From: Microlunatus panaciterrae
GTDB lineage: Bacteria > Actinomycetota > Actinomycetes > Propionibacteriales > Propionibacteriaceae
Length of the DNA stretch: 64,000 bases
NCBI RefSeq assembly: GCF_016907535.1
Contig: NZ_JAFBCF010000001.1
Location: forward strand, 806,001 to 870,000
Direction: 5' to 3'
Below the pieces are notes generated by a model. That model saw nothing but the letters and a program-made list of their open reading frames with translations. It was not told where the DNA came from and made no database searches. How positions within the stretch are numbered: the first letter of the stretch is position 1; the number at the start of each line of letters is the position of its first letter. Of this stretch, positions 1 through 64,000 are shown piece by piece. The translations under genes were made by a program, and so were the position numbers.

Positions 1-69
1 CGGCTCCGGCACCTCGGCCACCTCGAGCACCTCCGGGCCGCCATAGGTCGAGAACTGGAGTGCCTGCAT
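1..69 (-). CDS. MDR-family (zinc-type alcohol dehydrogenase/quinone oxidoreductase) N-terminus, partial
   Basis: Reading the minus strand from an ATG at 69 gives 23 open codons to the window edge. The peptide begins MQALQFSTYGGPEVLEV, the typical first strand of NAD(P)H-dependent medium-chain oxidoreductases (quinone oxidoreductase type), where a GGPEVL motif follows a short start. A purine-rich GGAAGGA lies 8 bases upstream of the ATG. The rest of the gene, including the Rossmann fold, lies outside the window, so cofactor and substrate cannot be judged. It is divergent from the sugar ABC importer, with about 100 bp between the two starts. Confidence 0.6.
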   Translation of the reverse strand, partial: MQALQFSTYGGPEVLEVAEVPEP

Positions 70-87
70 GATCAAGATCCTTCCGTA

Positions 88-110
88 CTCGACAGAGATA
101 TCTGATCGAG
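88..110. promoter_or_regulatory. Imperfect inverted repeat, possible operator between divergent genes
   Basis: Arms CTCGA and TCGAG flank a second nested pair CAGA and TCTG around GATA, with one unpaired base on the right. It sits midway between the oxidoreductase start (69) and the solute-binding protein start (170), where an operator would be expected. No regulator is encoded nearby and the site is short, so this is only a candidate. Confidence 0.3.
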
Positions 111-169
111 ATGTTCACCAGCGCGGGACATCACGCACAACCCTCAACTTTTCAAATATAGTCCCCACC

Positions 170-1453
170 ATGTCCTTTTCCAGACGACGATTCCTCGCCC
201 TCACCGGTGGCCTCGCCACCGCAGCAATGGGGGTCACCGGCTGCGGCTCGAACACCGGCCGACCGAACTCCGGGTCCTCCAGCGCCGGGGGTGGCGGCAG
301 CAAGCCAGCCCTCTCGCAGTGGTACCACGAGTACGGTGAGGACGGTGTGCAGGAGGCGGTCGAGCGGTACGCCAAGGCGTACGACAAGGCCGATATCACG
401 GTGAAGTGGAACCCCGGTGAGTACGAGAAGCTGGTCTCCGCCGCACTGCTCACCGACAAGGTGCCGGACATCTTCGAATACGGCAACGGACCGACCCTGG
501 ACATGATCAAGGCCGGCCAGGTGCTGGATGTCACCGACACCCTCGGGGACGCGAAGGACCAGTTCTCGGCACCGGTGCTGGCGCCGATGATCTGGGAGGA
601 CAAGGTCTGGGCCATCCCGCAGACGGTCGACATGCAGATGCTCTACTACCGCAAGTCCATGCTCGACAAGGCCGGTGTGCAGCCACCGCAGACCTTCGAC
701 GAGCTCATCGATGCCGCCAAGGCCGTCAAGACCAAGGACGTCGGCGGGTTCTTCGCCGGCAACGACGGCGGGCTCGGCGTGCTGGGTGCCCTGCTGATCT
801 GGTCGGCGGGCTTCGAATACCTCAACGAGGGCAAGGACGGCATCGGCTTCGCCGACCCCGCCATGTACGACGGGCTGGCCAAGTTCCGCGAGTTCCGCAA
901 GTCCGGCGGGGTGCTGGAGAGCGCCTCGGCCGACTGGTTCGACGCCGCACCGTTCGTCCAGGGTGAGACCGCGATGCAGTGGACCGGGCTGTGGGTACTG
1001 CCGCAGGTGCAGAAGGCCCTGGGCGACGACTTCGGGGTGATCCCGTTCCCGAAGATCGGCACCTCGGGCCGTCAGGCCGTGCCGATCGGGGCCTTCAGCT
1101 CGGTCGTCTCGGCCAAGGGCACCGACCCGGACGCCGCCAAGGCCTTCATCAAGTGGCTGTGGGTGGACAAGGAGGACTACCAGGTCGACTTCTCCAACTC
1201 CTACGGCACCCACATCCCGGCGAAGACGGCGTTGGCTCCGAAGGCGGATAAGCTCGCCTCGGGAGCGGGTGCCGACGCGGCCAAGTTCGTGGCGGAGATG
1301 GGACACGGGCCGGACCTGCTGTGGACCCCGGCGACAGCCCAGGCCTACACCACCGCGCTGAGCAACATCGTGCTGAAGAACGCCGACCCGAAGGGCGAGA
1401 TCGCCAAGGTCGACGCCAAGGCGAAGGCGGAGATCAAGCGAGTCAACGGCTGA
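170..1453 (+). CDS. ABC sugar-importer extracellular solute-binding lipoprotein
   Basis: This is the substrate-capturing lipoprotein of a carbohydrate (CUT1-type) ABC importer, anchored outside the membrane. The 427-residue protein starts at the ATG whose product opens MSFSRRRFLALTGG, a twin-arginine signal (RRRFL) followed by a lipobox V-T-G-C with the lipidated Cys at residue 25. A longer reading from position 68 would bury this signal, so the later ATG is chosen. The remainder has the usual family 1 binding-protein pattern (EYGNGPTLDMI, IPQTVDMQMLYYRKSML, AKAFIKWLW). Two permease genes follow directly. No ATPase gene is present, as is common in actinobacteria that share one MsiK-like ATPase. 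The sugar is unknown. Confidence 0.9.
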   Translation: MSFSRRRFLALTGGLATAAMGVTGCGSNTGRPNSGSSSAGGGGSKPALSQWYHEYGEDGVQEAVERYAKAYDKADITVKWNPGEYEKLVSAALLTDKVPDIFEYGNGPTLDMIKAGQVLDVTDTLGDAKDQFSAPVLAPMIWEDKVWAIPQTVDMQMLYYRKSMLDKAGVQPPQTFDELIDAAKAVKTKDVGGFFAGNDGGLGVLGALLIWSAGFEYLNEGKDGIGFADPAMYDGLAKFREFRKSGGVLESASADWFDAAPFVQGETAMQWTGLWVLPQVQKALGDDFGVIPFPKIGTSGRQAVPIGAFSSVVSAKGTDPDAAKAFIKWLWVDKEDYQVDFSNSYGTHIPAKTALAPKADKLASGAGADAAKFVAEMGHGPDLLWTPATAQAYTTALSNIVLKNADPKGEIAKVDAKAKAEIKRVNG

Positions 1454-1461
1454 CGTCGACG

Positions 1462-2388
1462 ATGAGCACTGTCGTCACCCGGCTGCGCGGGCGGCAGGAC
1501 CGCAACGTGTGGTTCTGGGTGTTCGTCGGTCCGTTCTTCCTCGGGCTGTTGATCTTCGTCTACATCCCGATCGTCTGGAGCGTCTACCTGTCGTTCTTCG
1601 ACGCACGCAACACGGTCACCCCGACCAGGTTCGTCGGCCTGGGCAACTACAGCTACCTGCTGCAGGACCGAGCTTTCCTGACCAGCATGGGCACGTTCAC
1701 CGTGTTCGCGGCGTTCATCGTCCCGGTGACGTTCGCGGGATCGCTCGGCCTGGCCCTGCTGGTCAACAAGGCGAAAGTGGCCAAGGCGTTCTTCCGCTCC
1801 GCGTTCTTCCTGCCCACCGCGTGTTCGTACGTGATCGCGGCGATGATCTGGCGGCTGTCGTTCTTCAACGGGGCCCGCTTCGGACTCGTCAACACCCTGC
1901 TCCGGGGACTGGGGTTCGACAACGTCAACTGGCTGGGCGGGGGCAACTACTGGTACTGGCTGGTGCTCGTGACGCTGCGGCTCTGGCTCCAGGTCGGCTT
2001 CTACATGATCTTGTTCATGGCCGGGCTGCAGCGGATCCCCACCGATACCTACGAGGCGGCAGCGATCGACGGCGCTCGGGGCTGGAACGTCTTCCGCTAC
2101 ATCACCTTCCCGCAACTGCGCTCCACCTCGGTGGCTGTGCTGCTGCTGCTGCTGATCGCCGCCTTCCAGGCCTTCGACGAGTTCTACAACACGTTGATCT
2201 CCGTCGGCGGCTATCCCCCGTTCGCTCGACCGCCGCTGGTGTACCTGTATCTGATCTCCCTCGGCGGCGGCACCCAGGACCTCGGGTTGGGCAGCGCAGG
2301 CACCATCATCTTGACCGTGCTGATCGCGGTCATCGGCCTGGCGCAGCTCAAGATCGTCTCGCTGCGGAGTAAGGAGGAGACCTCATGA
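1462..2388 (+). CDS. Sugar ABC transporter permease (MalF-type)
   Basis: A 308-residue inner-membrane permease of a CUT1 sugar importer. It starts 8 bases after the binding-protein stop, with MSTVVTRLRGRQDRNVWFW leading into the first of about six membrane helices. The cytoplasmic ATPase-docking EAA loop is clear near residue 205 (EAAAIDGARGWNVFRYITFP). The ORF is open further upstream but that extension overlaps the binding-protein gene in another frame and looks unnatural. Its stop overlaps the next permease start by four bases (ATGA), implying translational coupling and a heterodimeric channel. Confidence 0.9.
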   Translation: MSTVVTRLRGRQDRNVWFWVFVGPFFLGLLIFVYIPIVWSVYLSFFDARNTVTPTRFVGLGNYSYLLQDRAFLTSMGTFTVFAAFIVPVTFAGSLGLALLVNKAKVAKAFFRSAFFLPTACSYVIAAMIWRLSFFNGARFGLVNTLLRGLGFDNVNWLGGGNYWYWLVLVTLRLWLQVGFYMILFMAGLQRIPTDTYEAAAIDGARGWNVFRYITFPQLRSTSVAVLLLLLIAAFQAFDEFYNTLISVGGYPPFARPPLVYLYLISLGGGTQDLGLGSAGTIILTVLIAVIGLAQLKIVSLRSKEETS

Positions 2389-3212
2389 AATCCTCCCGGC
2401 TGGTGAGCACCCTGCGCTATGTCGCCCTGGTGCTGCTCGCCGGACTGTTCCTGATGCCGTTCTATGTGTTGTTGCGCAATGCCTTCTCAACCCAGCTCGG
2501 CATCACGGCCCCGCAGTGGCACTGGATCCCCGACAGCCTGAACGGCGACAACATCAAGGAGCTGTTCAACAACCGCAATGTCCCGATCGCCCGGAGCCTG
2601 GCCAACTCAGCCACGGTGTCGATCATCCAGACGTTCGGCACCGTCGCCATCTCGGCCATGGCCGGTTACGGTCTGGCCAGGATCGAGAACCGGCTGTCCA
2701 GGGTCATCCTCGGCATGACGGTGCTGACCCTGATGGTGCCGGCGGCCGTCACGTTCATCCCCAGCTTCGTGATGGTCTCGAGCCTGGGCTGGATCTCCAC
2801 CCTGCGCGGACTGATCATCCCCGGGCTGTTCTCGGCCTTTGCGACGTTCCTGTTCCGGCAGTATTTCCTCGGCTTCCCGAAGGAGCTGGAGGAGGCCGCC
2901 TACATCGACGGCGCCGGCTACTGGCGGACCTTCTGGCGGGTGGTGATGCCGAACACGTACGGCATCTGCGCTGCGATCGGCACGATCATCTTCATCGGCT
3001 CCTGGAACGCGTTCCTGTGGCCGCTGCTGATCGGACAGGACCGGAGCTACCGCACCATCCAGGTCGCGCTGAGCCAGTTCATGACCTCGCAGCGGATCGA
3101 CATGCCCCAGCTGTTCGTCGGCGCCGCTGTCGCGATCCTGCCGGTGGTGCTGGTGTTCATCTTCCTGCAGCGCTATCTGGTCCAGGGGGTCGAACGCTCC
3201 GGCATCGACTGA
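2385..3212 (+). CDS. Sugar ABC transporter permease (MalG-type)
   Basis: A 275-residue permease, the second half of the importer channel. It shows an N-terminal helix (YVALVLLAGLFLMPFYVLL), about six membrane segments and the EAA loop EEAAYIDGAGYWRTFWRVVMP near residues 168-190, which is followed by the NAFLWPL segment typical of the MalG subfamily. AAGGAGG-like purines (AAGGAGGAG) precede the ATG, which overlaps the stop of the previous gene. The operon appears to end here: a 73-base inverted-repeat element follows 21 bases after the stop. Confidence 0.9.
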   Translation: MKSSRLVSTLRYVALVLLAGLFLMPFYVLLRNAFSTQLGITAPQWHWIPDSLNGDNIKELFNNRNVPIARSLANSATVSIIQTFGTVAISAMAGYGLARIENRLSRVILGMTVLTLMVPAAVTFIPSFVMVSSLGWISTLRGLIIPGLFSAFATFLFRQYFLGFPKELEEAAYIDGAGYWRTFWRVVMPNTYGICAAIGTIIFIGSWNAFLWPLLIGQDRSYRTIQVALSQFMTSQRIDMPQLFVGAAVAILPVVLVFIFLQRYLVQGVERSGID

Positions 3213-3233
3213 CCGTACGGGCTCAACAGACGA

Positions 3234-3306
3234 ATCGGCGCGTCAGTGCGACCTGCGGACCAGCCTCACGCTCAGGGCACGCAGGCGATCAGCATGACGC
3301 GCCGAT
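3234..3306. terminator. 73-nt inverted-repeat element after the ABC operon
   Basis: Perfect 12-base arms, ATCGGCGCGTCA at 3234-3245 and its reverse complement at 3295-3306, close a 73-base element. An inner pair CCTGCG/CGCAGG (3252-3257 and 3280-3285) strengthens the fold. It lies just beyond the ABC operon stop and could end transcription, although no T-run follows. A structured small RNA or a decayed mobile palindrome are alternatives. Confidence 0.45.
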
Positions 3307-3349
3307 ATGTGCGTTGCCTCGTTTGAGGAGACGCCCCATACCCGTGGGC

Positions 3350-3484
3350 TCAGGGCGCGGTGTGGCTCGGCGGCGGGGGTTCATCCGGGTGCCGGTGCGG
3401 CCGTTCGCGGAGCCACCGCACGGCTTCCTGTGTCGTCGAGCGGATGGCCTCCAGCAGCCGGAAGGGAAGGGGAACCTTCCTCAT
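3350..3484 (-). CDS. Small hypothetical protein (44 aa)
   Basis: A 44-residue basic peptide starting MRKVPLPFRLLEAIRSTTQE and ending in a proline-rich tail (HPDEPPPPSHTAP). The ATG at 3484 has a strong purine tract (GGAGGGAGGG) about ten bases upstream on the minus strand, which favours it over an upstream start giving 78 residues. The N-terminal half could form an amphipathic helix. I do not recognise a family. It lies downstream of the DoxX-like gene on the same strand, separated by 79 bp. Confidence 0.4.
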   Translation of the reverse strand: MRKVPLPFRLLEAIRSTTQEAVRWLRERPHRHPDEPPPPSHTAP

Positions 3485-3563
3485 TGCTCGAGCCCTCCCT
3501 CCGCTGTCGTCCGCCGCCCAATCTAGCCCGGCGTGCAAGGTCGACCGCGACGGCGACACCAGG

Positions 3564-3986
3564 TCACCCGAACGGTGACGGGCCACGCTTCGGCAGGTGG
3601 GACAGGCTGACCGCGACCAGCCAGATCAGCGCCACCAGGGCGAGTTGGGTGATCACCACCTGGACCGGTTCACCCACCAGCCGACGGCCATAGGTCAGGT
3701 CGATGGCGGTGAGCACCACCAGCGTCAGGGTCTGCACCACGGCAGCGACCCGTGGGGCGCCGCCGAAGATGACCCAGATCGCCAGCAGCACCTCAAAACC
3801 GCCGATCACCATCGTCACCCATCCACCGGAGCCGGGGGCCAGGAAGGGCACGGAGTCGATGATCGCCCGGTCGTCGGGACGCAGCCCGAGCAGCTTGGCG
3901 ACCAGCCCGGCGTACAGCCACACCAGGGCGATGGACAGCTGGCCGAAGAACACCAGGCCGCGACCGACGGGACCAGTGCTCGGCAT
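3564..3986 (-). CDS. DoxX-like integral membrane protein
   Basis: A 140-residue membrane protein with about four helices, beginning MPSTGPVGRGLVFFGQLSIALVWLYAGLVAK. The pattern of an N-terminal helix with LVWLYAGLVAK(L)LG, a second pair around FEVLLAIWVIFGG and a final helix LALVALIWLVAVSL fits the DoxX/DoxX-like family, whose members act in membrane redox or thiol-stress functions in some actinobacteria; the role here is unknown. The ATG at 3986 is only two bases after the lepA stop, so the gene is very probably co-transcribed with lepA. A longer reading starting inside lepA is rejected. Confidence 0.7.
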   Translation of the reverse strand: MPSTGPVGRGLVFFGQLSIALVWLYAGLVAKLLGLRPDDRAIIDSVPFLAPGSGGWVTMVIGGFEVLLAIWVIFGGAPRVAAVVQTLTLVVLTAIDLTYGRRLVGEPVQVVITQLALVALIWLVAVSLSHLPKRGPSPFG

Positions 3987-3988
3987 GG

Positions 3989-5854
3989 CTACTTCTTGTC
4001 GGCTCTGGTGGGCTCGGTGGTCGACAGCGCGGCGACGAATGCCTCCTGCGGCACCTCCACCCGCCCGACCATCTTCATCCGCTTCTTGCCCTCTTTCTGC
4101 TTCTCCAGCAGCTTGCGCTTGCGGGTGATGTCGCCGCCGTAGCACTTGGCCAGTACGTCCTTGCGGATGGCGCGAATGGTCTCCCTGGCGATCACCCGGG
4201 AGCCGATCGCGGCCTGGATCGGCACCTCGAACTGCTGCCGCGGGATGAGGTCCTTCAGCTTGCCGGCCATCATCACGCCATAGCTGTACGCCTTGTCCTT
4301 GTGCACGATCGCCGAGAACGCGTCCACGGGTTCGCCGTGCAGCAGGATGTCGACCTTGACCAGGTCAGCCGGCTGCTCACCCGAAGGCTCATAGTCGAGG
4401 CTGGCATAGCCCTTCGTGCGTGACTTCAGTGCATCGAAGAAGTCGAAGACGATCTCGGCCAGCGGCAGCGTGTAGCGAATCTCCACCCGGTCCTCGGAGA
4501 GGTAGTCCATTCCGTGCTGGATCCCCCGTCTGGCCTGGCAGAGCTCAAGGATCACCCCGATGTACTCCGCGGGCGCCAGGATCGTGCCCTTCACCACCGG
4601 CTCGTAGACGGCGGCGATCTTGCCGTTGGTCGGGTACTCCGATGGGTTGGTGACGACGTGTTCGCTGCCGTCCTCCATCTCCACCCGGTAGACCACGTTG
4701 GGCGCGGTCGAGATCAGGTCGAGGTTGAACTCACGTTCCAGCCGCTCCCGCACGATCTCCATGTGCAGCAGCCCGAGGAAACCGATCCGGAAGCCGAAGC
4801 CCAGTGCCCCCGACGTCTCCGGCTCGTAGGTCAGCGCGGCGTCGTTGAGCTGCAGCTTGTCCAGCGCCTCGCGCAGCTCCGGGTAGTCGGCACCGTCGAT
4901 CGGGTAGAGGCCGGCGAACACCATCGGGTTCGGGTGTCGGTACCCGCCCAGCGACTCGGTGGCGGGCTTGGCTGCCGAGGTCACGGTGTCCCCGACCCGG
5001 GACTGCCGGACCTCCTTCACACCGGTGATCAGATAGCCGACCTCGCCGACCCGGAGCGAGTCCGACTTGATCGGCTCGGGCGAGATCACACCCACCTCGA
5101 GCGTCTCGTGGGTTGCCCTGGTCGACATCATCAGGACCTTCTCCCGGTGCGACAGCTCTCCGTCGATCACCCGCACGTAGGTCACCACGCCGCGGTAGGT
5201 GTCGTAGACCGAGTCGAAGATCAACGCCCGGGCCGGCGCATCGAGGTTTCCTACCGGTGCCGGGGTCTGCAGCACGATCTGGTCCAGCAGCTCCTTGACC
5301 CCCTCCCCGGTCTTCGCCGAGACCCGGAGGACGTCGGCCGGGTCGCAGCCGATGATGCCGGCAAGCTCGACGGCAAACTTCTCCGGCTGAGCGCTCGGCA
5401 GGTCGATCTTGTTCAGCACCGGGATGATGTGGAGGTCTGCCTCGATGGCGAGGTAGAGGTTGGCGAGCGTCTGCGCCTCGATCCCCTGCGCCGCGTCGAC
5501 CAGCAGCACCGCGCCCTCACAGGCGGCCAGCGAGCGCGACACCTCATAGGTGAAGTCGACATGGCCCGGGGTGTCGATCATGTTCAGGACGTACGTCTGC
5601 TCGACGCCCCGGGCGTCGGCGACCGTCCACGGCATCCGGACCGCCTGCGACTTGATGGTGATCCCACGTTCCCGCTCGATGTCCATCCGGTCCAGGTACT
5701 GCGCCCGCATCGAGCGCGCGTCCACCACCCCGGTCAGCTGCAGCATCCGGTCGGCCAGGGTGGACTTGCCGTGGTCGATGTGCGCGATGATGCTGAAGTT
5801 CCGGATGATCGACGCGTCGGTACGGCCGGGGCGGGGCGCCTTGGCAGAACTCAA
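3989..5854 (-). CDS. lepA: Elongation factor 4 (LepA), ribosome-associated GTPase
   Basis: A 621-residue translational GTPase that binds the ribosome and is thought to back-translocate or assist initiation and assembly under stress. The G-domain motifs are intact: P-loop AHIDHGKST (about 24-32), DTPGHVDF (about 93-100) and NKID (about 146-149). The C-terminal LepA-specific region includes [23 protein letters not shown] and ends with the lysine-rich tail [20 protein letters not shown] (split here only by its own end). The apparent start is TTG at 5854 since no ATG or GTG precedes the first conserved motif in frame. In most actinobacteria lepA sits close to rpsT and holA; here two giant genes intervene. 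Confidence 0.97.
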
Positions 5855-5991
5855 TTCAACATCCAGTCAGGTCGACAACTCATGGTGGCCCGCTCTGCCG
5901 GCTGCGACACCGGGGGCCCGGCATCCCATCATCCCATGGGCCGACCCGCCACCCCAATCGTCGCAGCCGTCAGGTCGTCACCGTTGCCGGG

Positions 5992-8900
5992 TCACCGCCC
6001 CTCGCCCTGGGCCGTGATCGGGCCACCGTTGTGGGTGATCCCGATGCCGACCATGCTCGGAGCGGCCACCCCTGCCGGGCTGCTCATCTCCACCCGGTAC
6101 TGGACGTAGCGCGAGCTTCCGACCACCCTGGCCCCGCTCCCGGCCAGAGTCCGCCAGGCAGACCAGTTGCCATCGACCTTGGCTGTGCTGCCGGTACGGA
6201 CGCTGACCGTCAGCTTGCTGCCGGCCGGCGTCGTGGCCTGCCAGGTGGCCCGATCCCAGTCGACCATGGCTCGGGCGTCCAGCACCCCTGAGACGAAGGT
6301 GCCCTGTCGGCTGGCCGTCGCAGCCCCGGAGAGCGTGACCGACCCGAACCCGTCCGTGGTCACCGTCGCGCTGCCGCTGGTGTCACCCCGACGGAATGCG
6401 GGCGCCGTCTGTTCGGCCACCCCGGCGGCCGGTGTCGTGAATCGCAACGGCTTGCCGACGGTCGCGTTGCCGGCCGCGTCGGTGGAGGTCACGTCGAACC
6501 AGTAGGTGTGGTCCGGCTGCAGGCCGGTGAGAACCACTGCGTGGTCCTTGACCAGGTCCCTCGACAGTCGAAGATCGCCCAGTCGGGCCGTGGACCGGCC
6601 GAACCTGACCACCGAGTCCGCCTTCTCGTTGCTGGCCCAGCGGACCGCGGCGGTGCCGTCCGGCAGCGGCGTCACGACGGGCCCGGTCAGCACCGGCTTG
6701 GCGACGTCGGACTTCGGGGTGGTGAAGGACAACGGCGGCAGGGTGGTCGCCGGATAGGTCCTGACGTTGCCGGAGGTGTCCTGGGCGACCACCCGGTAGT
6801 AGTAGGTGGTCTGACGCTTCAGGCCGGGCAGCCGGACGGCGTGCTTCCTGGTCGCACCGCCCACCTTGGTCGTCGAGCTGAGCGTGCTGGGAGTCGTCCC
6901 ATAGGTCACCTCGCTGCTGGTGGGTTCGGTGGTGGTCCAGCTGACGGTGGCCTCGTCCAAGGTCCCGGACTCCACTGTGAGCGCCTGGGCCTGGGTGATC
7001 GCCGGGGCACCCGTCGCCGCATAGCTGGCGGTGTAGCTGCCAGCCGCCGCCGGGAACGAGGCGTACTCGAGCCCCTTGACGGTGCTGGTGGTGAAGGTCA
7101 CCGGGCTGCCGTTCCGGCTGATGCCCGTCAGCACGGTCCCGCCCGGGCCCGCCGTCGGGAGCATCCCGGTCAGACCGTTCGCCCCGGCACCCACGGCCAC
7201 GTCGAAGCTCAACGTGTTGGCGCTCCAGCCGATCTTGCCGAACGACGAGGCGTTGCGTCCGTCGGTCCAGGTCAGCAGCTGCCGGCCGCTGATCATCGGG
7301 ACGCCCCGCGCCATCGCCGAGGCCATCAGCTGGTCGTTCTCGAACGTGGTTGCGCTGTCGGTGTGGACGTTGGCATTGAAGACGCCGTAGTAGCCGAGCG
7401 GGCCGAGGGCGTTGTCCAGCAGGGTGTCCGGGGTGAACGGGTACGACTGGCCGGACTCGTCGGTCATCTGGGTGGCCGCCTGGTAGACGTCGATCATCGA
7501 CCCGTCGGTGTCGGTGAAGCGCATCGGCATTCCCGAGCCAGTCATGAAGCCGGGCCGGTCGTTGATCCACGAGCTGGGCCAGTAGTAGTAGTTGGCGTCC
7601 ATCCGCATGCCGTTGGCCAGCTCCGTCTTCGGCTGAGAGGCCCAGTCGCTGTAGACGATGCAGTGGAAACGGTTGCTCACGGGTCTGGGCAGGCTCGGGA
7701 AGGCCGCCGCCCAGCTGGACAGGTCCTGTGCGTAGTTGTTGGCCAGCGAGGCTGGGGTGAAGTTCGTGCAGCCGTTCTGGACGTGTACGCCGACCTCGAA
7801 GCCGCGGCTGTTGTAGCCGGCAGCAGCGGTGTTCGACAGCGGCGTGCCCGGGAAGATGTAGGAGCTGAACCTCAGGCAGGTCCAGTCCGCGACCGAGCAG
7901 CCGGTCGGACTGTTGGCCTCGTACTGGTCGAACCGGCCCGCGGTGCCGCCGTTGCCGTGGTCGTCACCGGTGGCCAGCACGACGGCCTTCAGGTTCTTCG
8001 GCAGGTACCAGAAGTGCGGCAGCGGCTTCTTGTCCCGGTTCATCACCTGGATCAGGTTCGCCAGCAACCGCTGTTGCTCGTCGGCCTGCGGAATCGCAAC
8101 CTTGGCCAGGTTGACCCAGCTGGTCGTCGAGGTGCCGAAGTACAGGTCGTCGGACCGGATCGGCGCCTGACTGTCGCGCTCGGTCCCGGCCCAGGCGGGG
8201 TTGCCCTGCCGGGTCTGCACGATGGAGCGAGCGAGGTCGAAGGTGAAGGCTGCGGCCTGGCCGCCGTTGGTGCCGACCGTGCGCAGCGTGACCGCCGGGA
8301 AGGTGGTCGACGCGGTGGCGCTGGAGTAGAGGGTGGCGATCGCCTGCGCTCCGGAGAGGGAGTAGCGGTCGGCGGCACCGTGGAACTGGATGGTGTCGGA
8401 GACGATGCCGGCACCGGCGGCCGTCGACGTGTCCACCTTGAGGTAGGCGTTGCTGGTGGTGCCGGTCGTCAGGGTCAGGCCCAGCAGGGAGGCGAGCGTG
8501 TTGCTGGGGCGCATCGCGATGAGGTTGCCGCCGGCGTTGACCCAGTCGCTGAGCACGGTGGCCTGCGCGGCCGTCACCGTCACATTGCCGAGCACGACCA
8601 CGTCGTAGGAGGCCAGAGTGGCGGCGGACAGGCTGCCGACGTCGACGGTGGCGAACTCGTTCAGACCTTCGGCCCGGAGGATCTCGGCGAGGTACTTCGA
8701 GTACGGGTTGCTGCCGCTGGTGACCACGGCCACCGGACCGCCGGGACCCTGCTCAGGTCCAGGAGGTGGCGGCGCAGCGGTGGTGAACGACCAGGTGAGG
8801 GCCTGCATGGTGTTGCCGGAGGAGTCCTTGGCCCCGCTCACCGTGGCGGTGTAGCCGGTCGACTCCGCCAGGGCAGAGTTGGGCGTCAGGGTCGCGGTCT

Positions 8901-10530
8901 GGGTGCTGCTGTCGTAGCTAACGGCGGCCGGAACGAGAACGTTGCCGGGTCCGCGGAGCTCCATGGCGACCGAGCCGGCGGTCACCGGCTCGGAGAAGGT
9001 CGCCGTCACGGAGGTGGTGGTGGGCACTCCGCTGGCGCCGGCGGCCGGGGACTGGGCGACCACGACCGGTGCCGTGGTGTCGACACTGCTGGTGTCGAAG
9101 ACGACGTCGACCCAGTAGTTGCTCGACCGGTAGGTGCTGTTCGGGAACCCGCTGGCGCCGTAACGGTAGACCCCGTTGCCACCGTCGGTGCCGTCTCGGA
9201 GGGCGGTCAGCGGCCCTCGGACAGTGCTGGCTGAGGCGAAGTAGTCATTGTCGCTCGAGTAGCGGCCGACCGGTGCGTAGTAGGAGGCGATGTAGGTCGT
9301 GTTGGCCGACACCGACACGGGGGACGTGAAGGTGGCGCGCTGCCAGCCGGTGGATGACTCGCCGCTGAAGGTCACCTGCGCAAGCCGGGTGCCCGCCGAG
9401 GTCCAGAGGGAGCCCACATGGGTGCCGGTGTTGCCGGTGCCCTTGAAGAACCGGATCCCGGTGACGAAACCGTTGCGGTCGGCCCTGAACTTGACTCCCA
9501 GCTCGACGGCAGAGGAGTCGTTGGTCGACGCCACCGCCGGGGTTGCCGTGTCGGCCCAGATGCTGCACGGGCAGCCGCTCGAGGTGGCGGCTGTGCTGAA
9601 GGTCCAGCTGAGCGGGTCCATCACATTGCCGGCTGCGTCCTTGGCGCCGGACAGGTTGACCGTGTAGGTGGTCGAGGTGGCCAGGCTGCTACCCGGCGTG
9701 AAGGCGACGGTGCGGGTGGCGGAGTCGTAGCTCTTGGCGCCGGTGACCGCCCCGGCCGGGCCGGTGAGGGTCAGCGAGATGCTGGCGGGGTCGACGGCCT
9801 CGCTGAAGGTGGCCGAGACGGAGCTTCCCACTGAGACGCCGGTGGCGCCCGCTGCCGGCTGCCGGTCCGTCACGGTCGGCTTGGTGGTGTCGGCGGCGCC
9901 GGTGTCGAACACCACGTCGACCCAGTAGTTGCTCGCCTGGTAGCTGCTGGTCGGGAAACCGCCCCCGACGCCGTAGCGGTAGACGCCATTGCCGCCGTCG
10001 GTGCCGTTCTGGAGTGCCGTCAGTGGCCCGTTCGTCACTGCCGAGGCGAAGTAGTTGTTGTCGCCGGCGTACCTGCCGTTGGGAGCGTAGTAGGAGGCGA
10101 TGTAGGTGGTGTTGGCGGTCACGGCCACCGGTGAGGCAAAGTTCGCCTGCTGCCACCCGGTCGAGGTCTCCCCGCTGAAGGTCACCGTCGCCATCCGGAC
10201 CCCGGCCAGGTTCCAGAGGGAGCCGACGTGCGTCCCGGTGTTGCCCGTTCCCTTGTAGAACCGGATCCCGGTGATGAACCCATCCTGGGAGCTCCGGAAC
10301 TTGACCCCCACCTCCACCGCTGCCGTGTCACTGTCGGCCGGGGTGGTCGGGGTCTGGCTGGCGGTCCAGATCGTGCACGGGCAGGTCGCCGCCGCGGCCG
10401 GCGCGGCGGGCACCGTGACGACGAACGCGAACCCGATGATCAGGGTCAGCAGACCGGCGAGCCGGCGGCGGTGGTGGTGCTCGCCGGACACCGTTGGACG
10501 CAGCCGGGTAGGCCGGAGTTGAGTCGACAT
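5992..10530 (-). CDS. Secreted multidomain protein: DUF4082 x2, Ig-like x2, deacetylase-like core, fibronectin III x2
   Basis: A 1512-residue exported protein. The ATG at 10530 (MSTQLRPTRLRPTV) has an AGGGGGAA site about seven bases upstream; a signal helix (LLTLIIGFAFVVTVPAAPAAAA) follows. Next come a DUF4082 module (about 45-205), an Ig-like Big_5 module, a second DUF4082 and second Big_5, a region like a class I amidotransferase fold (VAVVTSGSNPYSKYLAEIL), then a polysaccharide-deacetylase-like core. Possible metal ligands are in ATGDDHGNGG and GFEVGVHVQNGC. Two fibronectin-III-like modules and a C-terminal beta domain end it. The substrate is unknown; cell-wall or extracellular polysaccharide is likely. 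It starts 25 bp after the preceding secreted gene, forming an operon. Confidence 0.85.
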   Translation of the reverse strand: MSTQLRPTRLRPTVSGEHHHRRRLAGLLTLIIGFAFVVTVPAAPAAAATCPCTIWTASQTPTTPADSDTAAVEVGVKFRSSQDGFITGIRFYKGTGNTGTHVGSLWNLAGVRMATVTFSGETSTGWQQANFASPVAVTANTTYIASYYAPNGRYAGDNNYFASAVTNGPLTALQNGTDGGNGVYRYGVGGGFPTSSYQASNYWVDVVFDTGAADTTKPTVTDRQPAAGATGVSVGSSVSATFSEAVDPASISLTLTGPAGAVTGAKSYDSATRTVAFTPGSSLATSTTYTVNLSGAKDAAGNVMDPLSWTFSTAATSSGCPCSIWADTATPAVASTNDSSAVELGVKFRADRNGFVTGIRFFKGTGNTGTHVGSLWTSAGTRLAQVTFSGESSTGWQRATFTSPVSVSANTTYIASYYAPVGRYSSDNDYFASASTVRGPLTALRDGTDGGNGVYRYGASGFPNSTYRSSNYWVDVVFDTSSVDTTAPVVVAQSPAAGASGVPTTTSVTATFSEPVTAGSVAMELRGPGNVLVPAAVSYDSSTQTATLTPNSALAESTGYTATVSGAKDSSGNTMQALTWSFTTAAPPPPGPEQGPGGPVAVVTSGSNPYSKYLAEILRAEGLNEFATVDVGSLSAATLASYDVVVLGNVTVTAAQATVLSDWVNAGGNLIAMRPSNTLASLLGLTLTTGTTSNAYLKVDTSTAAGAGIVSDTIQFHGAADRYSLSGAQAIATLYSSATASTTFPAVTLRTVGTNGGQAAAFTFDLARSIVQTRQGNPAWAGTERDSQAPIRSDDLYFGTSTTSWVNLAKVAIPQADEQQRLLANLIQVMNRDKKPLPHFWYLPKNLKAVVLATGDDHGNGGTAGRFDQYEANSPTGCSVADWTCLRFSSYIFPGTPLSNTAAAGYNSRGFEVGVHVQNGCTNFTPASLANNYAQDLSSWAAAFPSLPRPVSNRFHCIVYSDWASQPKTELANGMRMDANYYYWPSSWINDRPGFMTGSGMPMRFTDTDGSMIDVYQAATQMTDESGQSYPFTPDTLLDNALGPLGYYGVFNANVHTDSATTFENDQLMASAMARGVPMISGRQLLTWTDGRNASSFGKIGWSANTLSFDVAVGAGANGLTGMLPTAGPGGTVLTGISRNGSPVTFTTSTVKGLEYASFPAAAGSYTASYAATGAPAITQAQALTVESGTLDEATVSWTTTEPTSSEVTYGTTPSTLSSTTKVGGATRKHAVRLPGLKRQTTYYYRVVAQDTSGNVRTYPATTLPPLSFTTPKSDVAKPVLTGPVVTPLPDGTAAVRWASNEKADSVVRFGRSTARLGDLRLSRDLVKDHAVVLTGLQPDHTYWFDVTSTDAAGNATVGKPLRFTTPAAGVAEQTAPAFRRGDTSGSATVTTDGFGSVTLSGAATASRQGTFVSGVLDARAMVDWDRATWQATTPAGSKLTVSVRTGSTAKVDGNWSAWRTLAGSGARVVGSSRYVQYRVEMSSPAGVAAPSMVGIGITHNGGPITAQGEGR

Positions 10531-10555
10531 CGAGAATTCCCCCTGAAACTGATGA

Positions 10556-13500
10556 CTAAGGCGTCGTGAAGACGACATCCACCCAGTAGTTGCCTGACTG
10601 GTAGGTGCTCGTCGGGAAGCCGCTGGTGCCGTACTTGTAGACGCCGTTCCCGCCGTCGGTCCCGTTCTGCAGCGCCGTCAACGGGCCGCGAGTGGTGGCG
10701 GAGGTGGCGAAGTATCCGTCGTTGACGGAGTATCTGCCGTTCGGCGCGTAGTAGGACGCGACGTAGGTGGTGTTGGCGGTGATCGCCACGGGCGCGGCGA
10801 ACAGCACCTGCTGCCACCCGCTGGCGCTCTCGCCGGTGAAGGTGGCATTGGCGAGCCGGGTTCCGGTACGGCTCCACAGCGAGCCGACATGGGTGCCGGT
10901 ATTGCCGGTCCCCTTGTAGAACCGGATGCCGGTTACGTAGCCGTTCTGGCTCGCCCGGAACTTGACGCCCAGCTCGACCGAGCCGGTGTCGGGGTCCATC
11001 AGTACCGACGGCGTCGTTGTCGACGCCCAGATGGTGCAGGGGCAGGCCGAGGTCGAGGTGGCCGTGGTGAAGCTCCAGGTCACCGGCGTCATCGTGTTGC
11101 CGGCCGCATCTCTGGCCCCGGAGACGGTCGCGGTGTAGGTCGTGCCGGCCGCCAGCGGCGACGTCGGAGTGAACGTGATGGTCTGGGTCTGGCCGCTCGG
11201 GCTGGTGCTGCCTGACACGACAGCGTTGGCACTGTCGCGGAGCACGACCGCGGCGGAGTCGACCGGCTCGCTGAACGTCGCCGAGACCGAGGTCGATACC
11301 GCCACCCCGGTCGCACCTGTCGCCGGTACATGGCTGGTCACGGTGGGCGGCGTGGTGTCAGTCGGTGCGGCGGCGGCAGTGGTGAAGGTCCAGCTGATCG
11401 GGTCCATGGTGTTGCCGGCCGCGTCGGTGGCGCTGGACACCGTCGCCGTATAGGTGGTGCTCGCGGTCAGCGCCGACGACGGCGTGAAGGTGAGGGTCTG
11501 GGTCGAGCCGGTCGGGCTGGTGCTCCCGGAGACTGCGGAGTTGGCGCTGTCGCGGAGCGAGATCGATCCGGAGCTGACCGGCTCACTGAAGGTGGCCGTC
11601 ACTGTGCTGGTCACCGGCACATCGGTGGCGCCGGCCGCGGGTTGCCGGTCGGTCACGGTCGGCTTGGTGGTGTCCGTGGTGCTGGTGGTGTAGACGACGT
11701 CCACCCAGTAGTTGGACTTGTTGTAGGTGTTGGTCGGGAACCCGCTGGTCGAGGAGTAGAGGTAGACGCCGTTGGCGCCGTCGGTGCCATCGGCCAGGGC
11801 AGTGAGCGGTCCATTGGTGGTCGCGGTGGTGAAGTAGCCGTCATTGGAGGCATAGTGCCCGTTGGGTGCGAAATAGGAGGCGACGTAGGTGGTGTTGGCC
11901 GTGACAGGGACCGGGTTGGCGAAGCTCACCTGCTGCCACCCGGTGCTGGACTCTCCGGAGAAGGTCGCCGAGGCGAGCTTGGTCCCGGTCCTGGACCACA
12001 GCGTGCCGACGTGGGTCCCGGTGTTGCCGGTGCCCTTGTAGAACCGGATGCCGGTGATGAACCCGTCGCTCGCGGCCCGGAACTTCACTCCCAGCTCGGT
12101 CGGCACCGAGTCGGAGTCCGACGCAACGGCCGGCGTGGCCGAGCTGGGCCAGATCGTGCAGGGGCAGGTGGCCGGCGGCGGCGTACCGCTGCCGACGGTG
12201 ATGGAACGCCCCGCGGACGGGGTCTCCAGCAGGGCACTGTCATCTGCAGCCCGGGTCTTGATCGTCAGGACCGTATCGGAGGTCGGCGTGAAGGTGTACG
12301 ACCAGGACGCCCGCCCGGTCGCCGGATGCCAGGTCGTGCCGTTGTCGACCGAGACCTCCACCCCGGCGACCCGACCGCCGGTGTCGGCGGCGGTCCCGGT
12401 GATGGTGAGCGGTTGGTTGGCGGGCACGGTCGCGCCGGCGGCCGGAGAGGTGATCGTGGACGTCGGCGCGGTGGTGTCGGTGGAGGCGGTGGCGGCGACC
12501 AGTCCGGACTGCAGGGTCGACGGCTGTGCGTTCATGTCGGCAAGGAGGTTCACGGTGGCCTGCTGGACGGCGATATCGGCCGTGCTCGACGGGCCGGTGG
12601 CGTGCTCGTCATCGAGCCCCCAGGCCCACTGGGTGCTGCCGGCACCGAACACCAGTGCACCACTCGGGTCCCGGTAGAGGGTCAGGTGATGGGTGGCGGT
12701 GCCGCTGGCGTACGTACTGCCGTAGTCCTGGAGATAGCTGGAGACGTTCTCGGTGGTCGTCGACATGAAGATCAGGCCGGGCGGCCGGAAGCCGTTGTCG
12801 GAGCTCTCGTCCCACTCGTAGCCCAGGATGTCCGAGCCGAGCGTGGTCCGCTGGTTGCCGGTGAGTGCGGCGACCCGGGTGTTGCGCCAGAACCGGAGCT
12901 GCGCATCGGCGGCACCGACCCCCATGTCGGTGGTGCAGCAGTTGACCATGAAGATGGTGCCGGTGAGGCGGTTCTCCGGCCGACCACCGTCCGAGGGCGG
13001 GCTGAACCGCGGGTCCCGCCAGGTGCCCGTCCACTCGGGCGACGGGTCGATCTTGGCGTTGGCGTGGGTCTCCTTGTAGGAGACCAGTGTCCGATAGCTC
13101 GCGGTTCCGGTGGAGATGCTGTTCTCCCAGCGGGTCTTCCAGAACACCTCGTTGCCGCTGAAGAAGGCGAGGTTGGTGCCCGCCGCCCGGGCCGCCTCGA
13201 CGGCCGCCCGCTGACCCCCGGACCAGTACTCGTCATGTCCGACCGACATGAACGTCTTGTGGTTCTTGATCAGGTTTCCCCGCCGCTCGGTGTCGATGCC
13301 GGTGGAGTAGCTGACGTCGTAGCCGTTCGCCTCCAGGAAGCGGACCATCGGGTACTCGGAGTTCCAGACGAAGTCCTCCGGGGTCTCGGCCGCGGTGTCG
13401 AACGGCCGGTTGTAGCTCACCTTGTAGGCGCGTCCCGCCGGAGATCCCTCGTAGAGGCTGTTGCCGCCGTAGTCGTTGTAGGCCTGCCAGGTCGTGTCGG

Positions 13501-14086
13501 AAGTCTGGAACAGCAGGGCCGAGGTGCTGGCGTCGTCGCGGACGATGAACATGATGTGGCTTGCGGCCGTACCGGCCACCAGCTTGGCGAAGTAGATCCC
13601 GGACACGGCCGTGCTCGGGACCGCCCACGACGCGGTCTGAGTCCAGTTGCCGCAGTCGATCAGGCCGGTGGTGCTCTGGGTCAGGCAGCTGGGTTGCTTC
13701 GGAAAGGTCGTCGGGCTGACCGTCGCGACCTTGCGGGCCCCGGCGCCGCCGTAGTAGCCCATCCGGTAGATGTCGAGGCGGTAGCTGGTAGCGGTGGTCT
13801 TCACCTTGAACCCGATGGTGGAGCCACGGTTGACGCTGATGTCGGTGGCGAAGCCCTGGATGGAGGCACTGCCGGACCCGGAGATGTCCCACTCGCTGCT
13901 CGGGTTGCCGGGTTTGCTGTTCTCGCAGGCGATCTCGTTGGTCACCGGCGGGTCACAGGCGGCTGCCGCAGCCTGGGGCGCCGGGAGTCCGACGAAGGAG
14001 GCGAGCACAAGGCTCACAGTGAGGGAAACCGCTAGCCCGAACCGGGCGAGAGCCGATCTCCAGGACGACGACACAGCAACGCTCAC
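10556..14086 (-). CDS. Secreted protein with N,N-dimethylformamidase beta-subunit-like domain, DUF4082 and Ig-like modules
   Basis: A 1176-residue exported protein starting at GTG 14086 with a GAGGGGGA ribosome site. A signal peptide (VSLTVSLVLASFVGLPAPQAAAA) precedes a large domain (about 50-510) resembling the C-terminal domain of the N,N-dimethylformamidase large subunit, marked by YRMGYYGG, YNDYGGNSLY and SVGHDEYWS. An Ig module (TSTITSPAAGATVPANQPL), a DUF4082, two Big_5 Ig modules and a final DUF4082 follow. The DUF4082 modules begin CPCTIW and contain GIRFYKGTGNTGTHVGSLW. It is probably a cell-surface glycan-active or adhesive protein rather than a true formamidase. Its last module is nearly identical in design to the first module of the next gene. 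Confidence 0.85.
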   Translation of the reverse strand: MSVAVSSSWRSALARFGLAVSLTVSLVLASFVGLPAPQAAAAACDPPVTNEIACENSKPGNPSSEWDISGSGSASIQGFATDISVNRGSTIGFKVKTTATSYRLDIYRMGYYGGAGARKVATVSPTTFPKQPSCLTQSTTGLIDCGNWTQTASWAVPSTAVSGIYFAKLVAGTAASHIMFIVRDDASTSALLFQTSDTTWQAYNDYGGNSLYEGSPAGRAYKVSYNRPFDTAAETPEDFVWNSEYPMVRFLEANGYDVSYSTGIDTERRGNLIKNHKTFMSVGHDEYWSGGQRAAVEAARAAGTNLAFFSGNEVFWKTRWENSISTGTASYRTLVSYKETHANAKIDPSPEWTGTWRDPRFSPPSDGGRPENRLTGTIFMVNCCTTDMGVGAADAQLRFWRNTRVAALTGNQRTTLGSDILGYEWDESSDNGFRPPGLIFMSTTTENVSSYLQDYGSTYASGTATHHLTLYRDPSGALVFGAGSTQWAWGLDDEHATGPSSTADIAVQQATVNLLADMNAQPSTLQSGLVAATASTDTTAPTSTITSPAAGATVPANQPLTITGTAADTGGRVAGVEVSVDNGTTWHPATGRASWSYTFTPTSDTVLTIKTRAADDSALLETPSAGRSITVGSGTPPPATCPCTIWPSSATPAVASDSDSVPTELGVKFRAASDGFITGIRFYKGTGNTGTHVGTLWSRTGTKLASATFSGESSTGWQQVSFANPVPVTANTTYVASYFAPNGHYASNDGYFTTATTNGPLTALADGTDGANGVYLYSSTSGFPTNTYNKSNYWVDVVYTTSTTDTTKPTVTDRQPAAGATDVPVTSTVTATFSEPVSSGSISLRDSANSAVSGSTSPTGSTQTLTFTPSSALTASTTYTATVSSATDAAGNTMDPISWTFTTAAAAPTDTTPPTVTSHVPATGATGVAVSTSVSATFSEPVDSAAVVLRDSANAVVSGSTSPSGQTQTITFTPTSPLAAGTTYTATVSGARDAAGNTMTPVTWSFTTATSTSACPCTIWASTTTPSVLMDPDTGSVELGVKFRASQNGYVTGIRFYKGTGNTGTHVGSLWSRTGTRLANATFTGESASGWQQVLFAAPVAITANTTYVASYYAPNGRYSVNDGYFATSATTRGPLTALQNGTDGGNGVYKYGTSGFPTSTYQSGNYWVDVVFTTP

Positions 14087-14291
14087 GACGCTCCCCCTCA
14101 GCCGCTAGTCACACCGCGGACCGCTCAGGAGCGTCTGCACATCAAGGTGGACCGAACCAGGCCAGAGCCCGTCCGGTCCGTCATCGCCCCCGACCACGTT
14201 CCGATAAGTGAAACACAGCAGATGGGGCCTCCGTGCGGTTTTGACCAACATCGAGGAATACTGCGCTGCGCGGGCCCAGGACCGGGTGATT

Positions 14292-14320
14292 TTGGCACCG
14301 GTCGGGTCCGCTGCTAGAGT
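14292..14320 (+). promoter_or_regulatory. Promoter of rpsT
   Basis: A -35 TTGGCA (14292-14297) and a -10 TAGAGT (14315-14320) are separated by exactly 17 bases. The predicted start near 14327 gives an untranslated leader of about 80 bases before the rpsT GTG, with room for regulation by S20. The rest of the 319-bp gap between the divergent secreted gene and rpsT (14087-14405) shows no other gene. Confidence 0.6.
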
Positions 14321-14405
14321 TAGCGGTCGCGTCCGTCTGTGACTCCTCGGAGCTCAGCCGGGTGCACACCCTGATCCGATCCCGAGAGTTTTAGAGGCTT
14401 GCCCA

Positions 14406-14669
14406 GTGGCGAACATCAAGTCCCAGATTAAGCGGAACAAGACCAACGAGAAGGCTCGTCAGCGCAACAAGGCTGCCAAGTCCTACCTCAAGACCTTCGT
14501 CCGCCATTTCCGTGAGGCTGCCGAGGCCGGCGACCCCGCCAAGGCCCAGGAACTCGCCAAGGCCACCACGCGCGCGCTGGATAAGGCCGTCTCCAAGGGA
14601 GTCATCCACAAGAACCAGGCAGCGAACCGCAAATCAGCGATTGCTGCCAAGGCTGCACAGCTGGGCTGA
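14406..14669 (+). CDS. rpsT: 30S ribosomal protein S20
   Basis: The 87-residue protein starts [21 protein letters not shown], the hallmark of bacterial S20, which binds the 5' domain of 16S rRNA and helps assemble the small subunit. It is lysine/arginine rich and helical, of the usual family length (about 85-90). The start is GTG; AGAGG lies about ten bases upstream. Its pairing with holA on the opposite strand, separated by a shared hairpin, matches the common actinobacterial arrangement. Confidence 0.97.
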
Positions 14670-14724
14670 TCGCCCGCAGCAGCCGCCCGACAACGCCGGT
14701 GTAACCCGCTGGCAGTCCGCCCGT

Positions 14725-14755
14725 CGTCCCGATCCCCCACTGGGTGATCGGGACG
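14725..14755. terminator. Bidirectional terminator hairpin between rpsT and holA
   Basis: Ten-base perfect arms CGTCCCGATC (14725-14734) and GATCGGGACG (14746-14755) flank an 11-base loop. The element lies between the convergent ends of rpsT and holA, 56 bases after the rpsT stop. A weak T-rich stretch (TTGTG) follows on the plus strand. Confidence 0.6.
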
Positions 14756-14820
14756 TTGTGCGTTACAGGTACTTTGGCCCCCTATCACTTCGCCCTGACC
14801 CCCGCTGCCGGGGCGCAGAC

Positions 14821-15789
14821 TCAGCCGTGCCGGGCCCGGCTGACCGCGAGCACGGCCCGCTCCAGCGCGAACTCGGCGTCGTCGGCGGCACCCTTGATGT
14901 CGGCGTCCGCGGTGGCCACGATCCGCAACGCGCTGGCCAGGCCGGCCTGATCCCAGCCGCGGGACTGGGTCCGCATCGACTTGAGCTTCCACGGCGGGAC
15001 GCCCACCTCACGGGCCAGATCGGCCTCGCGCAGGCCGCTGCCGGCCGTGATGAGCTTGCCGAGCCCGCGCAGGCCCGAGGCCAGTGCGCTGGTCACCAGG
15101 ACCGGTGCGACGCCGGTGGACATGGCCCAGCGCAGCTGCTCCATCGCCACTCCGGTGCGACCGGCCAGCACCGCATCGGCCACAGCGAAGCTCGTCACCT
15201 CCGACCGGCCGCCGAAGTAGCGCTTGACCAGCGTCATCGAAATGGTCGTCGACTCTCCGTCCGACAGCAGCTGGGAGACCGCCGCCGCCAGGGCGCGCAG
15301 GTTGTGTCCCACCGCGTCGACCAGGAACTGGGCGGCGTCTGCGTCGATCGAGCCGCCGGCCCGTTTCGCCTCCGCCTGGACGAACTGGGGCAGCTCCCAG
15401 TTCTTGACGCTCGGGCAGTCGATCACGTCGACCTTGGCCCTCTTGAGCTTGTCCAGCAGGGCCTTGCCCTTCACCCCGCCGCCGTGCACCAGCACCAGGG
15501 CCAGGTCCTCGACCGGCGTGGCCAGCGCAGCGACATCATCGGTGAGATCCGCGGGCAGGTTGGCCAGGTCGCGGATCACCGCGGCACGGGCGGTCGAGAA
15601 CAGCGAGGCGCTGGTGATCTCGGCCAGCTTGCCGCCCTCGAGTCGCGGCGCCTCGACCTGGGAGATCTCCACCTCCGGGTGCTCGGCCCGCGCCGCGGCC
15701 AGGATCTTGTTCACGGCCCGGTCGGCCAGCAGCGACTCCGGTCCCGTCACCAGGACGACCCGGCCGAACGGGGATTGCTGTTGCGCCAC
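14821..15789 (-). CDS. holA: DNA polymerase III subunit delta
   Basis: A 322-residue clamp-loader subunit that opens the beta sliding clamp during replication. The fold signature is visible: VVLVTGPESLLADRAVNKIL at the N-terminus, the PSVKNWELPQFVQAEAKRAGG region in the middle, then VGHNLRALAAAVSQLL and the C-terminal KLKSMRTQSRGWDQAGLASAL. The GTG at 15789 (product VAQQQSPFGR) places the first strand at the normal position; the 53 upstream codons look non-coding and overlap the divergent gene. In related genomes it directly follows comEC, but here about 7 kb intervene. Confidence 0.93.
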   Translation of the reverse strand: MAQQQSPFGRVVLVTGPESLLADRAVNKILAAARAEHPEVEISQVEAPRLEGGKLAEITSASLFSTARAAVIRDLANLPADLTDDVAALATPVEDLALVLVHGGGVKGKALLDKLKRAKVDVIDCPSVKNWELPQFVQAEAKRAGGSIDADAAQFLVDAVGHNLRALAAAVSQLLSDGESTTISMTLVKRYFGGRSEVTSFAVADAVLAGRTGVAMEQLRWAMSTGVAPVLVTSALASGLRGLGKLITAGSGLREADLAREVGVPPWKLKSMRTQSRGWDQAGLASALRIVATADADIKGAADDAEFALERAVLAVSRARHG

Positions 15790-15852
15790 AGGGCAAGCAT
15801 GCCATCCGGAGCTGACAGGGCCGTGATCGGCTGCGGGCGGCCTCCGGGCAGC

Positions 15853-15858
15853 GATACT
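15853..15858 (+). promoter_or_regulatory. Candidate leaderless -10 (GATACT)
   Basis: GATACT lies six bases before the ATG at 15865, so the predicted transcript would begin at the start codon itself. No ribosome-binding sequence is visible upstream of this ATG. The -35 region is not recognisable. Confidence 0.35.
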
Positions 15859-15864
15859 GGTCCC

Positions 15865-17208
15865 ATGCCGACCGAGCCTGCGCCGCCCGACGCCGACCAG
15901 CGACACCGGATGTTGACAGCAGATCGGGCCTTGGCAGCACACCAGCAAGACCGAGGCCGGGCGCGGAGCGAGGTCAGCCTGGTCGAGAAGTGGTTTCTCG
16001 ACCAGGGCGTCCCGTTCGTGGTCCGCTACGCAGCCGGCCGACGCACCATCGCCCGCATGACACCCGGTCTGGTGTTGATCTTCCTGACCAGCATCGCTGT
16101 GCTGGTCGCACGGCTGACGATCATCCCGGCCGACCCGGACACCCTGGTCTGGACCTTGATCATCAAGGGTGACCTCAAGGACCGCGACTTCCTGGTCGCC
16201 GGGATGATCATGCTCGCGGGACTTGGGGTGGGCATCACAGGAGCCGTGTGGACGTCACGACGGCGAGGCAGCACCCGACGCCTGCTCGGCGCATCACCGG
16301 GGTTGCTGCTGCTCGGCGGGATGTTGCTGGTCTGCCTGGTGCACAGCCTGCGCTACCTTAGCCCGGGCGTGTTCTTCGCCGACCTGATCGGCTTCGCGGC
16401 TCTGGTCATCTCGCTGTACCTGTTGGTGCGCGGCGGGGTGTCGGCACTGTTCGTCTGGGCGTTGCGTCGGGCCCTGCCCCGCCACCAGGACCTGGTCCGG
16501 CTGCTCACCCGCGCACTGCCCCTGCAGTTGGTGCTGGTCTCGTTCCTCTTCATCAGCACCGAGGCTTGGCAGGTCGCCGACAGCCTGAGCGCCGGCAGGC
16601 TGGCCATCGTGGCGCTGTTCTTCGGTGTCGCCGCGCTGCTGTTCCTGATCACCCAGATCCCGCGTGAGCTGGAGGCGATCCATACCGACCTGAGCGAGGA
16701 CAGCGTCCAGTCCAGCTGCCGGGACACCCCGCTGCAACGGTTGGCCGCGATGATCGACATCTCCGAGCTGCGCCACCATCGGCTGGAAAGGCGGGAGCGG
16801 GTCAACCTGGTGCTCACGCTGATGTTCGCCCAGGGGCTTCAGGTCTTCGGTCTCGGCCTGTTCATGTTCGTGATCTTGATCGTGTTCGGCACCATCACCA
16901 TCGACAGCCCGGTGATCGCCGCCTGGGTGCTGCACCCACCGACGCCGGTGATCTGGTTCGGACTCCGGCTGCCCTACTTCAGCACCCAGCTGGTCCATGT
17001 GGCGACCATGATCGCCTCATTCGCGGCCCTGCAGTTCGCCGTGCTCGCGGTAACCGACTCGGTCTACCGAGTCGAGTTCTTCGACTCGATGGTGGGACGG
17101 CTCAGTGACACGCTGGTGGCCCGCGAGGTGTACCTCGCGGGCCTCGAACAGCACCAGCTCGGGCCGAGCCACGAGCTGCTGCCGTGGCAGCAGCCGAGCT
17201 CGAGCTAG
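15865..17208 (+). CDS. Polytopic membrane protein of unknown function
   Basis: A 447-residue protein with about 50 cytosolic N-terminal residues followed by about nine predicted membrane helices, starting with MTPGLVLIFLTSIAVLVARL. A charged cytosolic loop near the middle (IHTDLSEDSVQSSCRDTPLQRLAAMIDISELRHHRLERRERVN) separates two helix groups. The ATG at 15865 (MPTEPAPPDADQ) is chosen because a -10-like hexamer abuts it; ATG 15910 is an alternative. I do not recognise a family. The 3' end carries a 9-bp hairpin (17175-17194) just before the stop, and the gene converges on xylA with 22 bp between stops. Confidence 0.7.
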   Translation: MPTEPAPPDADQRHRMLTADRALAAHQQDRGRARSEVSLVEKWFLDQGVPFVVRYAAGRRTIARMTPGLVLIFLTSIAVLVARLTIIPADPDTLVWTLIIKGDLKDRDFLVAGMIMLAGLGVGITGAVWTSRRRGSTRRLLGASPGLLLLGGMLLVCLVHSLRYLSPGVFFADLIGFAALVISLYLLVRGGVSALFVWALRRALPRHQDLVRLLTRALPLQLVLVSFLFISTEAWQVADSLSAGRLAIVALFFGVAALLFLITQIPRELEAIHTDLSEDSVQSSCRDTPLQRLAAMIDISELRHHRLERRERVNLVLTLMFAQGLQVFGLGLFMFVILIVFGTITIDSPVIAAWVLHPPTPVIWFGLRLPYFSTQLVHVATMIASFAALQFAVLAVTDSVYRVEFFDSMVGRLSDTLVAREVYLAGLEQHQLGPSHELLPWQQPSSS

Positions 17209-17230
17209 CCGACCAGCCGACGTCGAGCGG

Positions 17231-18421
17231 TCAGCGGGCGCCCATCAGGTGCTCCAGCATCAGCTGCTGGAGCCGGACGAAGCCGAAGCCCTTGCCATTG
17301 AAGTAGACATCCGCGTCGAAGTTCTCGTACGCGCTCTGGTCGGCCAGGATCTCGCGGTAGCCTTCGCCGTCGTTGAGCGTCGGCTGCGACAGCTCCGGCA
17401 CTCGGGCTGCCGCCAGGGCCTCCTGCACCTCCGGGTCGGCCCGGAACGCCTTGGCCCGCTCCTTGAGCAGCAGGTACATCCGCATGTTCGCCTTGGCCGA
17501 CTCCCAGACGCCGTCGTAGTCCTCGGTCCGGCTCGGCTTGTAGTCGAAGTGGCGGGGACCGTCGTAGGCGGGGCCGCCGTTGGGGCCACCGTTCTCCAGC
17601 AGGTCGACCAGCGAGAACGCGTTCTGCAGGTCGCCATGGCCGAAGACCAGGTCCTGGTCGAACTTGATCGACCGCTGCCCGTTGAGGTCGATGTGGAACA
17701 GCTTGCCCTGGTAAAGCGCCTGGGCGATGCCATGGGTGAAGTTGAGGCCGGCCATCTGCTCGTGCCCGGTCTCGGGGTTGATGCCGAAGAGTTCCGACCG
17801 CTCGAGCGTCTCGATGAAGGCCAGGGCGTGTCCAAGGGTCGGCAGCAGGATGTCCCCGCGCGGCTCGTTGGGCTTGGGCTCGATCGCGAACCGGAGGTCG
17901 TAACCCTTGTCGGTCACGTAGTCGGCCAACAGGTTGACGGCCTCGCGGTAGCGCTCCAGCGCCGCCTGGACGTCCTTGGCGGTGTCGTACTCGCTGCCCT
18001 CGCGGCCACCCCACATGACGAACGTCTTGGCGCCGAGCTCGGCGGCCAGGTCGATGTTGCGCAGCACCTTGCGGATGGAGAACCGGCGGACAGCGCGGTC
18101 GTTGGAGGTGAAGCCGCCGTCCTTGAAGACCGGGTGGCTGAACAGGTTGGTGGTCACCATCGGGATCACCAGACCGGTGTCCTCCAGCGCCGCCTTGAGC
18201 CGCTCGATCTGCTTCGTCCGCTCACCGTCGGTGGCCTCAAACGGGAACAGGTCGTTGTCGTGGAAGGTCAGCCCGTAGGCGCCGATCTCCGACAGCTTGT
18301 TGACGGCCTCGACGACATCGAGCGGTGCCCGGCTCGGGCCGCCGAACTGGTCCTGACCGACCCAGCCGATGGTCCAGAGGCCGAACGAGAACTTGTCTTC
18401 ACGGGTGGGTGTCGCAGACAT
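17231..18421 (-). CDS. xylA: Xylose isomerase
   Basis: A 396-residue cytosolic enzyme converting D-xylose to D-xylulose (and glucose to fructose). Signature segments are intact: the catalytic His/Asp pair in [11 protein letters not shown], the metal ligand Glu in [12 protein letters not shown], the [10 protein letters not shown] metal site, HIDLNGQR and [11 protein letters not shown]. The length and the lack of a long N-terminal insert fit the shorter actinobacterial class I enzymes. The ATG at 18421 follows GGAAGG by about seven bases; a start five codons upstream is less likely. It is divergent from a ROK repressor gene, with operator-like repeats in between, the usual arrangement for xylose-controlled xylA. 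No xylB kinase is nearby. Confidence 0.97.
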
Positions 18422-18462
18422 AGCGGAGCCTTCCAATCAGCGATGATTATGTTGAGACTTAG

Positions 18463-18491
18463 AACATATTCCCTTCACGTACCGCTGTCAA
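18463..18491 (-). promoter_or_regulatory. Promoter of xylA
   Basis: On the minus strand a consensus TTGACA (18491-18486) and TATGTT (18468-18463) are separated by exactly 17 bases, predicting a start near 18456 and a leader of about 35 bases. It is among the strongest sigma-70-like promoters in the window. Confidence 0.75.
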
Positions 18492-18513
18492 CGCCTTCGC
18501 CTGCCTGGTGTCG

Positions 18514-18537
18514 GTTTCCCAAGTCAACTAGGGAAAC
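18514..18537. promoter_or_regulatory. Operator-like inverted repeat A between xylA and the ROK gene
   Basis: Left arm GTTTCCCAAGT and right arm ACTAGGGAAAC form a near-perfect 24-bp dyad (one mismatch per arm). It lies 23 bp upstream of the xylA -35. It shares its half-site with the second repeat 62 bp away, about six helical turns, which would suit looping by a ROK repressor bound at both. Confidence 0.6.
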
Positions 18538-18556
18538 TGTCACATGACGTGGCGAA

Positions 18557-18565
18557 TTTCCCTAG
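18557..18565. promoter_or_regulatory. Operator half-site B (TTTCCCTAG)
   Basis: A single TTTCCCTAG half-site matches the right arm of repeat A read in reverse. It lies 42 bp after the equivalent position in repeat A and 20 bp before that in repeat C, all near whole helical turns. No opposing arm is visible. Confidence 0.35.
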
Positions 18566-18575
18566 CCCTGTGACT

Positions 18576-18599
18576 GTTTCCCAAGCCGACTTGGGAAAC
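18576..18599. promoter_or_regulatory. Operator-like inverted repeat C (perfect) before the ROK gene
   Basis: Perfect ten-base arms GTTTCCCAAG and CTTGGGAAAC flank CCGA. It lies 66 bp before the ROK gene start, consistent with autoregulation by the ROK protein and, with repeat A, with control of the divergent xylA. Confidence 0.65.
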
Positions 18600-18665
18600 C
18601 GACCTCCCCCGACCCACGCCCGCCAGGGTGTACGTTCAGAGAGGCAACAAAGTGAGGGAGGCTGG

Positions 18666-19892
18666 ATGGCGGGGAATGTGCACCGGGCGACGGCGGCGGG
18701 TCAGGGGAATGACCAGACGAGGCGCCACAACCTGTCGACGGTGCTCACGGCACTGCATCACGACGGTCCGCAGACGCGGGCTGAACTGACCCGCCGGACC
18801 GGGCTGAACCGCTCGACGATTGCGGCTCTGGTGGCCGAGCTCAGCCTGCGCGGGCTGGCTTTCGAGACGCCGGCAACCGAGGCTGGCACGGTCGGGCGGC
18901 CATCGCCGCTGGTGCATCCGAACAGCGATGTGGTGGCGCTCACCGTCAACCCCGACATCGACGCCATCACGGTCGGCCTGGTGGGTCTCGGCGGCCGGGT
19001 GCACAAGCGGATCCGGTACGAGACGGAACTGCCCACGGTGAAGAAGACGGTCAAGATCGTCACCGCCCTGGTCGAGGGGATGCAGAGCGAGCTGGACAGT
19101 CGCTTCACCGTGCTCGGCCTCGGGGTTGCGGTCCCCGGCCTGGTGCGCAGCGACGCCATGGTGACCCTGGCGCCACACCTGGAATGGCGTGAGGAGCCGT
19201 TGGCCGGTCCGCTCACCGAGGCTCTGGGCTATCCGGTCACCGCCGGCAACGACGCGGGCGCAGCCTGCCTGGCCGAGAGCATCTACGGCGCCGGCCGCGG
19301 CGTCCGTGAGCTGATCTACCTCAATGGCAGCGCCAGCGGTATCGGCGGCGGGGTGCTGGTTCGCGGCATCCCCCTGCGCGGCAGCTCCGGCTATGCCGGC
19401 GAGCTCGGCCACACCGTGGTCAACGCCCAGGGCTCGAGGTGCCACTGTGGTCGGATCGGCTGTCTGGAGACCGAGGTCAGTCGGGCTCGCCTGCTCGAGG
19501 TCCTCGGCCGCGGCAGCAGCGAGGCAGACCACCTGGATCGGCTGCTCGCCGAGTCCGACGACGACGCCGTCCAGATCGAGGTCAACCGTCAGCTGGACTG
19601 GCTGGCGCTGGCCCTGGGCAACCTGATCGGCATCTTCAACCCGGAGGCCATCGTGCTCGGCGGCTTCCTCGGCTCGCTGTACGCGGCCAACCCGGAACGG
19701 CTGGACGAAGGTGTGCAGGAGCAGACCTTTGCGTCGTTGGTGCACGGGCTCCGGATCGAGAGGGCCGAGCTCGGCCCGCAGCTGCTCACCGTTGGAGCCG
19801 CCGAGCTCGTCTTCGCCGGACTGCTCGCCGATCCGGCCGGCTACCTCGCGCGCCTGGACCTGCCCGGAGAGGGCGTTCGTCCGGCCTTGTAG
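18666..19892 (+). CDS. ROK-family transcriptional regulator (XylR-like)
   Basis: A 408-residue repressor with an N-terminal winged helix (about 20-75; NLSTVLTALHHDGPQTRAELTRRTGLNRSTI, read in two pieces) and a C-terminal sugar-kinase-like ROK domain. The zinc motif C-H-C-G-R-I-G-C is present, preceded by GYAGELGH, and the phosphate-type loop NDAGAACLAE is conserved. The ATG at 18666 has GGGAGG six bases upstream, which decides it against an earlier in-frame ATG at 18549. Divergence from xylA and the shared dyads suggest that it represses xylose genes and releases DNA on binding a sugar. The inducer is inferred from context only. Confidence 0.88.
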   Translation: MAGNVHRATAAGQGNDQTRRHNLSTVLTALHHDGPQTRAELTRRTGLNRSTIAALVAELSLRGLAFETPATEAGTVGRPSPLVHPNSDVVALTVNPDIDAITVGLVGLGGRVHKRIRYETELPTVKKTVKIVTALVEGMQSELDSRFTVLGLGVAVPGLVRSDAMVTLAPHLEWREEPLAGPLTEALGYPVTAGNDAGAACLAESIYGAGRGVRELIYLNGSASGIGGGVLVRGIPLRGSSGYAGELGHTVVNAQGSRCHCGRIGCLETEVSRARLLEVLGRGSSEADHLDRLLAESDDDAVQIEVNRQLDWLALALGNLIGIFNPEAIVLGGFLGSLYAANPERLDEGVQEQTFASLVHGLRIERAELGPQLLTVGAAELVFAGLLADPAGYLARLDLPGEGVRPAL

Positions 19893-20019
19893 CCGTCCGC
19901 AGCGCGCAGAGCGCCCGCAGCTCTTTCGGGATCGCTTTCACCTGCCGGAGACCTCACGAGGTGCCAAGATACGCACACCGGTGCAGCACCGGTCGGCGCG
20001 GCGGCGTGCAAGGAGTGAG

Positions 20020-21282
20020 ATGGCCGACAAGGTCAGAGTGTTCCTCAGCTATCGGCGCGCGGACACGCAACATGTGGCCGGCCGGGCCGCCGACCGGCTC
20101 GGCGAGTTCTTCGAGCTGTTCATGGACATCGACACCATCCCGCCGGGTGTCGACTTCGAGGATTACGTCCGCCGCGCCGTGAGCAGCTGCGACGTCCTGC
20201 TGGCATTCATCGGGAATCGCTGGGCAGATCTGAGCAACAGCCGCGGGCAACGCCGCCTTGACGATCCACAGGACTGGGTGGCCGAGGAGATCGGCGTCGC
20301 ACTCGGCCGGGGGGTTCGGGTGATCCCGGTCCTGGTCGACGATGCGGTGATGCCCCTTGCAGACGACCTGCCCAGTGCACTGGCGCCGCTCGCCCACCGG
20401 CAGGCACTCCCCCTCCGGCACGCCACCTTCTCGGCTGACCTCGCTCGGCTGGTAGCCGGGATCGAGCACGCCAGCAGGGAGCGGGGAGCACCTGCTGCCA
20501 CCGGGTCCACCGCCGCCAGCACCTCGGCCGATCCGGCGGTCAGGCCCGGCGGCAACAGCCCTGCCCGGTTCGCGGAGCGCTGGGAGCAGCCGGGGATGCC
20601 CACCAGAGCGGGACCGGCCGTGACGATCGGGCAGGAGACTCCGCCACCGAGGTTGAGGGCTGTTGTCCTGGGACTGGCCCTCGTCCTGTTGGCGGCGCTC
20701 ATCGGCGCCGGCATCGCCATCGGTCGGCCGTTCGATCACTCCGCCGTTCCGCAAGCCGAGGAGACCGGAGGCAGCCCCCGGTCCAGCTCGTCCCCCACGC
20801 CCTCTCCTGCTCTGCCGGGCCCCGCCGTCACCCCGGCGCACACCGTCGAAGAGCTCCGCGCCCACGTCCCGGCCGCGTTCCGGCGCACCTGCCGCGCGCT
20901 GGTGCCCGAGCCGAAGGTACTGAAGGCCTCGCTCGTGGTCGCCGTGCAGTGCCTGCCCACCCAGGGCAGCCTCGGCGGCCGGCAGCCCACCTATCTCTTC
21001 TACTTCCAGTACGCCGGGCCGGAGTCCGCGCTGGCTGCGTTCCGCGGGTACTACGCCTCGGGTGACCTGCCCGCCGGAGACTGCTCCCACGACCCTGCCG
21101 AGATGCCGTATGACCGGCCTGACCAGGGCGGTGGCATTCTTCGCTGCTACCGGGACGCCGAGGCCTACCGGGTGTTGGCCTGGACCGACGACGAGCTGGC
21201 CATCGTGGCCTCGGCCGCCGACCGCACCATGACCTACGCCGAACTGGTGCGGTGGTGGCGCGGGGCTGGCCCAGTGCGTTGA
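20020..21282 (+). CDS. Membrane-anchored TIR-domain protein
   Basis: A 420-residue protein: TIR domain (about 4-150), low-complexity linker, one membrane helix (about 212-235, LRAVVLGLALVLLAALIGAG) and an extracytoplasmic domain with four cysteines. TIR landmarks are VFLSYRRADT, FMDIDTIPPGVDF and DWVAEEIGVAL; W86 and E90 form a WxxxE pair like that housing the catalytic Glu of NAD-cleaving TIR proteins, so enzymatic activity is possible. AGGAG precedes the ATG by four bases. The following gene has the same inside-helix-outside plan with a kinase-like domain, suggesting the two act together in signalling. A defence role is conceivable, but no other defence gene is adjacent. Confidence 0.85.
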   Translation: MADKVRVFLSYRRADTQHVAGRAADRLGEFFELFMDIDTIPPGVDFEDYVRRAVSSCDVLLAFIGNRWADLSNSRGQRRLDDPQDWVAEEIGVALGRGVRVIPVLVDDAVMPLADDLPSALAPLAHRQALPLRHATFSADLARLVAGIEHASRERGAPAATGSTAASTSADPAVRPGGNSPARFAERWEQPGMPTRAGPAVTIGQETPPPRLRAVVLGLALVLLAALIGAGIAIGRPFDHSAVPQAEETGGSPRSSSSPTPSPALPGPAVTPAHTVEELRAHVPAAFRRTCRALVPEPKVLKASLVVAVQCLPTQGSLGGRQPTYLFYFQYAGPESALAAFRGYYASGDLPAGDCSHDPAEMPYDRPDQGGGILRCYRDAEAYRVLAWTDDELAIVASAADRTMTYAELVRWWRGAGPVR

Positions 21283-21347
21283 CCCCCCGCCGATCGGACC
21301 CGGGGGTGACTTCGTGGGGAATCCGCACGCCGGCCCGGCCGGGGGGC

Positions 21348-21353
21348 TAGCAT
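21348..21353 (+). promoter_or_regulatory. Candidate -10 (TAGCAT) before the pseudokinase gene
   Basis: TAGCAT in the context GCTAGCATC lies 48 bp before the pseudokinase ATG. The same GCTAGCATC context precedes the pentapeptide-repeat gene at 29660, so it is probably a recurrent promoter element. Confidence 0.35.
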
Positions 21354-21401
21354 CCGGGTACGCGTAGCCGTCCGCTGCGCGACACTCGGGGGGGTGTTGA
21401 G

Positions 21402-23060
21402 ATGGACATCGGGCACTACACGCTCATCGGCCAGTTGCCCAGCGGCCGCTACGGAGCGATCTGGCGGGCACGAGACCCGCATGGCACAGAGGTCGTCCTC
21501 AAGCAGCTCGCGTTGGCGCAGGTGGAGCGGAGGCCCTTGATCCGGGCGGTCGCGACCGGCTTCGGCGGGCTCCGACACGTCAACCTCGCTCGCTGTTTCG
21601 ATCCGGTGGAGGACGACAGCGGCATCTGGCTCGTCGAGGAATGGGTGCCTGGAGTCAGCCTTTCCGCCCTCGGCGGCACCAGCCCGCTGTCCTGGCGGCA
21701 GATGCTCGGCGTGCTGCACGGAGCGCTGCAAGGACTGGCGGTCGCCCATCGGCAGGGCCTCAGCCATGGTGACCTGTCACCGCGCACCATCATGGTGAGC
21801 GCCGACGGCACACCCAAGGTGATCGGCTGCGGGGCGTGGGCGGGGCAACCCGAGGTGGCCGGGATCAGCGGGTATGCGAGCCCTGAGGTGCTCGCCGGCT
21901 GGCCCCTGGCACCGACCGCCGACGTCTACTCGGCCGGGGCGATGCTGGCCCGCGCGGTGTTGGGCCAGCCGGTCAGCGACCCGGCATCGCCGACAACGGC
22001 AGTGCCACTGGACAGTGTGCAGCCCGACCTCCGGACGGTCCTCACCCGGGCGCTCTCGGTGGATCCGGACGCGCGGCAACCGGACGCGCAGGTGTTGCTC
22101 GATGAGCTGGACCACGCTGCCACCCGAGCGTTCGGGGTGGGCTGGTGGACTCTGGAGGGACTGGCCGCAGCGGTCTCAAGCTGGGGCGTCTCCACCGCCG
22201 GGTCGGTGGGCGGTTCCCCCGGCATCGTCGGGGGCAGTGAGCCGACCCTGGCGCCGGCAGGTGGGTACGGCGCGGTTTCCGGCAGCATCAACCTGCGAGG
22301 CGACCTGGGCCCAGGCGCGGTGGCGGGCGCCTACGCACCAATGGGCGGTGCCGCCGCGGCAGTGGCACCAGCTCGTCGGTCCGGCTCCCCCCCGCGGCCG
22401 CGTCGGCTGATCGCCGTCGCGGCGGCGGGCACTGCGCTGGTGATCTTGGCGGTGGTCCTGTACGTGTTCGCCCGGCCACCTTCGACCGAGGCTGACCCGC
22501 AGGCGTCGACCGGCGCCGAGACGACCACGAACCAGCGGCCGCCAACCTCGCCACCGGCGCCCAGCCCCACGCCCACCCCCAAACCCAAGCCGAGCCCCAC
22601 GCCGACCACATCGCCCACCCCGAGACCGCAGTCGGCTGCCGGCTTTGCCGGGGTCTACCGCTTCCAGTCGGTGGTCACAAAGTCGAATCTGACGAGCGAG
22701 CCCGTCGGCCGCAAGGCCACCTCGACCTGGGTGGTCAAGACGACCTGCCGGAAGGCGCGTTGCACGACGTCGGTCTCCTCCTCCGGGGGCGGCCGGGAAC
22801 CGATGACGGTGAAGGCGGGCGGTTGGAGCAACCGGTCCAAGGGCAACGGTCGCTGCGTCAATGTGCGCACCGGTGTGGCCACTGGTCAGTTGGTGCCGAC
22901 GCTGTTCACACGGACGGTCAGCCCGACCCAGCGAACAGGTGCCCAGATCACGAAGATGGCAGGAACCGAACGCTTCCGGCAGCTCAAGCGGTGCAACAAC
23001 CAGGTCGCACCGCTGGCCGAGGTACGGAGAAAGGTCACTATCACCTTCCTGCGGCGGTGA
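21402..23060 (+). CDS. Membrane serine/threonine pseudokinase
   Basis: A 552-residue protein with an N-terminal eukaryotic-type kinase fold, one membrane helix (about 336-357) and a proline/threonine-rich stalk leading to a cysteine-containing outer domain. The ATP-binding Lys is present (VVLKQ, K34), as are SPE and DVYSAG. The catalytic loop reads HGDLSPRTIM: D124 is kept but the Asn position is Thr129. The DFG aspartate is lost (KVIGCGAW). It is therefore probably inactive or altered in catalysis and may be a scaffold or sensor. The start has a G-rich site (GGGGGGGTG). Its 3' end overlaps the convergent comEC gene by 20 bp. Confidence 0.85.
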   Translation: MDIGHYTLIGQLPSGRYGAIWRARDPHGTEVVLKQLALAQVERRPLIRAVATGFGGLRHVNLARCFDPVEDDSGIWLVEEWVPGVSLSALGGTSPLSWRQMLGVLHGALQGLAVAHRQGLSHGDLSPRTIMVSADGTPKVIGCGAWAGQPEVAGISGYASPEVLAGWPLAPTADVYSAGAMLARAVLGQPVSDPASPTTAVPLDSVQPDLRTVLTRALSVDPDARQPDAQVLLDELDHAATRAFGVGWWTLEGLAAAVSSWGVSTAGSVGGSPGIVGGSEPTLAPAGGYGAVSGSINLRGDLGPGAVAGAYAPMGGAAAAVAPARRSGSPPRPRRLIAVAAAGTALVILAVVLYVFARPPSTEADPQASTGAETTTNQRPPTSPPAPSPTPTPKPKPSPTPTTSPTPRPQSAAGFAGVYRFQSVVTKSNLTSEPVGRKATSTWVVKTTCRKARCTTSVSSSGGGREPMTVKAGGWSNRSKGNGRCVNVRTGVATGQLVPTLFTRTVSPTQRTGAQITKMAGTERFRQLKRCNNQVAPLAEVRRKVTITFLRR

Positions 23061-25398
23061 GCTGGCGCTGCACCACCGCTGTCATTCCGGTCGACCCGCG
23101 GACGATGGCCACAGACCCCTGCAGGTCGGTCCGGAGCACGGTCATGCCGAGTGACTCGGCCAGCCGGACGGTCCGCGGCGCCGGGTGGCCGTAGTCATTG
23201 TTCAGACCGGCGCTGGCGATCGCGACCCGCGCATGGGTGGCCGCGATGAACCGAGCGTCCTGGCGAGCCGACCCGTGGTGCGGCAGCTTGAGCACGTCGG
23301 CCGAGAGGTCGGCCCCGGAACGTAGAAGGGCCTGCTGCGCCGCCGGCTCGGCGTCACCGGTCAGCAGGATCCGCACCCCGTGTGCCACCAGCATCACGAC
23401 CAGGCTCGAGTCATTCTCCACTGACGACTCCTCCTCTCCCGCAAGGGCAGCCGCGGCCGCGGGTGGACCGACCGGACCGATCACCTGCCAGTGCAGGGAA
23501 CCCAACGAGGCTGACTCACCAACCCCAGGGACCCGGACCGGCACCCGGTCGGCATGCGCCAGCCTCGCCACCGTGCGCGCCTCTGCGACCGGCGAGGCGA
23601 GTGGACTCACCCAGATCTCTCCGACGCGTCTCTGCCGGACCACACTCGTCAGGCCGCCCACGTGGTCAGCGTGGTAGTGGCTCAAGATCAGCAACGGCAC
23701 CGACTCGATCCCCAGCTGATCAAGACAACGGTCCATCGGAGCCGGGTCCGGGCCGGTGTCGATCACCAACCCCTGCCGCCGACCGGCGTTCACGACCAAC
23801 CCGTCTCCCTGTCCGACATCGCAGGAAACCATCAACCAGTCAGGCGGTGGCCATCCGGGCTGGACGGGAGCTCGGAGGAACCCCAGGGTCATCACAAGGG
23901 CCAGCAGTGACGCCGCCCACGGTCGACCGAGCAGCCTGGGCATCGTCCAGGCCAGTCCGAGAGCCGCGACCGCCAACAGCAGCAGGGAGGCCGGTGACAC
24001 GGGCCACGACCAGGCAGCACCGGGCAGCCTGGCGCCCAGCCGCGCTGTCCACAGGATGCCCTGGGCCGACCAGGCCGCACCGAACCCGGCGATCGCTGCC
24101 GCCCAGCCGCTCAGCAGGGAAAGTCCGGCTGCGGCGAAGCCCAACACGGTGGCCGGGCCGACGAACGGCCCGGCCACGGCATTGGCCAGCAGACCGACCA
24201 CACTCACCCGGCCAGAGATCGCCGCCACCAACGGGAGGGTCGCCAGATGGGCCGCCAGCGGCACCGCCACCGCCTCGGCGATGATCCGCGGCAGCCACCG
24301 CTGCAGCATCGCCGCCCACCGACCTGCCCACCACACGATCCCGCCGCTGGCCAGCACCGACAGGGCGAAACCGATCGAACGGCTCAGCCACGGGTCGAGG
24401 AGCAGCAGCACCACCATCGCGGCGGCCAGGCTTCGTAATCCTTTCTGGGCGCCCCCACTACCGAGGGCCGCGAGCGCAACCAGGCCCATCGCCGCGGCAC
24501 GGAGCACGCTCGGTTCGGTCCGACAGAGTGCGACGAACACGAAGACCCCTGACAGCCCGACGAACCGCAACCAGCGGCCACGCACTCCCAGCCATCGGGC
24601 GAGCAGCATCAGGAACGCGAGCAGTAGGGTCAGATTCGCTCCGGACACGGCCATCAAATGGGTCAGTCCGGTGTCCTGGAACTCGGTCCTCATCGTGGTC
24701 GAGATCCCCGAGGTATCGCCCAGGACAAGGGCCGGCACCAGGGCCCGCTGTTCCGGGCTACGTTCGGCGACGGAACGGCGGAGCCCTTCCCGCACGTGCT
24801 CCACCCACCGCAGTCCTCGGCCGGGGGCGGCGACCACGACCGACGGACCGCGAATCCTCACCACCGCAGCAAGATCATCCCCGGCGTTCGGGGGCCGAAG
24901 CCTGCCCTTGATCTGCAGCCTTGAGCCGACCGGGATCCGGGCCCAGTCGTCCACCTCGGTGCCGGCGACCATCAGCAGCACCGGCGAGCGCACCCGCCAG
25001 GTCTCTCCGCGGGCTTTGATCTCGACCAGCACGGCCCGGACCATCAGGAAGTCCGGTTGTCCCGCGGCTCCAGCCTGCCGGTGGGGATCGCCACTGATGG
25101 CCACCTCGGCCGACACCACGGCCCCGGCCGTCGCCAGCTGGCGTACCAACGAGCCCGACACCCGATACGTCTGAAGCATGCCGACGGCCAGACCGGTGGC
25201 AAGCAGCACGGCCAGCGCAGTCAGCCGAGACGACCGTCGTAGGCAGGCGATGATCACCACCAGCAGCGAGGCCAAGCCGACCAGCGGTGCCGCTGACGAC
25301 CAACCCGACGTGCCCAGCCACGTGGCCGCCCAGGTCGCGAGCGCCACCGGCACAAGCCTGAGATCGGTGCCCGCTTGCACTCGCTCACACCCTGACAT
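23041..25398 (-). CDS. comEC: ComEC/Rec2 DNA-uptake channel
   Basis: A 785-residue membrane protein that carries single-stranded DNA across the membrane in natural transformation. It has N-terminal helices and an OB-like DUF4131 region, the Competence core (GLTHLMAVSGANLTLLL), about ten helices, then a C-terminal metallo-beta-lactamase-like domain with DVGQGDG, the metal-binding SHYHADHVGG and LPHHGS. The ATG at 25398 (MSGCERVQAG) overlaps the comEA stop by 14 bp; an ORF extension further upstream runs through comEA and is rejected. Competence has not been established in most actinobacteria, so function is inferred from family. Confidence 0.93.
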   Translation of the reverse strand: MSGCERVQAGTDLRLVPVALATWAATWLGTSGWSSAAPLVGLASLLVVIIACLRRSSRLTALAVLLATGLAVGMLQTYRVSGSLVRQLATAGAVVSAEVAISGDPHRQAGAAGQPDFLMVRAVLVEIKARGETWRVRSPVLLMVAGTEVDDWARIPVGSRLQIKGRLRPPNAGDDLAAVVRIRGPSVVVAAPGRGLRWVEHVREGLRRSVAERSPEQRALVPALVLGDTSGISTTMRTEFQDTGLTHLMAVSGANLTLLLAFLMLLARWLGVRGRWLRFVGLSGVFVFVALCRTEPSVLRAAAMGLVALAALGSGGAQKGLRSLAAAMVVLLLLDPWLSRSIGFALSVLASGGIVWWAGRWAAMLQRWLPRIIAEAVAVPLAAHLATLPLVAAISGRVSVVGLLANAVAGPFVGPATVLGFAAAGLSLLSGWAAAIAGFGAAWSAQGILWTARLGARLPGAAWSWPVSPASLLLLAVAALGLAWTMPRLLGRPWAASLLALVMTLGFLRAPVQPGWPPPDWLMVSCDVGQGDGLVVNAGRRQGLVIDTGPDPAPMDRCLDQLGIESVPLLILSHYHADHVGGLTSVVRQRRVGEIWVSPLASPVAEARTVARLAHADRVPVRVPGVGESASLGSLHWQVIGPVGPPAAAAALAGEEESSVENDSSLVVMLVAHGVRILLTGDAEPAAQQALLRSGADLSADVLKLPHHGSARQDARFIAATHARVAIASAGLNNDYGHPAPRTVRLAESLGMTVLRTDLQGSVAIVRGSTGMTAVVQRQLTAAGR

Positions 25399-26401
25399 GC
25401 GGAGCGATGTCGGCGAAGGTCTTGGGGCCGATCCCTGCCACCTCCTGGAGCTCCTCAACCCGAGTGAACCGGCCGTGCTCGGTGCGCCAGGCAAGAATCT
25501 TATCGGCGGTGACCGGGCCCACCCCGGGCAGATCCTCCAACTGCTGCGCCGTGGCAGTGTTGAGATCGACCATTGCACCGGAACCATCCGAGCCGGTACC
25601 GGTCCCACCGGCTGCGCCGTTGCCGTCGCGCACCTCGCCCGCGGGGTCCCGGGTGGTGCCGACCAGCACCTGCTGGCCGTCGCTCAGGATCTGGGCGAGG
25701 TTGAGGCTGCCCGGCCGAGCGTCACGTGTCAGGCCGCCGGCAGCGTGCAGAGCGTCGGCAACGCGTGCTCCCTGCGGCAGGCTGACGACGCCGGGCTTCC
25801 GTACGGCTCCGAGGACATGCACCATGATCATCGTCGGAGTCGGCACGGGCGTGTTCACCGGCGTCGCTGCGGCCGCGGGTGGCGAGCTCACGGGCGTGGC
25901 CAGCGCCACGGGCCGAGCTCTCAACACCGACCAGCCGGCTGCAGCGATCCCGATCAGCGCCAGGACGCACAGCACCACCAGGTGGGTGCGGGTGAACCGT
26001 GCCCTGAGCGGCTCCGGCATCGGCGGCAGATCGAGCTGCTCGGTTGTCGCCGGCGAACCGGCGCCGACCGGTCGGCTCTCGCGGGTCCGCCGCTGGGGTG
26101 GGGCCGACACGGGCTCCTCGTCGTCCCAGTACTCCGATGGCTCAAGAGGGGGTGGGTCGATGCGTCGCGCCGTGAACGGCGTAGCAGTGACCTTGCCAGC
26201 GTGGCCATCCCCGGCAACGGCGCGCCCTTTCGGCTGCCGCTGGCGGGAGCCGGTGACCAGGGCGGTCGAGGTCAGCGGGGGGCTGCTGGTGGTCCCGACC
26301 GCCCTGGCACGTCGTGGGCCATTCTCGGCCAGGATGTGTGCCAACCGCTCGCGCACCTCGGCGGCCAGCAACGGGTCCTCCCTGCCTCGACGTCCCACCA
26401 T
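25385..26401 (-). CDS. comEA: ComEA-type DNA-binding competence protein
   Basis: A 338-residue membrane-anchored DNA receptor. Layout: a long cytosolic, disordered N-terminus (1-135), a membrane helix (about 139-160), a proline-rich stalk, an SLBB domain (about 191-248; VHVLGAVRKPGVVSLPQGARV) and a tandem helix-hairpin-helix DNA-binding region at the C-terminus (about 276-338; VDLNTATAQQLEDLPGVGP and EVAGIGPKTFADIAPHVRV). The N-terminal tail is longer than in Bacillus ComEA, as usual in actinobacteria. It overlaps comEC by 14 bp, indicating coupled translation. Confidence 0.92.
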   Translation of the reverse strand: MVGRRGREDPLLAAEVRERLAHILAENGPRRARAVGTTSSPPLTSTALVTGSRQRQPKGRAVAGDGHAGKVTATPFTARRIDPPPLEPSEYWDDEEPVSAPPQRRTRESRPVGAGSPATTEQLDLPPMPEPLRARFTRTHLVVLCVLALIGIAAAGWSVLRARPVALATPVSSPPAAAATPVNTPVPTPTMIMVHVLGAVRKPGVVSLPQGARVADALHAAGGLTRDARPGSLNLAQILSDGQQVLVGTTRDPAGEVRDGNGAAGGTGTGSDGSGAMVDLNTATAQQLEDLPGVGPVTADKILAWRTEHGRFTRVEELQEVAGIGPKTFADIAPHVRV

Positions 26402-26522
26402 GTCGTGACGTTAAGGAAGTCCGGTCGGGACGGTCAGCCTCGGCTGTGATCTGTGGATGACGCTGGAGAGAGGTGTCGGGCTGTGGACAAGGGAAGCGTT
26501 TGGCTTGCGGCTCGGGCGCGCC

Positions 26523-26640
26523 GCCCTTCGACAGGCTCAGGGCGCGGTCAGGCTCCGGGGTGTGGGGGTGGCCCTTCGACAGGCTCAGGGCACATGGTCA
26601 GGTCAGGGCGCGAGGTCAGGCTCAGGGCGCGGGGTCAGGG
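26523..26640. repeat. REP-like repeat cluster 1
   Basis: Two close copies of CCCTTCGACAGGCTCAGGGC occur at 26523-26545 and 26571-26593, followed by partial units ending in TCAGGGCGCGGGGTC. The 5' and 3' ends of each unit (GCCCT and AGGGC) can pair. The last partial unit supplies the stop codon of the degV gene (26635-26637). The 233-bp gap between degV and comEA holds nothing else recognisable. Confidence 0.7.
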
Positions 26641-27501
26641 AACGGCGGGGGATACGACGAGGCCGACGGTGCCGGGACCGGCATGCACGCCGAGGACCGC
26701 GCTCACCTCCGAGATGGTGATCTCGCCCAGAGTGGAGACCCGGCCACGAAGGCGCTGCAGCAGATGCTCAGCGCACTCGCGGTTGTCCAGGTGGTGGATC
26801 TCGACCTCCACCGCAGCGGCCGAACCGGCGGCACGGGCAAGGGCAGCCACCCCCAGCTCTTCCATCCGCAGCATCGCCTTGGAGGTCGTCCGGACCCGCT
26901 CAAACGGGCGGATCTCCCCGCCGGTCACCCTGAGCAGAGGCTTGACCGACAGGGCGGAGCCGAGCATGGCAGCCGCTGCGCCGATCCGGCCACCCCTGCG
27001 CAGATACTCCAGCGTGTCCACATAGAAGAAGATCTCGCTCGCCGCGGCGCGCCGTCGCACCAGCTCGGAGACCTCGGCGGCGCCCGCTCCCCTGCTGGCC
27101 AGGTCCGCCCCAGCCAGCACGGCGAAGCCTGCCGCCATCGCCATCGTGCCGCTATCCACAACCGTGACCGCAATCGGCGCCGTCCTGGCCGCGACCTCGG
27201 CCGCCTCGCAGGTGCCCGAGATCCTGCTGCTCAGGTGTACCGACACCACCTCCGCGTACCCCCGCTCCGCCAACCCCTCATACATGATCTTGAACGCCTC
27301 GGGTGAAGGTCGTGACGTGCTGACCCGCTTCCTCGCCCGCAGCGCACGAGCCACCTCTGCCGGCGTCACCGACTCCTCCGACTCCGGCCGGCTGATGCCG
27401 TCGATGACCACCTGCAGAGGAACCACGCCGACTCCGGCCCGATCTGCCCGCAACGACCCCAGCGACGCCGTAGAGTCGGTCACCACCGCGACGCCTGCCA
27501 T
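26635..27501 (-). CDS. DegV-family fatty-acid-binding protein
   Basis: A 288-residue two-domain protein. DegV/FakB proteins bind a fatty acid and present it to the FakA kinase. The fold signature is clear: VAVVTDSTASLG at the start, STSRPSPEAF, VSVHLSSRISGTCEAAE and DTLEYLRRGGRIG. The ATG at 27501 (MAGVAVVTDS) is chosen: a TACTCT hexamer lies six bases before it, suggesting a leaderless message, and the 28 upstream codons do not resemble the family. The gene belongs to the conserved leuS-degV-comEA-comEC neighbourhood. No fakA is present. Confidence 0.88.
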   Translation of the reverse strand: MAGVAVVTDSTASLGSLRADRAGVGVVPLQVVIDGISRPESEESVTPAEVARALRARKRVSTSRPSPEAFKIMYEGLAERGYAEVVSVHLSSRISGTCEAAEVAARTAPIAVTVVDSGTMAMAAGFAVLAGADLASRGAGAAEVSELVRRRAAASEIFFYVDTLEYLRRGGRIGAAAAMLGSALSVKPLLRVTGGEIRPFERVRTTSKAMLRMEELGVAALARAAGSAAAVEVEIHHLDNRECAEHLLQRLRGRVSTLGEITISEVSAVLGVHAGPGTVGLVVSPAVP

Positions 27502-27507
27502 GGCGCA

Positions 27508-27513
27508 AGAGTA
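27508..27513 (-). promoter_or_regulatory. Leaderless -10 of degV (TACTCT)
   Basis: On the minus strand TACTCT is followed by six bases (TGCGCC) and then the degV ATG, so transcription should begin at the start codon. Confidence 0.45.
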
Positions 27514-27573
27514 GGACACCCGACAGGTACCTTTGGTGCCAACACGGTGCCGAAGTGAGCAGGAGTACGACCA

Positions 27574-28536
27574 ATGCCCCACCACTCCCGACGGGTCTGG
27601 CGTGCATCCCCTGGCTCACTGGTCATGGTGATCGCCTTCATGGCCGTCGCCGGCCTCTGCCTGCCGGCGCTGGCCTACCTGATCTACCGATCGCAGCATG
27701 ACCCTGTCGTTCCGATGGTGCTGAGTGTGCTCACCATCCTTGCGTTGCTCTACGCCTGGCGCTTCGGCCTGCATCCCCAGCTGCGCGCGGATGATCAGGG
27801 GGTGACCATCCGCAACCCGTTCCGCCGCCATGGATTCGCCTGGGAGGACGTCTCCTTGATCGCACCCGGTGAGAACGGGCTGGTGATCGGTTCCGAGGAG
27901 GAACAGGCCGAGGCGTGGTGCGTGCAGAAGTCCAACCACGCGACAAGACAGGGCAAGCACACCAGGGCAGACCGGATATCGGCGCAGCTCTTCGACCTGC
28001 TGGAGGAGGCCACCGGACCGCTCACCGAGCAGCACCTGCCCGGGGTGCGGCTCCGCCGCGCCCGCCCGTACGAGGACGAGCTGCTCACCACGCTCGAACG
28101 CGCCGCCAGCGAGGCAGCGCTGAGCCATGTCTTCCCGCCCGAGCAGTTCCCCTACCCCGTGGACACCGTTCGGGCCCGCTGGCGCAGCCTGCTGCGGGAC
28201 AGGCAGGCCAGCATCCGCCTTCTCGAGGTCGAGGGCGAGCCTGTCGGGTTCGTCGCCTACGACTCCAGCACGGTGCGGCATCTGGGGATCCTGCCGGAGC
28301 AGATGCGTCGCGGCTATGGGACGTTGCTGCTGGAGCACGCCACCTCCGAGATTTTCGACCGGGCTGCGCCGTCCGCGGCGCTGTGGGTGCTCGAGGACAA
28401 CAAGATCGCGCGCGACTTCTACCTCGGCCAGGGTTGGGTGGAGACCGATGATCGCCGCGAGTGCGCGTTCCCACCCGGCCCGACAGAGATGATGATGACC
28501 AAGCGCAACCCGGCTGCGCCGCGGCGGAGTCGATGA
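27574..28536 (+). CDS. Membrane-anchored PH domain fused to GNAT acetyltransferase
   Basis: A 320-residue fusion. Two N-terminal membrane helices (about 17-37 and 46-64) precede a bacterial PH-like domain (about 70-150; LRADDQGVTIRNPFRRHGFAW) and a C-terminal GNAT domain (about 158-315) with the acetyl-CoA loop EQMRRGYGTLLLEHA and the LEDNKIARDFYLGQGW motif. GNAT enzymes move an acetyl group to an amine; the substrate is unknown. AGGAG lies eight bases before the ATG. PH domains of this kind often occur alone; fusion to GNAT is unusual and could place acetylation at the membrane. Confidence 0.8.
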   Translation: MPHHSRRVWRASPGSLVMVIAFMAVAGLCLPALAYLIYRSQHDPVVPMVLSVLTILALLYAWRFGLHPQLRADDQGVTIRNPFRRHGFAWEDVSLIAPGENGLVIGSEEEQAEAWCVQKSNHATRQGKHTRADRISAQLFDLLEEATGPLTEQHLPGVRLRRARPYEDELLTTLERAASEAALSHVFPPEQFPYPVDTVRARWRSLLRDRQASIRLLEVEGEPVGFVAYDSSTVRHLGILPEQMRRGYGTLLLEHATSEIFDRAAPSAALWVLEDNKIARDFYLGQGWVETDDRRECAFPPGPTEMMMTKRNPAAPRRSR

Positions 28537-28611
28537 GGACCGTTGTCTGGAGCGGTCCCGTCTTCGAGAGCAGGGGCGGGAGCCCCGCCTATCGCGGTTG
28601 GGGGCCCGACC

Positions 28612-29595
28612 ATGCCTAGACGGTTCCAGGCCCTCTGGGTCTCGCTGGGGGTGCTGGCCCTTCCGCCAGGTCTGCTGGCCACCTTTCTGCGCGTGTCCGC
28701 GCCCACTGATGACATCCCGGCGATGGCCGCCTCGTTCATCCCGTTCGGGCTGCTCGCCTTCCTGGCGGCGTTCATCTTCCTCGGGGTGGCACTCGTGCGG
28801 GCGAGGACACGCCTCGCCCTCGGCGTGCTCTTCGCCATCACCGCCTGCCTGCTTGCCCTGCAGCTGTCGTGGATCATCCCCTACTACACTCCGGATGATC
28901 GCCAGGCAACCACCGCACCAGTGACGTTGATGAGCCTCAACCTGCTCGCCGGCCAGGCCGATCCGAGCCAGGTCATGGCTCAGGCGCGCAGGGCTGATCT
29001 TGTCGTGCTGCTGGAGTACACACCGGCCGAGGCCGACGCCTTGCACGGTCTCGGCATCGACCAGCGCTTCCCTTACTCCGTTGGCGATCCCCGCCCGGGC
29101 GACTTCGCCGGCTCGGCCATCTATTCCCGGTATCCGTTGACCGACCCGCAGCCACTCCCGGAGATGTCCTTTCCCCAATGGATGGTGACGACGCGGTTGC
29201 CGGGCATCGGAGCAGTTCAGGTGGTGGCGGCACATCCGTGCAACCCGCTCTGTGGCAGCGGCCGCTGGAACCTGGAGCACCGACAGCTGCGCCGCAGCGT
29301 CAGGCCCTACCTGAACCGGAGGTTGATCATCGCCGGCGACTTCAACGCGGTCAATGATCATCAGCCGATGCGTGACCTTCGCAGCGACGGTCTCCGCGGT
29401 GCAGACGACCTGGTTGGCGCGGGCTGGCTGCCGACCTACCCTGCGAAGGGTCGGATCCCGCCCATCATCGGCATCGACCACGTCATGCTCAGCCCACTCC
29501 TGACAGCAACCGCGATCGAGACGTTCCGGGTGGACGGCACCGATCATCTGGGACTGATCACCCGGGTGGCCGGCACCACCCGGCGGGAGAGATGA
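28612..29595 (+). CDS. Membrane-bound endonuclease/exonuclease/phosphatase-family protein
   Basis: A 327-residue protein with three N-terminal membrane helices (to about residue 95) and an extracytoplasmic EEP domain. EEP active-site features are present: LMSLNLLAGQ, the acidic LVVLLEYT, RLIIAGDFNAV and the final IDHVMLS and DHLGL. These proteins hydrolyse phosphodiesters of DNA, lipids or nucleotides; no specificity can be read here. The ATG at 28612 is preferred to an upstream TTG at 28543. Neighbours are not functionally linked. Confidence 0.82.
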   Translation: MPRRFQALWVSLGVLALPPGLLATFLRVSAPTDDIPAMAASFIPFGLLAFLAAFIFLGVALVRARTRLALGVLFAITACLLALQLSWIIPYYTPDDRQATTAPVTLMSLNLLAGQADPSQVMAQARRADLVVLLEYTPAEADALHGLGIDQRFPYSVGDPRPGDFAGSAIYSRYPLTDPQPLPEMSFPQWMVTTRLPGIGAVQVVAAHPCNPLCGSGRWNLEHRQLRRSVRPYLNRRLIIAGDFNAVNDHQPMRDLRSDGLRGADDLVGAGWLPTYPAKGRIPPIIGIDHVMLSPLLTATAIETFRVDGTDHLGLITRVAGTTRRER

Positions 29596-29659
29596 GGCGC
29601 ACCAGACGACGGGGCCTAGCCCCGTTTCCGACGCAGGCTCACCTACTCGCCCGGTGCGC

Positions 29660-29665
29660 TAGCAT
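29660..29665 (+). promoter_or_regulatory. Candidate -10 (TAGCAT) before the pentapeptide-repeat gene
   Basis: TAGCAT in the context GCTAGCATC lies 74 bases before the ATG at 29740. The same context occurs before the pseudokinase gene. Confidence 0.3.
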
Positions 29666-29739
29666 CAGGATCTCACCAGGTGGCGCCGACCGGAAGATCT
29701 GCGTCGATGTTGATCTGCCATCGGTGAGTGGGGAACGAG

Positions 29740-30930
29740 ATGGAACGGAAGTGGATCCTCGGGCTCGGGCTCGGGCTGGCCGCCGTAGCCGTCGCCCTGC
29801 TCGGCGTCGTGATCGGGCTGGCCTGGCGGCCCACCGCCCCAGCGACAGCCACCGCCGGTCTCTCCTCGGCTCAGCTGCAGGAGGAGAAGCTGAGGCAGGA
29901 GATCAGGGCCCTGGAGATCTCCAACGCCCAGGCCTCCGGCCCGCAGCACGCCTTCCTTGCCTGGGCGCCCTTCATCACCGCACTCGGCGCGATCGTGGCT
30001 GTCGGCGCGACGCTGTGGAAACAGTCGAGCGAGCTGACAGCCGCCCGGCTCCAGCTCAGCGACGAACACGAGAAGTCACGCATCGCGCAGGAGCAGTGGC
30101 GCGCCGAGTTCCTCGAAGACCAACGCAACGCCCGCAGCCAGCGTGACGACGAGTCACTGCGACGCTTCGACTCCAACCTGACCTCGGTCATCACCAATCT
30201 CGGTTCGGCGTCCGAGACGCTCCAGGTCAACGCAGCCGCCGCGCTGGCGACGTATCTGAAACCCCGCTATGCCGCGTTCCACCAGGACCTGCTCTTCGTC
30301 ATTTCGGCGAACCTGCGGCTCCGTCCCGGTGAGGCGGTCGTCCGGGTGCTGCGCTCCGACCTCGAGCGGTTGCTGCGGCTCATCCTCGACCGCACCGCAG
30401 TCACCGCAGGCGAACTGCCGTCGGAGCTCGACCTGGCCCGGGCTCGGCTGGACCGGTTGGACCTGTCCGGTCTGGACCTCCGAGGCATCGCCGTCGACGT
30501 GGCATTCGCCGACCTGACCGGAGCCCGGATGGTGGGAACCCTGCTGCCCCGGCTGAAGGCTCGGGAGGTGATCTTGGAGGGAGCGCACTGTTCGCGGGCA
30601 GATCTCGGCGAGGCCAGGCTCAATGGAGCCCACGCTCGTGGCGTCGTGATGCACGGCACCAACCTGGTCTCAGCCACGCTGAAGAACGCCGACCTCCAGG
30701 GGGCTCAGTTCCAGCAAGCCAGGCTGCAGGAGGCCCATTTCGAGGGTGCCGTCCTGGTCGGCGCCAACTTCACCGACGCGGACGTGGCGAATGCGTTCTT
30801 CTGGAAGGCGACTTTCGACGATGCGGCACTGATCAGCATCGCCGGAGGCGCCCACCGATGGCGTGAGAACACCAACTTCGACGCCGCGACCAGGGCGCGA
30901 CTCGAGCAGCTCGCCGCACCCTCTGGCTGA
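29740..30930 (+). CDS. Membrane-anchored pentapeptide-repeat protein
   Basis: A 396-residue protein with two N-terminal membrane helices (near residues 5-30 and 75-95), a charged coiled-coil-like stretch (about 100-150; QLSDEHEKSRIAQEQWRAE), a helical middle part and a C-terminal right-handed pentapeptide helix (about 225-360) with units such as LDLSG, ADLTG, ADLGE, ADLQG and ANFTD. The ATG at 29740 follows GGGGAA; a GTG four codons upstream is possible. Pentapeptide proteins act as scaffolds or DNA mimics; its role is unknown. It converges on leuS with 27 bp between stops. Confidence 0.82.
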   Translation: MERKWILGLGLGLAAVAVALLGVVIGLAWRPTAPATATAGLSSAQLQEEKLRQEIRALEISNAQASGPQHAFLAWAPFITALGAIVAVGATLWKQSSELTAARLQLSDEHEKSRIAQEQWRAEFLEDQRNARSQRDDESLRRFDSNLTSVITNLGSASETLQVNAAAALATYLKPRYAAFHQDLLFVISANLRLRPGEAVVRVLRSDLERLLRLILDRTAVTAGELPSELDLARARLDRLDLSGLDLRGIAVDVAFADLTGARMVGTLLPRLKAREVILEGAHCSRADLGEARLNGAHARGVVMHGTNLVSATLKNADLQGAQFQQARLQEAHFEGAVLVGANFTDADVANAFFWKATFDDAALISIAGGAHRWRENTNFDAATRARLEQLAAPSG

Positions 30931-30957
30931 GCTTCTCAGGTCGGGCGCCCCCTGCGG

Positions 30958-33447
<2,490 letters not shown>

Positions 33448-33499
33448 TGCTCTCATCTCCTCGTCGGTCGCACGGCCCGGTCCGGTTGGACTGGGCATG

Positions 33500-33540
33500 A
33501 AAAAGCCCCTCGTCGGTGCCCTGATCGGGGCACGAGGGGC
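33500..33540 (-). terminator. Attenuator terminator of leuS
   Basis: On the minus strand nine-base arms GCCCCTCGT (33540-33532) and ACGAGGGGC (33513-33505) enclose an inner GCCC/GGGC pair and are followed at once by five T residues (33504-33500). It is a textbook intrinsic terminator placed between the leader peptide and the leuS start, so it must be conditionally bypassed for leuS to be expressed. Confidence 0.8.
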
Positions 33541-33541
33541 G

Positions 33542-33583
33542 GCCGCGTGGACCATGTCGGCCCATCGGGCCAGGCCACGCGGC
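33542..33583 (-). promoter_or_regulatory. Leader hairpin 1 (pause/anti-antiterminator) of the leuS attenuator
   Basis: Nine-base arms GCCGCGTGG (33583-33575) and CCACGCGGC (33550-33542) with an inner GGCCC/GGGCC pair start in the stop codon of the leader peptide. A ribosome stalled on the leucine codons would cover the 5' arm. The freed inner segment GATGGGCCGA (33566-33557) can pair imperfectly with the terminator 5' arm region 33535-33523, a plausible antiterminator. Confidence 0.6.
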
Positions 33584-33609
33584 TAACTAAGAAGTGCGAC
33601 ACACTGCAT
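33583..33609 (-). CDS. leuS leader peptide MQCVALLS
   Basis: An eight-residue ORF, MQCVALLS, lies just upstream of the leuS attenuator. Its two adjacent leucines use CTT CTT, a rare leucine codon in this high-G+C DNA, so translation would stall when leucyl-tRNA is scarce. There is no ribosome-binding site: the ATG is seven bases after a TACAAT -10, predicting a leaderless message that begins with the AUG. Leader-peptide attenuators ahead of leuS have been predicted in some Streptomyces; the same logic applies here. Confidence 0.7.
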   Translation of the reverse strand: MQCVALLS

Positions 33610-33615
33610 AGCCGC

Positions 33616-33621
33616 ATTGTA
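33616..33621 (-). promoter_or_regulatory. -10 (TACAAT) of the leuS leader promoter
   Basis: On the minus strand TACAAT is followed by six bases and then the leader ATG, which would be +1. The -35 region is G-rich with no clear consensus. Confidence 0.6.
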
Positions 33622-33663
33622 GCCCACCGCCCGCCACCCGCCGGAACCGTCGGTGCTCGCGGT

Positions 33664-33669
33664 TAGCGT
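33664..33669 (+). promoter_or_regulatory. Leaderless -10 (TAGCGT) of the winged-helix gene
   Basis: TAGCGT is followed by seven bases and then the GTG at 33677; no ribosome-binding sequence is present. The leuS leader promoter is divergent, with the two -10 elements only 42 bp apart. Confidence 0.4.
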
Positions 33670-33676
33670 TGCTTGC

Positions 33677-34804
33677 GTGAGGCTCAGCGAGGACGACCTG
33701 CGCGTCCGCACCCTGGGGCGCCAGTTCCCGCGGATCCGCGGCCGCGGGCCGACGGCGGTGCTCGAGCTGTTCGACCGGGTCGGGCCGGTTCAGTCGCAGG
33801 TGCCGAGGGCTCCCTTCCTGGCTGTGGCGTCGCGGCTGCCGGGGACGACCTACGCCACCATGACGGACCTGTTCGCGAGGCACCGGCTGGTCAAGACCAG
33901 CAACATCCGCGGCACCGTCCACACCAGCACTCGGCGGCAGTTCGGCTGGCTGAACGCGGTGGCCGCCCGAACCAGGGCCAACGCGCTGCGCAGCAACCTC
34001 AGGCTCAGCAGGCTCACCGTGGACGAGGTTGCGGCCCAGATCGAGCGGTTCTGCGCCGACGACTGGCGGCCGCGCGCCGAGATCGTGGCCCACACCCTGT
34101 CCTGGGTGGCCGACCAGGAGGCGACTCCGGACATCGCCGACCTGGACGCGCCCGGGGTGCACAATCTGATCTGGGGCCACAGTGGGCTGATCCGCCGCCC
34201 CCGCGATGCGGCCTGGGAGAAGCGCACCGACATCTACCACCGGACCGCTGCGGTGATCCTGCCGGACCTTCAACCTGTCGACGCCGACCAGGCGGTGACC
34301 GAGCTGGTCCGGCTGCATCTCGGCGCGTACGGCCCGGCCACCCGCCGTGACCTGGCGTTCTTCCTCGGCGAGGGCAGCACCCGCATCGACCGGGCCCTCG
34401 AGCGTCTCGGCGACGAGGTCGTCCGGCTCAGCGGTCCGGGGACGGCGCCCTATCTCGATCTGGCCGACCCCCCGACCGGCGGGCAGGTCGATCCAGGACT
34501 TCGGCTGCTGCCCGAGTTCGACGGGCTGTTGCTGGGCTACCACCAGAGCGGGCGGTACCGGTTCATCGACGAAGCTCACCTGCCCCAGATCTGGGCCAAG
34601 GCGAACGGGCTGTTCTCCCCCGTCGTGCTGCATGAGGGCCGCTTGGTCGCGAGCTGGCGGACGCTGACCAGCGGCAGCCGGACGGACGTCGAGGTGCAGA
34701 TGTTCCCCGGTCTGCGCCGGCTCGGCGAGGACCTGTTCAGCGGGCCGGTCGCCGCCCTCGAGGCGATTCTCGGCCTGCACGTGAACGACGTCCGAGTGGG
34801 CTGA
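33677..34804 (+). CDS. Winged-helix DNA-binding protein (HTH_42/AlkZ-like)
   Basis: A 375-residue protein of the winged-helix family that includes AlkZ/AlkX DNA glycosylases, which unhook interstrand crosslinks. Family features are RVRTLGRQFPRIRG at the start, VQSQVPRAPFLAVASRLPG, the IRGTVHTSTRRQF segment and the C-terminal LLPEFDGLLLGY...R region. Three consecutive winged-helix units are expected. I cannot see a certain match to the AlkZ QxQ catalytic motif, although VQSQV has that spacing. The GTG at 33677 is taken as the start since it abuts a -10 hexamer. Confidence 0.78.
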   Translation: MRLSEDDLRVRTLGRQFPRIRGRGPTAVLELFDRVGPVQSQVPRAPFLAVASRLPGTTYATMTDLFARHRLVKTSNIRGTVHTSTRRQFGWLNAVAARTRANALRSNLRLSRLTVDEVAAQIERFCADDWRPRAEIVAHTLSWVADQEATPDIADLDAPGVHNLIWGHSGLIRRPRDAAWEKRTDIYHRTAAVILPDLQPVDADQAVTELVRLHLGAYGPATRRDLAFFLGEGSTRIDRALERLGDEVVRLSGPGTAPYLDLADPPTGGQVDPGLRLLPEFDGLLLGYHQSGRYRFIDEAHLPQIWAKANGLFSPVVLHEGRLVASWRTLTSGSRTDVEVQMFPGLRRLGEDLFSGPVAALEAILGLHVNDVRVG

Positions 34805-34810
34805 CGGGTG

Positions 34811-36379
34811 TCAGATCAGCTTCAGCGCCAGATAGAGGTCCGCCCTGTCGGCCGTCACGCCGGTATCCCGATCGGTCAGCTCCTCGATCCGGGCGATCCG
34901 GTAACGCACCGTGTTGAGATGGACATGGGTCAGCTCCGCCGTCCGCACCCAGGAGCAGCCGGTCTCCAGGTACGCCGACAGGGTCGGGAGCAGCTGGCCG
35001 CCGTAGCGGGCGTCGTACTGGAGCAGCCGGCCCAGCACGGACTCGACGAACTGTCGTCGGAGCTCACCCGGGACGGTCAGCAGCAGTCGGGCCGCAGTGC
35101 TGACGTCCTCCCCGGCGGAGAGGGCCACCCCCGATCCACCCTGCTGGCCGGCCAGCTGCATGCCGTACTGGGCGAACCTGTAGGCACCGCCGAGGTCGAC
35201 CACTGACACCGGCCGGCTGGTGCCCACCCGAAGCAGGTCGGGTACGAGCCCCGGGCCGACCCGGCGCAGAGCGGCAGCGAGCCGATCGACCGATGATGCC
35301 TCCTCGGGGTCCGCCTGGCCCTCCACCTCGGCGGGCATCACGACCACCGCCCGCCCCTGGGCATCCACGCCCACCAGCGGCTGAGCGTGGTGCGCCACAG
35401 CGTCGGCCAGCACCCAGCGGGCGACGTCACGCAGATCCGGCCGGTCCACGATCTCGGCGATCGCCACCACCAGCTTCTGGTCGGGCCGCAGTCCCGCCTG
35501 ACGCAGATAGACCCCGATCTCGGTCGGGTCGCTGTCGGCATCCAGCAGCTTCACCAGCCGCTCCGTGGTGTCCGCCCAGCCGAGCAGCTGACCGAGGTCG
35601 CGGGCCCGGTACAGGCCGGCAACCACGCTCAGCTCCTGCGCCATCTCCGTGACCACCGGATCCCAGCTGTCCCGCTGACCCGAGACGAACAGGAACCAGG
35701 CCGTAGCCCGGTGGTCGTCCGGACCGGCGACCAGGAAGCCACTCAGCCGGCTGCCGTCGGTGATGGTCACCTGGAACCGGTCGGAGCTGGCACCAACCGC
35801 CCGCTCGGTGACCAGCTCGAGGTCGTCAGCGGCAAGCAGGCCCTGTGACGTCGCCACCTGCCGTCCGGTGGCGGTGACGATCCAAAGCTGTTGCCCCATC
35901 TGGGCGGCGGTCCGCTCGACCAGCTCGTTCAGCATCCGGCCCTGGTGGACGTCGGTCAGCAGCTCGAGATGCCGCCGCAGACTTGCCTGCAGCCGGGCCA
36001 GCCGAGCGCCGGCCAGGGCCTGTGACACATGGGCGGTGACGGCGGCGAACGAGACGTCTGCCGGGACGGAGAAGAGCGGCAGGTGGTGGCGCCGACAGGC
36101 CGCCACCAGATCCTCCGGCACGTACCCGTACAGGCTGTCGCCGGCCATCAGAGCGGTCGTGCCGGCCTCGGCCAGTGCGGCGACGAACACCTCGCTGTCG
36201 GCAGCCTTGCGTCGCCACATCATCTGGGTCAGCACCAGCTGGCCTGGTCTGAGATAGCGCTGTGGATGGAGCAGATCGGTGGTGTAGACCCACCGCACCT
36301 CTCGAGCCATCATGTCGGGATCGCAGTAGAGGGTCTTGATCCGCAGACCGGGGGCGGCGACCACCTCACCCAGTCGCAT
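34811..36379 (-). CDS. PucR-family transcriptional regulator
   Basis: A 522-residue regulator: N-terminal PucR domain (about 1-130; MRLGEVVAAPGL, TQMMWRR), a middle GAF/GGDEF-like CdaR region (about 290-410) and a C-terminal PucR/CdaR helix-turn-helix (about 455-515) with TLSAYLETGCSWVRTAELTH and the highly conserved HLNTVRYRIARIEEL. The ATG at 36379 has GGAGG seven bases upstream and is preferred to an upstream ATG. PucR proteins often control purine, amino acid or amine catabolism; no such gene is adjacent, so the target is unknown. Confidence 0.88.
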   Translation of the reverse strand: MRLGEVVAAPGLRIKTLYCDPDMMAREVRWVYTTDLLHPQRYLRPGQLVLTQMMWRRKAADSEVFVAALAEAGTTALMAGDSLYGYVPEDLVAACRRHHLPLFSVPADVSFAAVTAHVSQALAGARLARLQASLRRHLELLTDVHQGRMLNELVERTAAQMGQQLWIVTATGRQVATSQGLLAADDLELVTERAVGASSDRFQVTITDGSRLSGFLVAGPDDHRATAWFLFVSGQRDSWDPVVTEMAQELSVVAGLYRARDLGQLLGWADTTERLVKLLDADSDPTEIGVYLRQAGLRPDQKLVVAIAEIVDRPDLRDVARWVLADAVAHHAQPLVGVDAQGRAVVVMPAEVEGQADPEEASSVDRLAAALRRVGPGLVPDLLRVGTSRPVSVVDLGGAYRFAQYGMQLAGQQGGSGVALSAGEDVSTAARLLLTVPGELRRQFVESVLGRLLQYDARYGGQLLPTLSAYLETGCSWVRTAELTHVHLNTVRYRIARIEELTDRDTGVTADRADLYLALKLI

Positions 36380-36762
36380 CGTCACCCTCCTGATCGAAGG
36401 GCGCCGCTCCTGCTCATGTGGACCATCCCTCGGCAGTGCCGGGCTCGCCGCAGTCCGCAAGCGCTACGAACCGCTGTCAGATGCCTGGGTCGGGTTCCTC
36501 GCTTCCGACGACACGGGTCTCTCCCGCCGGACATCCAGCCCTTCTCAGAGTAGGAAGCGGATGCGGTGGCGTCAACGCCCGTCGGATCTGCTGTGGCCGG
36601 TCGAACCTCGGCAGGGCCTACCTGGCGAAGAGGAGGACGTAGCCGCAACCGAGCATCAGCACGACGAATCCCCATCTGGACCAGACGATCATCATCCATC
36701 CTCTTCACCGGGGACGCATACTCCCCGGTATCGGGCCAGCGAGGATACTGGTCGGCCCGGGG
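36380..36762. other. 383-bp gap with one candidate small ORF
   Basis: This stretch lies between two minus-strand genes. Apart from the 25-codon ORF at 36618-36695 I see no gene. Longer ORFs in both strands here are arginine/proline-rich and lack family resemblance. No clear terminator hairpin was found for the upstream methyltransferase gene. Confidence 0.5.
36618..36695 (-). CDS. Possible 25-aa membrane microprotein
   Basis: A 25-residue hydrophobic peptide starts MMIVWSRWGFVVLMLG and ends YVLLFAR. The core is one membrane helix, and GAAGAGG lies about four bases upstream of the first ATG. The WSRWGF opening is seen at the N-terminus of longer uncharacterised actinobacterial membrane proteins, so this may be a truncated remnant rather than a complete gene. 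Confidence 0.35.
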   Translation of the reverse strand: MMIVWSRWGFVVLMLGCGYVLLFAR

Positions 36763-38295
36763 TCAGGCCGGGTAGCCGAGGGCCAGCAGATGCGTCACCG
36801 GCCAATCCAGCCGGGTGCCGTCGGGATCGCTGATCCGGGCCACCGGCGCGATCCGGTTCTCGATCAACCAGTCGTTGCGCCAGGCGCGGGAGCCGGGCCC
36901 GAGACGCAGCCCCGCCGAAGCCAGAATGTGCTGCCAGTCGGGGTAGCTCAGACCGCAGAACTGCTCACGCGTCTCGGACAGCCAGTTGTCCGCGTAGTCC
37001 TTCCGGGTGAGGAAGTCCATCGCGTCGGCGAGTCGGAGCAGCAGCGCATCGCCGGACGCGGCAACCTCGATCCTCACACCGGCATTGCGCTCGAAGTCCC
37101 GACGGAACTGGGCGAACTTCGCCCTGGTCGACAGGGACCGGATGTGCTCGGCGACCCGGTCCTGCCCCCACCCCTGCAGGTCGACCGTCGCCGCTGGGTT
37201 CGCCCCGTCGGAGTCGTCCAGGCTGAGCCGGACCGGCCGGTCCGGCTCGTCCGGGCCGCAGACGTCTGCGTTGATCCAGACACCACCGGGAGCCGTGTGG
37301 GCGGCGATGTTGTCGGCGAACCGCTGCACCGCGCGGCGGCGGGACAGTGCGGTCTCCGGACGTGTGTAGGACCAGATCTCGTGAGTGACCGCAACCGTGA
37401 TCGAGGTGTCGATGGACCTCGGCGGAAAGACGGCGTCGCCGAGCATGTTGCGCTGGTAGAAGAAGACGTTCGGGTTGCGGAACCTGCCCTGGTTGACCTT
37501 GTGCTCGCACTCGGCCATCAGGTGCCGGGCCACCTCGACCCCGAGCAGATCCGACTCGTGGAACCGCGGGTCCCGATCGACCCGCTCCAGCAGGCCGCCG
37601 GTGGCGCAGCCGATGTCGAGGATGCGGCCGGGCCGGACGAACTCCCGGATCTGGGCCCATTTCCGCTCCGACGCCTGCTCGAAGGACTCCGCGTAGGTGT
37701 GATAGTCGCGGGTGGTGGTCAGCCCGCCGTCGTCGCCGATCACCGGGTCATTGACGCAGCGGGCGATGTGGTCGACCAGGCCGTACCGCTGCAGCACGTC
37801 GACGCTGGCCTGGTGTGCCAGCTGCTCCCATCGTGGGTCCCTGGCGGCGATCCTGAGCAGGACCTCCCAGGGCCGTTCCGCTGTTGGGTCCTGGGCATCC
37901 TCCACCGGCAGCACCCGGTAGCCCAGCTCCGAATACATCGCGACCACCGAGGGCGTCGAGCAGGCCACTGTGACCTCGGCCGGACCGAGCCCGAGCTGCA
38001 GAGCCTCGGAGCAGGTCTTGACGGTGGTCGCGGCGAAGTCGGCCGAGGGCGGTACGTCATGCACCGGGACCACCAGTGACCGGAGCCCCTCGAGCACCGA
38101 GAGCCGTTCGATGGCGGCCTCACGCCGGTGGAACGGCACCGGGTTCCGCTTGGTGGTGTGGTGGTTGGCCGAGGTCACCGCCCAGACCACGGTGGCGCCC
38201 GCAGACGGCCCGCCGGGTGCCGTCTGGGCCCGCAGGAACGCGGCCTGGAAGCGGGTCAGCAGGTGGTGACGGCCCGGAAAGAGCAGATAGCGCAT
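36763..38295 (-). CDS. Nucleotidyltransferase-like domain fused to class I methyltransferase
   Basis: A 510-residue two-domain protein. The N-terminal 165 residues look like a cytidylyltransferase/NMN-adenylyltransferase fold: MRYLLFPGRHHLLTRFQ resembles the GRFQ...H loop, followed by VVWAVTSANHHTTKRNPVPFHRREA. The GxxH nucleotide signature is altered. The C-terminal part is a SAM-dependent methyltransferase with motif I ILDIGCATGGLL (about 226-237). The ATG at 38295 sits seven bases after a TAGCGT hexamer (leaderless), which fixes the start against an extension into the amt leader. The substrate is unknown; a nucleotide-linked metabolite or RNA is possible. Confidence 0.7.
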   Translation of the reverse strand: MRYLLFPGRHHLLTRFQAAFLRAQTAPGGPSAGATVVWAVTSANHHTTKRNPVPFHRREAAIERLSVLEGLRSLVVPVHDVPPSADFAATTVKTCSEALQLGLGPAEVTVACSTPSVVAMYSELGYRVLPVEDAQDPTAERPWEVLLRIAARDPRWEQLAHQASVDVLQRYGLVDHIARCVNDPVIGDDGGLTTTRDYHTYAESFEQASERKWAQIREFVRPGRILDIGCATGGLLERVDRDPRFHESDLLGVEVARHLMAECEHKVNQGRFRNPNVFFYQRNMLGDAVFPPRSIDTSITVAVTHEIWSYTRPETALSRRRAVQRFADNIAAHTAPGGVWINADVCGPDEPDRPVRLSLDDSDGANPAATVDLQGWGQDRVAEHIRSLSTRAKFAQFRRDFERNAGVRIEVAASGDALLLRLADAMDFLTRKDYADNWLSETREQFCGLSYPDWQHILASAGLRLGPGSRAWRNDWLIENRIAPVARISDPDGTRLDWPVTHLLALGYPA

Positions 38296-38302
38296 TCGGC
38301 CC

Positions 38303-38308
38303 ACGCTA
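38303..38308 (-). promoter_or_regulatory. Leaderless -10 (TAGCGT) of the methyltransferase fusion gene
   Basis: On the minus strand TAGCGT is followed by seven bases and then the ATG at 38295. The identical hexamer and spacing occur at the winged-helix gene. Confidence 0.4.
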
Positions 38309-38351
38309 TCGCCGGTCCAATAGGCGGCCGCACCGACGCCGCGCAGCGGCT

Positions 38352-38398
38352 GAAACCTGGCTGTCACATTCGGCCGGCAAGTGGAACCTGGGCGTAAC
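38352..38398. promoter_or_regulatory. GlnR-like boxes upstream of amt
   Basis: Two similar units occur 31 bp apart: GAAAC, six bases, GTCAC (38352-38367) and GGAAC, six bases, GTAAC (38383-38398). Actinobacterial GlnR sites are built from alternating GTNAC and GAAAC boxes with six-base spacing, and amt-glnK-glnD is a core GlnR target in Streptomyces. Only box pairs in the order b-a are visible and no glnR gene is in the window. Confidence 0.5.
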
Positions 38399-38517
38399 CG
38401 GAGACGCGTTGGCTGCAACACGTGCCCGGCAGAGTTCTGGACAAGCCTCTGGTGCAGCTCGGATCCAGCTCCGACTGAGGCGCCGTTCAGTCCGTCTTTC
38501 ACCGAAAGAGTCAGCAG

Positions 38518-40220
<1,703 letters not shown>

Positions 40221-40300
40221 AGCGTGACCTGACCAGCGAACGCCTCAACGCCGCGATCCGGTCCCCGTGGGAAACCACAGCGGGGCCGGATCGTCGGCGG

Positions 40301-42565
40301 TTGATGAGCGAGAGCGTCGAGCGGGCGCTGGTCGAGCTGTACGCGGAGGTCGGCGCCCCGACCGCCGGAGTGGCCCTGGCTGCCGTCGGCAGCCTCGGCC
40401 GACGCGAGCTCGGCCCGCGCTCCGACATCGACCTGGTGCTGCTGCACGACGGCACCAGGCGCCGCGACATCAACGCCCTCGCCGAGAGCCTGTGGTACCC
40501 GCTCTGGGACAGTCGGATCCGGCTGGACTACTCGGTACGGACCGCCCAGGAGTGCATCGCCGTCGCCGCCCACGAACTCAGCGCCGGGGTCGGCCTGCTG
40601 GACCTGCGGGCGATCGCCGGCGACGCCGAGCTGGTCGCAGGCACCCGCTCAGCGCTGCTGGCCGGCTGGCGCAACGGGGCCCGCAAGCGGCTGCCCGAGC
40701 TGTTGACGTCCATCGACGAGCGGAGCGCCCAGTACGGCGACGCCGCCTATCTGCTCGAGCCTGACCTCAAGGAGGCGCGCGGAGGCTTCCGGGACATGAC
40801 CATGCTGCGGGCCCTGGCAGCGACCTGGCTGACCGACCGGCCACACGACAGCGTCCGCCAGCCCTACCAACGGCTGCTGGACGTGCGTGATGGCCTGCAC
40901 CTGAGCTCGGGCCGCACCCTCGACCGGCTGCTGGCCGCCGAGGCCCCCGAGGTCGCGCGGCTGCTGGGCTACGCCGCGGTCGACGACCTGCGCAGAGAGG
41001 TGTCCCTGGACGCGCGCCGGATCGGTCACGCGGTCGACCTGACCGTCCGGGCGGCGCGCCAGGTGCTGCCGCCGAAGCGGGTGATGTCGTTCGCCCGCAA
41101 GGAGCGCAAGCCGGTCTACTCCCGCGCCGAGCACGGTCTGATCATCCATCTCGGTGAGGTGGGGCTGGACCGACTGACCACACCGTCGACACCGTTGATC
41201 GACCTGCGGGCCGGAGCACTGGCCTCCCAGCGCGGGCTGGTGCTCTCCCCGGTGACCGCCGCCAATCTGGGTGAGCACGCCCCCACGCCGCCGACGCCGT
41301 GGCCGGTCGAGGCCCGCGAGGCGCTGCTACAGCTGCTGGCCGGCGGTCAGCACCTGATCCCGGTCTGGGAGGCTCTCGAGCTGGCCGGCTGCGTGTCCCG
41401 CTGGATCCCCCAGTGGGAGGCGATCCGCGCGCAACCCCAGCACAACCCGATCCACCGGCACACCGTTGACCGGCACTCGATCCAGGCCGTGGCCGAGGCC
41501 GCCCCAGCTCTCACCCAGGTGGAGCGCCCAGACGTGCTGCTGCTGGCCTGCCTGTTGCATGACATCGGCAAGCAGCCGGGCGCCGGTGCCGACCATGCCG
41601 AACTGGGTGCCCCGATCGCCCGGCAGGTGGTCGAGGCGATGGGCCTGCCCAGCCGCGACGCCGATCTGGTGGAACGGCTGGTTCGCCACCATCTGACCCT
41701 GGCCGAGCTGGCCACCCGTCGCGACCATGCCGACCCGGCCACCAGCGAGGCACTGGTGGAGGCGGTCGACGGTCGGGCCGAGGTGCTGCGACTGCTGCGC
41801 CGGCTGACCGAGGCCGATGCCCGGGCAGCTGGGCCGAGTGCCTGGTCGCCGTGGCGCGCCCAGCTGATCAACGCGCTCGCCGACCGGGTCGAAAGCCGGC
41901 TGGCCGGCGAGGAGCACACCCCCGACACCAAGTCCGCCGACGTCGGCCTGGCCCGGTCGGTTCGGTTGGACGGTCAGCCCAGAATCCGGCTCGAGTCCGC
42001 CCCGGGTGGGATCCAGCTGGTGATCGCCGCCCAGGACCGGCTCGGCCTCTTCTCCGATACGGCCGGTCTGCTGGCGGCTCACGCCATCTCGGTCCGTTCC
42101 GCCGCTCTGAGCACCATCGACGGGATCGGCGTGAACACCTGGCGGGTGGACAAACAGCTGGCCGCGGATCTGCCCGACCTCGCCTACCTGGTCAAGCAGC
42201 TGGAGCGGCTGCAGGACGGGGACCCTACAGTGCTCGCCGCAGTCCGGCGCCGGGAGGCGCGCTCCGGCGCGGACGCGGCACTCTCCTCGCCCCACGTGGC
42301 TCTGATCGAGTCCGCCAGTGACAGCGCTGCAGTGGTCGAGGTCCGCACGACCGACCGGTCCGGCCTGCTGTACGCGCTGGGTCGGGCCCTGTCCGACCGG
42401 CGGCTGTCGATCCGGTCAGCGCACATCAGCACGCTGGCCGGACAGGCGATCGACACCTTCTACCTCACCGAGGTGGACCAGTCCGCGCCCAACCCGGCAC
42501 GGGCTCGTGAGGCCGTTCAGGTCCTCACCGAGGCGGCGCTCGGCTCTGCCGCTCAGCCCGTCTGA
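40301..42565 (+). CDS. glnD: PII nucleotidyltransferase (GlnD)
   Basis: A 754-residue bifunctional enzyme that modifies and demodifies PII in response to glutamine. Domains: nucleotidyltransferase (GSLGRRELGPRSDIDLVLLHDG, about 30-50), a central HD hydrolase domain (LLHDIGKQPGAGADHAELG, about 420) and two C-terminal ACT domains sensing glutamine (RLGLFSDTAGLL and RSGLLYALGRAL). The ATG/TTG pair at 40301-40306 is the first canonical start, but the frame is open and coding-like back to a CTG at 40217 that overlaps the glnK stop as CTGA; the true start may be there. It is shorter than most GlnD (800 or more residues). Confidence 0.93.
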   Translation: MMSESVERALVELYAEVGAPTAGVALAAVGSLGRRELGPRSDIDLVLLHDGTRRRDINALAESLWYPLWDSRIRLDYSVRTAQECIAVAAHELSAGVGLLDLRAIAGDAELVAGTRSALLAGWRNGARKRLPELLTSIDERSAQYGDAAYLLEPDLKEARGGFRDMTMLRALAATWLTDRPHDSVRQPYQRLLDVRDGLHLSSGRTLDRLLAAEAPEVARLLGYAAVDDLRREVSLDARRIGHAVDLTVRAARQVLPPKRVMSFARKERKPVYSRAEHGLIIHLGEVGLDRLTTPSTPLIDLRAGALASQRGLVLSPVTAANLGEHAPTPPTPWPVEAREALLQLLAGGQHLIPVWEALELAGCVSRWIPQWEAIRAQPQHNPIHRHTVDRHSIQAVAEAAPALTQVERPDVLLLACLLHDIGKQPGAGADHAELGAPIARQVVEAMGLPSRDADLVERLVRHHLTLAELATRRDHADPATSEALVEAVDGRAEVLRLLRRLTEADARAAGPSAWSPWRAQLINALADRVESRLAGEEHTPDTKSADVGLARSVRLDGQPRIRLESAPGGIQLVIAAQDRLGLFSDTAGLLAAHAISVRSAALSTIDGIGVNTWRVDKQLAADLPDLAYLVKQLERLQDGDPTVLAAVRRREARSGADAALSSPHVALIESASDSAAVVEVRTTDRSGLLYALGRALSDRRLSIRSAHISTLAGQAIDTFYLTEVDQSAPNPARAREAVQVLTEAALGSAAQPV

Positions 42566-43506
42566 CCGAGGGCCAGCAGGGCGTTCACCTCCGCTGTGGT
42601 GGGCGGCTGCGCCCCCTTGCGGGAACAGACGATCGAGGCGGCTGCGGCCCCCCGACGCAGGGCCCCCACCAGGTCGGCCGGGTCGCTGACGTAGCCGTCG
42701 AGGAAGCCCGCCATGAAGGTGTCGCCGGCGCCGACGGTGTCGACCACGCTGGTCGGGAACCCGGCGACCCGCACGCTCTCGCCGCCCCGGCGGACGGCGA
42801 CCGCGCCACCCGCACCGAGGGTGACCACCGCAAGGCCGAGGTCGTACTGCTCGACCCACTGCGCGGCGAGCTCGTCCGGGGTGGCCGACGGGCTGACCAC
42901 CCGGGCCAGGAACTTCAGGTCCTCGTCGCTCGCCTTGACCACCCCGTTTCCGCGGCCGACCACCTGGAGCCACGGCTCGACCAGCGCCCAGTAGGCGGCC
43001 GGGTCGGTGATCACGGTCGGCCGGACGTTGATGTCGTACGAGATCGGCGCCTGCACCGACGCCGCCCAGTCGAGCAGGACGTCGGCGCCGGGCTTCACCA
43101 CGCAGGCCAGCGACGCAATGTGCAGCCAATCGGCCCGGTCGAGCACCGGCAGCTCGCCGGGCCGCCAGTTGAAGTTCGCGGTGTCGGCGAAGTGGAAGGC
43201 ATAGCTGGCGACGCCGTCGGCATCCAGGGTGACGACAGCGATCGAGGTGGACTGGTCGGTGACCGTGGCCAGGTCGAGCAGGACTCCGGCGGACTCGATG
43301 TGGTTGCGCAGCTGGACTCCGAAGTCGTCACTGGACAACCGGCCCAGGAAGTGGCAGTCCGCCCCGAGCCTGCCGAGCGCCACAGCCGTGTTCATCGGCC
43401 CACCGGCCGACAGGGCGAACCAGGTGCTGCTGAAGTGGTCCCGCGGAGCCTCGGCTGACTTCACCAGGTCGATCAGCGTCTCACCGCACACCACGAACCG
43501 TGTCAT
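42553..43506 (-). CDS. PfkB-family carbohydrate kinase (fructokinase-like)
   Basis: A 317-residue ribokinase-family sugar kinase. The N-terminal substrate region FVVCGETLIDLV and GGPMNTAVALGRLGADCHFLG precede the C-terminal signature DTVGAGDTFMAGFLDGY with the catalytic Asp. The residue pattern resembles fructokinases but specificity cannot be fixed. The ATG at 43506 is preferred over an upstream TTG. The 3' end overlaps the convergent glnD by 13 bp. No operon partner is evident. Confidence 0.85.
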   Translation of the reverse strand: MTRFVVCGETLIDLVKSAEAPRDHFSSTWFALSAGGPMNTAVALGRLGADCHFLGRLSSDDFGVQLRNHIESAGVLLDLATVTDQSTSIAVVTLDADGVASYAFHFADTANFNWRPGELPVLDRADWLHIASLACVVKPGADVLLDWAASVQAPISYDINVRPTVITDPAAYWALVEPWLQVVGRGNGVVKASDEDLKFLARVVSPSATPDELAAQWVEQYDLGLAVVTLGAGGAVAVRRGGESVRVAGFPTSVVDTVGAGDTFMAGFLDGYVSDPADLVGALRRGAAAASIVCSRKGAQPPTTAEVNALLALGQTG

Positions 43507-43583
43507 GGGGATCAACCTAACCTGCCACGCGGCACCGGGTCACCACCACCGCCGGCCGCGGTGGTGGTGCCCGCTGCCGACGC

Positions 43584-44618
43584 TCATCGACGTGCGAGGC
43601 CGAGCTGGGAACGCATCTCGCCGGAGAACTCGTCCCACCAGGACGGGGGCAGCGCCCGTTGGTTGATGTCATCAAGCAGCCGGAGCAGACCGTAGCCAGG
43701 ATCGAGCCGCTGCATCCGCTCGATGCAGGCCACCTGCAGGGCACCGTTCCCGGAGATCCAGCCGGCCATCGCCAGCAGGCCGAGCGGCGCCAGCTCCATG
43801 GGTGGGACGGTCCTGGCCACCACCTGATGCCACAGGTCGACGTGGCGGGTCGCGTCGAACCGGGTCATCATCGCCCAGGCAATGTCGCGCACCTCAAGAT
43901 CGAGCCCGAGCACGGCCAGCCGCGCGCACTCCTCGTCGGTCAGGTTCGCCGCCTCATCCAGCAGCCGCCTGACACTGGACTCCATCAGCTGCTGGCGCCG
44001 CCGCCGCGGGAGCACCTCCAGTTCGTCCCGCACCCGCCGCGCGGTCCGCTGCAGCTCGGCCAGGTCTGTTGCGGCTGGCCCCGACACCATTCTGGTCAGT
44101 GACTCGCGACCCGGTGCGGCCGCCAGCCCCGCGTACACCGCCTCGGCCGCGAGCGGATGATCATCGATCCGGTAGGGGGTGCCCTCAGGTGGACAGCAGT
44201 CGGCGGAGGTGCAGCAGCGCGACCACCAGCGCGACCCGTCGGCGTGGATCGCATCGATCACTGCAATCGGCATCGCAGCCGCCACCTGGTCCAGGATCTC
44301 CCCAGCGGGCCAGCTGGTCGCGCTGTAGGCGATCAGCAGCACCCCGCTCGCCTCCTGCCGGGACACCACGTCGCACATCCGCTCGGTCAGCACGTCGACG
44401 AACTCGAGCGGCACCAGGTCCACCCTGGCGGTCATCACCAGCTCTCCCGAGTCGACCAGCACCATGACCAGCGACTCCGAGGGGTGGAACCCGAGAAGGT
44501 AGGGCACCACGGCGAGGAAGTCGGCGGAGCCGGTGACTTTGAGCCGGGATCGCCCGTCCCGCGGCAGCCGGGAACCTGTGGTGTTGATGCGCCGGCGCGG
44601 CCGGTTTCGTCGTGTCAT
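43584..44618 (-). CDS. DUF4192 family protein
   Basis: A 344-residue actinobacterial protein of unknown function. The DUF4192 opening is evident: VTGSADFLAVVPYLLGFHPSESLVMVLVDSG. The body has a WSRCCTSADCCPPEGTPY cysteine cluster typical of the family and a helical C-terminal half. The ATG at 44618 (MTRRNRPRRR) is selected over an upstream one. It is divergent from the DUF4352-like gene with about 100 bp between starts. Confidence 0.8.
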   Translation of the reverse strand: MTRRNRPRRRINTTGSRLPRDGRSRLKVTGSADFLAVVPYLLGFHPSESLVMVLVDSGELVMTARVDLVPLEFVDVLTERMCDVVSRQEASGVLLIAYSATSWPAGEILDQVAAAMPIAVIDAIHADGSRWWSRCCTSADCCPPEGTPYRIDDHPLAAEAVYAGLAAAPGRESLTRMVSGPAATDLAELQRTARRVRDELEVLPRRRRQQLMESSVRRLLDEAANLTDEECARLAVLGLDLEVRDIAWAMMTRFDATRHVDLWHQVVARTVPPMELAPLGLLAMAGWISGNGALQVACIERMQRLDPGYGLLRLLDDINQRALPPSWWDEFSGEMRSQLGLARR

Positions 44619-44720
44619 GACCGAACATTGCGGCTGGCGACCGAAAACGTGCACTCCCGCCGGAATCTGTGGACAACTGGCGGTCCAGCTCGAAAGCTGT
44701 GCAAGGTAACGTGGACGACG

Positions 44721-45521
44721 ATGAGCGACAGCTACGACGGACCCGGCGGTCCCACCGATCCCGGCCCGTCGGAAGACTCCCCGCGGGCTCCGAGGCCTCA
44801 GCCTCCGTACCCGCAGTCAGGCCTGGGCGGGACGCCCCCACAATCGGGCCTGGGCGGGACGCCCCCACAGTCCGGCATGGGCGCTGTCCCGAGTGGTCCC
44901 ACCTTCCAGTCGCCCACCGGCCCGGCGCGGTCCGGGAGCCGGCCGCTCGGCGCCCCACCGCTGGCAAGTGACTCTGCCGACCGCTACCGTCCGCCGAGGT
45001 CCAGGTTCCCTGCAGTGGTCTCGCTGGCGGTCGTCCTGGTGGTCGCCCTGGTCGTCGTGATCGCGACACTGGTCGCGAACAGCAACGACCGCAACGTCAG
45101 CGCACCGACCCCCGCCCCCACCGTGAGCCGGGTCCGGCCGACTGCCGCTCCCTCCGGCAACTCGATCGACTTCACGTCGACCGAGGGCTCCGGCCGGCTG
45201 CAGATCCTCGAGCATGAATGGGTGACCGGCGGCGCCGAGCCGCCGATCTCGGGCAGCTATCTGCGGATCGAGATCGAGCTGAGCTCGACCGACGGCGAGA
45301 TCAGCTATGACTCCGCCTTCTTCCAGGCGTTCGACGCCCGCGGACAACTGTTCGACTCGACCCATCTCGGCGCCAAGGATCCGCTGCTCGACATCGGCGT
45401 GCTCCGTCCGGGTCAGCGGGTCCGGGGATTCATCTCCTTCGACATGCCCCGCGGTGATGTGACGCTGCTGATGAGCAACGAGAGCTATGAGTCGGTGACG
45501 GCGATCAAGATCCAGGACTGA
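44721..45521 (+). CDS. Membrane-anchored DUF4352-like protein with repeat-rich N-terminus
   Basis: A 266-residue protein with a disordered Pro/Gly-rich cytosolic N-terminus (1-95), a membrane helix (about 96-117; VVSLAVVLVVALVVVIATLVA) and a C-terminal beta domain (about 150-266; EHEWVTGG, YLRIEIELSSTDG, LLDIGVLRPGQRVRGFISF) resembling DUF4352. The N-terminus holds tandem nine-residue units SGLGGTPPQ encoded by 27-bp DNA repeats. TAACGT lies eight bases before the ATG, consistent with an almost leaderless message. The function is unknown; the beta domain likely sits outside the membrane. Confidence 0.75.
   Translation: MSDSYDGPGGPTDPGPSEDSPRAPRPQPPYPQSGLGGTPPQSGLGGTPPQSGMGAVPSGPTFQSPTGPARSGSRPLGAPPLASDSADRYRPPRSRFPAVVSLAVVLVVALVVVIATLVANSNDRNVSAPTPAPTVSRVRPTAAPSGNSIDFTSTEGSGRLQILEHEWVTGGAEPPISGSYLRIEIELSSTDGEISYDSAFFQAFDARGQLFDSTHLGAKDPLLDIGVLRPGQRVRGFISFDMPRGDVTLLMSNESYESVTAIKIQD
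44814..44867 (+). repeat. 27-bp tandem repeat inside the DUF4352-like gene
   Basis: Two adjacent 27-bp copies (44814-44840 and 44841-44867) differ at only two positions, and a third degenerate copy follows. They encode QSGLGGTPP units and keep the reading frame, so copy number could vary without disrupting the protein. Confidence 0.7.
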
Positions 45522-45529
45522 CGGCATCG

Positions 45530-45535
45530 TAGGCT
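45530..45535 (+). promoter_or_regulatory. Leaderless -10 (TAGGCT) of the aldose epimerase-like gene
   Basis: TAGGCT is followed by seven bases and the ATG at 45543. It overlaps the end of the preceding gene's downstream sequence by only a few bases, so the gene may have its own promoter. Confidence 0.35.
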
Positions 45536-45542
45536 CTGCGCT

Positions 45543-46526
45543 ATGCCAGAACTCGAGCAGCTGACCTATCGAGGCTGGGAGGTGCTGCGACTGACCACCG
45601 AAGAGGTGACGGTCGACGTCGTCCCAGGCCTCGGTGGCACCATCATCTCTCTCCAACGCCGCTCGGACGGGACCGATGTTCTGCTGCGCACACCGTGGGG
45701 GTTGCGGGCCAGGGGTGCCGCCACCTTGCCCGGTGACTCGGACACGATGATGATCGACTCCTTTGCGGGTGGCTGGCAGACGACCTTTCCCAACGGCGGG
45801 AACTCCGCCATCGTGCACGGGGCGGAGTGGGGCTATGACGGCGAGGCCAGAGTCACTCCGATGGACTGGGAGCTCAGCGGCACGTCGGTGATCATGACCG
45901 GGCATCTGGTACGCAGCCCGTTCGAGATCACCAAGATCATCTCGCTGTCGGGGTCCACCGTGACGCTGGCCGAGACGGTACGCAACACCGGTGCGGAGTC
46001 GATGGAGGTGATGTGGGGAAGCCAGGTCTCCTTCGGCCCGCCGCTGCTCGGTCCGGACACGATCGTCGATGCCGCAGCAGCGACCGTGCACCCGGACTCG
46101 ACCATCGTCTACCGCGCCAACTACGAGGACATCACGCCCTGGCCCCGAACGCTGGGCGATGACTCGATGATCAACCTGCGCAACCTGCCGGGCCCTGACG
46201 GCGATGAGATGCGCCTGGCCTACCTGGGCGACTTCTATCGCCCGCACCTTTCGGTGACCAATCCCGATCTCGACCTGTGCGTGACCTTCGAGTGGGATGC
46301 GGAGATGTGGCCCTACGTCTGGTACTCGCTCGAGGCCGGTCACCGGGAAGGCTTCCCCTGGTACGGCAACGGCTACTTCCTCACCCTGCAACCCGGCTCG
46401 AGCTGGCCCGCGCACGGGCTGCACGATGCCCGCAGGATCTCCCAGACCACGGTGTGGGTGCCGCCCGGCGGAGCCAAGTCCGCCCATCTCTCGCTGACGA
46501 TCGGCGCGCCGACGCTCAGGTCTTGA
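45543..46526 (+). CDS. Aldose 1-epimerase/galactose mutarotase-like protein
   Basis: A 327-residue beta-sandwich protein of the galactose mutarotase-like superfamily, which interconverts anomers or binds sugar phosphates. Typical elements are VTVDVVPGLGGTIISLQRRSDGTDVL, the WQTTFPNGGNSAIVHGAEWGYDGEA loop and EMWPYVWYSLEAG (with likely acidic and His sugar contacts). Substrate is unknown. It follows the DUF4352-like gene by 21 bp on the same strand, so they may be co-transcribed. Confidence 0.75.
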   Translation: MPELEQLTYRGWEVLRLTTEEVTVDVVPGLGGTIISLQRRSDGTDVLLRTPWGLRARGAATLPGDSDTMMIDSFAGGWQTTFPNGGNSAIVHGAEWGYDGEARVTPMDWELSGTSVIMTGHLVRSPFEITKIISLSGSTVTLAETVRNTGAESMEVMWGSQVSFGPPLLGPDTIVDAAAATVHPDSTIVYRANYEDITPWPRTLGDDSMINLRNLPGPDGDEMRLAYLGDFYRPHLSVTNPDLDLCVTFEWDAEMWPYVWYSLEAGHREGFPWYGNGYFLTLQPGSSWPAHGLHDARRISQTTVWVPPGGAKSAHLSLTIGAPTLRS

Positions 46527-46575
46527 CGGTGCACCGGTCGGAAGGCTGACCTGCCGCGGCTGCGCGGCCGGCCGC

Positions 46576-46983
46576 TCAGCGGAGCTCCCGGCGGATCACC
46601 AGCTTGAGCCCGGACCATACGTCGCTGATCGCGCAGACCTTGACGTCGACCAGCCCGGTCGGCAGCACTAGGTCGCGGATCAGGTTCTCGGTGATGTCGG
46701 TCGGCACCCTGCTCGCCCGCTTCGGCCAGCCGACCCAGATCATGCCGTCCGGTGCGATCGCCGCACGGAGGGCGTCGAGCCGGTCAGCCAGCTCCGCCAG
46801 CCTGGTCGTGAAGATCAGCACCAGGTCGGCGTGACCAGCGACCCGCCGGCCGATCGGCAGGTCGCCAGGCAGTGAGCTGACCCAGCTCTCGAGCTCTCTG
46901 GGCGTCGACAGCAGGACGATGCGCATGCCCGGCTTGATGCCCAGCTTCCGCGCCAGCGGCGTACCGGAGTAGCCCTCGGTCAT
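46576..46983 (-). CDS. DUF3052 family protein
   Basis: A 135-residue small protein with the family signature MTEGYSGTPLARKLGIKPGMRIVLLSTP and the terminal TGLVDVKVCAISDVWSGLKLVIRR. DUF3052 proteins are widespread in actinobacteria and other bacteria; the function is unknown. It lies 24 bp after the MFS gene stop on the same strand, so co-transcription is possible. Confidence 0.85.
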   Translation of the reverse strand: MTEGYSGTPLARKLGIKPGMRIVLLSTPRELESWVSSLPGDLPIGRRVAGHADLVLIFTTRLAELADRLDALRAAIAPDGMIWVGWPKRASRVPTDITENLIRDLVLPTGLVDVKVCAISDVWSGLKLVIRRELR

Positions 46984-47007
46984 AGCAAGAGGATGCCCTG
47001 CAGGGCT

Positions 47008-48381
47008 CTAGCGTCGCGTCGCGGCGTGCGAGGCGGTCCGTTCCTGGACCGCGACCGAGGCTGCTCGCCAGTGCCGCTGGCTGATGGTGGCGATCAGCGC
47101 GGCAGACGCCACGCCGATGGCGGCACCGCCGAAGGACCAGTTCAGGCCGTGGAAGTCGATCAGCACCCCGGCAAGAGCGGTGCCGGCCGCAGCGCCGGTG
47201 GTGTTGGAGGCGGACAGCAGCGCCTGCGCCTCGTTGAGACGGTGCTGCGGGGCGAGATGGTCGAGCAGGTTCTGCTGCATGATCAGAGTCGGGGCGATCG
47301 TCACGCCGGTGACGAAGAGCAACGGCATCAGCACCCACAGCGACAGATGCGGTATGCCGATCAGCAGCGCCATCACCCCCAGCAGGACAGCGAAGAGCCC
47401 CAACAGCACGGGTACCGCCCTGCGCTCCTCGAAGCGCCAGGCCCGGGCACCGAAGGCCAGCCCGCCGATGGCACTGCCGCCCGCGATCGCGGCGAACAGC
47501 AGGCCGACCCGCTGGGTGCCGCCGAGCAGTTCCCCAGCCGTGGCCGCCATCGAGGTGTCGAGCTGGCCGAACCCCACACTGAGGGCGATCATCACGAACA
47601 GCACGGCGGCGACTCCGGTGGCGGCCAGTGCGGACCGCTCGCCCCGGTGCGGCGGGAACGTCGCGGTCTCCGGATCGCCCTGGCCGGGATGCACGGGCCG
47701 GCACTGGCGGGCCGCATCGGTGCGACAGTACGCGATGCCGCCACCGGCCATCAGGCCTGCCGTGACCAGCAGTGGGATCACCGGCACCGAGAACGCGAGC
47801 AGGGCGGACAGCAGCAGCGGTCCGCCGACGAAGATGAGCTCCACCGAGGTGGCGTCCAACGCGAAGGCGACCCGCCGCGAGGCAGGGTCGGGGAAGACCA
47901 CCCGCCAGGCCGCCCGCATGGCCGGGCTCATCGGCGGAAAGCTGAGTCCGGCCAGGGCGGCCAGCACGACGAGCAGCGCGATCGGACCGCCGAGGACGGT
48001 GGCCAGTGCCAAGGACACCAGCAGCGTCGCGCTGGCGGTCGACGTCGGCAGCAGCACTCTGGTCTGGCCGAACCGGTCCATCAGCCGACCCCAGACGGGG
48101 GTGCCGGCAGCGGAACCGACCGCGAACGCACCGGTCACCAGACCCGCGATGCTGTAGGCGCCACGCTCCTGCTGGACCAGCAGCAGGATTCCGATCGGTG
48201 CCATCGCGATCGGCAGCCGGGCGATGGTGGCGGCGATGAACGGCCGTGCGGCCGGGCCGTACCGAAGAAGCCGCAGGTAGGCGCGAACGCCGGTACCGAT
48301 CACATCGCCGCCCACCAGAACGCTCCGTTCACCACAAGCCGTGACTCGGTCCGGTGACGTTGTGCCGCTCTTCCGGACCAT
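47008..48381 (-). CDS. MFS transporter
   Basis: A 457-residue major facilitator with twelve predicted helices in two halves separated by a charged, cysteine-containing loop near residues 215-245 (CRTDAARQCRPVHPGQGDPE). The first half has the MFS loop 2-3 signature GTPVWGRLMDRFGQTRVL. Substrate is unknown; sugar or drug efflux are both plausible. TAGCAT lies nine bases before the ATG at 48381, which fits a nearly leaderless message; a GTG about 63 bases further in is an alternative start. Confidence 0.82.
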   Translation of the reverse strand: MVRKSGTTSPDRVTACGERSVLVGGDVIGTGVRAYLRLLRYGPAARPFIAATIARLPIAMAPIGILLLVQQERGAYSIAGLVTGAFAVGSAAGTPVWGRLMDRFGQTRVLLPTSTASATLLVSLALATVLGGPIALLVVLAALAGLSFPPMSPAMRAAWRVVFPDPASRRVAFALDATSVELIFVGGPLLLSALLAFSVPVIPLLVTAGLMAGGGIAYCRTDAARQCRPVHPGQGDPETATFPPHRGERSALAATGVAAVLFVMIALSVGFGQLDTSMAATAGELLGGTQRVGLLFAAIAGGSAIGGLAFGARAWRFEERRAVPVLLGLFAVLLGVMALLIGIPHLSLWVLMPLLFVTGVTIAPTLIMQQNLLDHLAPQHRLNEAQALLSASNTTGAAAGTALAGVLIDFHGLNWSFGGAAIGVASAALIATISQRHWRAASVAVQERTASHAATRR

Positions 48382-48390
48382 GAGCCACCG

Positions 48391-48396
48391 ATGCTA
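48391..48396 (-). promoter_or_regulatory. -10 (TAGCAT) of the MFS gene
   Basis: On the minus strand TAGCAT is followed by nine bases and then the ATG, predicting a leader of two or three bases. Confidence 0.35.
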
Positions 48397-48426
48397 TCGC
48401 CCACCAGCGTGCCGGAGGTGCACCGC

Positions 48427-50508
48427 TCACCTGTGCACACCCTCGACCGGGCGCCGCTCCTCCCGCGCACCGGACGCTGCGCGAGCCGGCGCGTCAGTAC
48501 GACCCAGCCGCAGATCGAGACGGCGCAGCCACTGGGCGTTCAACGCCACGACGACGGTGGAGAGCGACATCAGCATGGCTCCGACGGCCATCGGCAGGAC
48601 GAACCCGACCGGGGCCAACACACCCGCGGCCAACGGGACGGCCACCAGGTTGTACCCGGCAGCCCACCACAGGTTCTGCTTCATCTTGCGATAGCTGGCA
48701 TGCGACAGGTCCAGGACCGAGAGCACCGATCTAGGGTCGTCACTGGCCAGGACGACGCCTGCGGAAGCGATGGCGACGTCGGTGCCGGCGCCGATCGCGA
48801 TCCCGACATCCGCCTGGGCCAGCGCGGGAGCGTCGTTCACCCCGTCACCCACCATTGCCACGGTGGTCCCGGAGCGTTGCAGCTCGGCCACCTTGGCGCC
48901 CTTGTCCTCGGGACGCACCTGGGCGAACACGAGGTCGATGTCCAGCTCCGCCGCGACGGCCCGGGCCACCTGCTCGGCGTCACCGGTGATCATGGCCACC
49001 TGGAGGCCGCGCTGGTGGAGCTGTCTGACCGCCTGCCGCGACTCCTCCCGCACCTCGTCGGCCAGGCCGAGTGCACCGACCACCCGGTCCTCCTCCAGCA
49101 GGTGCAGGATGATGGCGCCGTCAGCCTTCCATCGCTCGCTGTCCGGCAGCGGGGCCAGGTCGGCCGACTCCAGCAGTCGCGGGCCGCCGATCCGGTACGT
49201 GCTGCCCTCGACGCTCGCTCGGACCCCCAGCCCGGCCCGGGCCGAGAAGTCCTCGGCTTTGGGGATGGCCAGCCGACGCCGAGTCGCCTCGGCGACGATC
49301 GCCCGCGCGAGCGGATGCTCGGAGTCGCTCTCGACCGCGGCCGCCACCGCCAGTAGCCGATCCGGGTCCCAACCTTCGCTCGTAGCGACCCTGGTGACGG
49401 CCGGCTCCCCCTTGGTCAGGGTTCCGGTCTTGTCGAACAGCACCGCCCCGACCGTGCGCATCTGCTCCAGGGCCATCCTGTCCTTGATCAGCACACCGGC
49501 CTTGGCGGCCCGTTCGGTGCTGATCGCGACGACCAGCGGAATCGCCAGGCCCAGGGCGTGCGGGCAGGCGATCACCAGCACGGTGATGGTGCGGATCAGC
49601 GCACTCTCCGGGCTGCCGACCAGGAGCCAGACGGTCAGGGTGACCGCGGCCGCGACCAGGGCGTACCAGAAGAGCCATGCCGCGGCCCGGTCGGCGAGTC
49701 GCTGGGCCCGTGACGACGAGCTCTGCGCCTGAGCCACTAGCCGTTGGATCCCGGCCAGGGCGGTGGCATCGCCGACAGCGGTGACCCGCACCCGGAGAGC
49801 CGAGTCGGTGGAGACGGTGCCGGCGACCACGGTGTCGCCGCGACCGCGGTGCACCGGGAGGGACTCGCCGCTGATCATGGACTCGTCCACCTCCGCACTG
49901 CCCTCGACGATCTCGCCGTCGGCCGGGACCCGCCCCCCGGGCCGGATGACCACCACGTCTCCCAGCTGCAGATCGGCCGGCGCGACGGTGATCAGCTCGT
50001 CGCCGTCGAGCTTCTCGGCCTCATCAGGCAACAGGGCCGCAAGCGAGTCCAGCGCCGAGGTGGTCTGCGCCAGCGCCCGCATCTCGATCCAGTGACCGAG
50101 CAGCATGATCACCACCAGCAGAGCCAGCTCCCACCAGAAGTTCAGCTCGTGGTGCAGCATCCCCAGGCTGGCGCCCCAGGACGAGACGAAGGCGACGGTG
50201 ATGGCCAGCGAGATCAGGAGCATCATCCCCGGCCGGCGGTTCCGCAGCTCCTCCAGTGCGCCAGCCAGAAAGGGGCGACCTCCGACCAGGAAGATGCCAC
50301 TGCCGAGGATGGGGGCGATCCAGTCGAGTGCTGCGTTGGCGGGCAGCGGGTAGCCGACCAACGCGGCGAACATCGGGTTCAGGAACACCACCGGCACCGC
50401 CAGCACCAGCATGACCCAGAACAGCCGTCGGAACTGGGCCACGTGGTCGGCGTGGTCGTGGTGCTGGTGCTGACCGTGCGCGGCCAGCTGCTCATGCTGT
50501 GCGTTCAT
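48427..50508 (-). CDS. Copper-exporting P-type ATPase (CopB-type)
   Basis: A 693-residue P1B heavy-metal ATPase that pumps copper or silver out of the cell. The N-terminus is His-rich (QHEQLAAHGQHQHHDHADH). The intramembrane metal motif is CPH (VIACPHALGLAIP), which with the His-rich tail marks the CopB subgroup rather than CPC-type CopA. Catalytic motifs are present: SGES actuator, DKTGT phosphorylation, HP (SEHPLARA) and GDGVNDAP. The ATG at 50508 is chosen because a TATGAT -10 lies seven bases upstream. Expression appears controlled by a CsoR-like operator in the promoter. No metallochaperone or csoR gene is nearby. Confidence 0.93.
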   Translation of the reverse strand: MNAQHEQLAAHGQHQHHDHADHVAQFRRLFWVMLVLAVPVVFLNPMFAALVGYPLPANAALDWIAPILGSGIFLVGGRPFLAGALEELRNRRPGMMLLISLAITVAFVSSWGASLGMLHHELNFWWELALLVVIMLLGHWIEMRALAQTTSALDSLAALLPDEAEKLDGDELITVAPADLQLGDVVVIRPGGRVPADGEIVEGSAEVDESMISGESLPVHRGRGDTVVAGTVSTDSALRVRVTAVGDATALAGIQRLVAQAQSSSSRAQRLADRAAAWLFWYALVAAAVTLTVWLLVGSPESALIRTITVLVIACPHALGLAIPLVVAISTERAAKAGVLIKDRMALEQMRTVGAVLFDKTGTLTKGEPAVTRVATSEGWDPDRLLAVAAAVESDSEHPLARAIVAEATRRRLAIPKAEDFSARAGLGVRASVEGSTYRIGGPRLLESADLAPLPDSERWKADGAIILHLLEEDRVVGALGLADEVREESRQAVRQLHQRGLQVAMITGDAEQVARAVAAELDIDLVFAQVRPEDKGAKVAELQRSGTTVAMVGDGVNDAPALAQADVGIAIGAGTDVAIASAGVVLASDDPRSVLSVLDLSHASYRKMKQNLWWAAGYNLVAVPLAAGVLAPVGFVLPMAVGAMLMSLSTVVVALNAQWLRRLDLRLGRTDAPARAASGAREERRPVEGVHR

Positions 50509-50515
50509 GTCTCGG

Positions 50516-50544
50516 ATCATATACCCCATGGGGGTATGCAACAA
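50516..50544 (-). promoter_or_regulatory. Promoter of copB
   Basis: On the minus strand TTGTTG (50544-50539) and TATGAT (50521-50516) are separated by 17 bases. The start codon at 50508 follows seven bases after the -10, so the message is predicted to be leaderless. Confidence 0.6.
50521..50537. promoter_or_regulatory. CsoR-like operator in the copB promoter spacer
   Basis: A perfect palindrome ATACCCCATGGGGGTAT on the plus strand (arms ATACCCC and its complement around a 3-base core on the minus strand) matches the TATACCC-GGGTATA type recognised by CsoR copper repressors. It fills the 17-bp spacer between -35 and -10, ideal for blocking RNA polymerase until Cu(I) binds the repressor. Confidence 0.75.
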
Positions 50545-50567
50545 GAGCGGTGAGGGGTTGGTTTTGT

Positions 50568-50657
50568 GCCCTTCGACGGGCTCAGGGCGCGGGGATCCCA
50601 GCTCAGGGCGCGGCCCTTCGACCGGCTCAGGGCGCGGGATCAGAGCTCAGGGCACGG
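50568..50657. repeat. REP-like repeat cluster 2
   Basis: Two nearly complete units occur at 50568-50590 and 50613-50635 (variants with GACGGG and GACCGG in the middle), each followed by a half unit GCTCAGGGC (50600-50614 and 50642-50657). The cluster lies between the copB promoter and a terminator hairpin. Confidence 0.7.
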
Positions 50658-50674
50658 CCCCGAAAGCGCCGAAC

Positions 50675-50711
50675 GGCCAGGAGCCGCAGGGAATGCCTGC
50701 TGCTCCTGGCC
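50675..50711. terminator. Terminator hairpin after the Gfo/Idh gene
   Basis: Ten-base arms GGCCAGGAGC (50675-50684) and GCTCCTGGCC (50702-50711) plus an inner GCAGG/CCTGC pair around GAATG form a strong stem. It is 31 bp beyond the stop of the minus-strand oxidoreductase gene. No T-run follows. Confidence 0.6.
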
Positions 50712-50742
50712 GCGTGGATGACCTGGTCTGTACCTCTCGCGA

Positions 50743-51936
50743 CTACTGCGGTCCCGGACCGTAGTCGGGGATGGGCAGCCGGACGCCGCCCTGCAGTGCC
50801 GACTCCATGGCGATGATGCCGGGCATGGTGAACCGCGCCGCAGTCCAGGCGTTCACCGGCGGCTGCTTGCCGGTGGTCACGGCGCGGACGAAGTCGTCGG
50901 CCAGGAAGTGGTGTGATCCCTCATGGCCGTTCTTCGCCCCTTCGAACTCCTTCGGCAGCCGGCTGCGGTCGTGAACCTTGGCGGTCCCCGACCGGAAGCT
51001 GTGCACCAGCGCGGGATCGATTCCGGCCAGGTCGTCGGGATCCGAGGCGGCCTGCCCTTCGGTGGTGTGGAAGAGGTCGCTGATGTCCCTGATGCCGGTG
51101 CGGTCGCTGTAGGCGGCGCCGGTCGAGGTCTGCTCCATCACTGCGTCGGTGCCGTAGAACCGGAACCGGGACTCGTGGATGCCGCCCGGATGGCCGACCC
51201 GACGGAACTCGTTGGTCCGCATGATGCCGCCGTCGGCGAGCTCGAAGTGGGCGCTCATGTTGGAGAAGTCATTGTTGAACATGGACACCTCCTTGTCGAA
51301 CACGCCGTCACCGCGGTCGTCGACGACGCCGATGCAGCTCACGCTGACGGCGTGGCTTGGCACAGCGCCGAGCACTCCACCGACGGCATGGGTCGGGTAG
51401 AGCATGGGAGGGTAGCTGGCCGTCTTCTTCCAGTCCTCACCGCCGCTGTACTGGTACGCGGCGTAGAAGCCGTTGTCCATGTCATGGACGTAGTCACCCT
51501 CGGAGTAGAACACCCGACCGAAGTCGCCCGCGGCGATCCGCTCCCGGGCCCAGACCACCGCCGGGTTGTAGTAGCTGGTCTCCCCCATCATGTAGATGAG
51601 GCCGGTCTCCTCCACCTTGGCGATGATCTTCTCGATCTCGTCCTGCCGCATCGACATCGGCACCGCCGAGTAGACGTTCTTGCCGGCATCGAGGGCCTTG
51701 AGCACGTGCTCGCCGTGGCTCCAGCGCTGGGTCATCACCGCCACCGAGTCGACGTCCGAGGCGAGCAGCTCGTCCAGGTCGGCGAAGGTGCCGGCCATGT
51801 TGTACTTCTGGCGGTGCTGCTCGGCGCGCTCGGGCAGCACGTCGGTGGCGTACACAGCCTCCACATCGGGATGGAGCTGCCACAGCGCGATGAAACTTCC
51901 GGCGAACTGTCCGGTGCCTACGACGCCGATCTTCAT
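50743..51936 (-). CDS. Gfo/Idh/MocA-family oxidoreductase
   Basis: A 397-residue NAD(P)-dependent sugar or inositol dehydrogenase-type protein. The Rossmann motif is in MKIGVVGTGQFAGSFIALWQ; the typical second segment is VTQRWSHGEHVLKALDAGKNVYSAVPMS, where Lys of the EKP motif is replaced (SAVPMSM), so the catalytic Lys may be missing and hydride chemistry should be viewed with care. The ATG at 51936 has AAAGGGA upstream. Upstream sequence carries a dyad and direct repeat that may be regulatory. The neighbours are carbohydrate genes. Confidence 0.88.
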   Translation of the reverse strand: MKIGVVGTGQFAGSFIALWQLHPDVEAVYATDVLPERAEQHRQKYNMAGTFADLDELLASDVDSVAVMTQRWSHGEHVLKALDAGKNVYSAVPMSMRQDEIEKIIAKVEETGLIYMMGETSYYNPAVVWARERIAAGDFGRVFYSEGDYVHDMDNGFYAAYQYSGGEDWKKTASYPPMLYPTHAVGGVLGAVPSHAVSVSCIGVVDDRGDGVFDKEVSMFNNDFSNMSAHFELADGGIMRTNEFRRVGHPGGIHESRFRFYGTDAVMEQTSTGAAYSDRTGIRDISDLFHTTEGQAASDPDDLAGIDPALVHSFRSGTAKVHDRSRLPKEFEGAKNGHEGSHHFLADDFVRAVTTGKQPPVNAWTAARFTMPGIIAMESALQGGVRLPIPDYGPGPQ

Positions 51937-51981
51937 AGTGGTCCCTTTGCTGGGTTGGGGATTGGGTTTGCTTCGCCGCAA

Positions 51982-51987
51982 AGCATA
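51982..51987 (-). promoter_or_regulatory. Candidate -10 (TATGCT) of the Gfo/Idh gene
   Basis: TATGCT on the minus strand lies 45 bases before the ATG at 51936. The -35 is not convincing. This gap (51937-52145) also holds the dyad at 52054-52078. Confidence 0.3.
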
Positions 51988-52053
51988 GCGACGGTCACCG
52001 CCGACGCGTGAGCCCTGTTTCAGCAGGTGGAGGCGCACCGGCGGCGACAGTAC

Positions 52054-52078
52054 GTGTGCGAGGACGCACTTCGCACAC
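52054..52078. promoter_or_regulatory. Dyad and direct repeat upstream of the Gfo/Idh gene
   Basis: Perfect eight-base arms GTGTGCGA (52054-52061) and TCGCACAC (52071-52078) flank nine bases. TGTGCGAGGACG from the left arm recurs at 52108-52119 as a direct repeat. The position, upstream of the oxidoreductase and downstream of the AraC gene, suits a regulator-binding site. Confidence 0.35.
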
Positions 52079-52145
52079 CGTGGTCGCACCTCACCCATGG
52101 TCGACCTTGTGCGAGGACGACGTTCCTGCGCGAAGTGGCCGGGAG

Positions 52146-53051
52146 TCAGCCGAGGTGCAGGGTGCCGCCGTTGGCTCGGAAGGTCAGCGGTGGCTGTCCG
52201 TACTGCCGGCGAAAGGCGGTGCTGAAGGGGCGGACCTCCGGGTAGCCGCAGCGCCTGGCCACCTCCGTCACTGTCGAGGACGAGTCCAGCAGCAGCTGGG
52301 CGGCTCGCTCCAGCCGGAGCCGACGCAGCGTGGCCATCACAGACACCCCCGTCTGCTGGCTGAACAGCCGCTCCGCGTGCCGCTCCGACAGATGCACCTC
52401 CGCGGCCACATCGCGTACGGTGATCGGCCGGCTCAGGTTGTCCAGCAGATAGCGTTCCATCGCCGCGACCACGAACGACCGCCGGTCGCTCCTGGTCCGG
52501 TCGACCTCAAGATCATCTTCGGCGGTGAAGGCGCGGGCGGTCTGGATGACCAGGGCCGCACCGAGCGCCTGGAGCATGGGCTGGTGCCCCGATCGCGGAC
52601 TGCGCGCCTCGTCGGCCAAGGCGGCGACCACCGCCGACAGGGTGCCGGTGTCAACCGACACCAGGGGCCGGTCCGTACGGGTCAGCCCGCTCCACCAGCC
52701 CGGCTGCGAGGGGCTGCTGCCCCGCTGCGGAGTACAGGTGAACCCCCAGAACGCGATACCGAGAGGGTCGCTGCGGCTGGAGATGATCTCGTGCACGTCA
52801 CCGGGGCGGGCCAGGAAGACCGAGCCGGCCCCGACGTCATGGTGCTGGTCAGCGACAGCGAACGAGCCCTCGCCCGCGTAGCCGAGACAGACCTCGAAGA
52901 ACGAGTGGGTGTGGGAGTAGTTGCGCCAGTAGACCGGCCGGAAGAAACCCCAGCTGAGGAAGTCGACACCGAAGCCGTCGACCTCGCAGGACTCGAGCCG
53001 CCCTGCGAGGTCGACGATGGCTCCGGCGCCGGAGACCAGGTCCAGCCTCAA
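52146..53051 (-). CDS. AraC-family transcriptional regulator 1
   Basis: A 301-residue regulator with an N-terminal cupin-like sugar-binding domain (about 30-140; YWRNYSHTHSFFEVCLGYAGEG and VFLARPGDVHEII) and a C-terminal double helix-turn-helix (about 195-295; ITVRDVAAEVHLSERHAERLF and STVTEVARRCGYPEVRPFSTAFRRQYG). Its ATG overlaps the upstream dioxygenase stop by four bases, so the two are coupled. It may control the dioxygenase operon or the downstream Gfo/Idh gene. Confidence 0.88.
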   Translation of the reverse strand: MRLDLVSGAGAIVDLAGRLESCEVDGFGVDFLSWGFFRPVYWRNYSHTHSFFEVCLGYAGEGSFAVADQHHDVGAGSVFLARPGDVHEIISSRSDPLGIAFWGFTCTPQRGSSPSQPGWWSGLTRTDRPLVSVDTGTLSAVVAALADEARSPRSGHQPMLQALGAALVIQTARAFTAEDDLEVDRTRSDRRSFVVAAMERYLLDNLSRPITVRDVAAEVHLSERHAERLFSQQTGVSVMATLRRLRLERAAQLLLDSSSTVTEVARRCGYPEVRPFSTAFRRQYGQPPLTFRANGGTLHLG

Positions 53052-53818
53052 ACGTTGCCCCTTCGACCGGTCGGGTCGATGCCGGCGAGCATCATGCCCT
53101 GGCCGAGAGAGTGGTTGTGGGCATCGGTCAGCGGCGGGTCGGCCGGGTCGCGGAACTGCACCAGCCAGGTGGTGCGGGCCTCGTTGCTGACGTTGACCCC
53201 GGACCCGTGCACCGTGAGATAGCTGAAGAACAGCACGTCACCGGCCTCGGCCGGCTGCGGCACCGAGTCGGAGAACGGGACATCGGTGAGGTGGAAGCTG
53301 CCGGCCGGGTCATGCTCGCGCGGGCCGGCGAGGTGGCTGCCGGGCACGATTCGGACGCAGCCCTTCTCCAGCGGTGCGTCGTCGAAGTGGAAGATGGCCG
53401 CGGCGACCCGATGGTAGGTGTGCGGGAAGAACGGGTGGTCCTGGTGCAACGGGAACGGCGAGCCGTTCTCCGGCGGCTTGACGAACAGCTTCGTGTGGTG
53501 GAGCTGCACATTGGGCACGCCCAGCACGGCCGAGGCGACGTCGGTGAAGCGCGGGTCGACCAGCAGCCGCGAGTAGGCCGCGTCGTAGAACTGCGCGTCA
53601 TGCAGATGCTTCAGCTGGGTGGCCTGGCCCATCGCCACCTCGGCGGCGGCTCCCCAGGTCGGATCGTCGTTGCGGTTCAGCATCGTCAGCAGGTCATGGC
53701 TGTGGGTCCGATAGTCCGCGGCCTCCTTCTTGCTGAGCAGGCCCTTGGCCAGCACGAATCCTTGCTGCTGGTACTCCAGCGCGTACTGTTCCAGCTGCGA
53801 TGTTGCCAGGGTGGTCAT
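53048..53818 (-). CDS. Phytanoyl-CoA dioxygenase-family protein 1
   Basis: A 256-residue Fe(II)/2-oxoglutarate oxygenase-like protein. The double-stranded beta-helix iron site is visible as H-Q-D in FPLHQDHPFFPH and a distal His in LTVHGSGVNVSNEART, with Arg for 2-oxoglutarate following. Members hydroxylate diverse small molecules and are common in sugar or secondary-metabolite clusters, so the substrate is open. GAAGGAAG lies about six bases before the ATG. It is the first gene of a two-gene operon with an AraC regulator. Confidence 0.85.
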   Translation of the reverse strand: MTTLATSQLEQYALEYQQQGFVLAKGLLSKKEAADYRTHSHDLLTMLNRNDDPTWGAAAEVAMGQATQLKHLHDAQFYDAAYSRLLVDPRFTDVASAVLGVPNVQLHHTKLFVKPPENGSPFPLHQDHPFFPHTYHRVAAAIFHFDDAPLEKGCVRIVPGSHLAGPREHDPAGSFHLTDVPFSDSVPQPAEAGDVLFFSYLTVHGSGVNVSNEARTTWLVQFRDPADPPLTDAHNHSLGQGMMLAGIDPTGRRGNV

Positions 53819-53902
53819 CTGACTTCCTTCAGTGTCGACATGGATGACGTTCGGTCGCTGTCCAATCTAGGAAATACCCTGCGGGGACTGGAAGGACCGT
53901 AG

Positions 53903-53939
53903 CGGACGCAGATGTTCGCAGGACGGACATCTGCGTCCG
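53903..53939. terminator. Terminator hairpin after AraC regulator 2
   Basis: Perfect 13-base arms, CGGACGCAGATGT (53903-53915) and its complement ACATCTGCGTCCG (53927-53939), enclose an 11-base loop. The hairpin begins 11 bases after the stop of the minus-strand AraC gene. It also lies upstream of the first dioxygenase gene. Confidence 0.65.
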
Positions 53940-53949
53940 AGTGTGGCCC

Positions 53950-54795
53950 TCAGACACTAGCTCGAAAGCGCGCCCGGTAGCTCGTCGGGCTGATCCCGTA
54001 GGCCTGCCTGAACCGGCGACTGGCGTAGTTGGCATCGGGCCAGCCGACGCGCTGGCCGATGTCGGTGACCGTACGGTCTGTCTGGATCAGCAGGACGGCG
54101 GCAAGCTCCGCCCGCACCTTGGCCAGCCAGGCCATCGGCGACGCTCCCAGCTGGGCGGTGAAGCGGCGGTGCAGGTGCGACACGGACACGTTCAGCTGAG
54201 TCGCCAGGACCGGCATCGACCAGGCAGCGGCCGGGTCGTCGGTCATCAGCTGGATCGCCCGGCGCACGATCGGCGAGATTGCAGCCGCGTGCCGGCCGCT
54301 GCTGAAGGTCAGACCGGCCAGCTCGCCCAGCGCGCATCCGAGCAGGCCGAGAGCCACGATGACTGAGGCCGCACCGGGCTCGGCCGGTCGGCGTTGCAGC
54401 TCGGCCAGCCAGCCGACCGTGCGGGCCAGCGCGTCCGCACCCAGCTGGTCGACCGAGGTCCCACCCTGGAGCAGGAACCGCGCCAGGTCGGGGAAGTCGA
54501 GCAGCCAGATCAGCTCCCGCCGCAGCAGCTCCGGGCCCAGATAGACGTTGATGATGTCGGCCCGGACGCAGTCGGTGTAACCGTGCCAGGCGCCAGGTCG
54601 CATCACCAGCACGGTCCCGGGCTTGAGCTGTTGCCGGCCGGCGCGGGTCACGTGCACCGCCGCCCCAGAGCCCAACACGGCCAGCTCGAGGAAGTCGTGG
54701 CTGTGCGTGGGGACCTCGCCATCGACCCGGTAGCGGTCGGCGGCGACGGGGTAGCCGGCAGCTCCGAACACCTCCGTACGGGTGAACTTGTCCAT
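53950..54795 (-). CDS. AraC-family transcriptional regulator 2
   Basis: A 281-residue regulator with an N-terminal cupin sensor (HSHDFLELAVLGSGAAVHVTRAG and VLVMRPGAWHGYTD) and the AraC DNA-binding domain at the C-terminus (MPVLATQLNVSVSHLHRRFTAQLGASPMAWLAKVRAE, here given as separate helices). The final segment YASRRFRQAYGISPTSYRARF is highly characteristic. The ATG at 54795 (MDKFTRTEV) gives the normal AraC length; ATG 54849 would add 18 residues. It is divergent from the second dioxygenase gene, its likely target. Confidence 0.88.
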   Translation of the reverse strand: MDKFTRTEVFGAAGYPVAADRYRVDGEVPTHSHDFLELAVLGSGAAVHVTRAGRQQLKPGTVLVMRPGAWHGYTDCVRADIINVYLGPELLRRELIWLLDFPDLARFLLQGGTSVDQLGADALARTVGWLAELQRRPAEPGAASVIVALGLLGCALGELAGLTFSSGRHAAAISPIVRRAIQLMTDDPAAAWSMPVLATQLNVSVSHLHRRFTAQLGASPMAWLAKVRAELAAVLLIQTDRTVTDIGQRVGWPDANYASRRFRQAYGISPTSYRARFRASV

Positions 54796-54944
54796 CTGTC
54801 GCGCCGTCCGTGATCTTGAAGAGTGCAGGATCGTGCTAGTTGACGTCATCCGAAGTCTAGTCTCCGTCGACCAACCGAGGCGACGATGGGACGGTGCTGG
54901 CCGCCGGCCGGACGACGCCCGACCACCCAACCGAGGATCAGACG

Positions 54945-55709
54945 ATGACCACCACCTCCGTTCCGACGATCACCCTCACTCCCGAGCAGGTCGACAGCTA
55001 CCGCACCAACGGTTTCCTGCACGTGCCGCAGGTGCTGAGCCCTGAGGAGGTCGAAACCTATCGGGAGGCGGCCGCTGTCGCCTACGACCAGCTGACATCG
55101 CTCGACCCGAGCAACACCATGTTCCGCCAGATCGTCCAGGTGTGGAAGTCCGACCCGACGCTGCGCGAGCTGGTGCTGCACAACGGTCTCGCCGCCATCG
55201 CCACCCAGCTGGCCGGCATCCCGCTTCGGCTGTGGCATGACCAGCTGTTGATCAAGAAGCCGCACAACCAGACACCGACCGAGTTCCACCAGGACGCGCC
55301 CTACTGGCCGCATGCGAACGCCAGGCACCAGCTGTCAGCCTGGATCGCCCTGGTGGACGTGCCGGTGGAGCGTGGTTGCATGACGTTCATCCCCGGCAGC
55401 CACAAGCGCACGGACCTCCGCGCCATCGACCTCACCGACAGCAGGGACCTCTTCACTGTCGCCCCTGACCTGGTCTACGAACCTCGGGTCACCGTGCCAC
55501 TGCGCGCCGGTGACTGCACATTCCACAACGGCTACCTGGCACACACGGCCAATTCGAACGACACCGACGAGTTCCGTTATGCACTGGTCAACATCTATGT
55601 CGACGCCGCTGCGACGTACAACGGCAAGAAGCACGTGTGCACCGATCCCTTCGACCTGGAGGTCGGTCGGCCGCTGCCCGACGACGAGTTCCCCCCGCTG
55701 CCCCGCTGA
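54945..55709 (+). CDS. Phytanoyl-CoA dioxygenase-family protein 2
   Basis: A 254-residue Fe(II)/2-oxoglutarate oxygenase-like protein with the iron site FHQDAPYWP, the distal His in FHNGYLAHTANSN and the Arg of FRYALVNIYVD. It opens with LTPEQVDSYRTNGFLHVPQVLSPEEV, the usual PhyH helix. GAGGAT lies seven bases before the ATG at 54945, deciding it over an upstream start. It is only distantly similar to dioxygenase 1, so the two probably act on different substrates. It is divergent from AraC regulator 2. Confidence 0.87.
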   Translation: MTTTSVPTITLTPEQVDSYRTNGFLHVPQVLSPEEVETYREAAAVAYDQLTSLDPSNTMFRQIVQVWKSDPTLRELVLHNGLAAIATQLAGIPLRLWHDQLLIKKPHNQTPTEFHQDAPYWPHANARHQLSAWIALVDVPVERGCMTFIPGSHKRTDLRAIDLTDSRDLFTVAPDLVYEPRVTVPLRAGDCTFHNGYLAHTANSNDTDEFRYALVNIYVDAAATYNGKKHVCTDPFDLEVGRPLPDDEFPPLPR

Positions 55710-55713
55710 CCAC

Positions 55714-55817
55714 TGCGCTCCGGGCCTGTCCACCCGCGCTCCGGGCCTGTCCACCCTCCGCGCTCTGAGCCTGTCGAAGAGCCCTCCACCCGGAGCCCTT
55801 CGACAAGCTCAGGGCGC
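55714..55817. repeat. REP-like repeat cluster 3 with an inverted pair
   Basis: Two tandem 21-bp units containing GCTCCGGGCCTGTCCACC (55714-55755) precede an inverted pair: a minus-strand REP-like unit at 55760-55782 and a plus-strand unit at 55795-55817, 12 bp apart. The pair can form one long hairpin, as in bacterial interspersed mosaic elements, and lies between the convergent ends of the dioxygenase and enolase-family genes. Confidence 0.7.
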
Positions 55818-55852
55818 CTCAGCAGCACCGCTCTGGGCGCGGCTGGGGCAGG

Positions 55853-57055
55853 TCACCTGGAGCTGCGGACGTGGGCGCCCGACGAGGTGAGGTAGTCGGG
55901 CTGCAGCTCCGTGCCGAGGCCGGTGCCGGTCGGCGGGTGGAGGTGTCCCTCGGCCACGGTCGGCAGGTTGGTGGCGATGTCGCCGTACCAGCCGCGGAGC
56001 GACGCCCGGACCGTCTCCTGCAGCAGCGCGTTCGGCGCCGACAGCGACAGGTGGGTGGCGGCAGCGAGCGAGATCGGGCCGGTGCAGTCGTGCGGGGCGA
56101 TCGCCCGCCCAGCCGTCGCCGCCACAGCGGCGATCGCGATGGCCTCAGTGAAACCGCCGCACCAGGTGACGTCGAGCGTCACCACATCCAGCGGCCCACC
56201 CGAGCCGATCAAGGGCAGGAAGGTGCCCACCGAGGCGACCGTTTCGCCGGCCGCGAGCATGGTGCCTGCTGCGGCGATGGTGTCGGTCAGGGAGGCCAAC
56301 CCGTGGTCGATGTCGGCGCGCACCGGATCCTCGACCCAGTACGGCTGGAAGTCCGCCAGTGCGCGGATGATCTTGCGTGCCATCGGGACGTTCCAGAGCG
56401 CATGCAGCTCGATCATGACGTCCATCTCGGTACCCACGGCGTCGCGGATCTGCCTGATCGGCGACAAGGCCCGCTGCAGCTCGGCCGCGGTGATGGAGGT
56501 GCCGTTGCTCGCCTCGGCGTAGCTGTCGAAGGGCCAGATCTTCATCCCGGTGAGCCCCTCGGCCAGCAGCTCCTCGGCCAGCGAGCCGGCGTCGGTGAGG
56601 AAGCGCTGCAGGTCCTCGTAGTTGCCCGACTGCGCGTCCAGCCCCCAGTTGCGGGTGGACTGACCGTGTCGACGCACGTAGTGACTGCCGGCACAGGTGT
56701 TGTAGGTCCGGATCGAGCTCCGGGTCAGCCCGCCCAGCGAGTCGTAGAGGGGGACGCCGGCGGCCCTGGCCCGGATGTCCCACAGGGCGATGTCGATAGC
56801 CGACCGGGCGCGGGTCTCCGCCCCCGACCCTGTGTAGCCGACGTAGCCCTGCAGCGTCCGGTTGTGGGCGTTGATCCGCAGTGGGTCCGCACCCAGCAGC
56901 AGCGGCGCCGCCACCGCGTGGATCTGGGCCTCCACCGCCTCGGCGCCGTAGAACGTCTCGCCGGTGCCGACCACCCCGTCGTCGGTGTGCACCAGGACGT
57001 GCAGCAGGTTGGGGAAGTCCTCGTGCTGCACGGTGTCGATGCGGTCGATCTTCAT
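55853..57055 (-). CDS. Enolase-superfamily (mandelate racemase-type) sugar-acid dehydratase
   Basis: A 400-residue enzyme with an N-terminal capping domain and a TIM barrel. Metal-binding acids appear in VMIELHALWNV, WVEDPVRAD and LAAGETVAS, and the base-side His in PHDCTGPISLAA. The lack of the KxK mandelate motif but presence of a lysine in GMKIWPFDSYAE fits the acid-sugar dehydratases. The substrate is unknown (gluconate, fuconate and rhamnonate dehydratases look alike). Its ATG overlaps the GntR stop by four bases, so it is the last gene of the GH13-SDR-GntR-enolase operon. Confidence 0.88.
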   Translation of the reverse strand: MKIDRIDTVQHEDFPNLLHVLVHTDDGVVGTGETFYGAEAVEAQIHAVAAPLLLGADPLRINAHNRTLQGYVGYTGSGAETRARSAIDIALWDIRARAAGVPLYDSLGGLTRSSIRTYNTCAGSHYVRRHGQSTRNWGLDAQSGNYEDLQRFLTDAGSLAEELLAEGLTGMKIWPFDSYAEASNGTSITAAELQRALSPIRQIRDAVGTEMDVMIELHALWNVPMARKIIRALADFQPYWVEDPVRADIDHGLASLTDTIAAAGTMLAAGETVASVGTFLPLIGSGGPLDVVTLDVTWCGGFTEAIAIAAVAATAGRAIAPHDCTGPISLAAATHLSLSAPNALLQETVRASLRGWYGDIATNLPTVAEGHLHPPTGTGLGTELQPDYLTSSGAHVRSSR

Positions 57056-57876
57056 GACAGCGTCCCTTCGGTGTGGTGTTCCTGAAACTCGGAGACGGCG
57101 TCGCTGACAACGTCCTCGATCACGATGTCCCGCCCATAGGAGCGGCGCAGCACGTCGGCAGCCATGATCTTGAGGCTCTGGTCGAGGTCGCTGCCGTAGG
57201 TGCGCTCGGCCAGGTGGATGTGGCTCGACATCTCCGCTACCGCCTTATCGACATCGCGGGCCCTGAGAGCATCGAGGATGCGGGCATGGTGGGGAGTGCC
57301 CCGCTTCGCCGTCTTGGCATCGCCCAGCGAGCGCAGCATCACCTCGAACACCAGCGTGCTGACCGAGCCGAACATCAGCTCCAGCACGGCGTTCTTGGAG
57401 GCACGGGCGATCAACGCATGGAAGGCGATGTCGGCTCGGGCGCGCGCCAGCAGGTCCGGCGCCCGGTCGAAGGCGGCGAGCGCGCGCTCGATCGACTCGA
57501 GATCCTGGGCCGTGGCCCGGGTGGCGGCGAGCATCACGGTCTGGCGTTCCAGGGTGGCCCTGGCCTCGATCAGCTCGCGCGGCGTGGCGTCGCGCACCAG
57601 CCTGGACTGCTGCACCACCCGGGCGACGTCGGCGGCGCTGGTGTCGCGGACGAAGGCTCCACGACCCGGAACGATGTCGATCCTGCCACGCTGCTGCAGT
57701 CCGCTCAGCACCTCGCGCAGGAACGGCCGGGAAACCCGGTAGCGCTCGCAGAGCACCCGCTCAGATGGCAGCGCCGCACCGGCCGTCACCGAGCCGGCCA
57801 GGAACTCCGACTCGATCTCACGGCTCAGCGCCTCCTTCGACCAGATCCGCGACGGGGGTCCCGCTGTCGGCGCCAT
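57052..57876 (-). CDS. FadR-subfamily GntR transcriptional regulator
   Basis: A 274-residue regulator with an N-terminal winged helix (about 12-80; LPSERVLCERYRVSRPFLREVLSGLQQRG) and a C-terminal helical FCD effector domain (about 100-250) with the metal/ligand pocket around DIAFHALIARASKN and HIHLAER. The ATG at 57876 overlaps the SDR stop by one base (TGATG), implying coupling. A FadR-like operator lies before the first gene of its operon, suggesting negative autoregulation released by a sugar-acid intermediate. Confidence 0.9.
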   Translation of the reverse strand: MAPTAGPPSRIWSKEALSREIESEFLAGSVTAGAALPSERVLCERYRVSRPFLREVLSGLQQRGRIDIVPGRGAFVRDTSAADVARVVQQSRLVRDATPRELIEARATLERQTVMLAATRATAQDLESIERALAAFDRAPDLLARARADIAFHALIARASKNAVLELMFGSVSTLVFEVMLRSLGDAKTAKRGTPHHARILDALRARDVDKAVAEMSSHIHLAERTYGSDLDQSLKIMAADVLRRSYGRDIVIEDVVSDAVSEFQEHHTEGTLS

Positions 57877-58646
57877 CAGGAGGTCTCCTCCGGGTCGAGT
57901 GGGTACAGGCTGGCCCCGCCGTCGACCAGCAGCGTCGCGCCGGTCATGTAGGACGAGAGGTCGGAGCACAGGAACAGCAGTGACGAGGCGACCGACTCCA
58001 CCGGCTGCAGCCTGCCCAGCGGGATCGCACGCCCGGCACGGCGGCGGTAGTCGGGCTCGGTGTCCCACTGCTTCCGGGCCATCCCGGCGTCCACGATGCC
58101 CGGGGCCAGCACGTTGGCCCGGATCCCGATCGGGGCGAACTCGCGGGCGAACGAACGGGCCATCGCCCGCAGTGCCGCCTTGCTCGCCGCGTACGGGCCG
58201 ACGCCCGGCCAGGGCACATCGGCCACCCACGAGCCGACGAAGACGAGGTTGCCGGGCTGACCCAGGGCCGACCAGCGCCGGACCGCCGCCTGTGCGGTGG
58301 CGAAGGCCCGCTCCACGTTCAGGGCGAACACGTCGCGGACGTCGGCCGGCGTCTGCTCCAGCAGTGGCGCGCTGTGCACGCGGCCGGCCAGCAGCACGAC
58401 ATCGGTCAGGCCGCCGGCCAGCTCCGCCGCCCGCTCGACGATCTCGTCCGCGGCCTCAGCCGTCTCCGCATCCCGGGCGATGTAGCCGGCCAGCCGGTCC
58501 AGCTCGGCCGGTGGCACGCTCTGCTCCGGCAGGATGTCGTTCACCACGACCCGCCCGCCCGCCTCGACCAGCGCCGCGCAGCAGGGGCCGCCCAGTGCGC
58601 CCAACCCGCCGGTGATCAACACCGACCGTCCCGATGCCAGACTCAT
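57876..58646 (-). CDS. Short-chain dehydrogenase/reductase
   Basis: A 256-residue NAD(P)-dependent SDR with the nucleotide motif TGGLGALG, the Asp/Asn at VVVNDI, and the catalytic triad in FVGSWVADVPWPGVGPYAASKAA (Ser, Tyr, Lys). The C-terminal GATLLVDGGASLYPL is typical. It probably oxidises a sugar or sugar acid feeding the dehydratase encoded in the same operon. The ATG at 58646 has GAGGAGGG upstream; starts at 58670 or 58709 are longer alternatives. Confidence 0.9.
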   Translation of the reverse strand: MSLASGRSVLITGGLGALGGPCCAALVEAGGRVVVNDILPEQSVPPAELDRLAGYIARDAETAEAADEIVERAAELAGGLTDVVLLAGRVHSAPLLEQTPADVRDVFALNVERAFATAQAAVRRWSALGQPGNLVFVGSWVADVPWPGVGPYAASKAALRAMARSFAREFAPIGIRANVLAPGIVDAGMARKQWDTEPDYRRRAGRAIPLGRLQPVESVASSLLFLCSDLSSYMTGATLLVDGGASLYPLDPEETS

Positions 58647-58738
58647 CCGGCCCTCCTCGTCTTCGGACATGTCGCTCTCATCTTCGACCCGATCCGGCCC
58701 GCTTCTCATGTCGGCCGCTGGTGATGACGTCGCCGCTG

Positions 58739-61024
58739 CTACGTCAGAGCGATAGCGCGCACCTGCAGCGGCGCCAGATCGACAGCCAGCGTCGCAGCAG
58801 CATCCCCGCCGGCCGCCGTCAGGGTCTCCGCTACGTACAGATCCCGCAGCTCGAGGTCCTGACCACCGGCGCTGACCAGGGTGGTCGGGATGCGACAGGT
58901 GACTGTCAGGGAGTCGGTCGAAAGGTTGACCAGCACCAGGGTGGCGTCCGTGCCGGAGCGGCGGGTGACCGCATAGACAGCATCGTTGTCGACCGTGACG
59001 CTGGTGTAGTCGGAGACTCCACCGGCCAGCTCAGGACGCTCGTCCCGGAGCCTGGCGATGGTGACCAGGTCCTGCTCGATCCCCTGCTCGCCACCGACGA
59101 ACATCATGAACGGGTCCCCGCTGAGCGCGAACACGCCGGTCAGTGCCCGGGTCGCCCCGACCCCGAACTGCTCCCGCATCCACTTGCCGCCCGGCAGCGG
59201 CCACCAGAAGGTGTCGTGCGAGTCGATGTGGTGAGCAGTGATCGAGCCCGCCGGCAGCAGCGCGTCACGGTTGGCGAGCCACTGGCCGAGCTCGCGGCCG
59301 TTGCGCACCTCCTGGTTGTCGACGGACTGGTCGGCGTTCATCACGGCGGCGAACAGCCACTGCTCGTCGTAGTTGTAGTTGACGTCCATGTCCTCGCGCA
59401 GCAACACCCCGGACGGCTCGGTGTAGAGCATCACGTCCGGCTTGACCGCCTTCAGCGCCCGGCGCAGATGCCGGAACAGCACCAGGCAGCCGAGCATGGA
59501 GGTGCCGGCATGGGTCCGGCTCCGCTCGGACCAGTTGGCGAAGTAGTTGTAGGTCGGCGCGTCGAAGCGGTAACCGTCGATGTCCAGCCGCTCCACCAGC
59601 GCGACCGCACTGTCGATGAAGTACTGCTGCCAGCCGGGGTGAGCGTTGTCGAAGGCCTTGGTGTAGACGCCGATGATCTCGCCCGCGGAGTCGCGGCAGA
59701 ACCACTCCGGATGCTCGTCCGCCAGCTGGTGCCGGGCGGCGGAGCCGCCACTCCAGTACGGCTCGAAGTCCACGATGTGCCGGCTGTACGCCACCAGGTA
59801 GGACTCCCCGTCGTCCTGCCACAGCGGAGGTGTCTTCTCGTCCAGCCGGGCGAAGTACGGGCCGTTGCGTACGCCGTCGGCGGCATGGGCCACCGCCTCC
59901 TTGTCGACGACACCGTGCAGCAGGATGTCCAGGATCACCCGCATGCCACGCTGGTGACATTGCCGGACGAGCTCGCGCAGGATGTCCTCGTCACCCCAGC
60001 TCGTCGTGACATCGGCGTAGTCGAAGACGTTGTAGCTCGGGAACGGGTGCCGCGGCATGATCTGGATCGTGGTGAAGCCCAGCCCCTGGATCCGGTCCAG
60101 GTCCGCCAGCAGGTCGGCAGCCTCGGGGTACGGCTCGTAGCGCCAGTCACCGTGGAAGACCGAGAACCCGATCTGCACCTCGAAGATGCGGGCACTCCTG
60201 ATCCAGGAGGGCGTGTCGTTCGGGCCGCGCACGCCGATGCCTTCCGACAGCCAGCGCCGCAGGTCCGGCAACAGCTGCGACCAGGTCTGTGGCTGCAGGT
60301 CGAGGAAGAGCTCACCGGTCTCGAGGCTGCCGCCGGGCTCGGGTTCGCCGGACAGGTCGGTCTGCCAGGCCAGCACCGGACCGTCGGGACCCGGGACGAC
60401 CGTCTCGTCGCCGATCTCGGCGCGGGAGAACGGCCACCAGACGAAGGTCTGATGCTGCTCGAGGTTCTCCAGCGCGACCAGTCCGGCCGAGCCCTTCAGG
60501 CCGCTGGCCGGGGAGACCTCCAGCCGCTTGCCGAACTGCTCGAGCGGCAGGTCAGGCCGCACCCGGCTGCCGGGCGCCTGCAGCCGCCATCCGGTCTGCC
60601 CGGAGGTGACCACTCTGGTGTCCAGGTGCAGGTTGCGCAGGATCCGGACACCCTCGCGGGGAGGTTCGACCTCGACCCGGAGACCGATCCGCGGCTCGTC
60701 GCCGCGGAAGGTGTAGCGCAGTGACACCTGCCACTGGCCGGCCTCGGCATGGATGAGGAAGCTGCGGCCGTCGGCCAACAGCATCGAAACCGGTTCGGAC
60801 ACCCGACGCAGGTCACCGATCTCGACGCAGTCGCGGTAGGCGAGGCCGCCCACCGGGGAGTGCACCTCGTCACCGCCGGTGACCAACCGAAGCGAACTCT
60901 CCAGTTCCACGGCCGGACGGTCTGCGCCGTCGCGTAACCACAGTCGAACCGGCAGGCCGCTCTCCGGGTCGAGCTCCAGCTCCAGGTTGTTGAACTCCGT
61001 CTGGAGAACCAGCGACTTCGCCAC
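58739..61024 (-). CDS. GH13-like alpha-amylase-superfamily glycosidase
   Basis: A 761-residue glycosidase with a long N-terminal beta domain (about 1-280), a TIM barrel (about 285-660) and a C-terminal beta domain. The four GH13 regions can be traced: VILDILLHG, GYRFDAP with the nucleophile near D488, MLYTEPSG with the acid/base near E536 and HHIDSHD with the third acid near D604. There is no signal peptide, so it probably acts inside the cell on imported glucosides. The GTG at 61024 has GGAGG six bases upstream. It heads the SDR-GntR-enolase operon, and a FadR-like operator lies just before it. Confidence 0.88.
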   Translation of the reverse strand: MAKSLVLQTEFNNLELELDPESGLPVRLWLRDGADRPAVELESSLRLVTGGDEVHSPVGGLAYRDCVEIGDLRRVSEPVSMLLADGRSFLIHAEAGQWQVSLRYTFRGDEPRIGLRVEVEPPREGVRILRNLHLDTRVVTSGQTGWRLQAPGSRVRPDLPLEQFGKRLEVSPASGLKGSAGLVALENLEQHQTFVWWPFSRAEIGDETVVPGPDGPVLAWQTDLSGEPEPGGSLETGELFLDLQPQTWSQLLPDLRRWLSEGIGVRGPNDTPSWIRSARIFEVQIGFSVFHGDWRYEPYPEAADLLADLDRIQGLGFTTIQIMPRHPFPSYNVFDYADVTTSWGDEDILRELVRQCHQRGMRVILDILLHGVVDKEAVAHAADGVRNGPYFARLDEKTPPLWQDDGESYLVAYSRHIVDFEPYWSGGSAARHQLADEHPEWFCRDSAGEIIGVYTKAFDNAHPGWQQYFIDSAVALVERLDIDGYRFDAPTYNYFANWSERSRTHAGTSMLGCLVLFRHLRRALKAVKPDVMLYTEPSGVLLREDMDVNYNYDEQWLFAAVMNADQSVDNQEVRNGRELGQWLANRDALLPAGSITAHHIDSHDTFWWPLPGGKWMREQFGVGATRALTGVFALSGDPFMMFVGGEQGIEQDLVTIARLRDERPELAGGVSDYTSVTVDNDAVYAVTRRSGTDATLVLVNLSTDSLTVTCRIPTTLVSAGGQDLELRDLYVAETLTAAGGDAAATLAVDLAPLQVRAIALT

Positions 61025-61062
61025 TTCCTACCTCCGTATGTGCGATCAGTGGCAGTACAGTA

Positions 61063-61090
61063 GCACTGGTCATACTGGTCTGACCAGTGC
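61063..61090. promoter_or_regulatory. FadR-like operator before the GH13 operon
   Basis: Ten-base arms GCACTGGTCA (61063-61072) and TGACCAGTGC (61081-61090) flank eight bases. Inside is a perfect 15-bp palindrome ACTGGTCTGACCAGT (61074-61088), which fits the FadR-type GntR pattern TNGTNNNACNA (compare E. coli FadR sites). It is 39-66 bp upstream of the GTG of the GH13 gene, overlapping the likely promoter, and the operon encodes a FadR-subfamily regulator. Confidence 0.65.
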
Positions 61091-61100
61091 CCCTATGCAA

Positions 61101-61179
61101 GGAATCGACCGCTCGTCGCGCCGGCTGCTCGGCGCGGCGCCGAGCGCCTGCGCGCGGCACCTGATGAGTGGTCGATTCC
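61101..61179. terminator. 79-nt imperfect palindrome after the GH92 gene
   Basis: Arms at 61101-61117 and 61163-61179 (starting GGAATCGACC and ending GGTCGATTCC) form a 17-bp stem on the plus strand with two G-U pairs; on the minus strand those become C-A mismatches. An inner perfect eight-base hairpin GCTCGGCG/CGCCGAGC sits in the centre. It could terminate GH92 transcription or encode a structured plus-strand RNA. Confidence 0.5.
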
Positions 61180-61188
61180 GTGCAGTGC

Positions 61189-64000
61189 TCAGGCCAGCAG
61201 CTCCCACTGGTACAGCCGGACGGCACGCTCCGCGTCCGGGGCGCCGGTGAGGCGGAGCCGGAAGTGTCGAAACGGCCGCAGCCCGTCGACCAGGAACGGC
61301 CTGGTCTGCCGCTGCCAGCGGTACGACTCGCCCGAGCGCTCGTCCAGCGTCTGCCAGCTCTGTTGGTCGTCCGAGCCCTCGAGCAGCCAGGACCGCGGTC
61401 CGTCGTCGGGTGATCCTGTCAGGGTGTACAGCACCGGCCTGACCGGTGAGTCGAAGGCGCAGCTCACCCACCCACCGGGAGCCAGCGTCAGCGCATCGGC
61501 GGAGGAGTCGTCGAAAACCAGCGACGGGTCGCCGGGACCGCCCGCGGCCGCGCCGGACCGGGACCGGGTGAGATCGACCAACGGCGTTGGGCGCTGCCCG
61601 GCCGGCGTGAGCGCGGCCGGTCGCCTGCCTCCGCTCCCCCAGCTGGAGGGTTCTGGGCCCAGCTCGAACTCCAGCCTCGCGCCGGCCGCCAGCAGGTCAT
61701 GGGGCACCACCGGGTCCGGCCAGGCGTTGCCGTCGATGGTCAGCGACTGGATGTAGACGTGATCGGCGGCCTGCCGGTGCGCCACCACCTCCACCGCCCG
61801 GCCGTTCGGCAGCCGAACCTCGGCCCGCTCGAACAACGGGGTGGTGATCACGTACTCGCCCGACCCGAGGCTGAGCGGATAGAACCCCAGCGCGTTGAAC
61901 AGCCACCAGGCCGACATCTCTCCGTTGTCCTCGTCCCCCGGGTAACCTTGACCGATCTCGGAGCCGAGGAACAGCCGGCTGAGGCACTCCCGGGTGATCG
62001 CCTGGGTCTTGTGCGCCGCGCCGGTCTGCAGGTACAGGTACGGGATGTGGTGCGCCGGCTGGTTGGACAGCGCCAGCATCCCCATTCGTACCGTCCGCGC
62101 CTCGGTCATCTCATGGATCGGCGTGCCGTACGAGCCGGCCAGCTCCTCCGCAGCGGTTTCGGGGGTGGCGAAGAACTCGTCCAGCTTGGCCGCCAGCCGG
62201 TCGTCCCCACCGTAGAGAGCCGCCAGCCCGGCGGGGTCGTGCGGGACGGTGAACGCCATCCCCCAGCCGTTGGTCTCGGTGAAGTCGTACCCCCACAGGG
62301 CCGGGTCGAAGTCCTCCGGCCCCAACCGGAAGTCACCCCCCGCCGTGCGGCCCTGGAAGAAGCCCACCCGATCGTCGAACATGTGCGCGTAGGCGAGGGC
62401 GCGCGAGCCGAAGTAGACCGCATTGGCCTCGAACTCCCGACGCCGTGGATGTTCCGGTCCGGCCTCGGCGAGCAGACGCTCCGACCAGACCGCCAGCCCG
62501 TAGTCGTTGATCGCGCTCTCCAGCGTCCACGACATCCCCTCCGTGGTGTCGGTGTCGACGTAACCGCGGAAGATGGCCGTCTCCAACCCGTTGCGACCGA
62601 CCGCGCGGTCGGTGGCCGGGACGGTGGCGTTGCGGATCGCCGAGTCGTAGCCGGCGACGTAGTCGACGCCGGGAAGGTTCTTGACGAAGGCGTCGGCAAG
62701 GACGATGTCGGAGCTGGTGCCCACCATGCAGTCGGCATAGCCGGGCGAGCTCCATCGCGCGGTCCAGCCGCCGTCACGGAAGTGCTGCACGAAGCCGTCC
62801 AGCAGTCCGCCGGCGCGTTCCGGGTCGAGCAGGGTCAGAGCCGGCCAGCAGGTCCGGTAGGTGTCCCAGAAGCCGTTGTTCACCGAACACGCGCCGTCGA
62901 CCACGACGCAGCCGGTGCTCTCGGCCGTGTGCGGACCCGCCGGCGGCTGGAAGGGGCTCGCGTAGGCGAGGCGTGGCGACTCCGGGGTGCCGATGTTCTC
63001 GCTCATCGAGTTCGGATAGAGGAACAGCCGGTAGAGGTTCGAGTAGAGGGTGACCAGCTGGTCCTGAGTGGCGCCCTCGACCGAGACCAGGCTCAGCCGC
63101 TCGAGCCATTGCGCGTCAGCCGCAGCCACGACGGCCTCGAAGGTCACGTCGCTCGCGAGCTCCTGGGCCAGGTTGCGGGCCGCCTGCTCGACGCCGATGA
63201 ACGAGCTCGCCAGCCGGAGCTCGACCCGCCGGTCCGCGCCAGCGTCCAGCCGCAGGTAGCCACAGACCCGCTCCCGGCCCGGCTCCGCCAGCAATCCTGA
63301 CTCGGTGGCCGGCCGGTCCACCACGCCGTAGACATACATCGGCGGCAGCAGCGAGCCACGGGCCACTCCGGCCCCGACGTACCCGGTCACCACCGGCCTG
63401 CCGTCCTCGGTGCTGCCGGTCACGGTGAGTGAACCGTTCCCGTCGACCTGGTCGAAGATCAACGCGGCATTGTCGTCGGGAAACGTGAACCTCATGATGA
63501 CCGCATGGTCGGTCGGGGCGAGCTCGATCTGCAGTCCGCTGTCGGTGTGCAGACCGTAGTAGTGGGCGCGGTCGGTCTCGTGATCATGGTCGAACGACAG
63601 CGCCCGCGCCTCCCGATCAGCCGTCGGCACGCCCGGCTGAGAGGTCGGGCAGACCTGGAAGATCGCCCGGTCCCCCATCCAGGGGCTCGGGATGTGGGAG
63701 AAGGCCAGCGCCTGCAGTGCCGGCCGGTTGTCAGCGCCGTTGTGTTGATGCCAGGAATAGATCCAGCGCCGGGTGCCGGCGTCGGTGACCGGTGTGACGA
63801 AGTTGAACCCGTGCGGCACTGCGGCGAGCGGCGCGTTGTTGCCGCGGGAGAACTGCCCCGAGCTGTGGGTGCCACGGGTGGTACGGACCCAGTCCGTCGG
63901 CTTCGCGTCGGCGCTGACGGCCGCGATCGGGCCGATCCGGACCTCGTCGAGCCAGCCCGTGGCCGCTCGGCCAAGCCCTTCGACCACGACCTCGACCGCC
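61189..64000 (-). CDS. GH92-like alpha-mannosidase, 5' end outside the window
   Basis: At least 932 residues of a family 92 glycoside hydrolase, which removes alpha-linked mannose in a calcium-dependent inverting reaction. The frame stays open to the window edge, so the N-terminus is missing and the GTG at 63987 is not trusted. Signatures are NNGFWDTYRTCWPALTLLDP, the SSPGYADCMVGTSSDIVLADA stretch (catalytic region) and GYPGDEDNGEMSAWWLFNALG. The C-terminal 150 residues resemble a discoidin/F5-8-like carbohydrate-binding domain. With the GH13 and dehydratase genes it fits a glycan-utilisation locus. Secretion cannot be judged. Confidence 0.9.
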   Translation of the reverse strand, partial: AVEVVVEGLGRAATGWLDEVRIGPIAAVSADAKPTDWVRTTRGTHSSGQFSRGNNAPLAAVPHGFNFVTPVTDAGTRRWIYSWHQHNGADNRPALQALAFSHIPSPWMGDRAIFQVCPTSQPGVPTADREARALSFDHDHETDRAHYYGLHTDSGLQIELAPTDHAVIMRFTFPDDNAALIFDQVDGNGSLTVTGSTEDGRPVVTGYVGAGVARGSLLPPMYVYGVVDRPATESGLLAEPGRERVCGYLRLDAGADRRVELRLASSFIGVEQAARNLAQELASDVTFEAVVAAADAQWLERLSLVSVEGATQDQLVTLYSNLYRLFLYPNSMSENIGTPESPRLAYASPFQPPAGPHTAESTGCVVVDGACSVNNGFWDTYRTCWPALTLLDPERAGGLLDGFVQHFRDGGWTARWSSPGYADCMVGTSSDIVLADAFVKNLPGVDYVAGYDSAIRNATVPATDRAVGRNGLETAIFRGYVDTDTTEGMSWTLESAINDYGLAVWSERLLAEAGPEHPRRREFEANAVYFGSRALAYAHMFDDRVGFFQGRTAGGDFRLGPEDFDPALWGYDFTETNGWGMAFTVPHDPAGLAALYGGDDRLAAKLDEFFATPETAAEELAGSYGTPIHEMTEARTVRMGMLALSNQPAHHIPYLYLQTGAAHKTQAITRECLSRLFLGSEIGQGYPGDEDNGEMSAWWLFNALGFYPLSLGSGEYVITTPLFERAEVRLPNGRAVEVVAHRQAADHVYIQSLTIDGNAWPDPVVPHDLLAAGARLEFELGPEPSSWGSGGRRPAALTPAGQRPTPLVDLTRSRSGAAAGGPGDPSLVFDDSSADALTLAPGGWVSCAFDSPVRPVLYTLTGSPDDGPRSWLLEGSDDQQSWQTLDERSGESYRWQRQTRPFLVDGLRPFRHFRLRLTGAPDAERAVRLYQWELLA

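Follow-up and report, generated by a model that had tools for sequence, protein, structure and literature searches.

Does the short segment upstream of leuS, the leucyl-tRNA synthetase gene, in Microlunatus panaciterrae act as a leucine attenuator, and if so, how would a ribosome on its leader peptide decide whether transcription reaches the gene? We addressed this question in a 64,000-nt stretch of contig NZ_JAFBCF010000001.1 (positions 806,001 to 870,000; hereafter the window), for which a sequence-only reading had proposed a leaderless leader peptide, a hairpin, a terminator and an antiterminator. On the minus strand, the TACAAT hexamer, the six bases behind it, the ATG, the ORF MQCVALLS and the tandem CTT codons were all as that reading had described them, and folding bore out both a hairpin (H1) beginning in the leader stop codon and a terminator with a U5 tract ahead of leuS (Table 1). 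CTT, which had been called rare, indeed makes up only 10 of the 288 Leu codons in five ORFs of the window. The 113-nt leader RNA folds with -60.2 kcal/mol (z -4.6), a value that none of 200 shuffles equalled, and at this locus H1 starts 8 nt past the C of the last CTT. Furthermore, the combination of TAnnnT, 6-7 nt and an ATG or GTG ORF with LL and no more than 24 codons occurs only once on the two strands of the window, at this locus. Taken by itself, the -10 hexamer points to leaderless transcription of the leuS leader in M. panaciterrae.

Table 1. Coordinates of the leuS leader features within the window.
Feature	Position	Strand	Remarks
-10 hexamer TACAAT	33616..33621	-	6 nt (GCGGCT) upstream of leader ATG
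Leader ORF MQCVALLS*	33583..33609	-	ATG CAG TGT GTC GCA CTT CTT AGT TAG
Control codons CTT CTT of leader ORF	33594-33589	-	
Hairpin H1	33542..33583	-	base pairing begins at the G of the leader TAG stop codon
Terminator hairpin	33505..33540	-	one unpaired base separates H1 and terminator
U5 tract of terminator	33500..33504	-	upstream of leuS
leuS, leucyl-tRNA synthetase	30958..33447	-	GTG 33447 assumed start; ATG 33456 possible too

The product of the downstream gene matches TIGR00396 (leuS_bact) at 963 bits, the cut-off being 548. Its frame is open upstream across the terminator up to an ATG at 33555 (ORF 30958-33555), and automatic annotation could therefore set the leuS start inside the attenuator. 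A divergent plus-strand ORF (33653-34804) begins about 30 nt from the leader -10 and matches none of the NCBIfam models up to E 1e-10. A simple pattern scan of the window listed no promoter and no terminator at the leader locus, because its loop limit and its two-hexamer rule exclude both features. No Rfam model matched in the window at the gathering score, none matched within 33430-33700 up to E 1, and four further loci (L154, L171, L189 and L016) gave tRNA only, with no T-box or other family.

For the conservation analysis, 150 leuS loci were assembled from 80 named contigs, 30 loci of relatives (M. panaciterrae included) and 40 loci chosen by place, of which three (L044, L063 and L073) were left out as too short, leaving 147. 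A strict scan for TAnnnT, 4-9 nt and the start codon of a short ORF with LL found a leader in 102 of the 147 upstream regions; 20 rounds of dinucleotide shuffling yielded 1.15 on average and never more than 5 of 147, and the reverse complement yielded 0. A covariance model, R1, built from 50 chosen leaders (alignment A1, the window sequence included in this training set), added 7 of the remaining 45 regions, which gave a leader in 109 of 147; two weak R1 matches, L051 (E 0.014) and L069 (E 0.033), were left out of the 109. The sequences are related, and these counts are of non-independent events. Of the 85 distinct strict-scan leaders, 66 have the -10 element 6 nt from the start codon, and a further 17 have it 7 nt away. 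The tract GG N0-3 T5 occurs in 56 of the 109 regions with a leader and in none of the 38 without, and its T4 variant in 90 of the 109 versus 4 of the 38, indicating that leader and terminator come and go together. In the leuS consensus structure, 10 of 17 pairs are changed on both sides with pairing kept, and both hairpins covary. The Leu codons and the stem, on whose conservation in relatives the sequence-only reading had staked its proposal, are thus conserved in 109 of 147 leuS regions.

Within the genus, all 18 leuS orthologues examined carry the module (genome G008 has no close leuS match). Among 22 leuS loci from other Propionibacteriaceae genera it is found in nine, including L121, which is doubtful because it has neither a tract by pattern nor an R1 match; seven other strict-scan leaders of the 102 also lack the tract by pattern, and R1 matches all seven. 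The other 13 family loci carry no leader (e.g. L004, L009, L115 and L117; L093 among them was covered over 267 nt only), and the module was therefore lost or never gained there.

A leaderless leader before leuS has already been described. According to the excerpted text of a reannotation, PMC8079986 (2021), LeuL2 of Streptomyces lividans TK24 lies before leuS, encodes the peptide MRAVRLLLSEPR, is leaderless as judged from RNA-seq, and is followed by a hairpin and a U stretch. The window element has the same gene, a Leu leader peptide and the same hairpin and U stretch, its leaderless start being predicted, whereas the leader of LeuL2 (with a TGA stop in the excerpt) is longer than MQCVALLS. 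Among 91 classified R1 matches (see below), the LeuL2 peptide occurs exactly in 15 and with one residue different in 1; R1 thus finds both the window leader, which was in its training set, and 15 LeuL2-peptide leaders, which were outside it. Because 15 of the 91 carry the exact peptide, we consider the window element and LeuL2 to be of the same kind: in both, a short ORF with a Leu run lies directly upstream of leuS, followed by a hairpin and a U stretch. Compared with the classical trp and his attenuators, the window element has the control-codon leader peptide and the terminator, and folding gave no antiterminator. The leaderless leuS leader, which the sequence-only reading had taken as new, is therefore in print for Streptomyces (LeuL2, PMC8079986), and its novelty is confined to the lineage; apart from the antiterminator, the observation itself was right. 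The window locus is one more copy of the switch reported in Streptomyces. What is added here is the presence of the module in much of the class, its occurrence also before cimA and ilvB, and its near-invariant geometry.

Cysteine leaders of mycobacteria are reportedly the subject of a study by Canestrari in 2020. As excerpted from PMC4633059, such leaders resemble the window element in being leaderless short control-codon ORFs upstream of related genes; unlike it, they have cysteine codons, and no intrinsic terminator was seen in the part of PMC1262725 that covers them. Closer in gene context, Seliverstov et al. (2005) predicted, in the portion of PMC1262725 drawn on here, attenuators with antiterminators before leuS of two Streptomyces species, as well as leaders before ilvB in several genera. 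The attenuators before leuS in S. coelicolor and S. avermitilis share leader ORF, terminator and gene with the window; that portion calls them classical with an antiterminator and mentions no leaderless start, whereas no antiterminator is selected in the present set. Before ilvB, the excerpted sources describe IlvL of S. lividans upstream of ilvBHC, which is also leaderless (PMC8079986), and attenuators with proposed antiterminators for ilvB-II of Corynebacterium (PMC10272879) and ilvB1 of Mycobacterium tuberculosis (PMC13236596). All three have, like the window, a short ORF with branched-chain codons, a hairpin and a terminator, at least as excerpted. The M. tuberculosis leader is described there as 166 nt long and not leaderless, in contrast to the leaderless start predicted in the window.

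R1 showed that the module extends well beyond leuS. Irrespective of the downstream gene, R1 matches (E up to 1e-3) were found in at least 194 of 296 genomes and at least 87 of 114 genera of the class; at E up to 1e-4, 24 of 198 genomes drawn from the phylum had a match, 12 of the 24 being outside the class. When 91 matches (31 loci returned by R1 searches and 60 taken from listed places) were classified by tblastn, 57 lay before leuS, 22 before ilvB (acetolactate synthase) and 12 before cimA, with 0 unassigned. M. panaciterrae itself has a second full-length match outside the window (L154 1501-1611, equal to G000:C1:3766542-3766652; E 8e-6). Its leader, ATG CAT CTG ATG CAG CTC ATC ATT TCC TAG, encodes MHLMQLIIS with isoleucine codons, and is followed by H1, a terminator and the citramalate synthase gene cimA, whose product matches TIGR00977 with 558 bits against a cut-off of 450; a branched-chain aminotransferase gene adjoins this copy. 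The -10 of the second copy is GACACT, and in 11 of the 12 cimA copies the first T of the -10 is replaced by C or G, which weakens the case for leaderless transcription before cimA. In the cimA consensus structure (12 sequences), 6 of 16 pairs are changed on both sides. No report of a cimA leader was found among open-licence PMC papers. A third, partial R1 match in the genome (G000:C1:3587525-3587572, E 0.09; L155) had no leader on inspection. The genes leuS, cimA and ilvB are thus preceded by one compact, tightly spaced architecture whose control codons are for leucine, for isoleucine or mixed.

The geometry of this architecture was tabulated for 135 leuS leaders, 5 of 140 (L020, L047, L112, L138 and L244) having been dropped with a misplaced or absent predicted H1; the table also omits 11 of the 57 leuS and 1 of the 22 ilvB R1 matches, which were identical copies or had no recognised start or T run. 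The offset from the first nucleotide of the last Leu codon to the first paired base of H1 is 8 nt in 113 and 7 nt in 19 of the 135, with offsets of 5, 9 and 11 nt in one leader each. It is 7-8 nt in 69 of 71 leaders ending in TAG and in 62 of 63 ending in a later TGA. H1 and terminator are separated by 0 nt in 92 leaders, 1 nt in 33, 2 nt in 9 and 3 nt in 1, and H1 itself spans 19-69 nt. After shuffling of the stretch between codon and terminator, an offset of 7-8 nt arose in 3.6% and a gap of 0-1 nt in 40%, making the offset the stronger signal. Among the 132 distinct leaders, CTT is the last Leu codon in 125, the offset is 7-8 nt in 129 and the gap 0-1 nt in 122. All 12 cimA leaders have an offset of 8 nt and a gap of 0-1 nt. 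The ilvB offsets range over 4-10 nt, with 6 nt in 9 of 21, a spread due in part to ilvB H1 pairing further into the stop codon.

The last control codon is similarly constrained. In the 135 leuS leaders it is CTT in 128, CTC in 7 and CTG in 0, compared to 74% CTG, 17% CTC and 2.7% CTT among the 4505 Leu codons of the leuS genes. Of the 12 cimA leaders, 11 have ATT as their final Ile codon ahead of H1, ATT being 6% of 1856 Ile codons there. Ten atypically long tRNA matches of the 45 in M. panaciterrae were typed, which gave tRNA-Leu anticodons CAG, UAG, GAG and CAA; none of the ten was tRNA-Leu UAA. The GAG-anticodon tRNA reads CUU.

Leader, Leu codons, H1 and terminator are thus recognisable in the sequences as parts that are conserved, spaced and, in the hairpins, covarying. 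With these parts, the leuS element is very probably a leucine-responsive, ribosome-mediated transcription attenuator. RNA would start at or near the AUG, and a ribosome would load on the leaderless leader and read the Leu codons. With ample charged tRNA-Leu, the ribosome would complete the leader and depart, and RNA polymerase would halt at the terminator; with charged tRNA-Leu in short supply, the ribosome would stall with the last CTT in its A site and transcription would continue into leuS. The start site, the leucine response and its direction are predictions of this reading, and established knowledge of leader-peptide attenuation suggests that a halted ribosome would raise leuS transcription. 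Against this reading, 38 of the 147 regions are without the module, including 13 of the 22 from other genera of the family. Moreover, work cited in the excerpt of PMC1262725 found that changes of control codons in the ilvB leader of S. coelicolor had no effect. For that leader at least, presumably a related one, this result argues against codon sensing.

How could a stalled ribosome prevent termination? Our preferred step, which we hold tentatively, is steric blocking of the terminator by the stalled ribosome, with no antiterminator RNA involved. Given the dimensions of the ribosome, an 8-nt offset places the first pair of H1 approximately at the mRNA entrance when the codon is in the A site. 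The foot of H1 would accordingly sit at the entrance of a ribosome stalled on the last Leu codon, with the terminator abutting H1, and since H1 folds back, its length is irrelevant: an H1 of any length would place the ribosome beside the terminator foot and cause steric hindrance. With such a step, the fixed distance, the small gap and the free length of H1 would be explained, and so would the lack of an antiterminator and the special status of the last codon. Against it, a gap of 0-1 nt is common by chance (40%) and the ilvB offsets range from 4 to 10. It is also conceivable, though doubtful, that the leuS, cimA and ilvB elements form a widespread actinobacterial class, in which a stalled ribosome docks on an abutting hairpin and blocks the terminator, the sensed amino acid being swapped via the codons. 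In such a class, the ribosome might stall on the final NNU codon of a leaderless mini-ORF, and antiterminator RNA might never be made; we put this forward with equal reserve. Each of the two spacings, and the codon as well, can be varied by itself, which makes the way in which a stalled ribosome prevents termination directly testable.

Almost as good a fit is offered by a different last step, in which H1 aids termination as a pause hairpin or by stacking on the terminator, and a stalled ribosome opens H1 and so weakens termination. This step, which we think possible but rather doubtful, agrees with the fixed codon-to-H1 distance and the abutting hairpins. A hairpin-dependent pause would lie about 10-11 nt past H1, and in the leuS leaders T is commonest 10 nt (0.55) and G 11 nt (0.61) past H1; however, this signal is moderate and different in ilvB. 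The leuS terminators are moreover strong alone (median -13.5 kcal/mol), and loss of H1 might therefore change little.

The classical last step, in which the stalled ribosome would free a part of H1 to form an antiterminator with the terminator 5' arm, was also the one that the sequence-only reading had chosen. It draws on the antiterminators predicted before leuS of two Streptomyces (PMC1262725, as excerpted) and put forward for the ilvB leaders of Corynebacterium and M. tuberculosis (excerpts of PMC10272879 and PMC13236596). We folded each leader from 14 nt past the first base of its last control codon, taken as the edge of a stalled ribosome, to just before the terminator 3' arm, and compared the pairing of the terminator 5' arm with that in copies whose intervening part was shuffled. 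Pairing was 0.349 in native versus 0.486 in shuffled leuS leaders (native higher in 27 of 135), 0.371 versus 0.483 for ilvB (1 of 21) and 0.396 versus 0.379 for cimA (5 of 12). The 14-nt result was borne out by masks of 8-20 nt applied to 89 leuS leaders that had been selected for an offset of 7-8. In the window leader, truncated and ribosome-masked, 5' arm pairing was below that of shuffles at all five masks (0.38 versus 0.60 at 14 nt). The part of the window H1 left free does pair weakly with the 5' arm: the energy is -17.2 kcal/mol, shuffled copies average -14.5, and 82.5% of 40 shuffles are beaten. Over the leuS, cimA and ilvB sets, the H1 part formed duplexes with either arm of the terminator that were on average no better than shuffled.

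The same test applied to Escherichia coli leaders as positive controls gave the opposite outcome for thr, trp and leu when the ribosome stood in the control-codon run. Pairing in thr was 0.51-0.59 versus 0.31-0.35 (at three stalls above every one of 60 shuffles), in trp 0.62 versus 0.47-0.48 (40 and 46 of 60 exceeded), and at the four CUA codons of leu 0.46 versus 0.33-0.35 (45-49 of 60); with the ribosome on a leuL Leu codon that does not belong to the run, it was 0.07 versus 0.31. At three His codons of his it was 0.57 versus 0.50-0.51 (40-42 of 60) and at the last His codon 0.33 versus 0.48. With such modest power the test is weak for single leaders, and our argument therefore rests on the whole set. 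Masking of the ribosome footprint lowered the terminator below 0.5 in 4 of the 135 leuS leaders (L088, L094, L160 and L201), and single leaders may therefore have an alternative structure; masked folding at full length is uninformative, because the E. coli control terminators also stay at 0.85 or above. An antiterminator from the inner part of H1 thus finds no support in folding as a selected feature, in the window or in the set, and we regard the classical last step as unlikely. The module before leuS, cimA and ilvB shows no sign of the alternative helix of textbook attenuation. A helix between the codon run and the 3' arm of the terminator was also considered and not adopted (leuS -7.74 versus -7.09 shuffled, beating 59%; cimA worse than shuffled).

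A translational switch appears very improbable. Here the Leu codon run, often CUCCUU, would pair with the leuS Shine-Dalgarno site, as in the base stem of the leuA-type LEU element, a pseudoknot in which the excerpt of PMC1262725 has the Leu run paired to that site. CUCCUU is similar to an anti-Shine-Dalgarno sequence; however, a terminator with a U tract lies in between, and arthrobacterial leaders carry CTG CTT. Finally, an unregulated terminator with a short ORF by chance is scarcely credible against 102 leaders in 147 regions versus 1.15 in shuffles, the fixed spacing and codon choice, and 91 of 91 fetched R1 matches preceding leuS, ilvB or cimA.

Past the U tract (33499-33486 in the window), the leuS loci are conserved to about 14 nt from the tract start and then fall to background. 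That it holds a second start codon seems doubtful, as reading frames, compared by eye, disagree among species. In leuS loci the stretch often reads CATGYCCGG or GTGTGTCCGGG, with similar sequences in the cimA and ilvB copies, and it is perhaps the point of RNA release.
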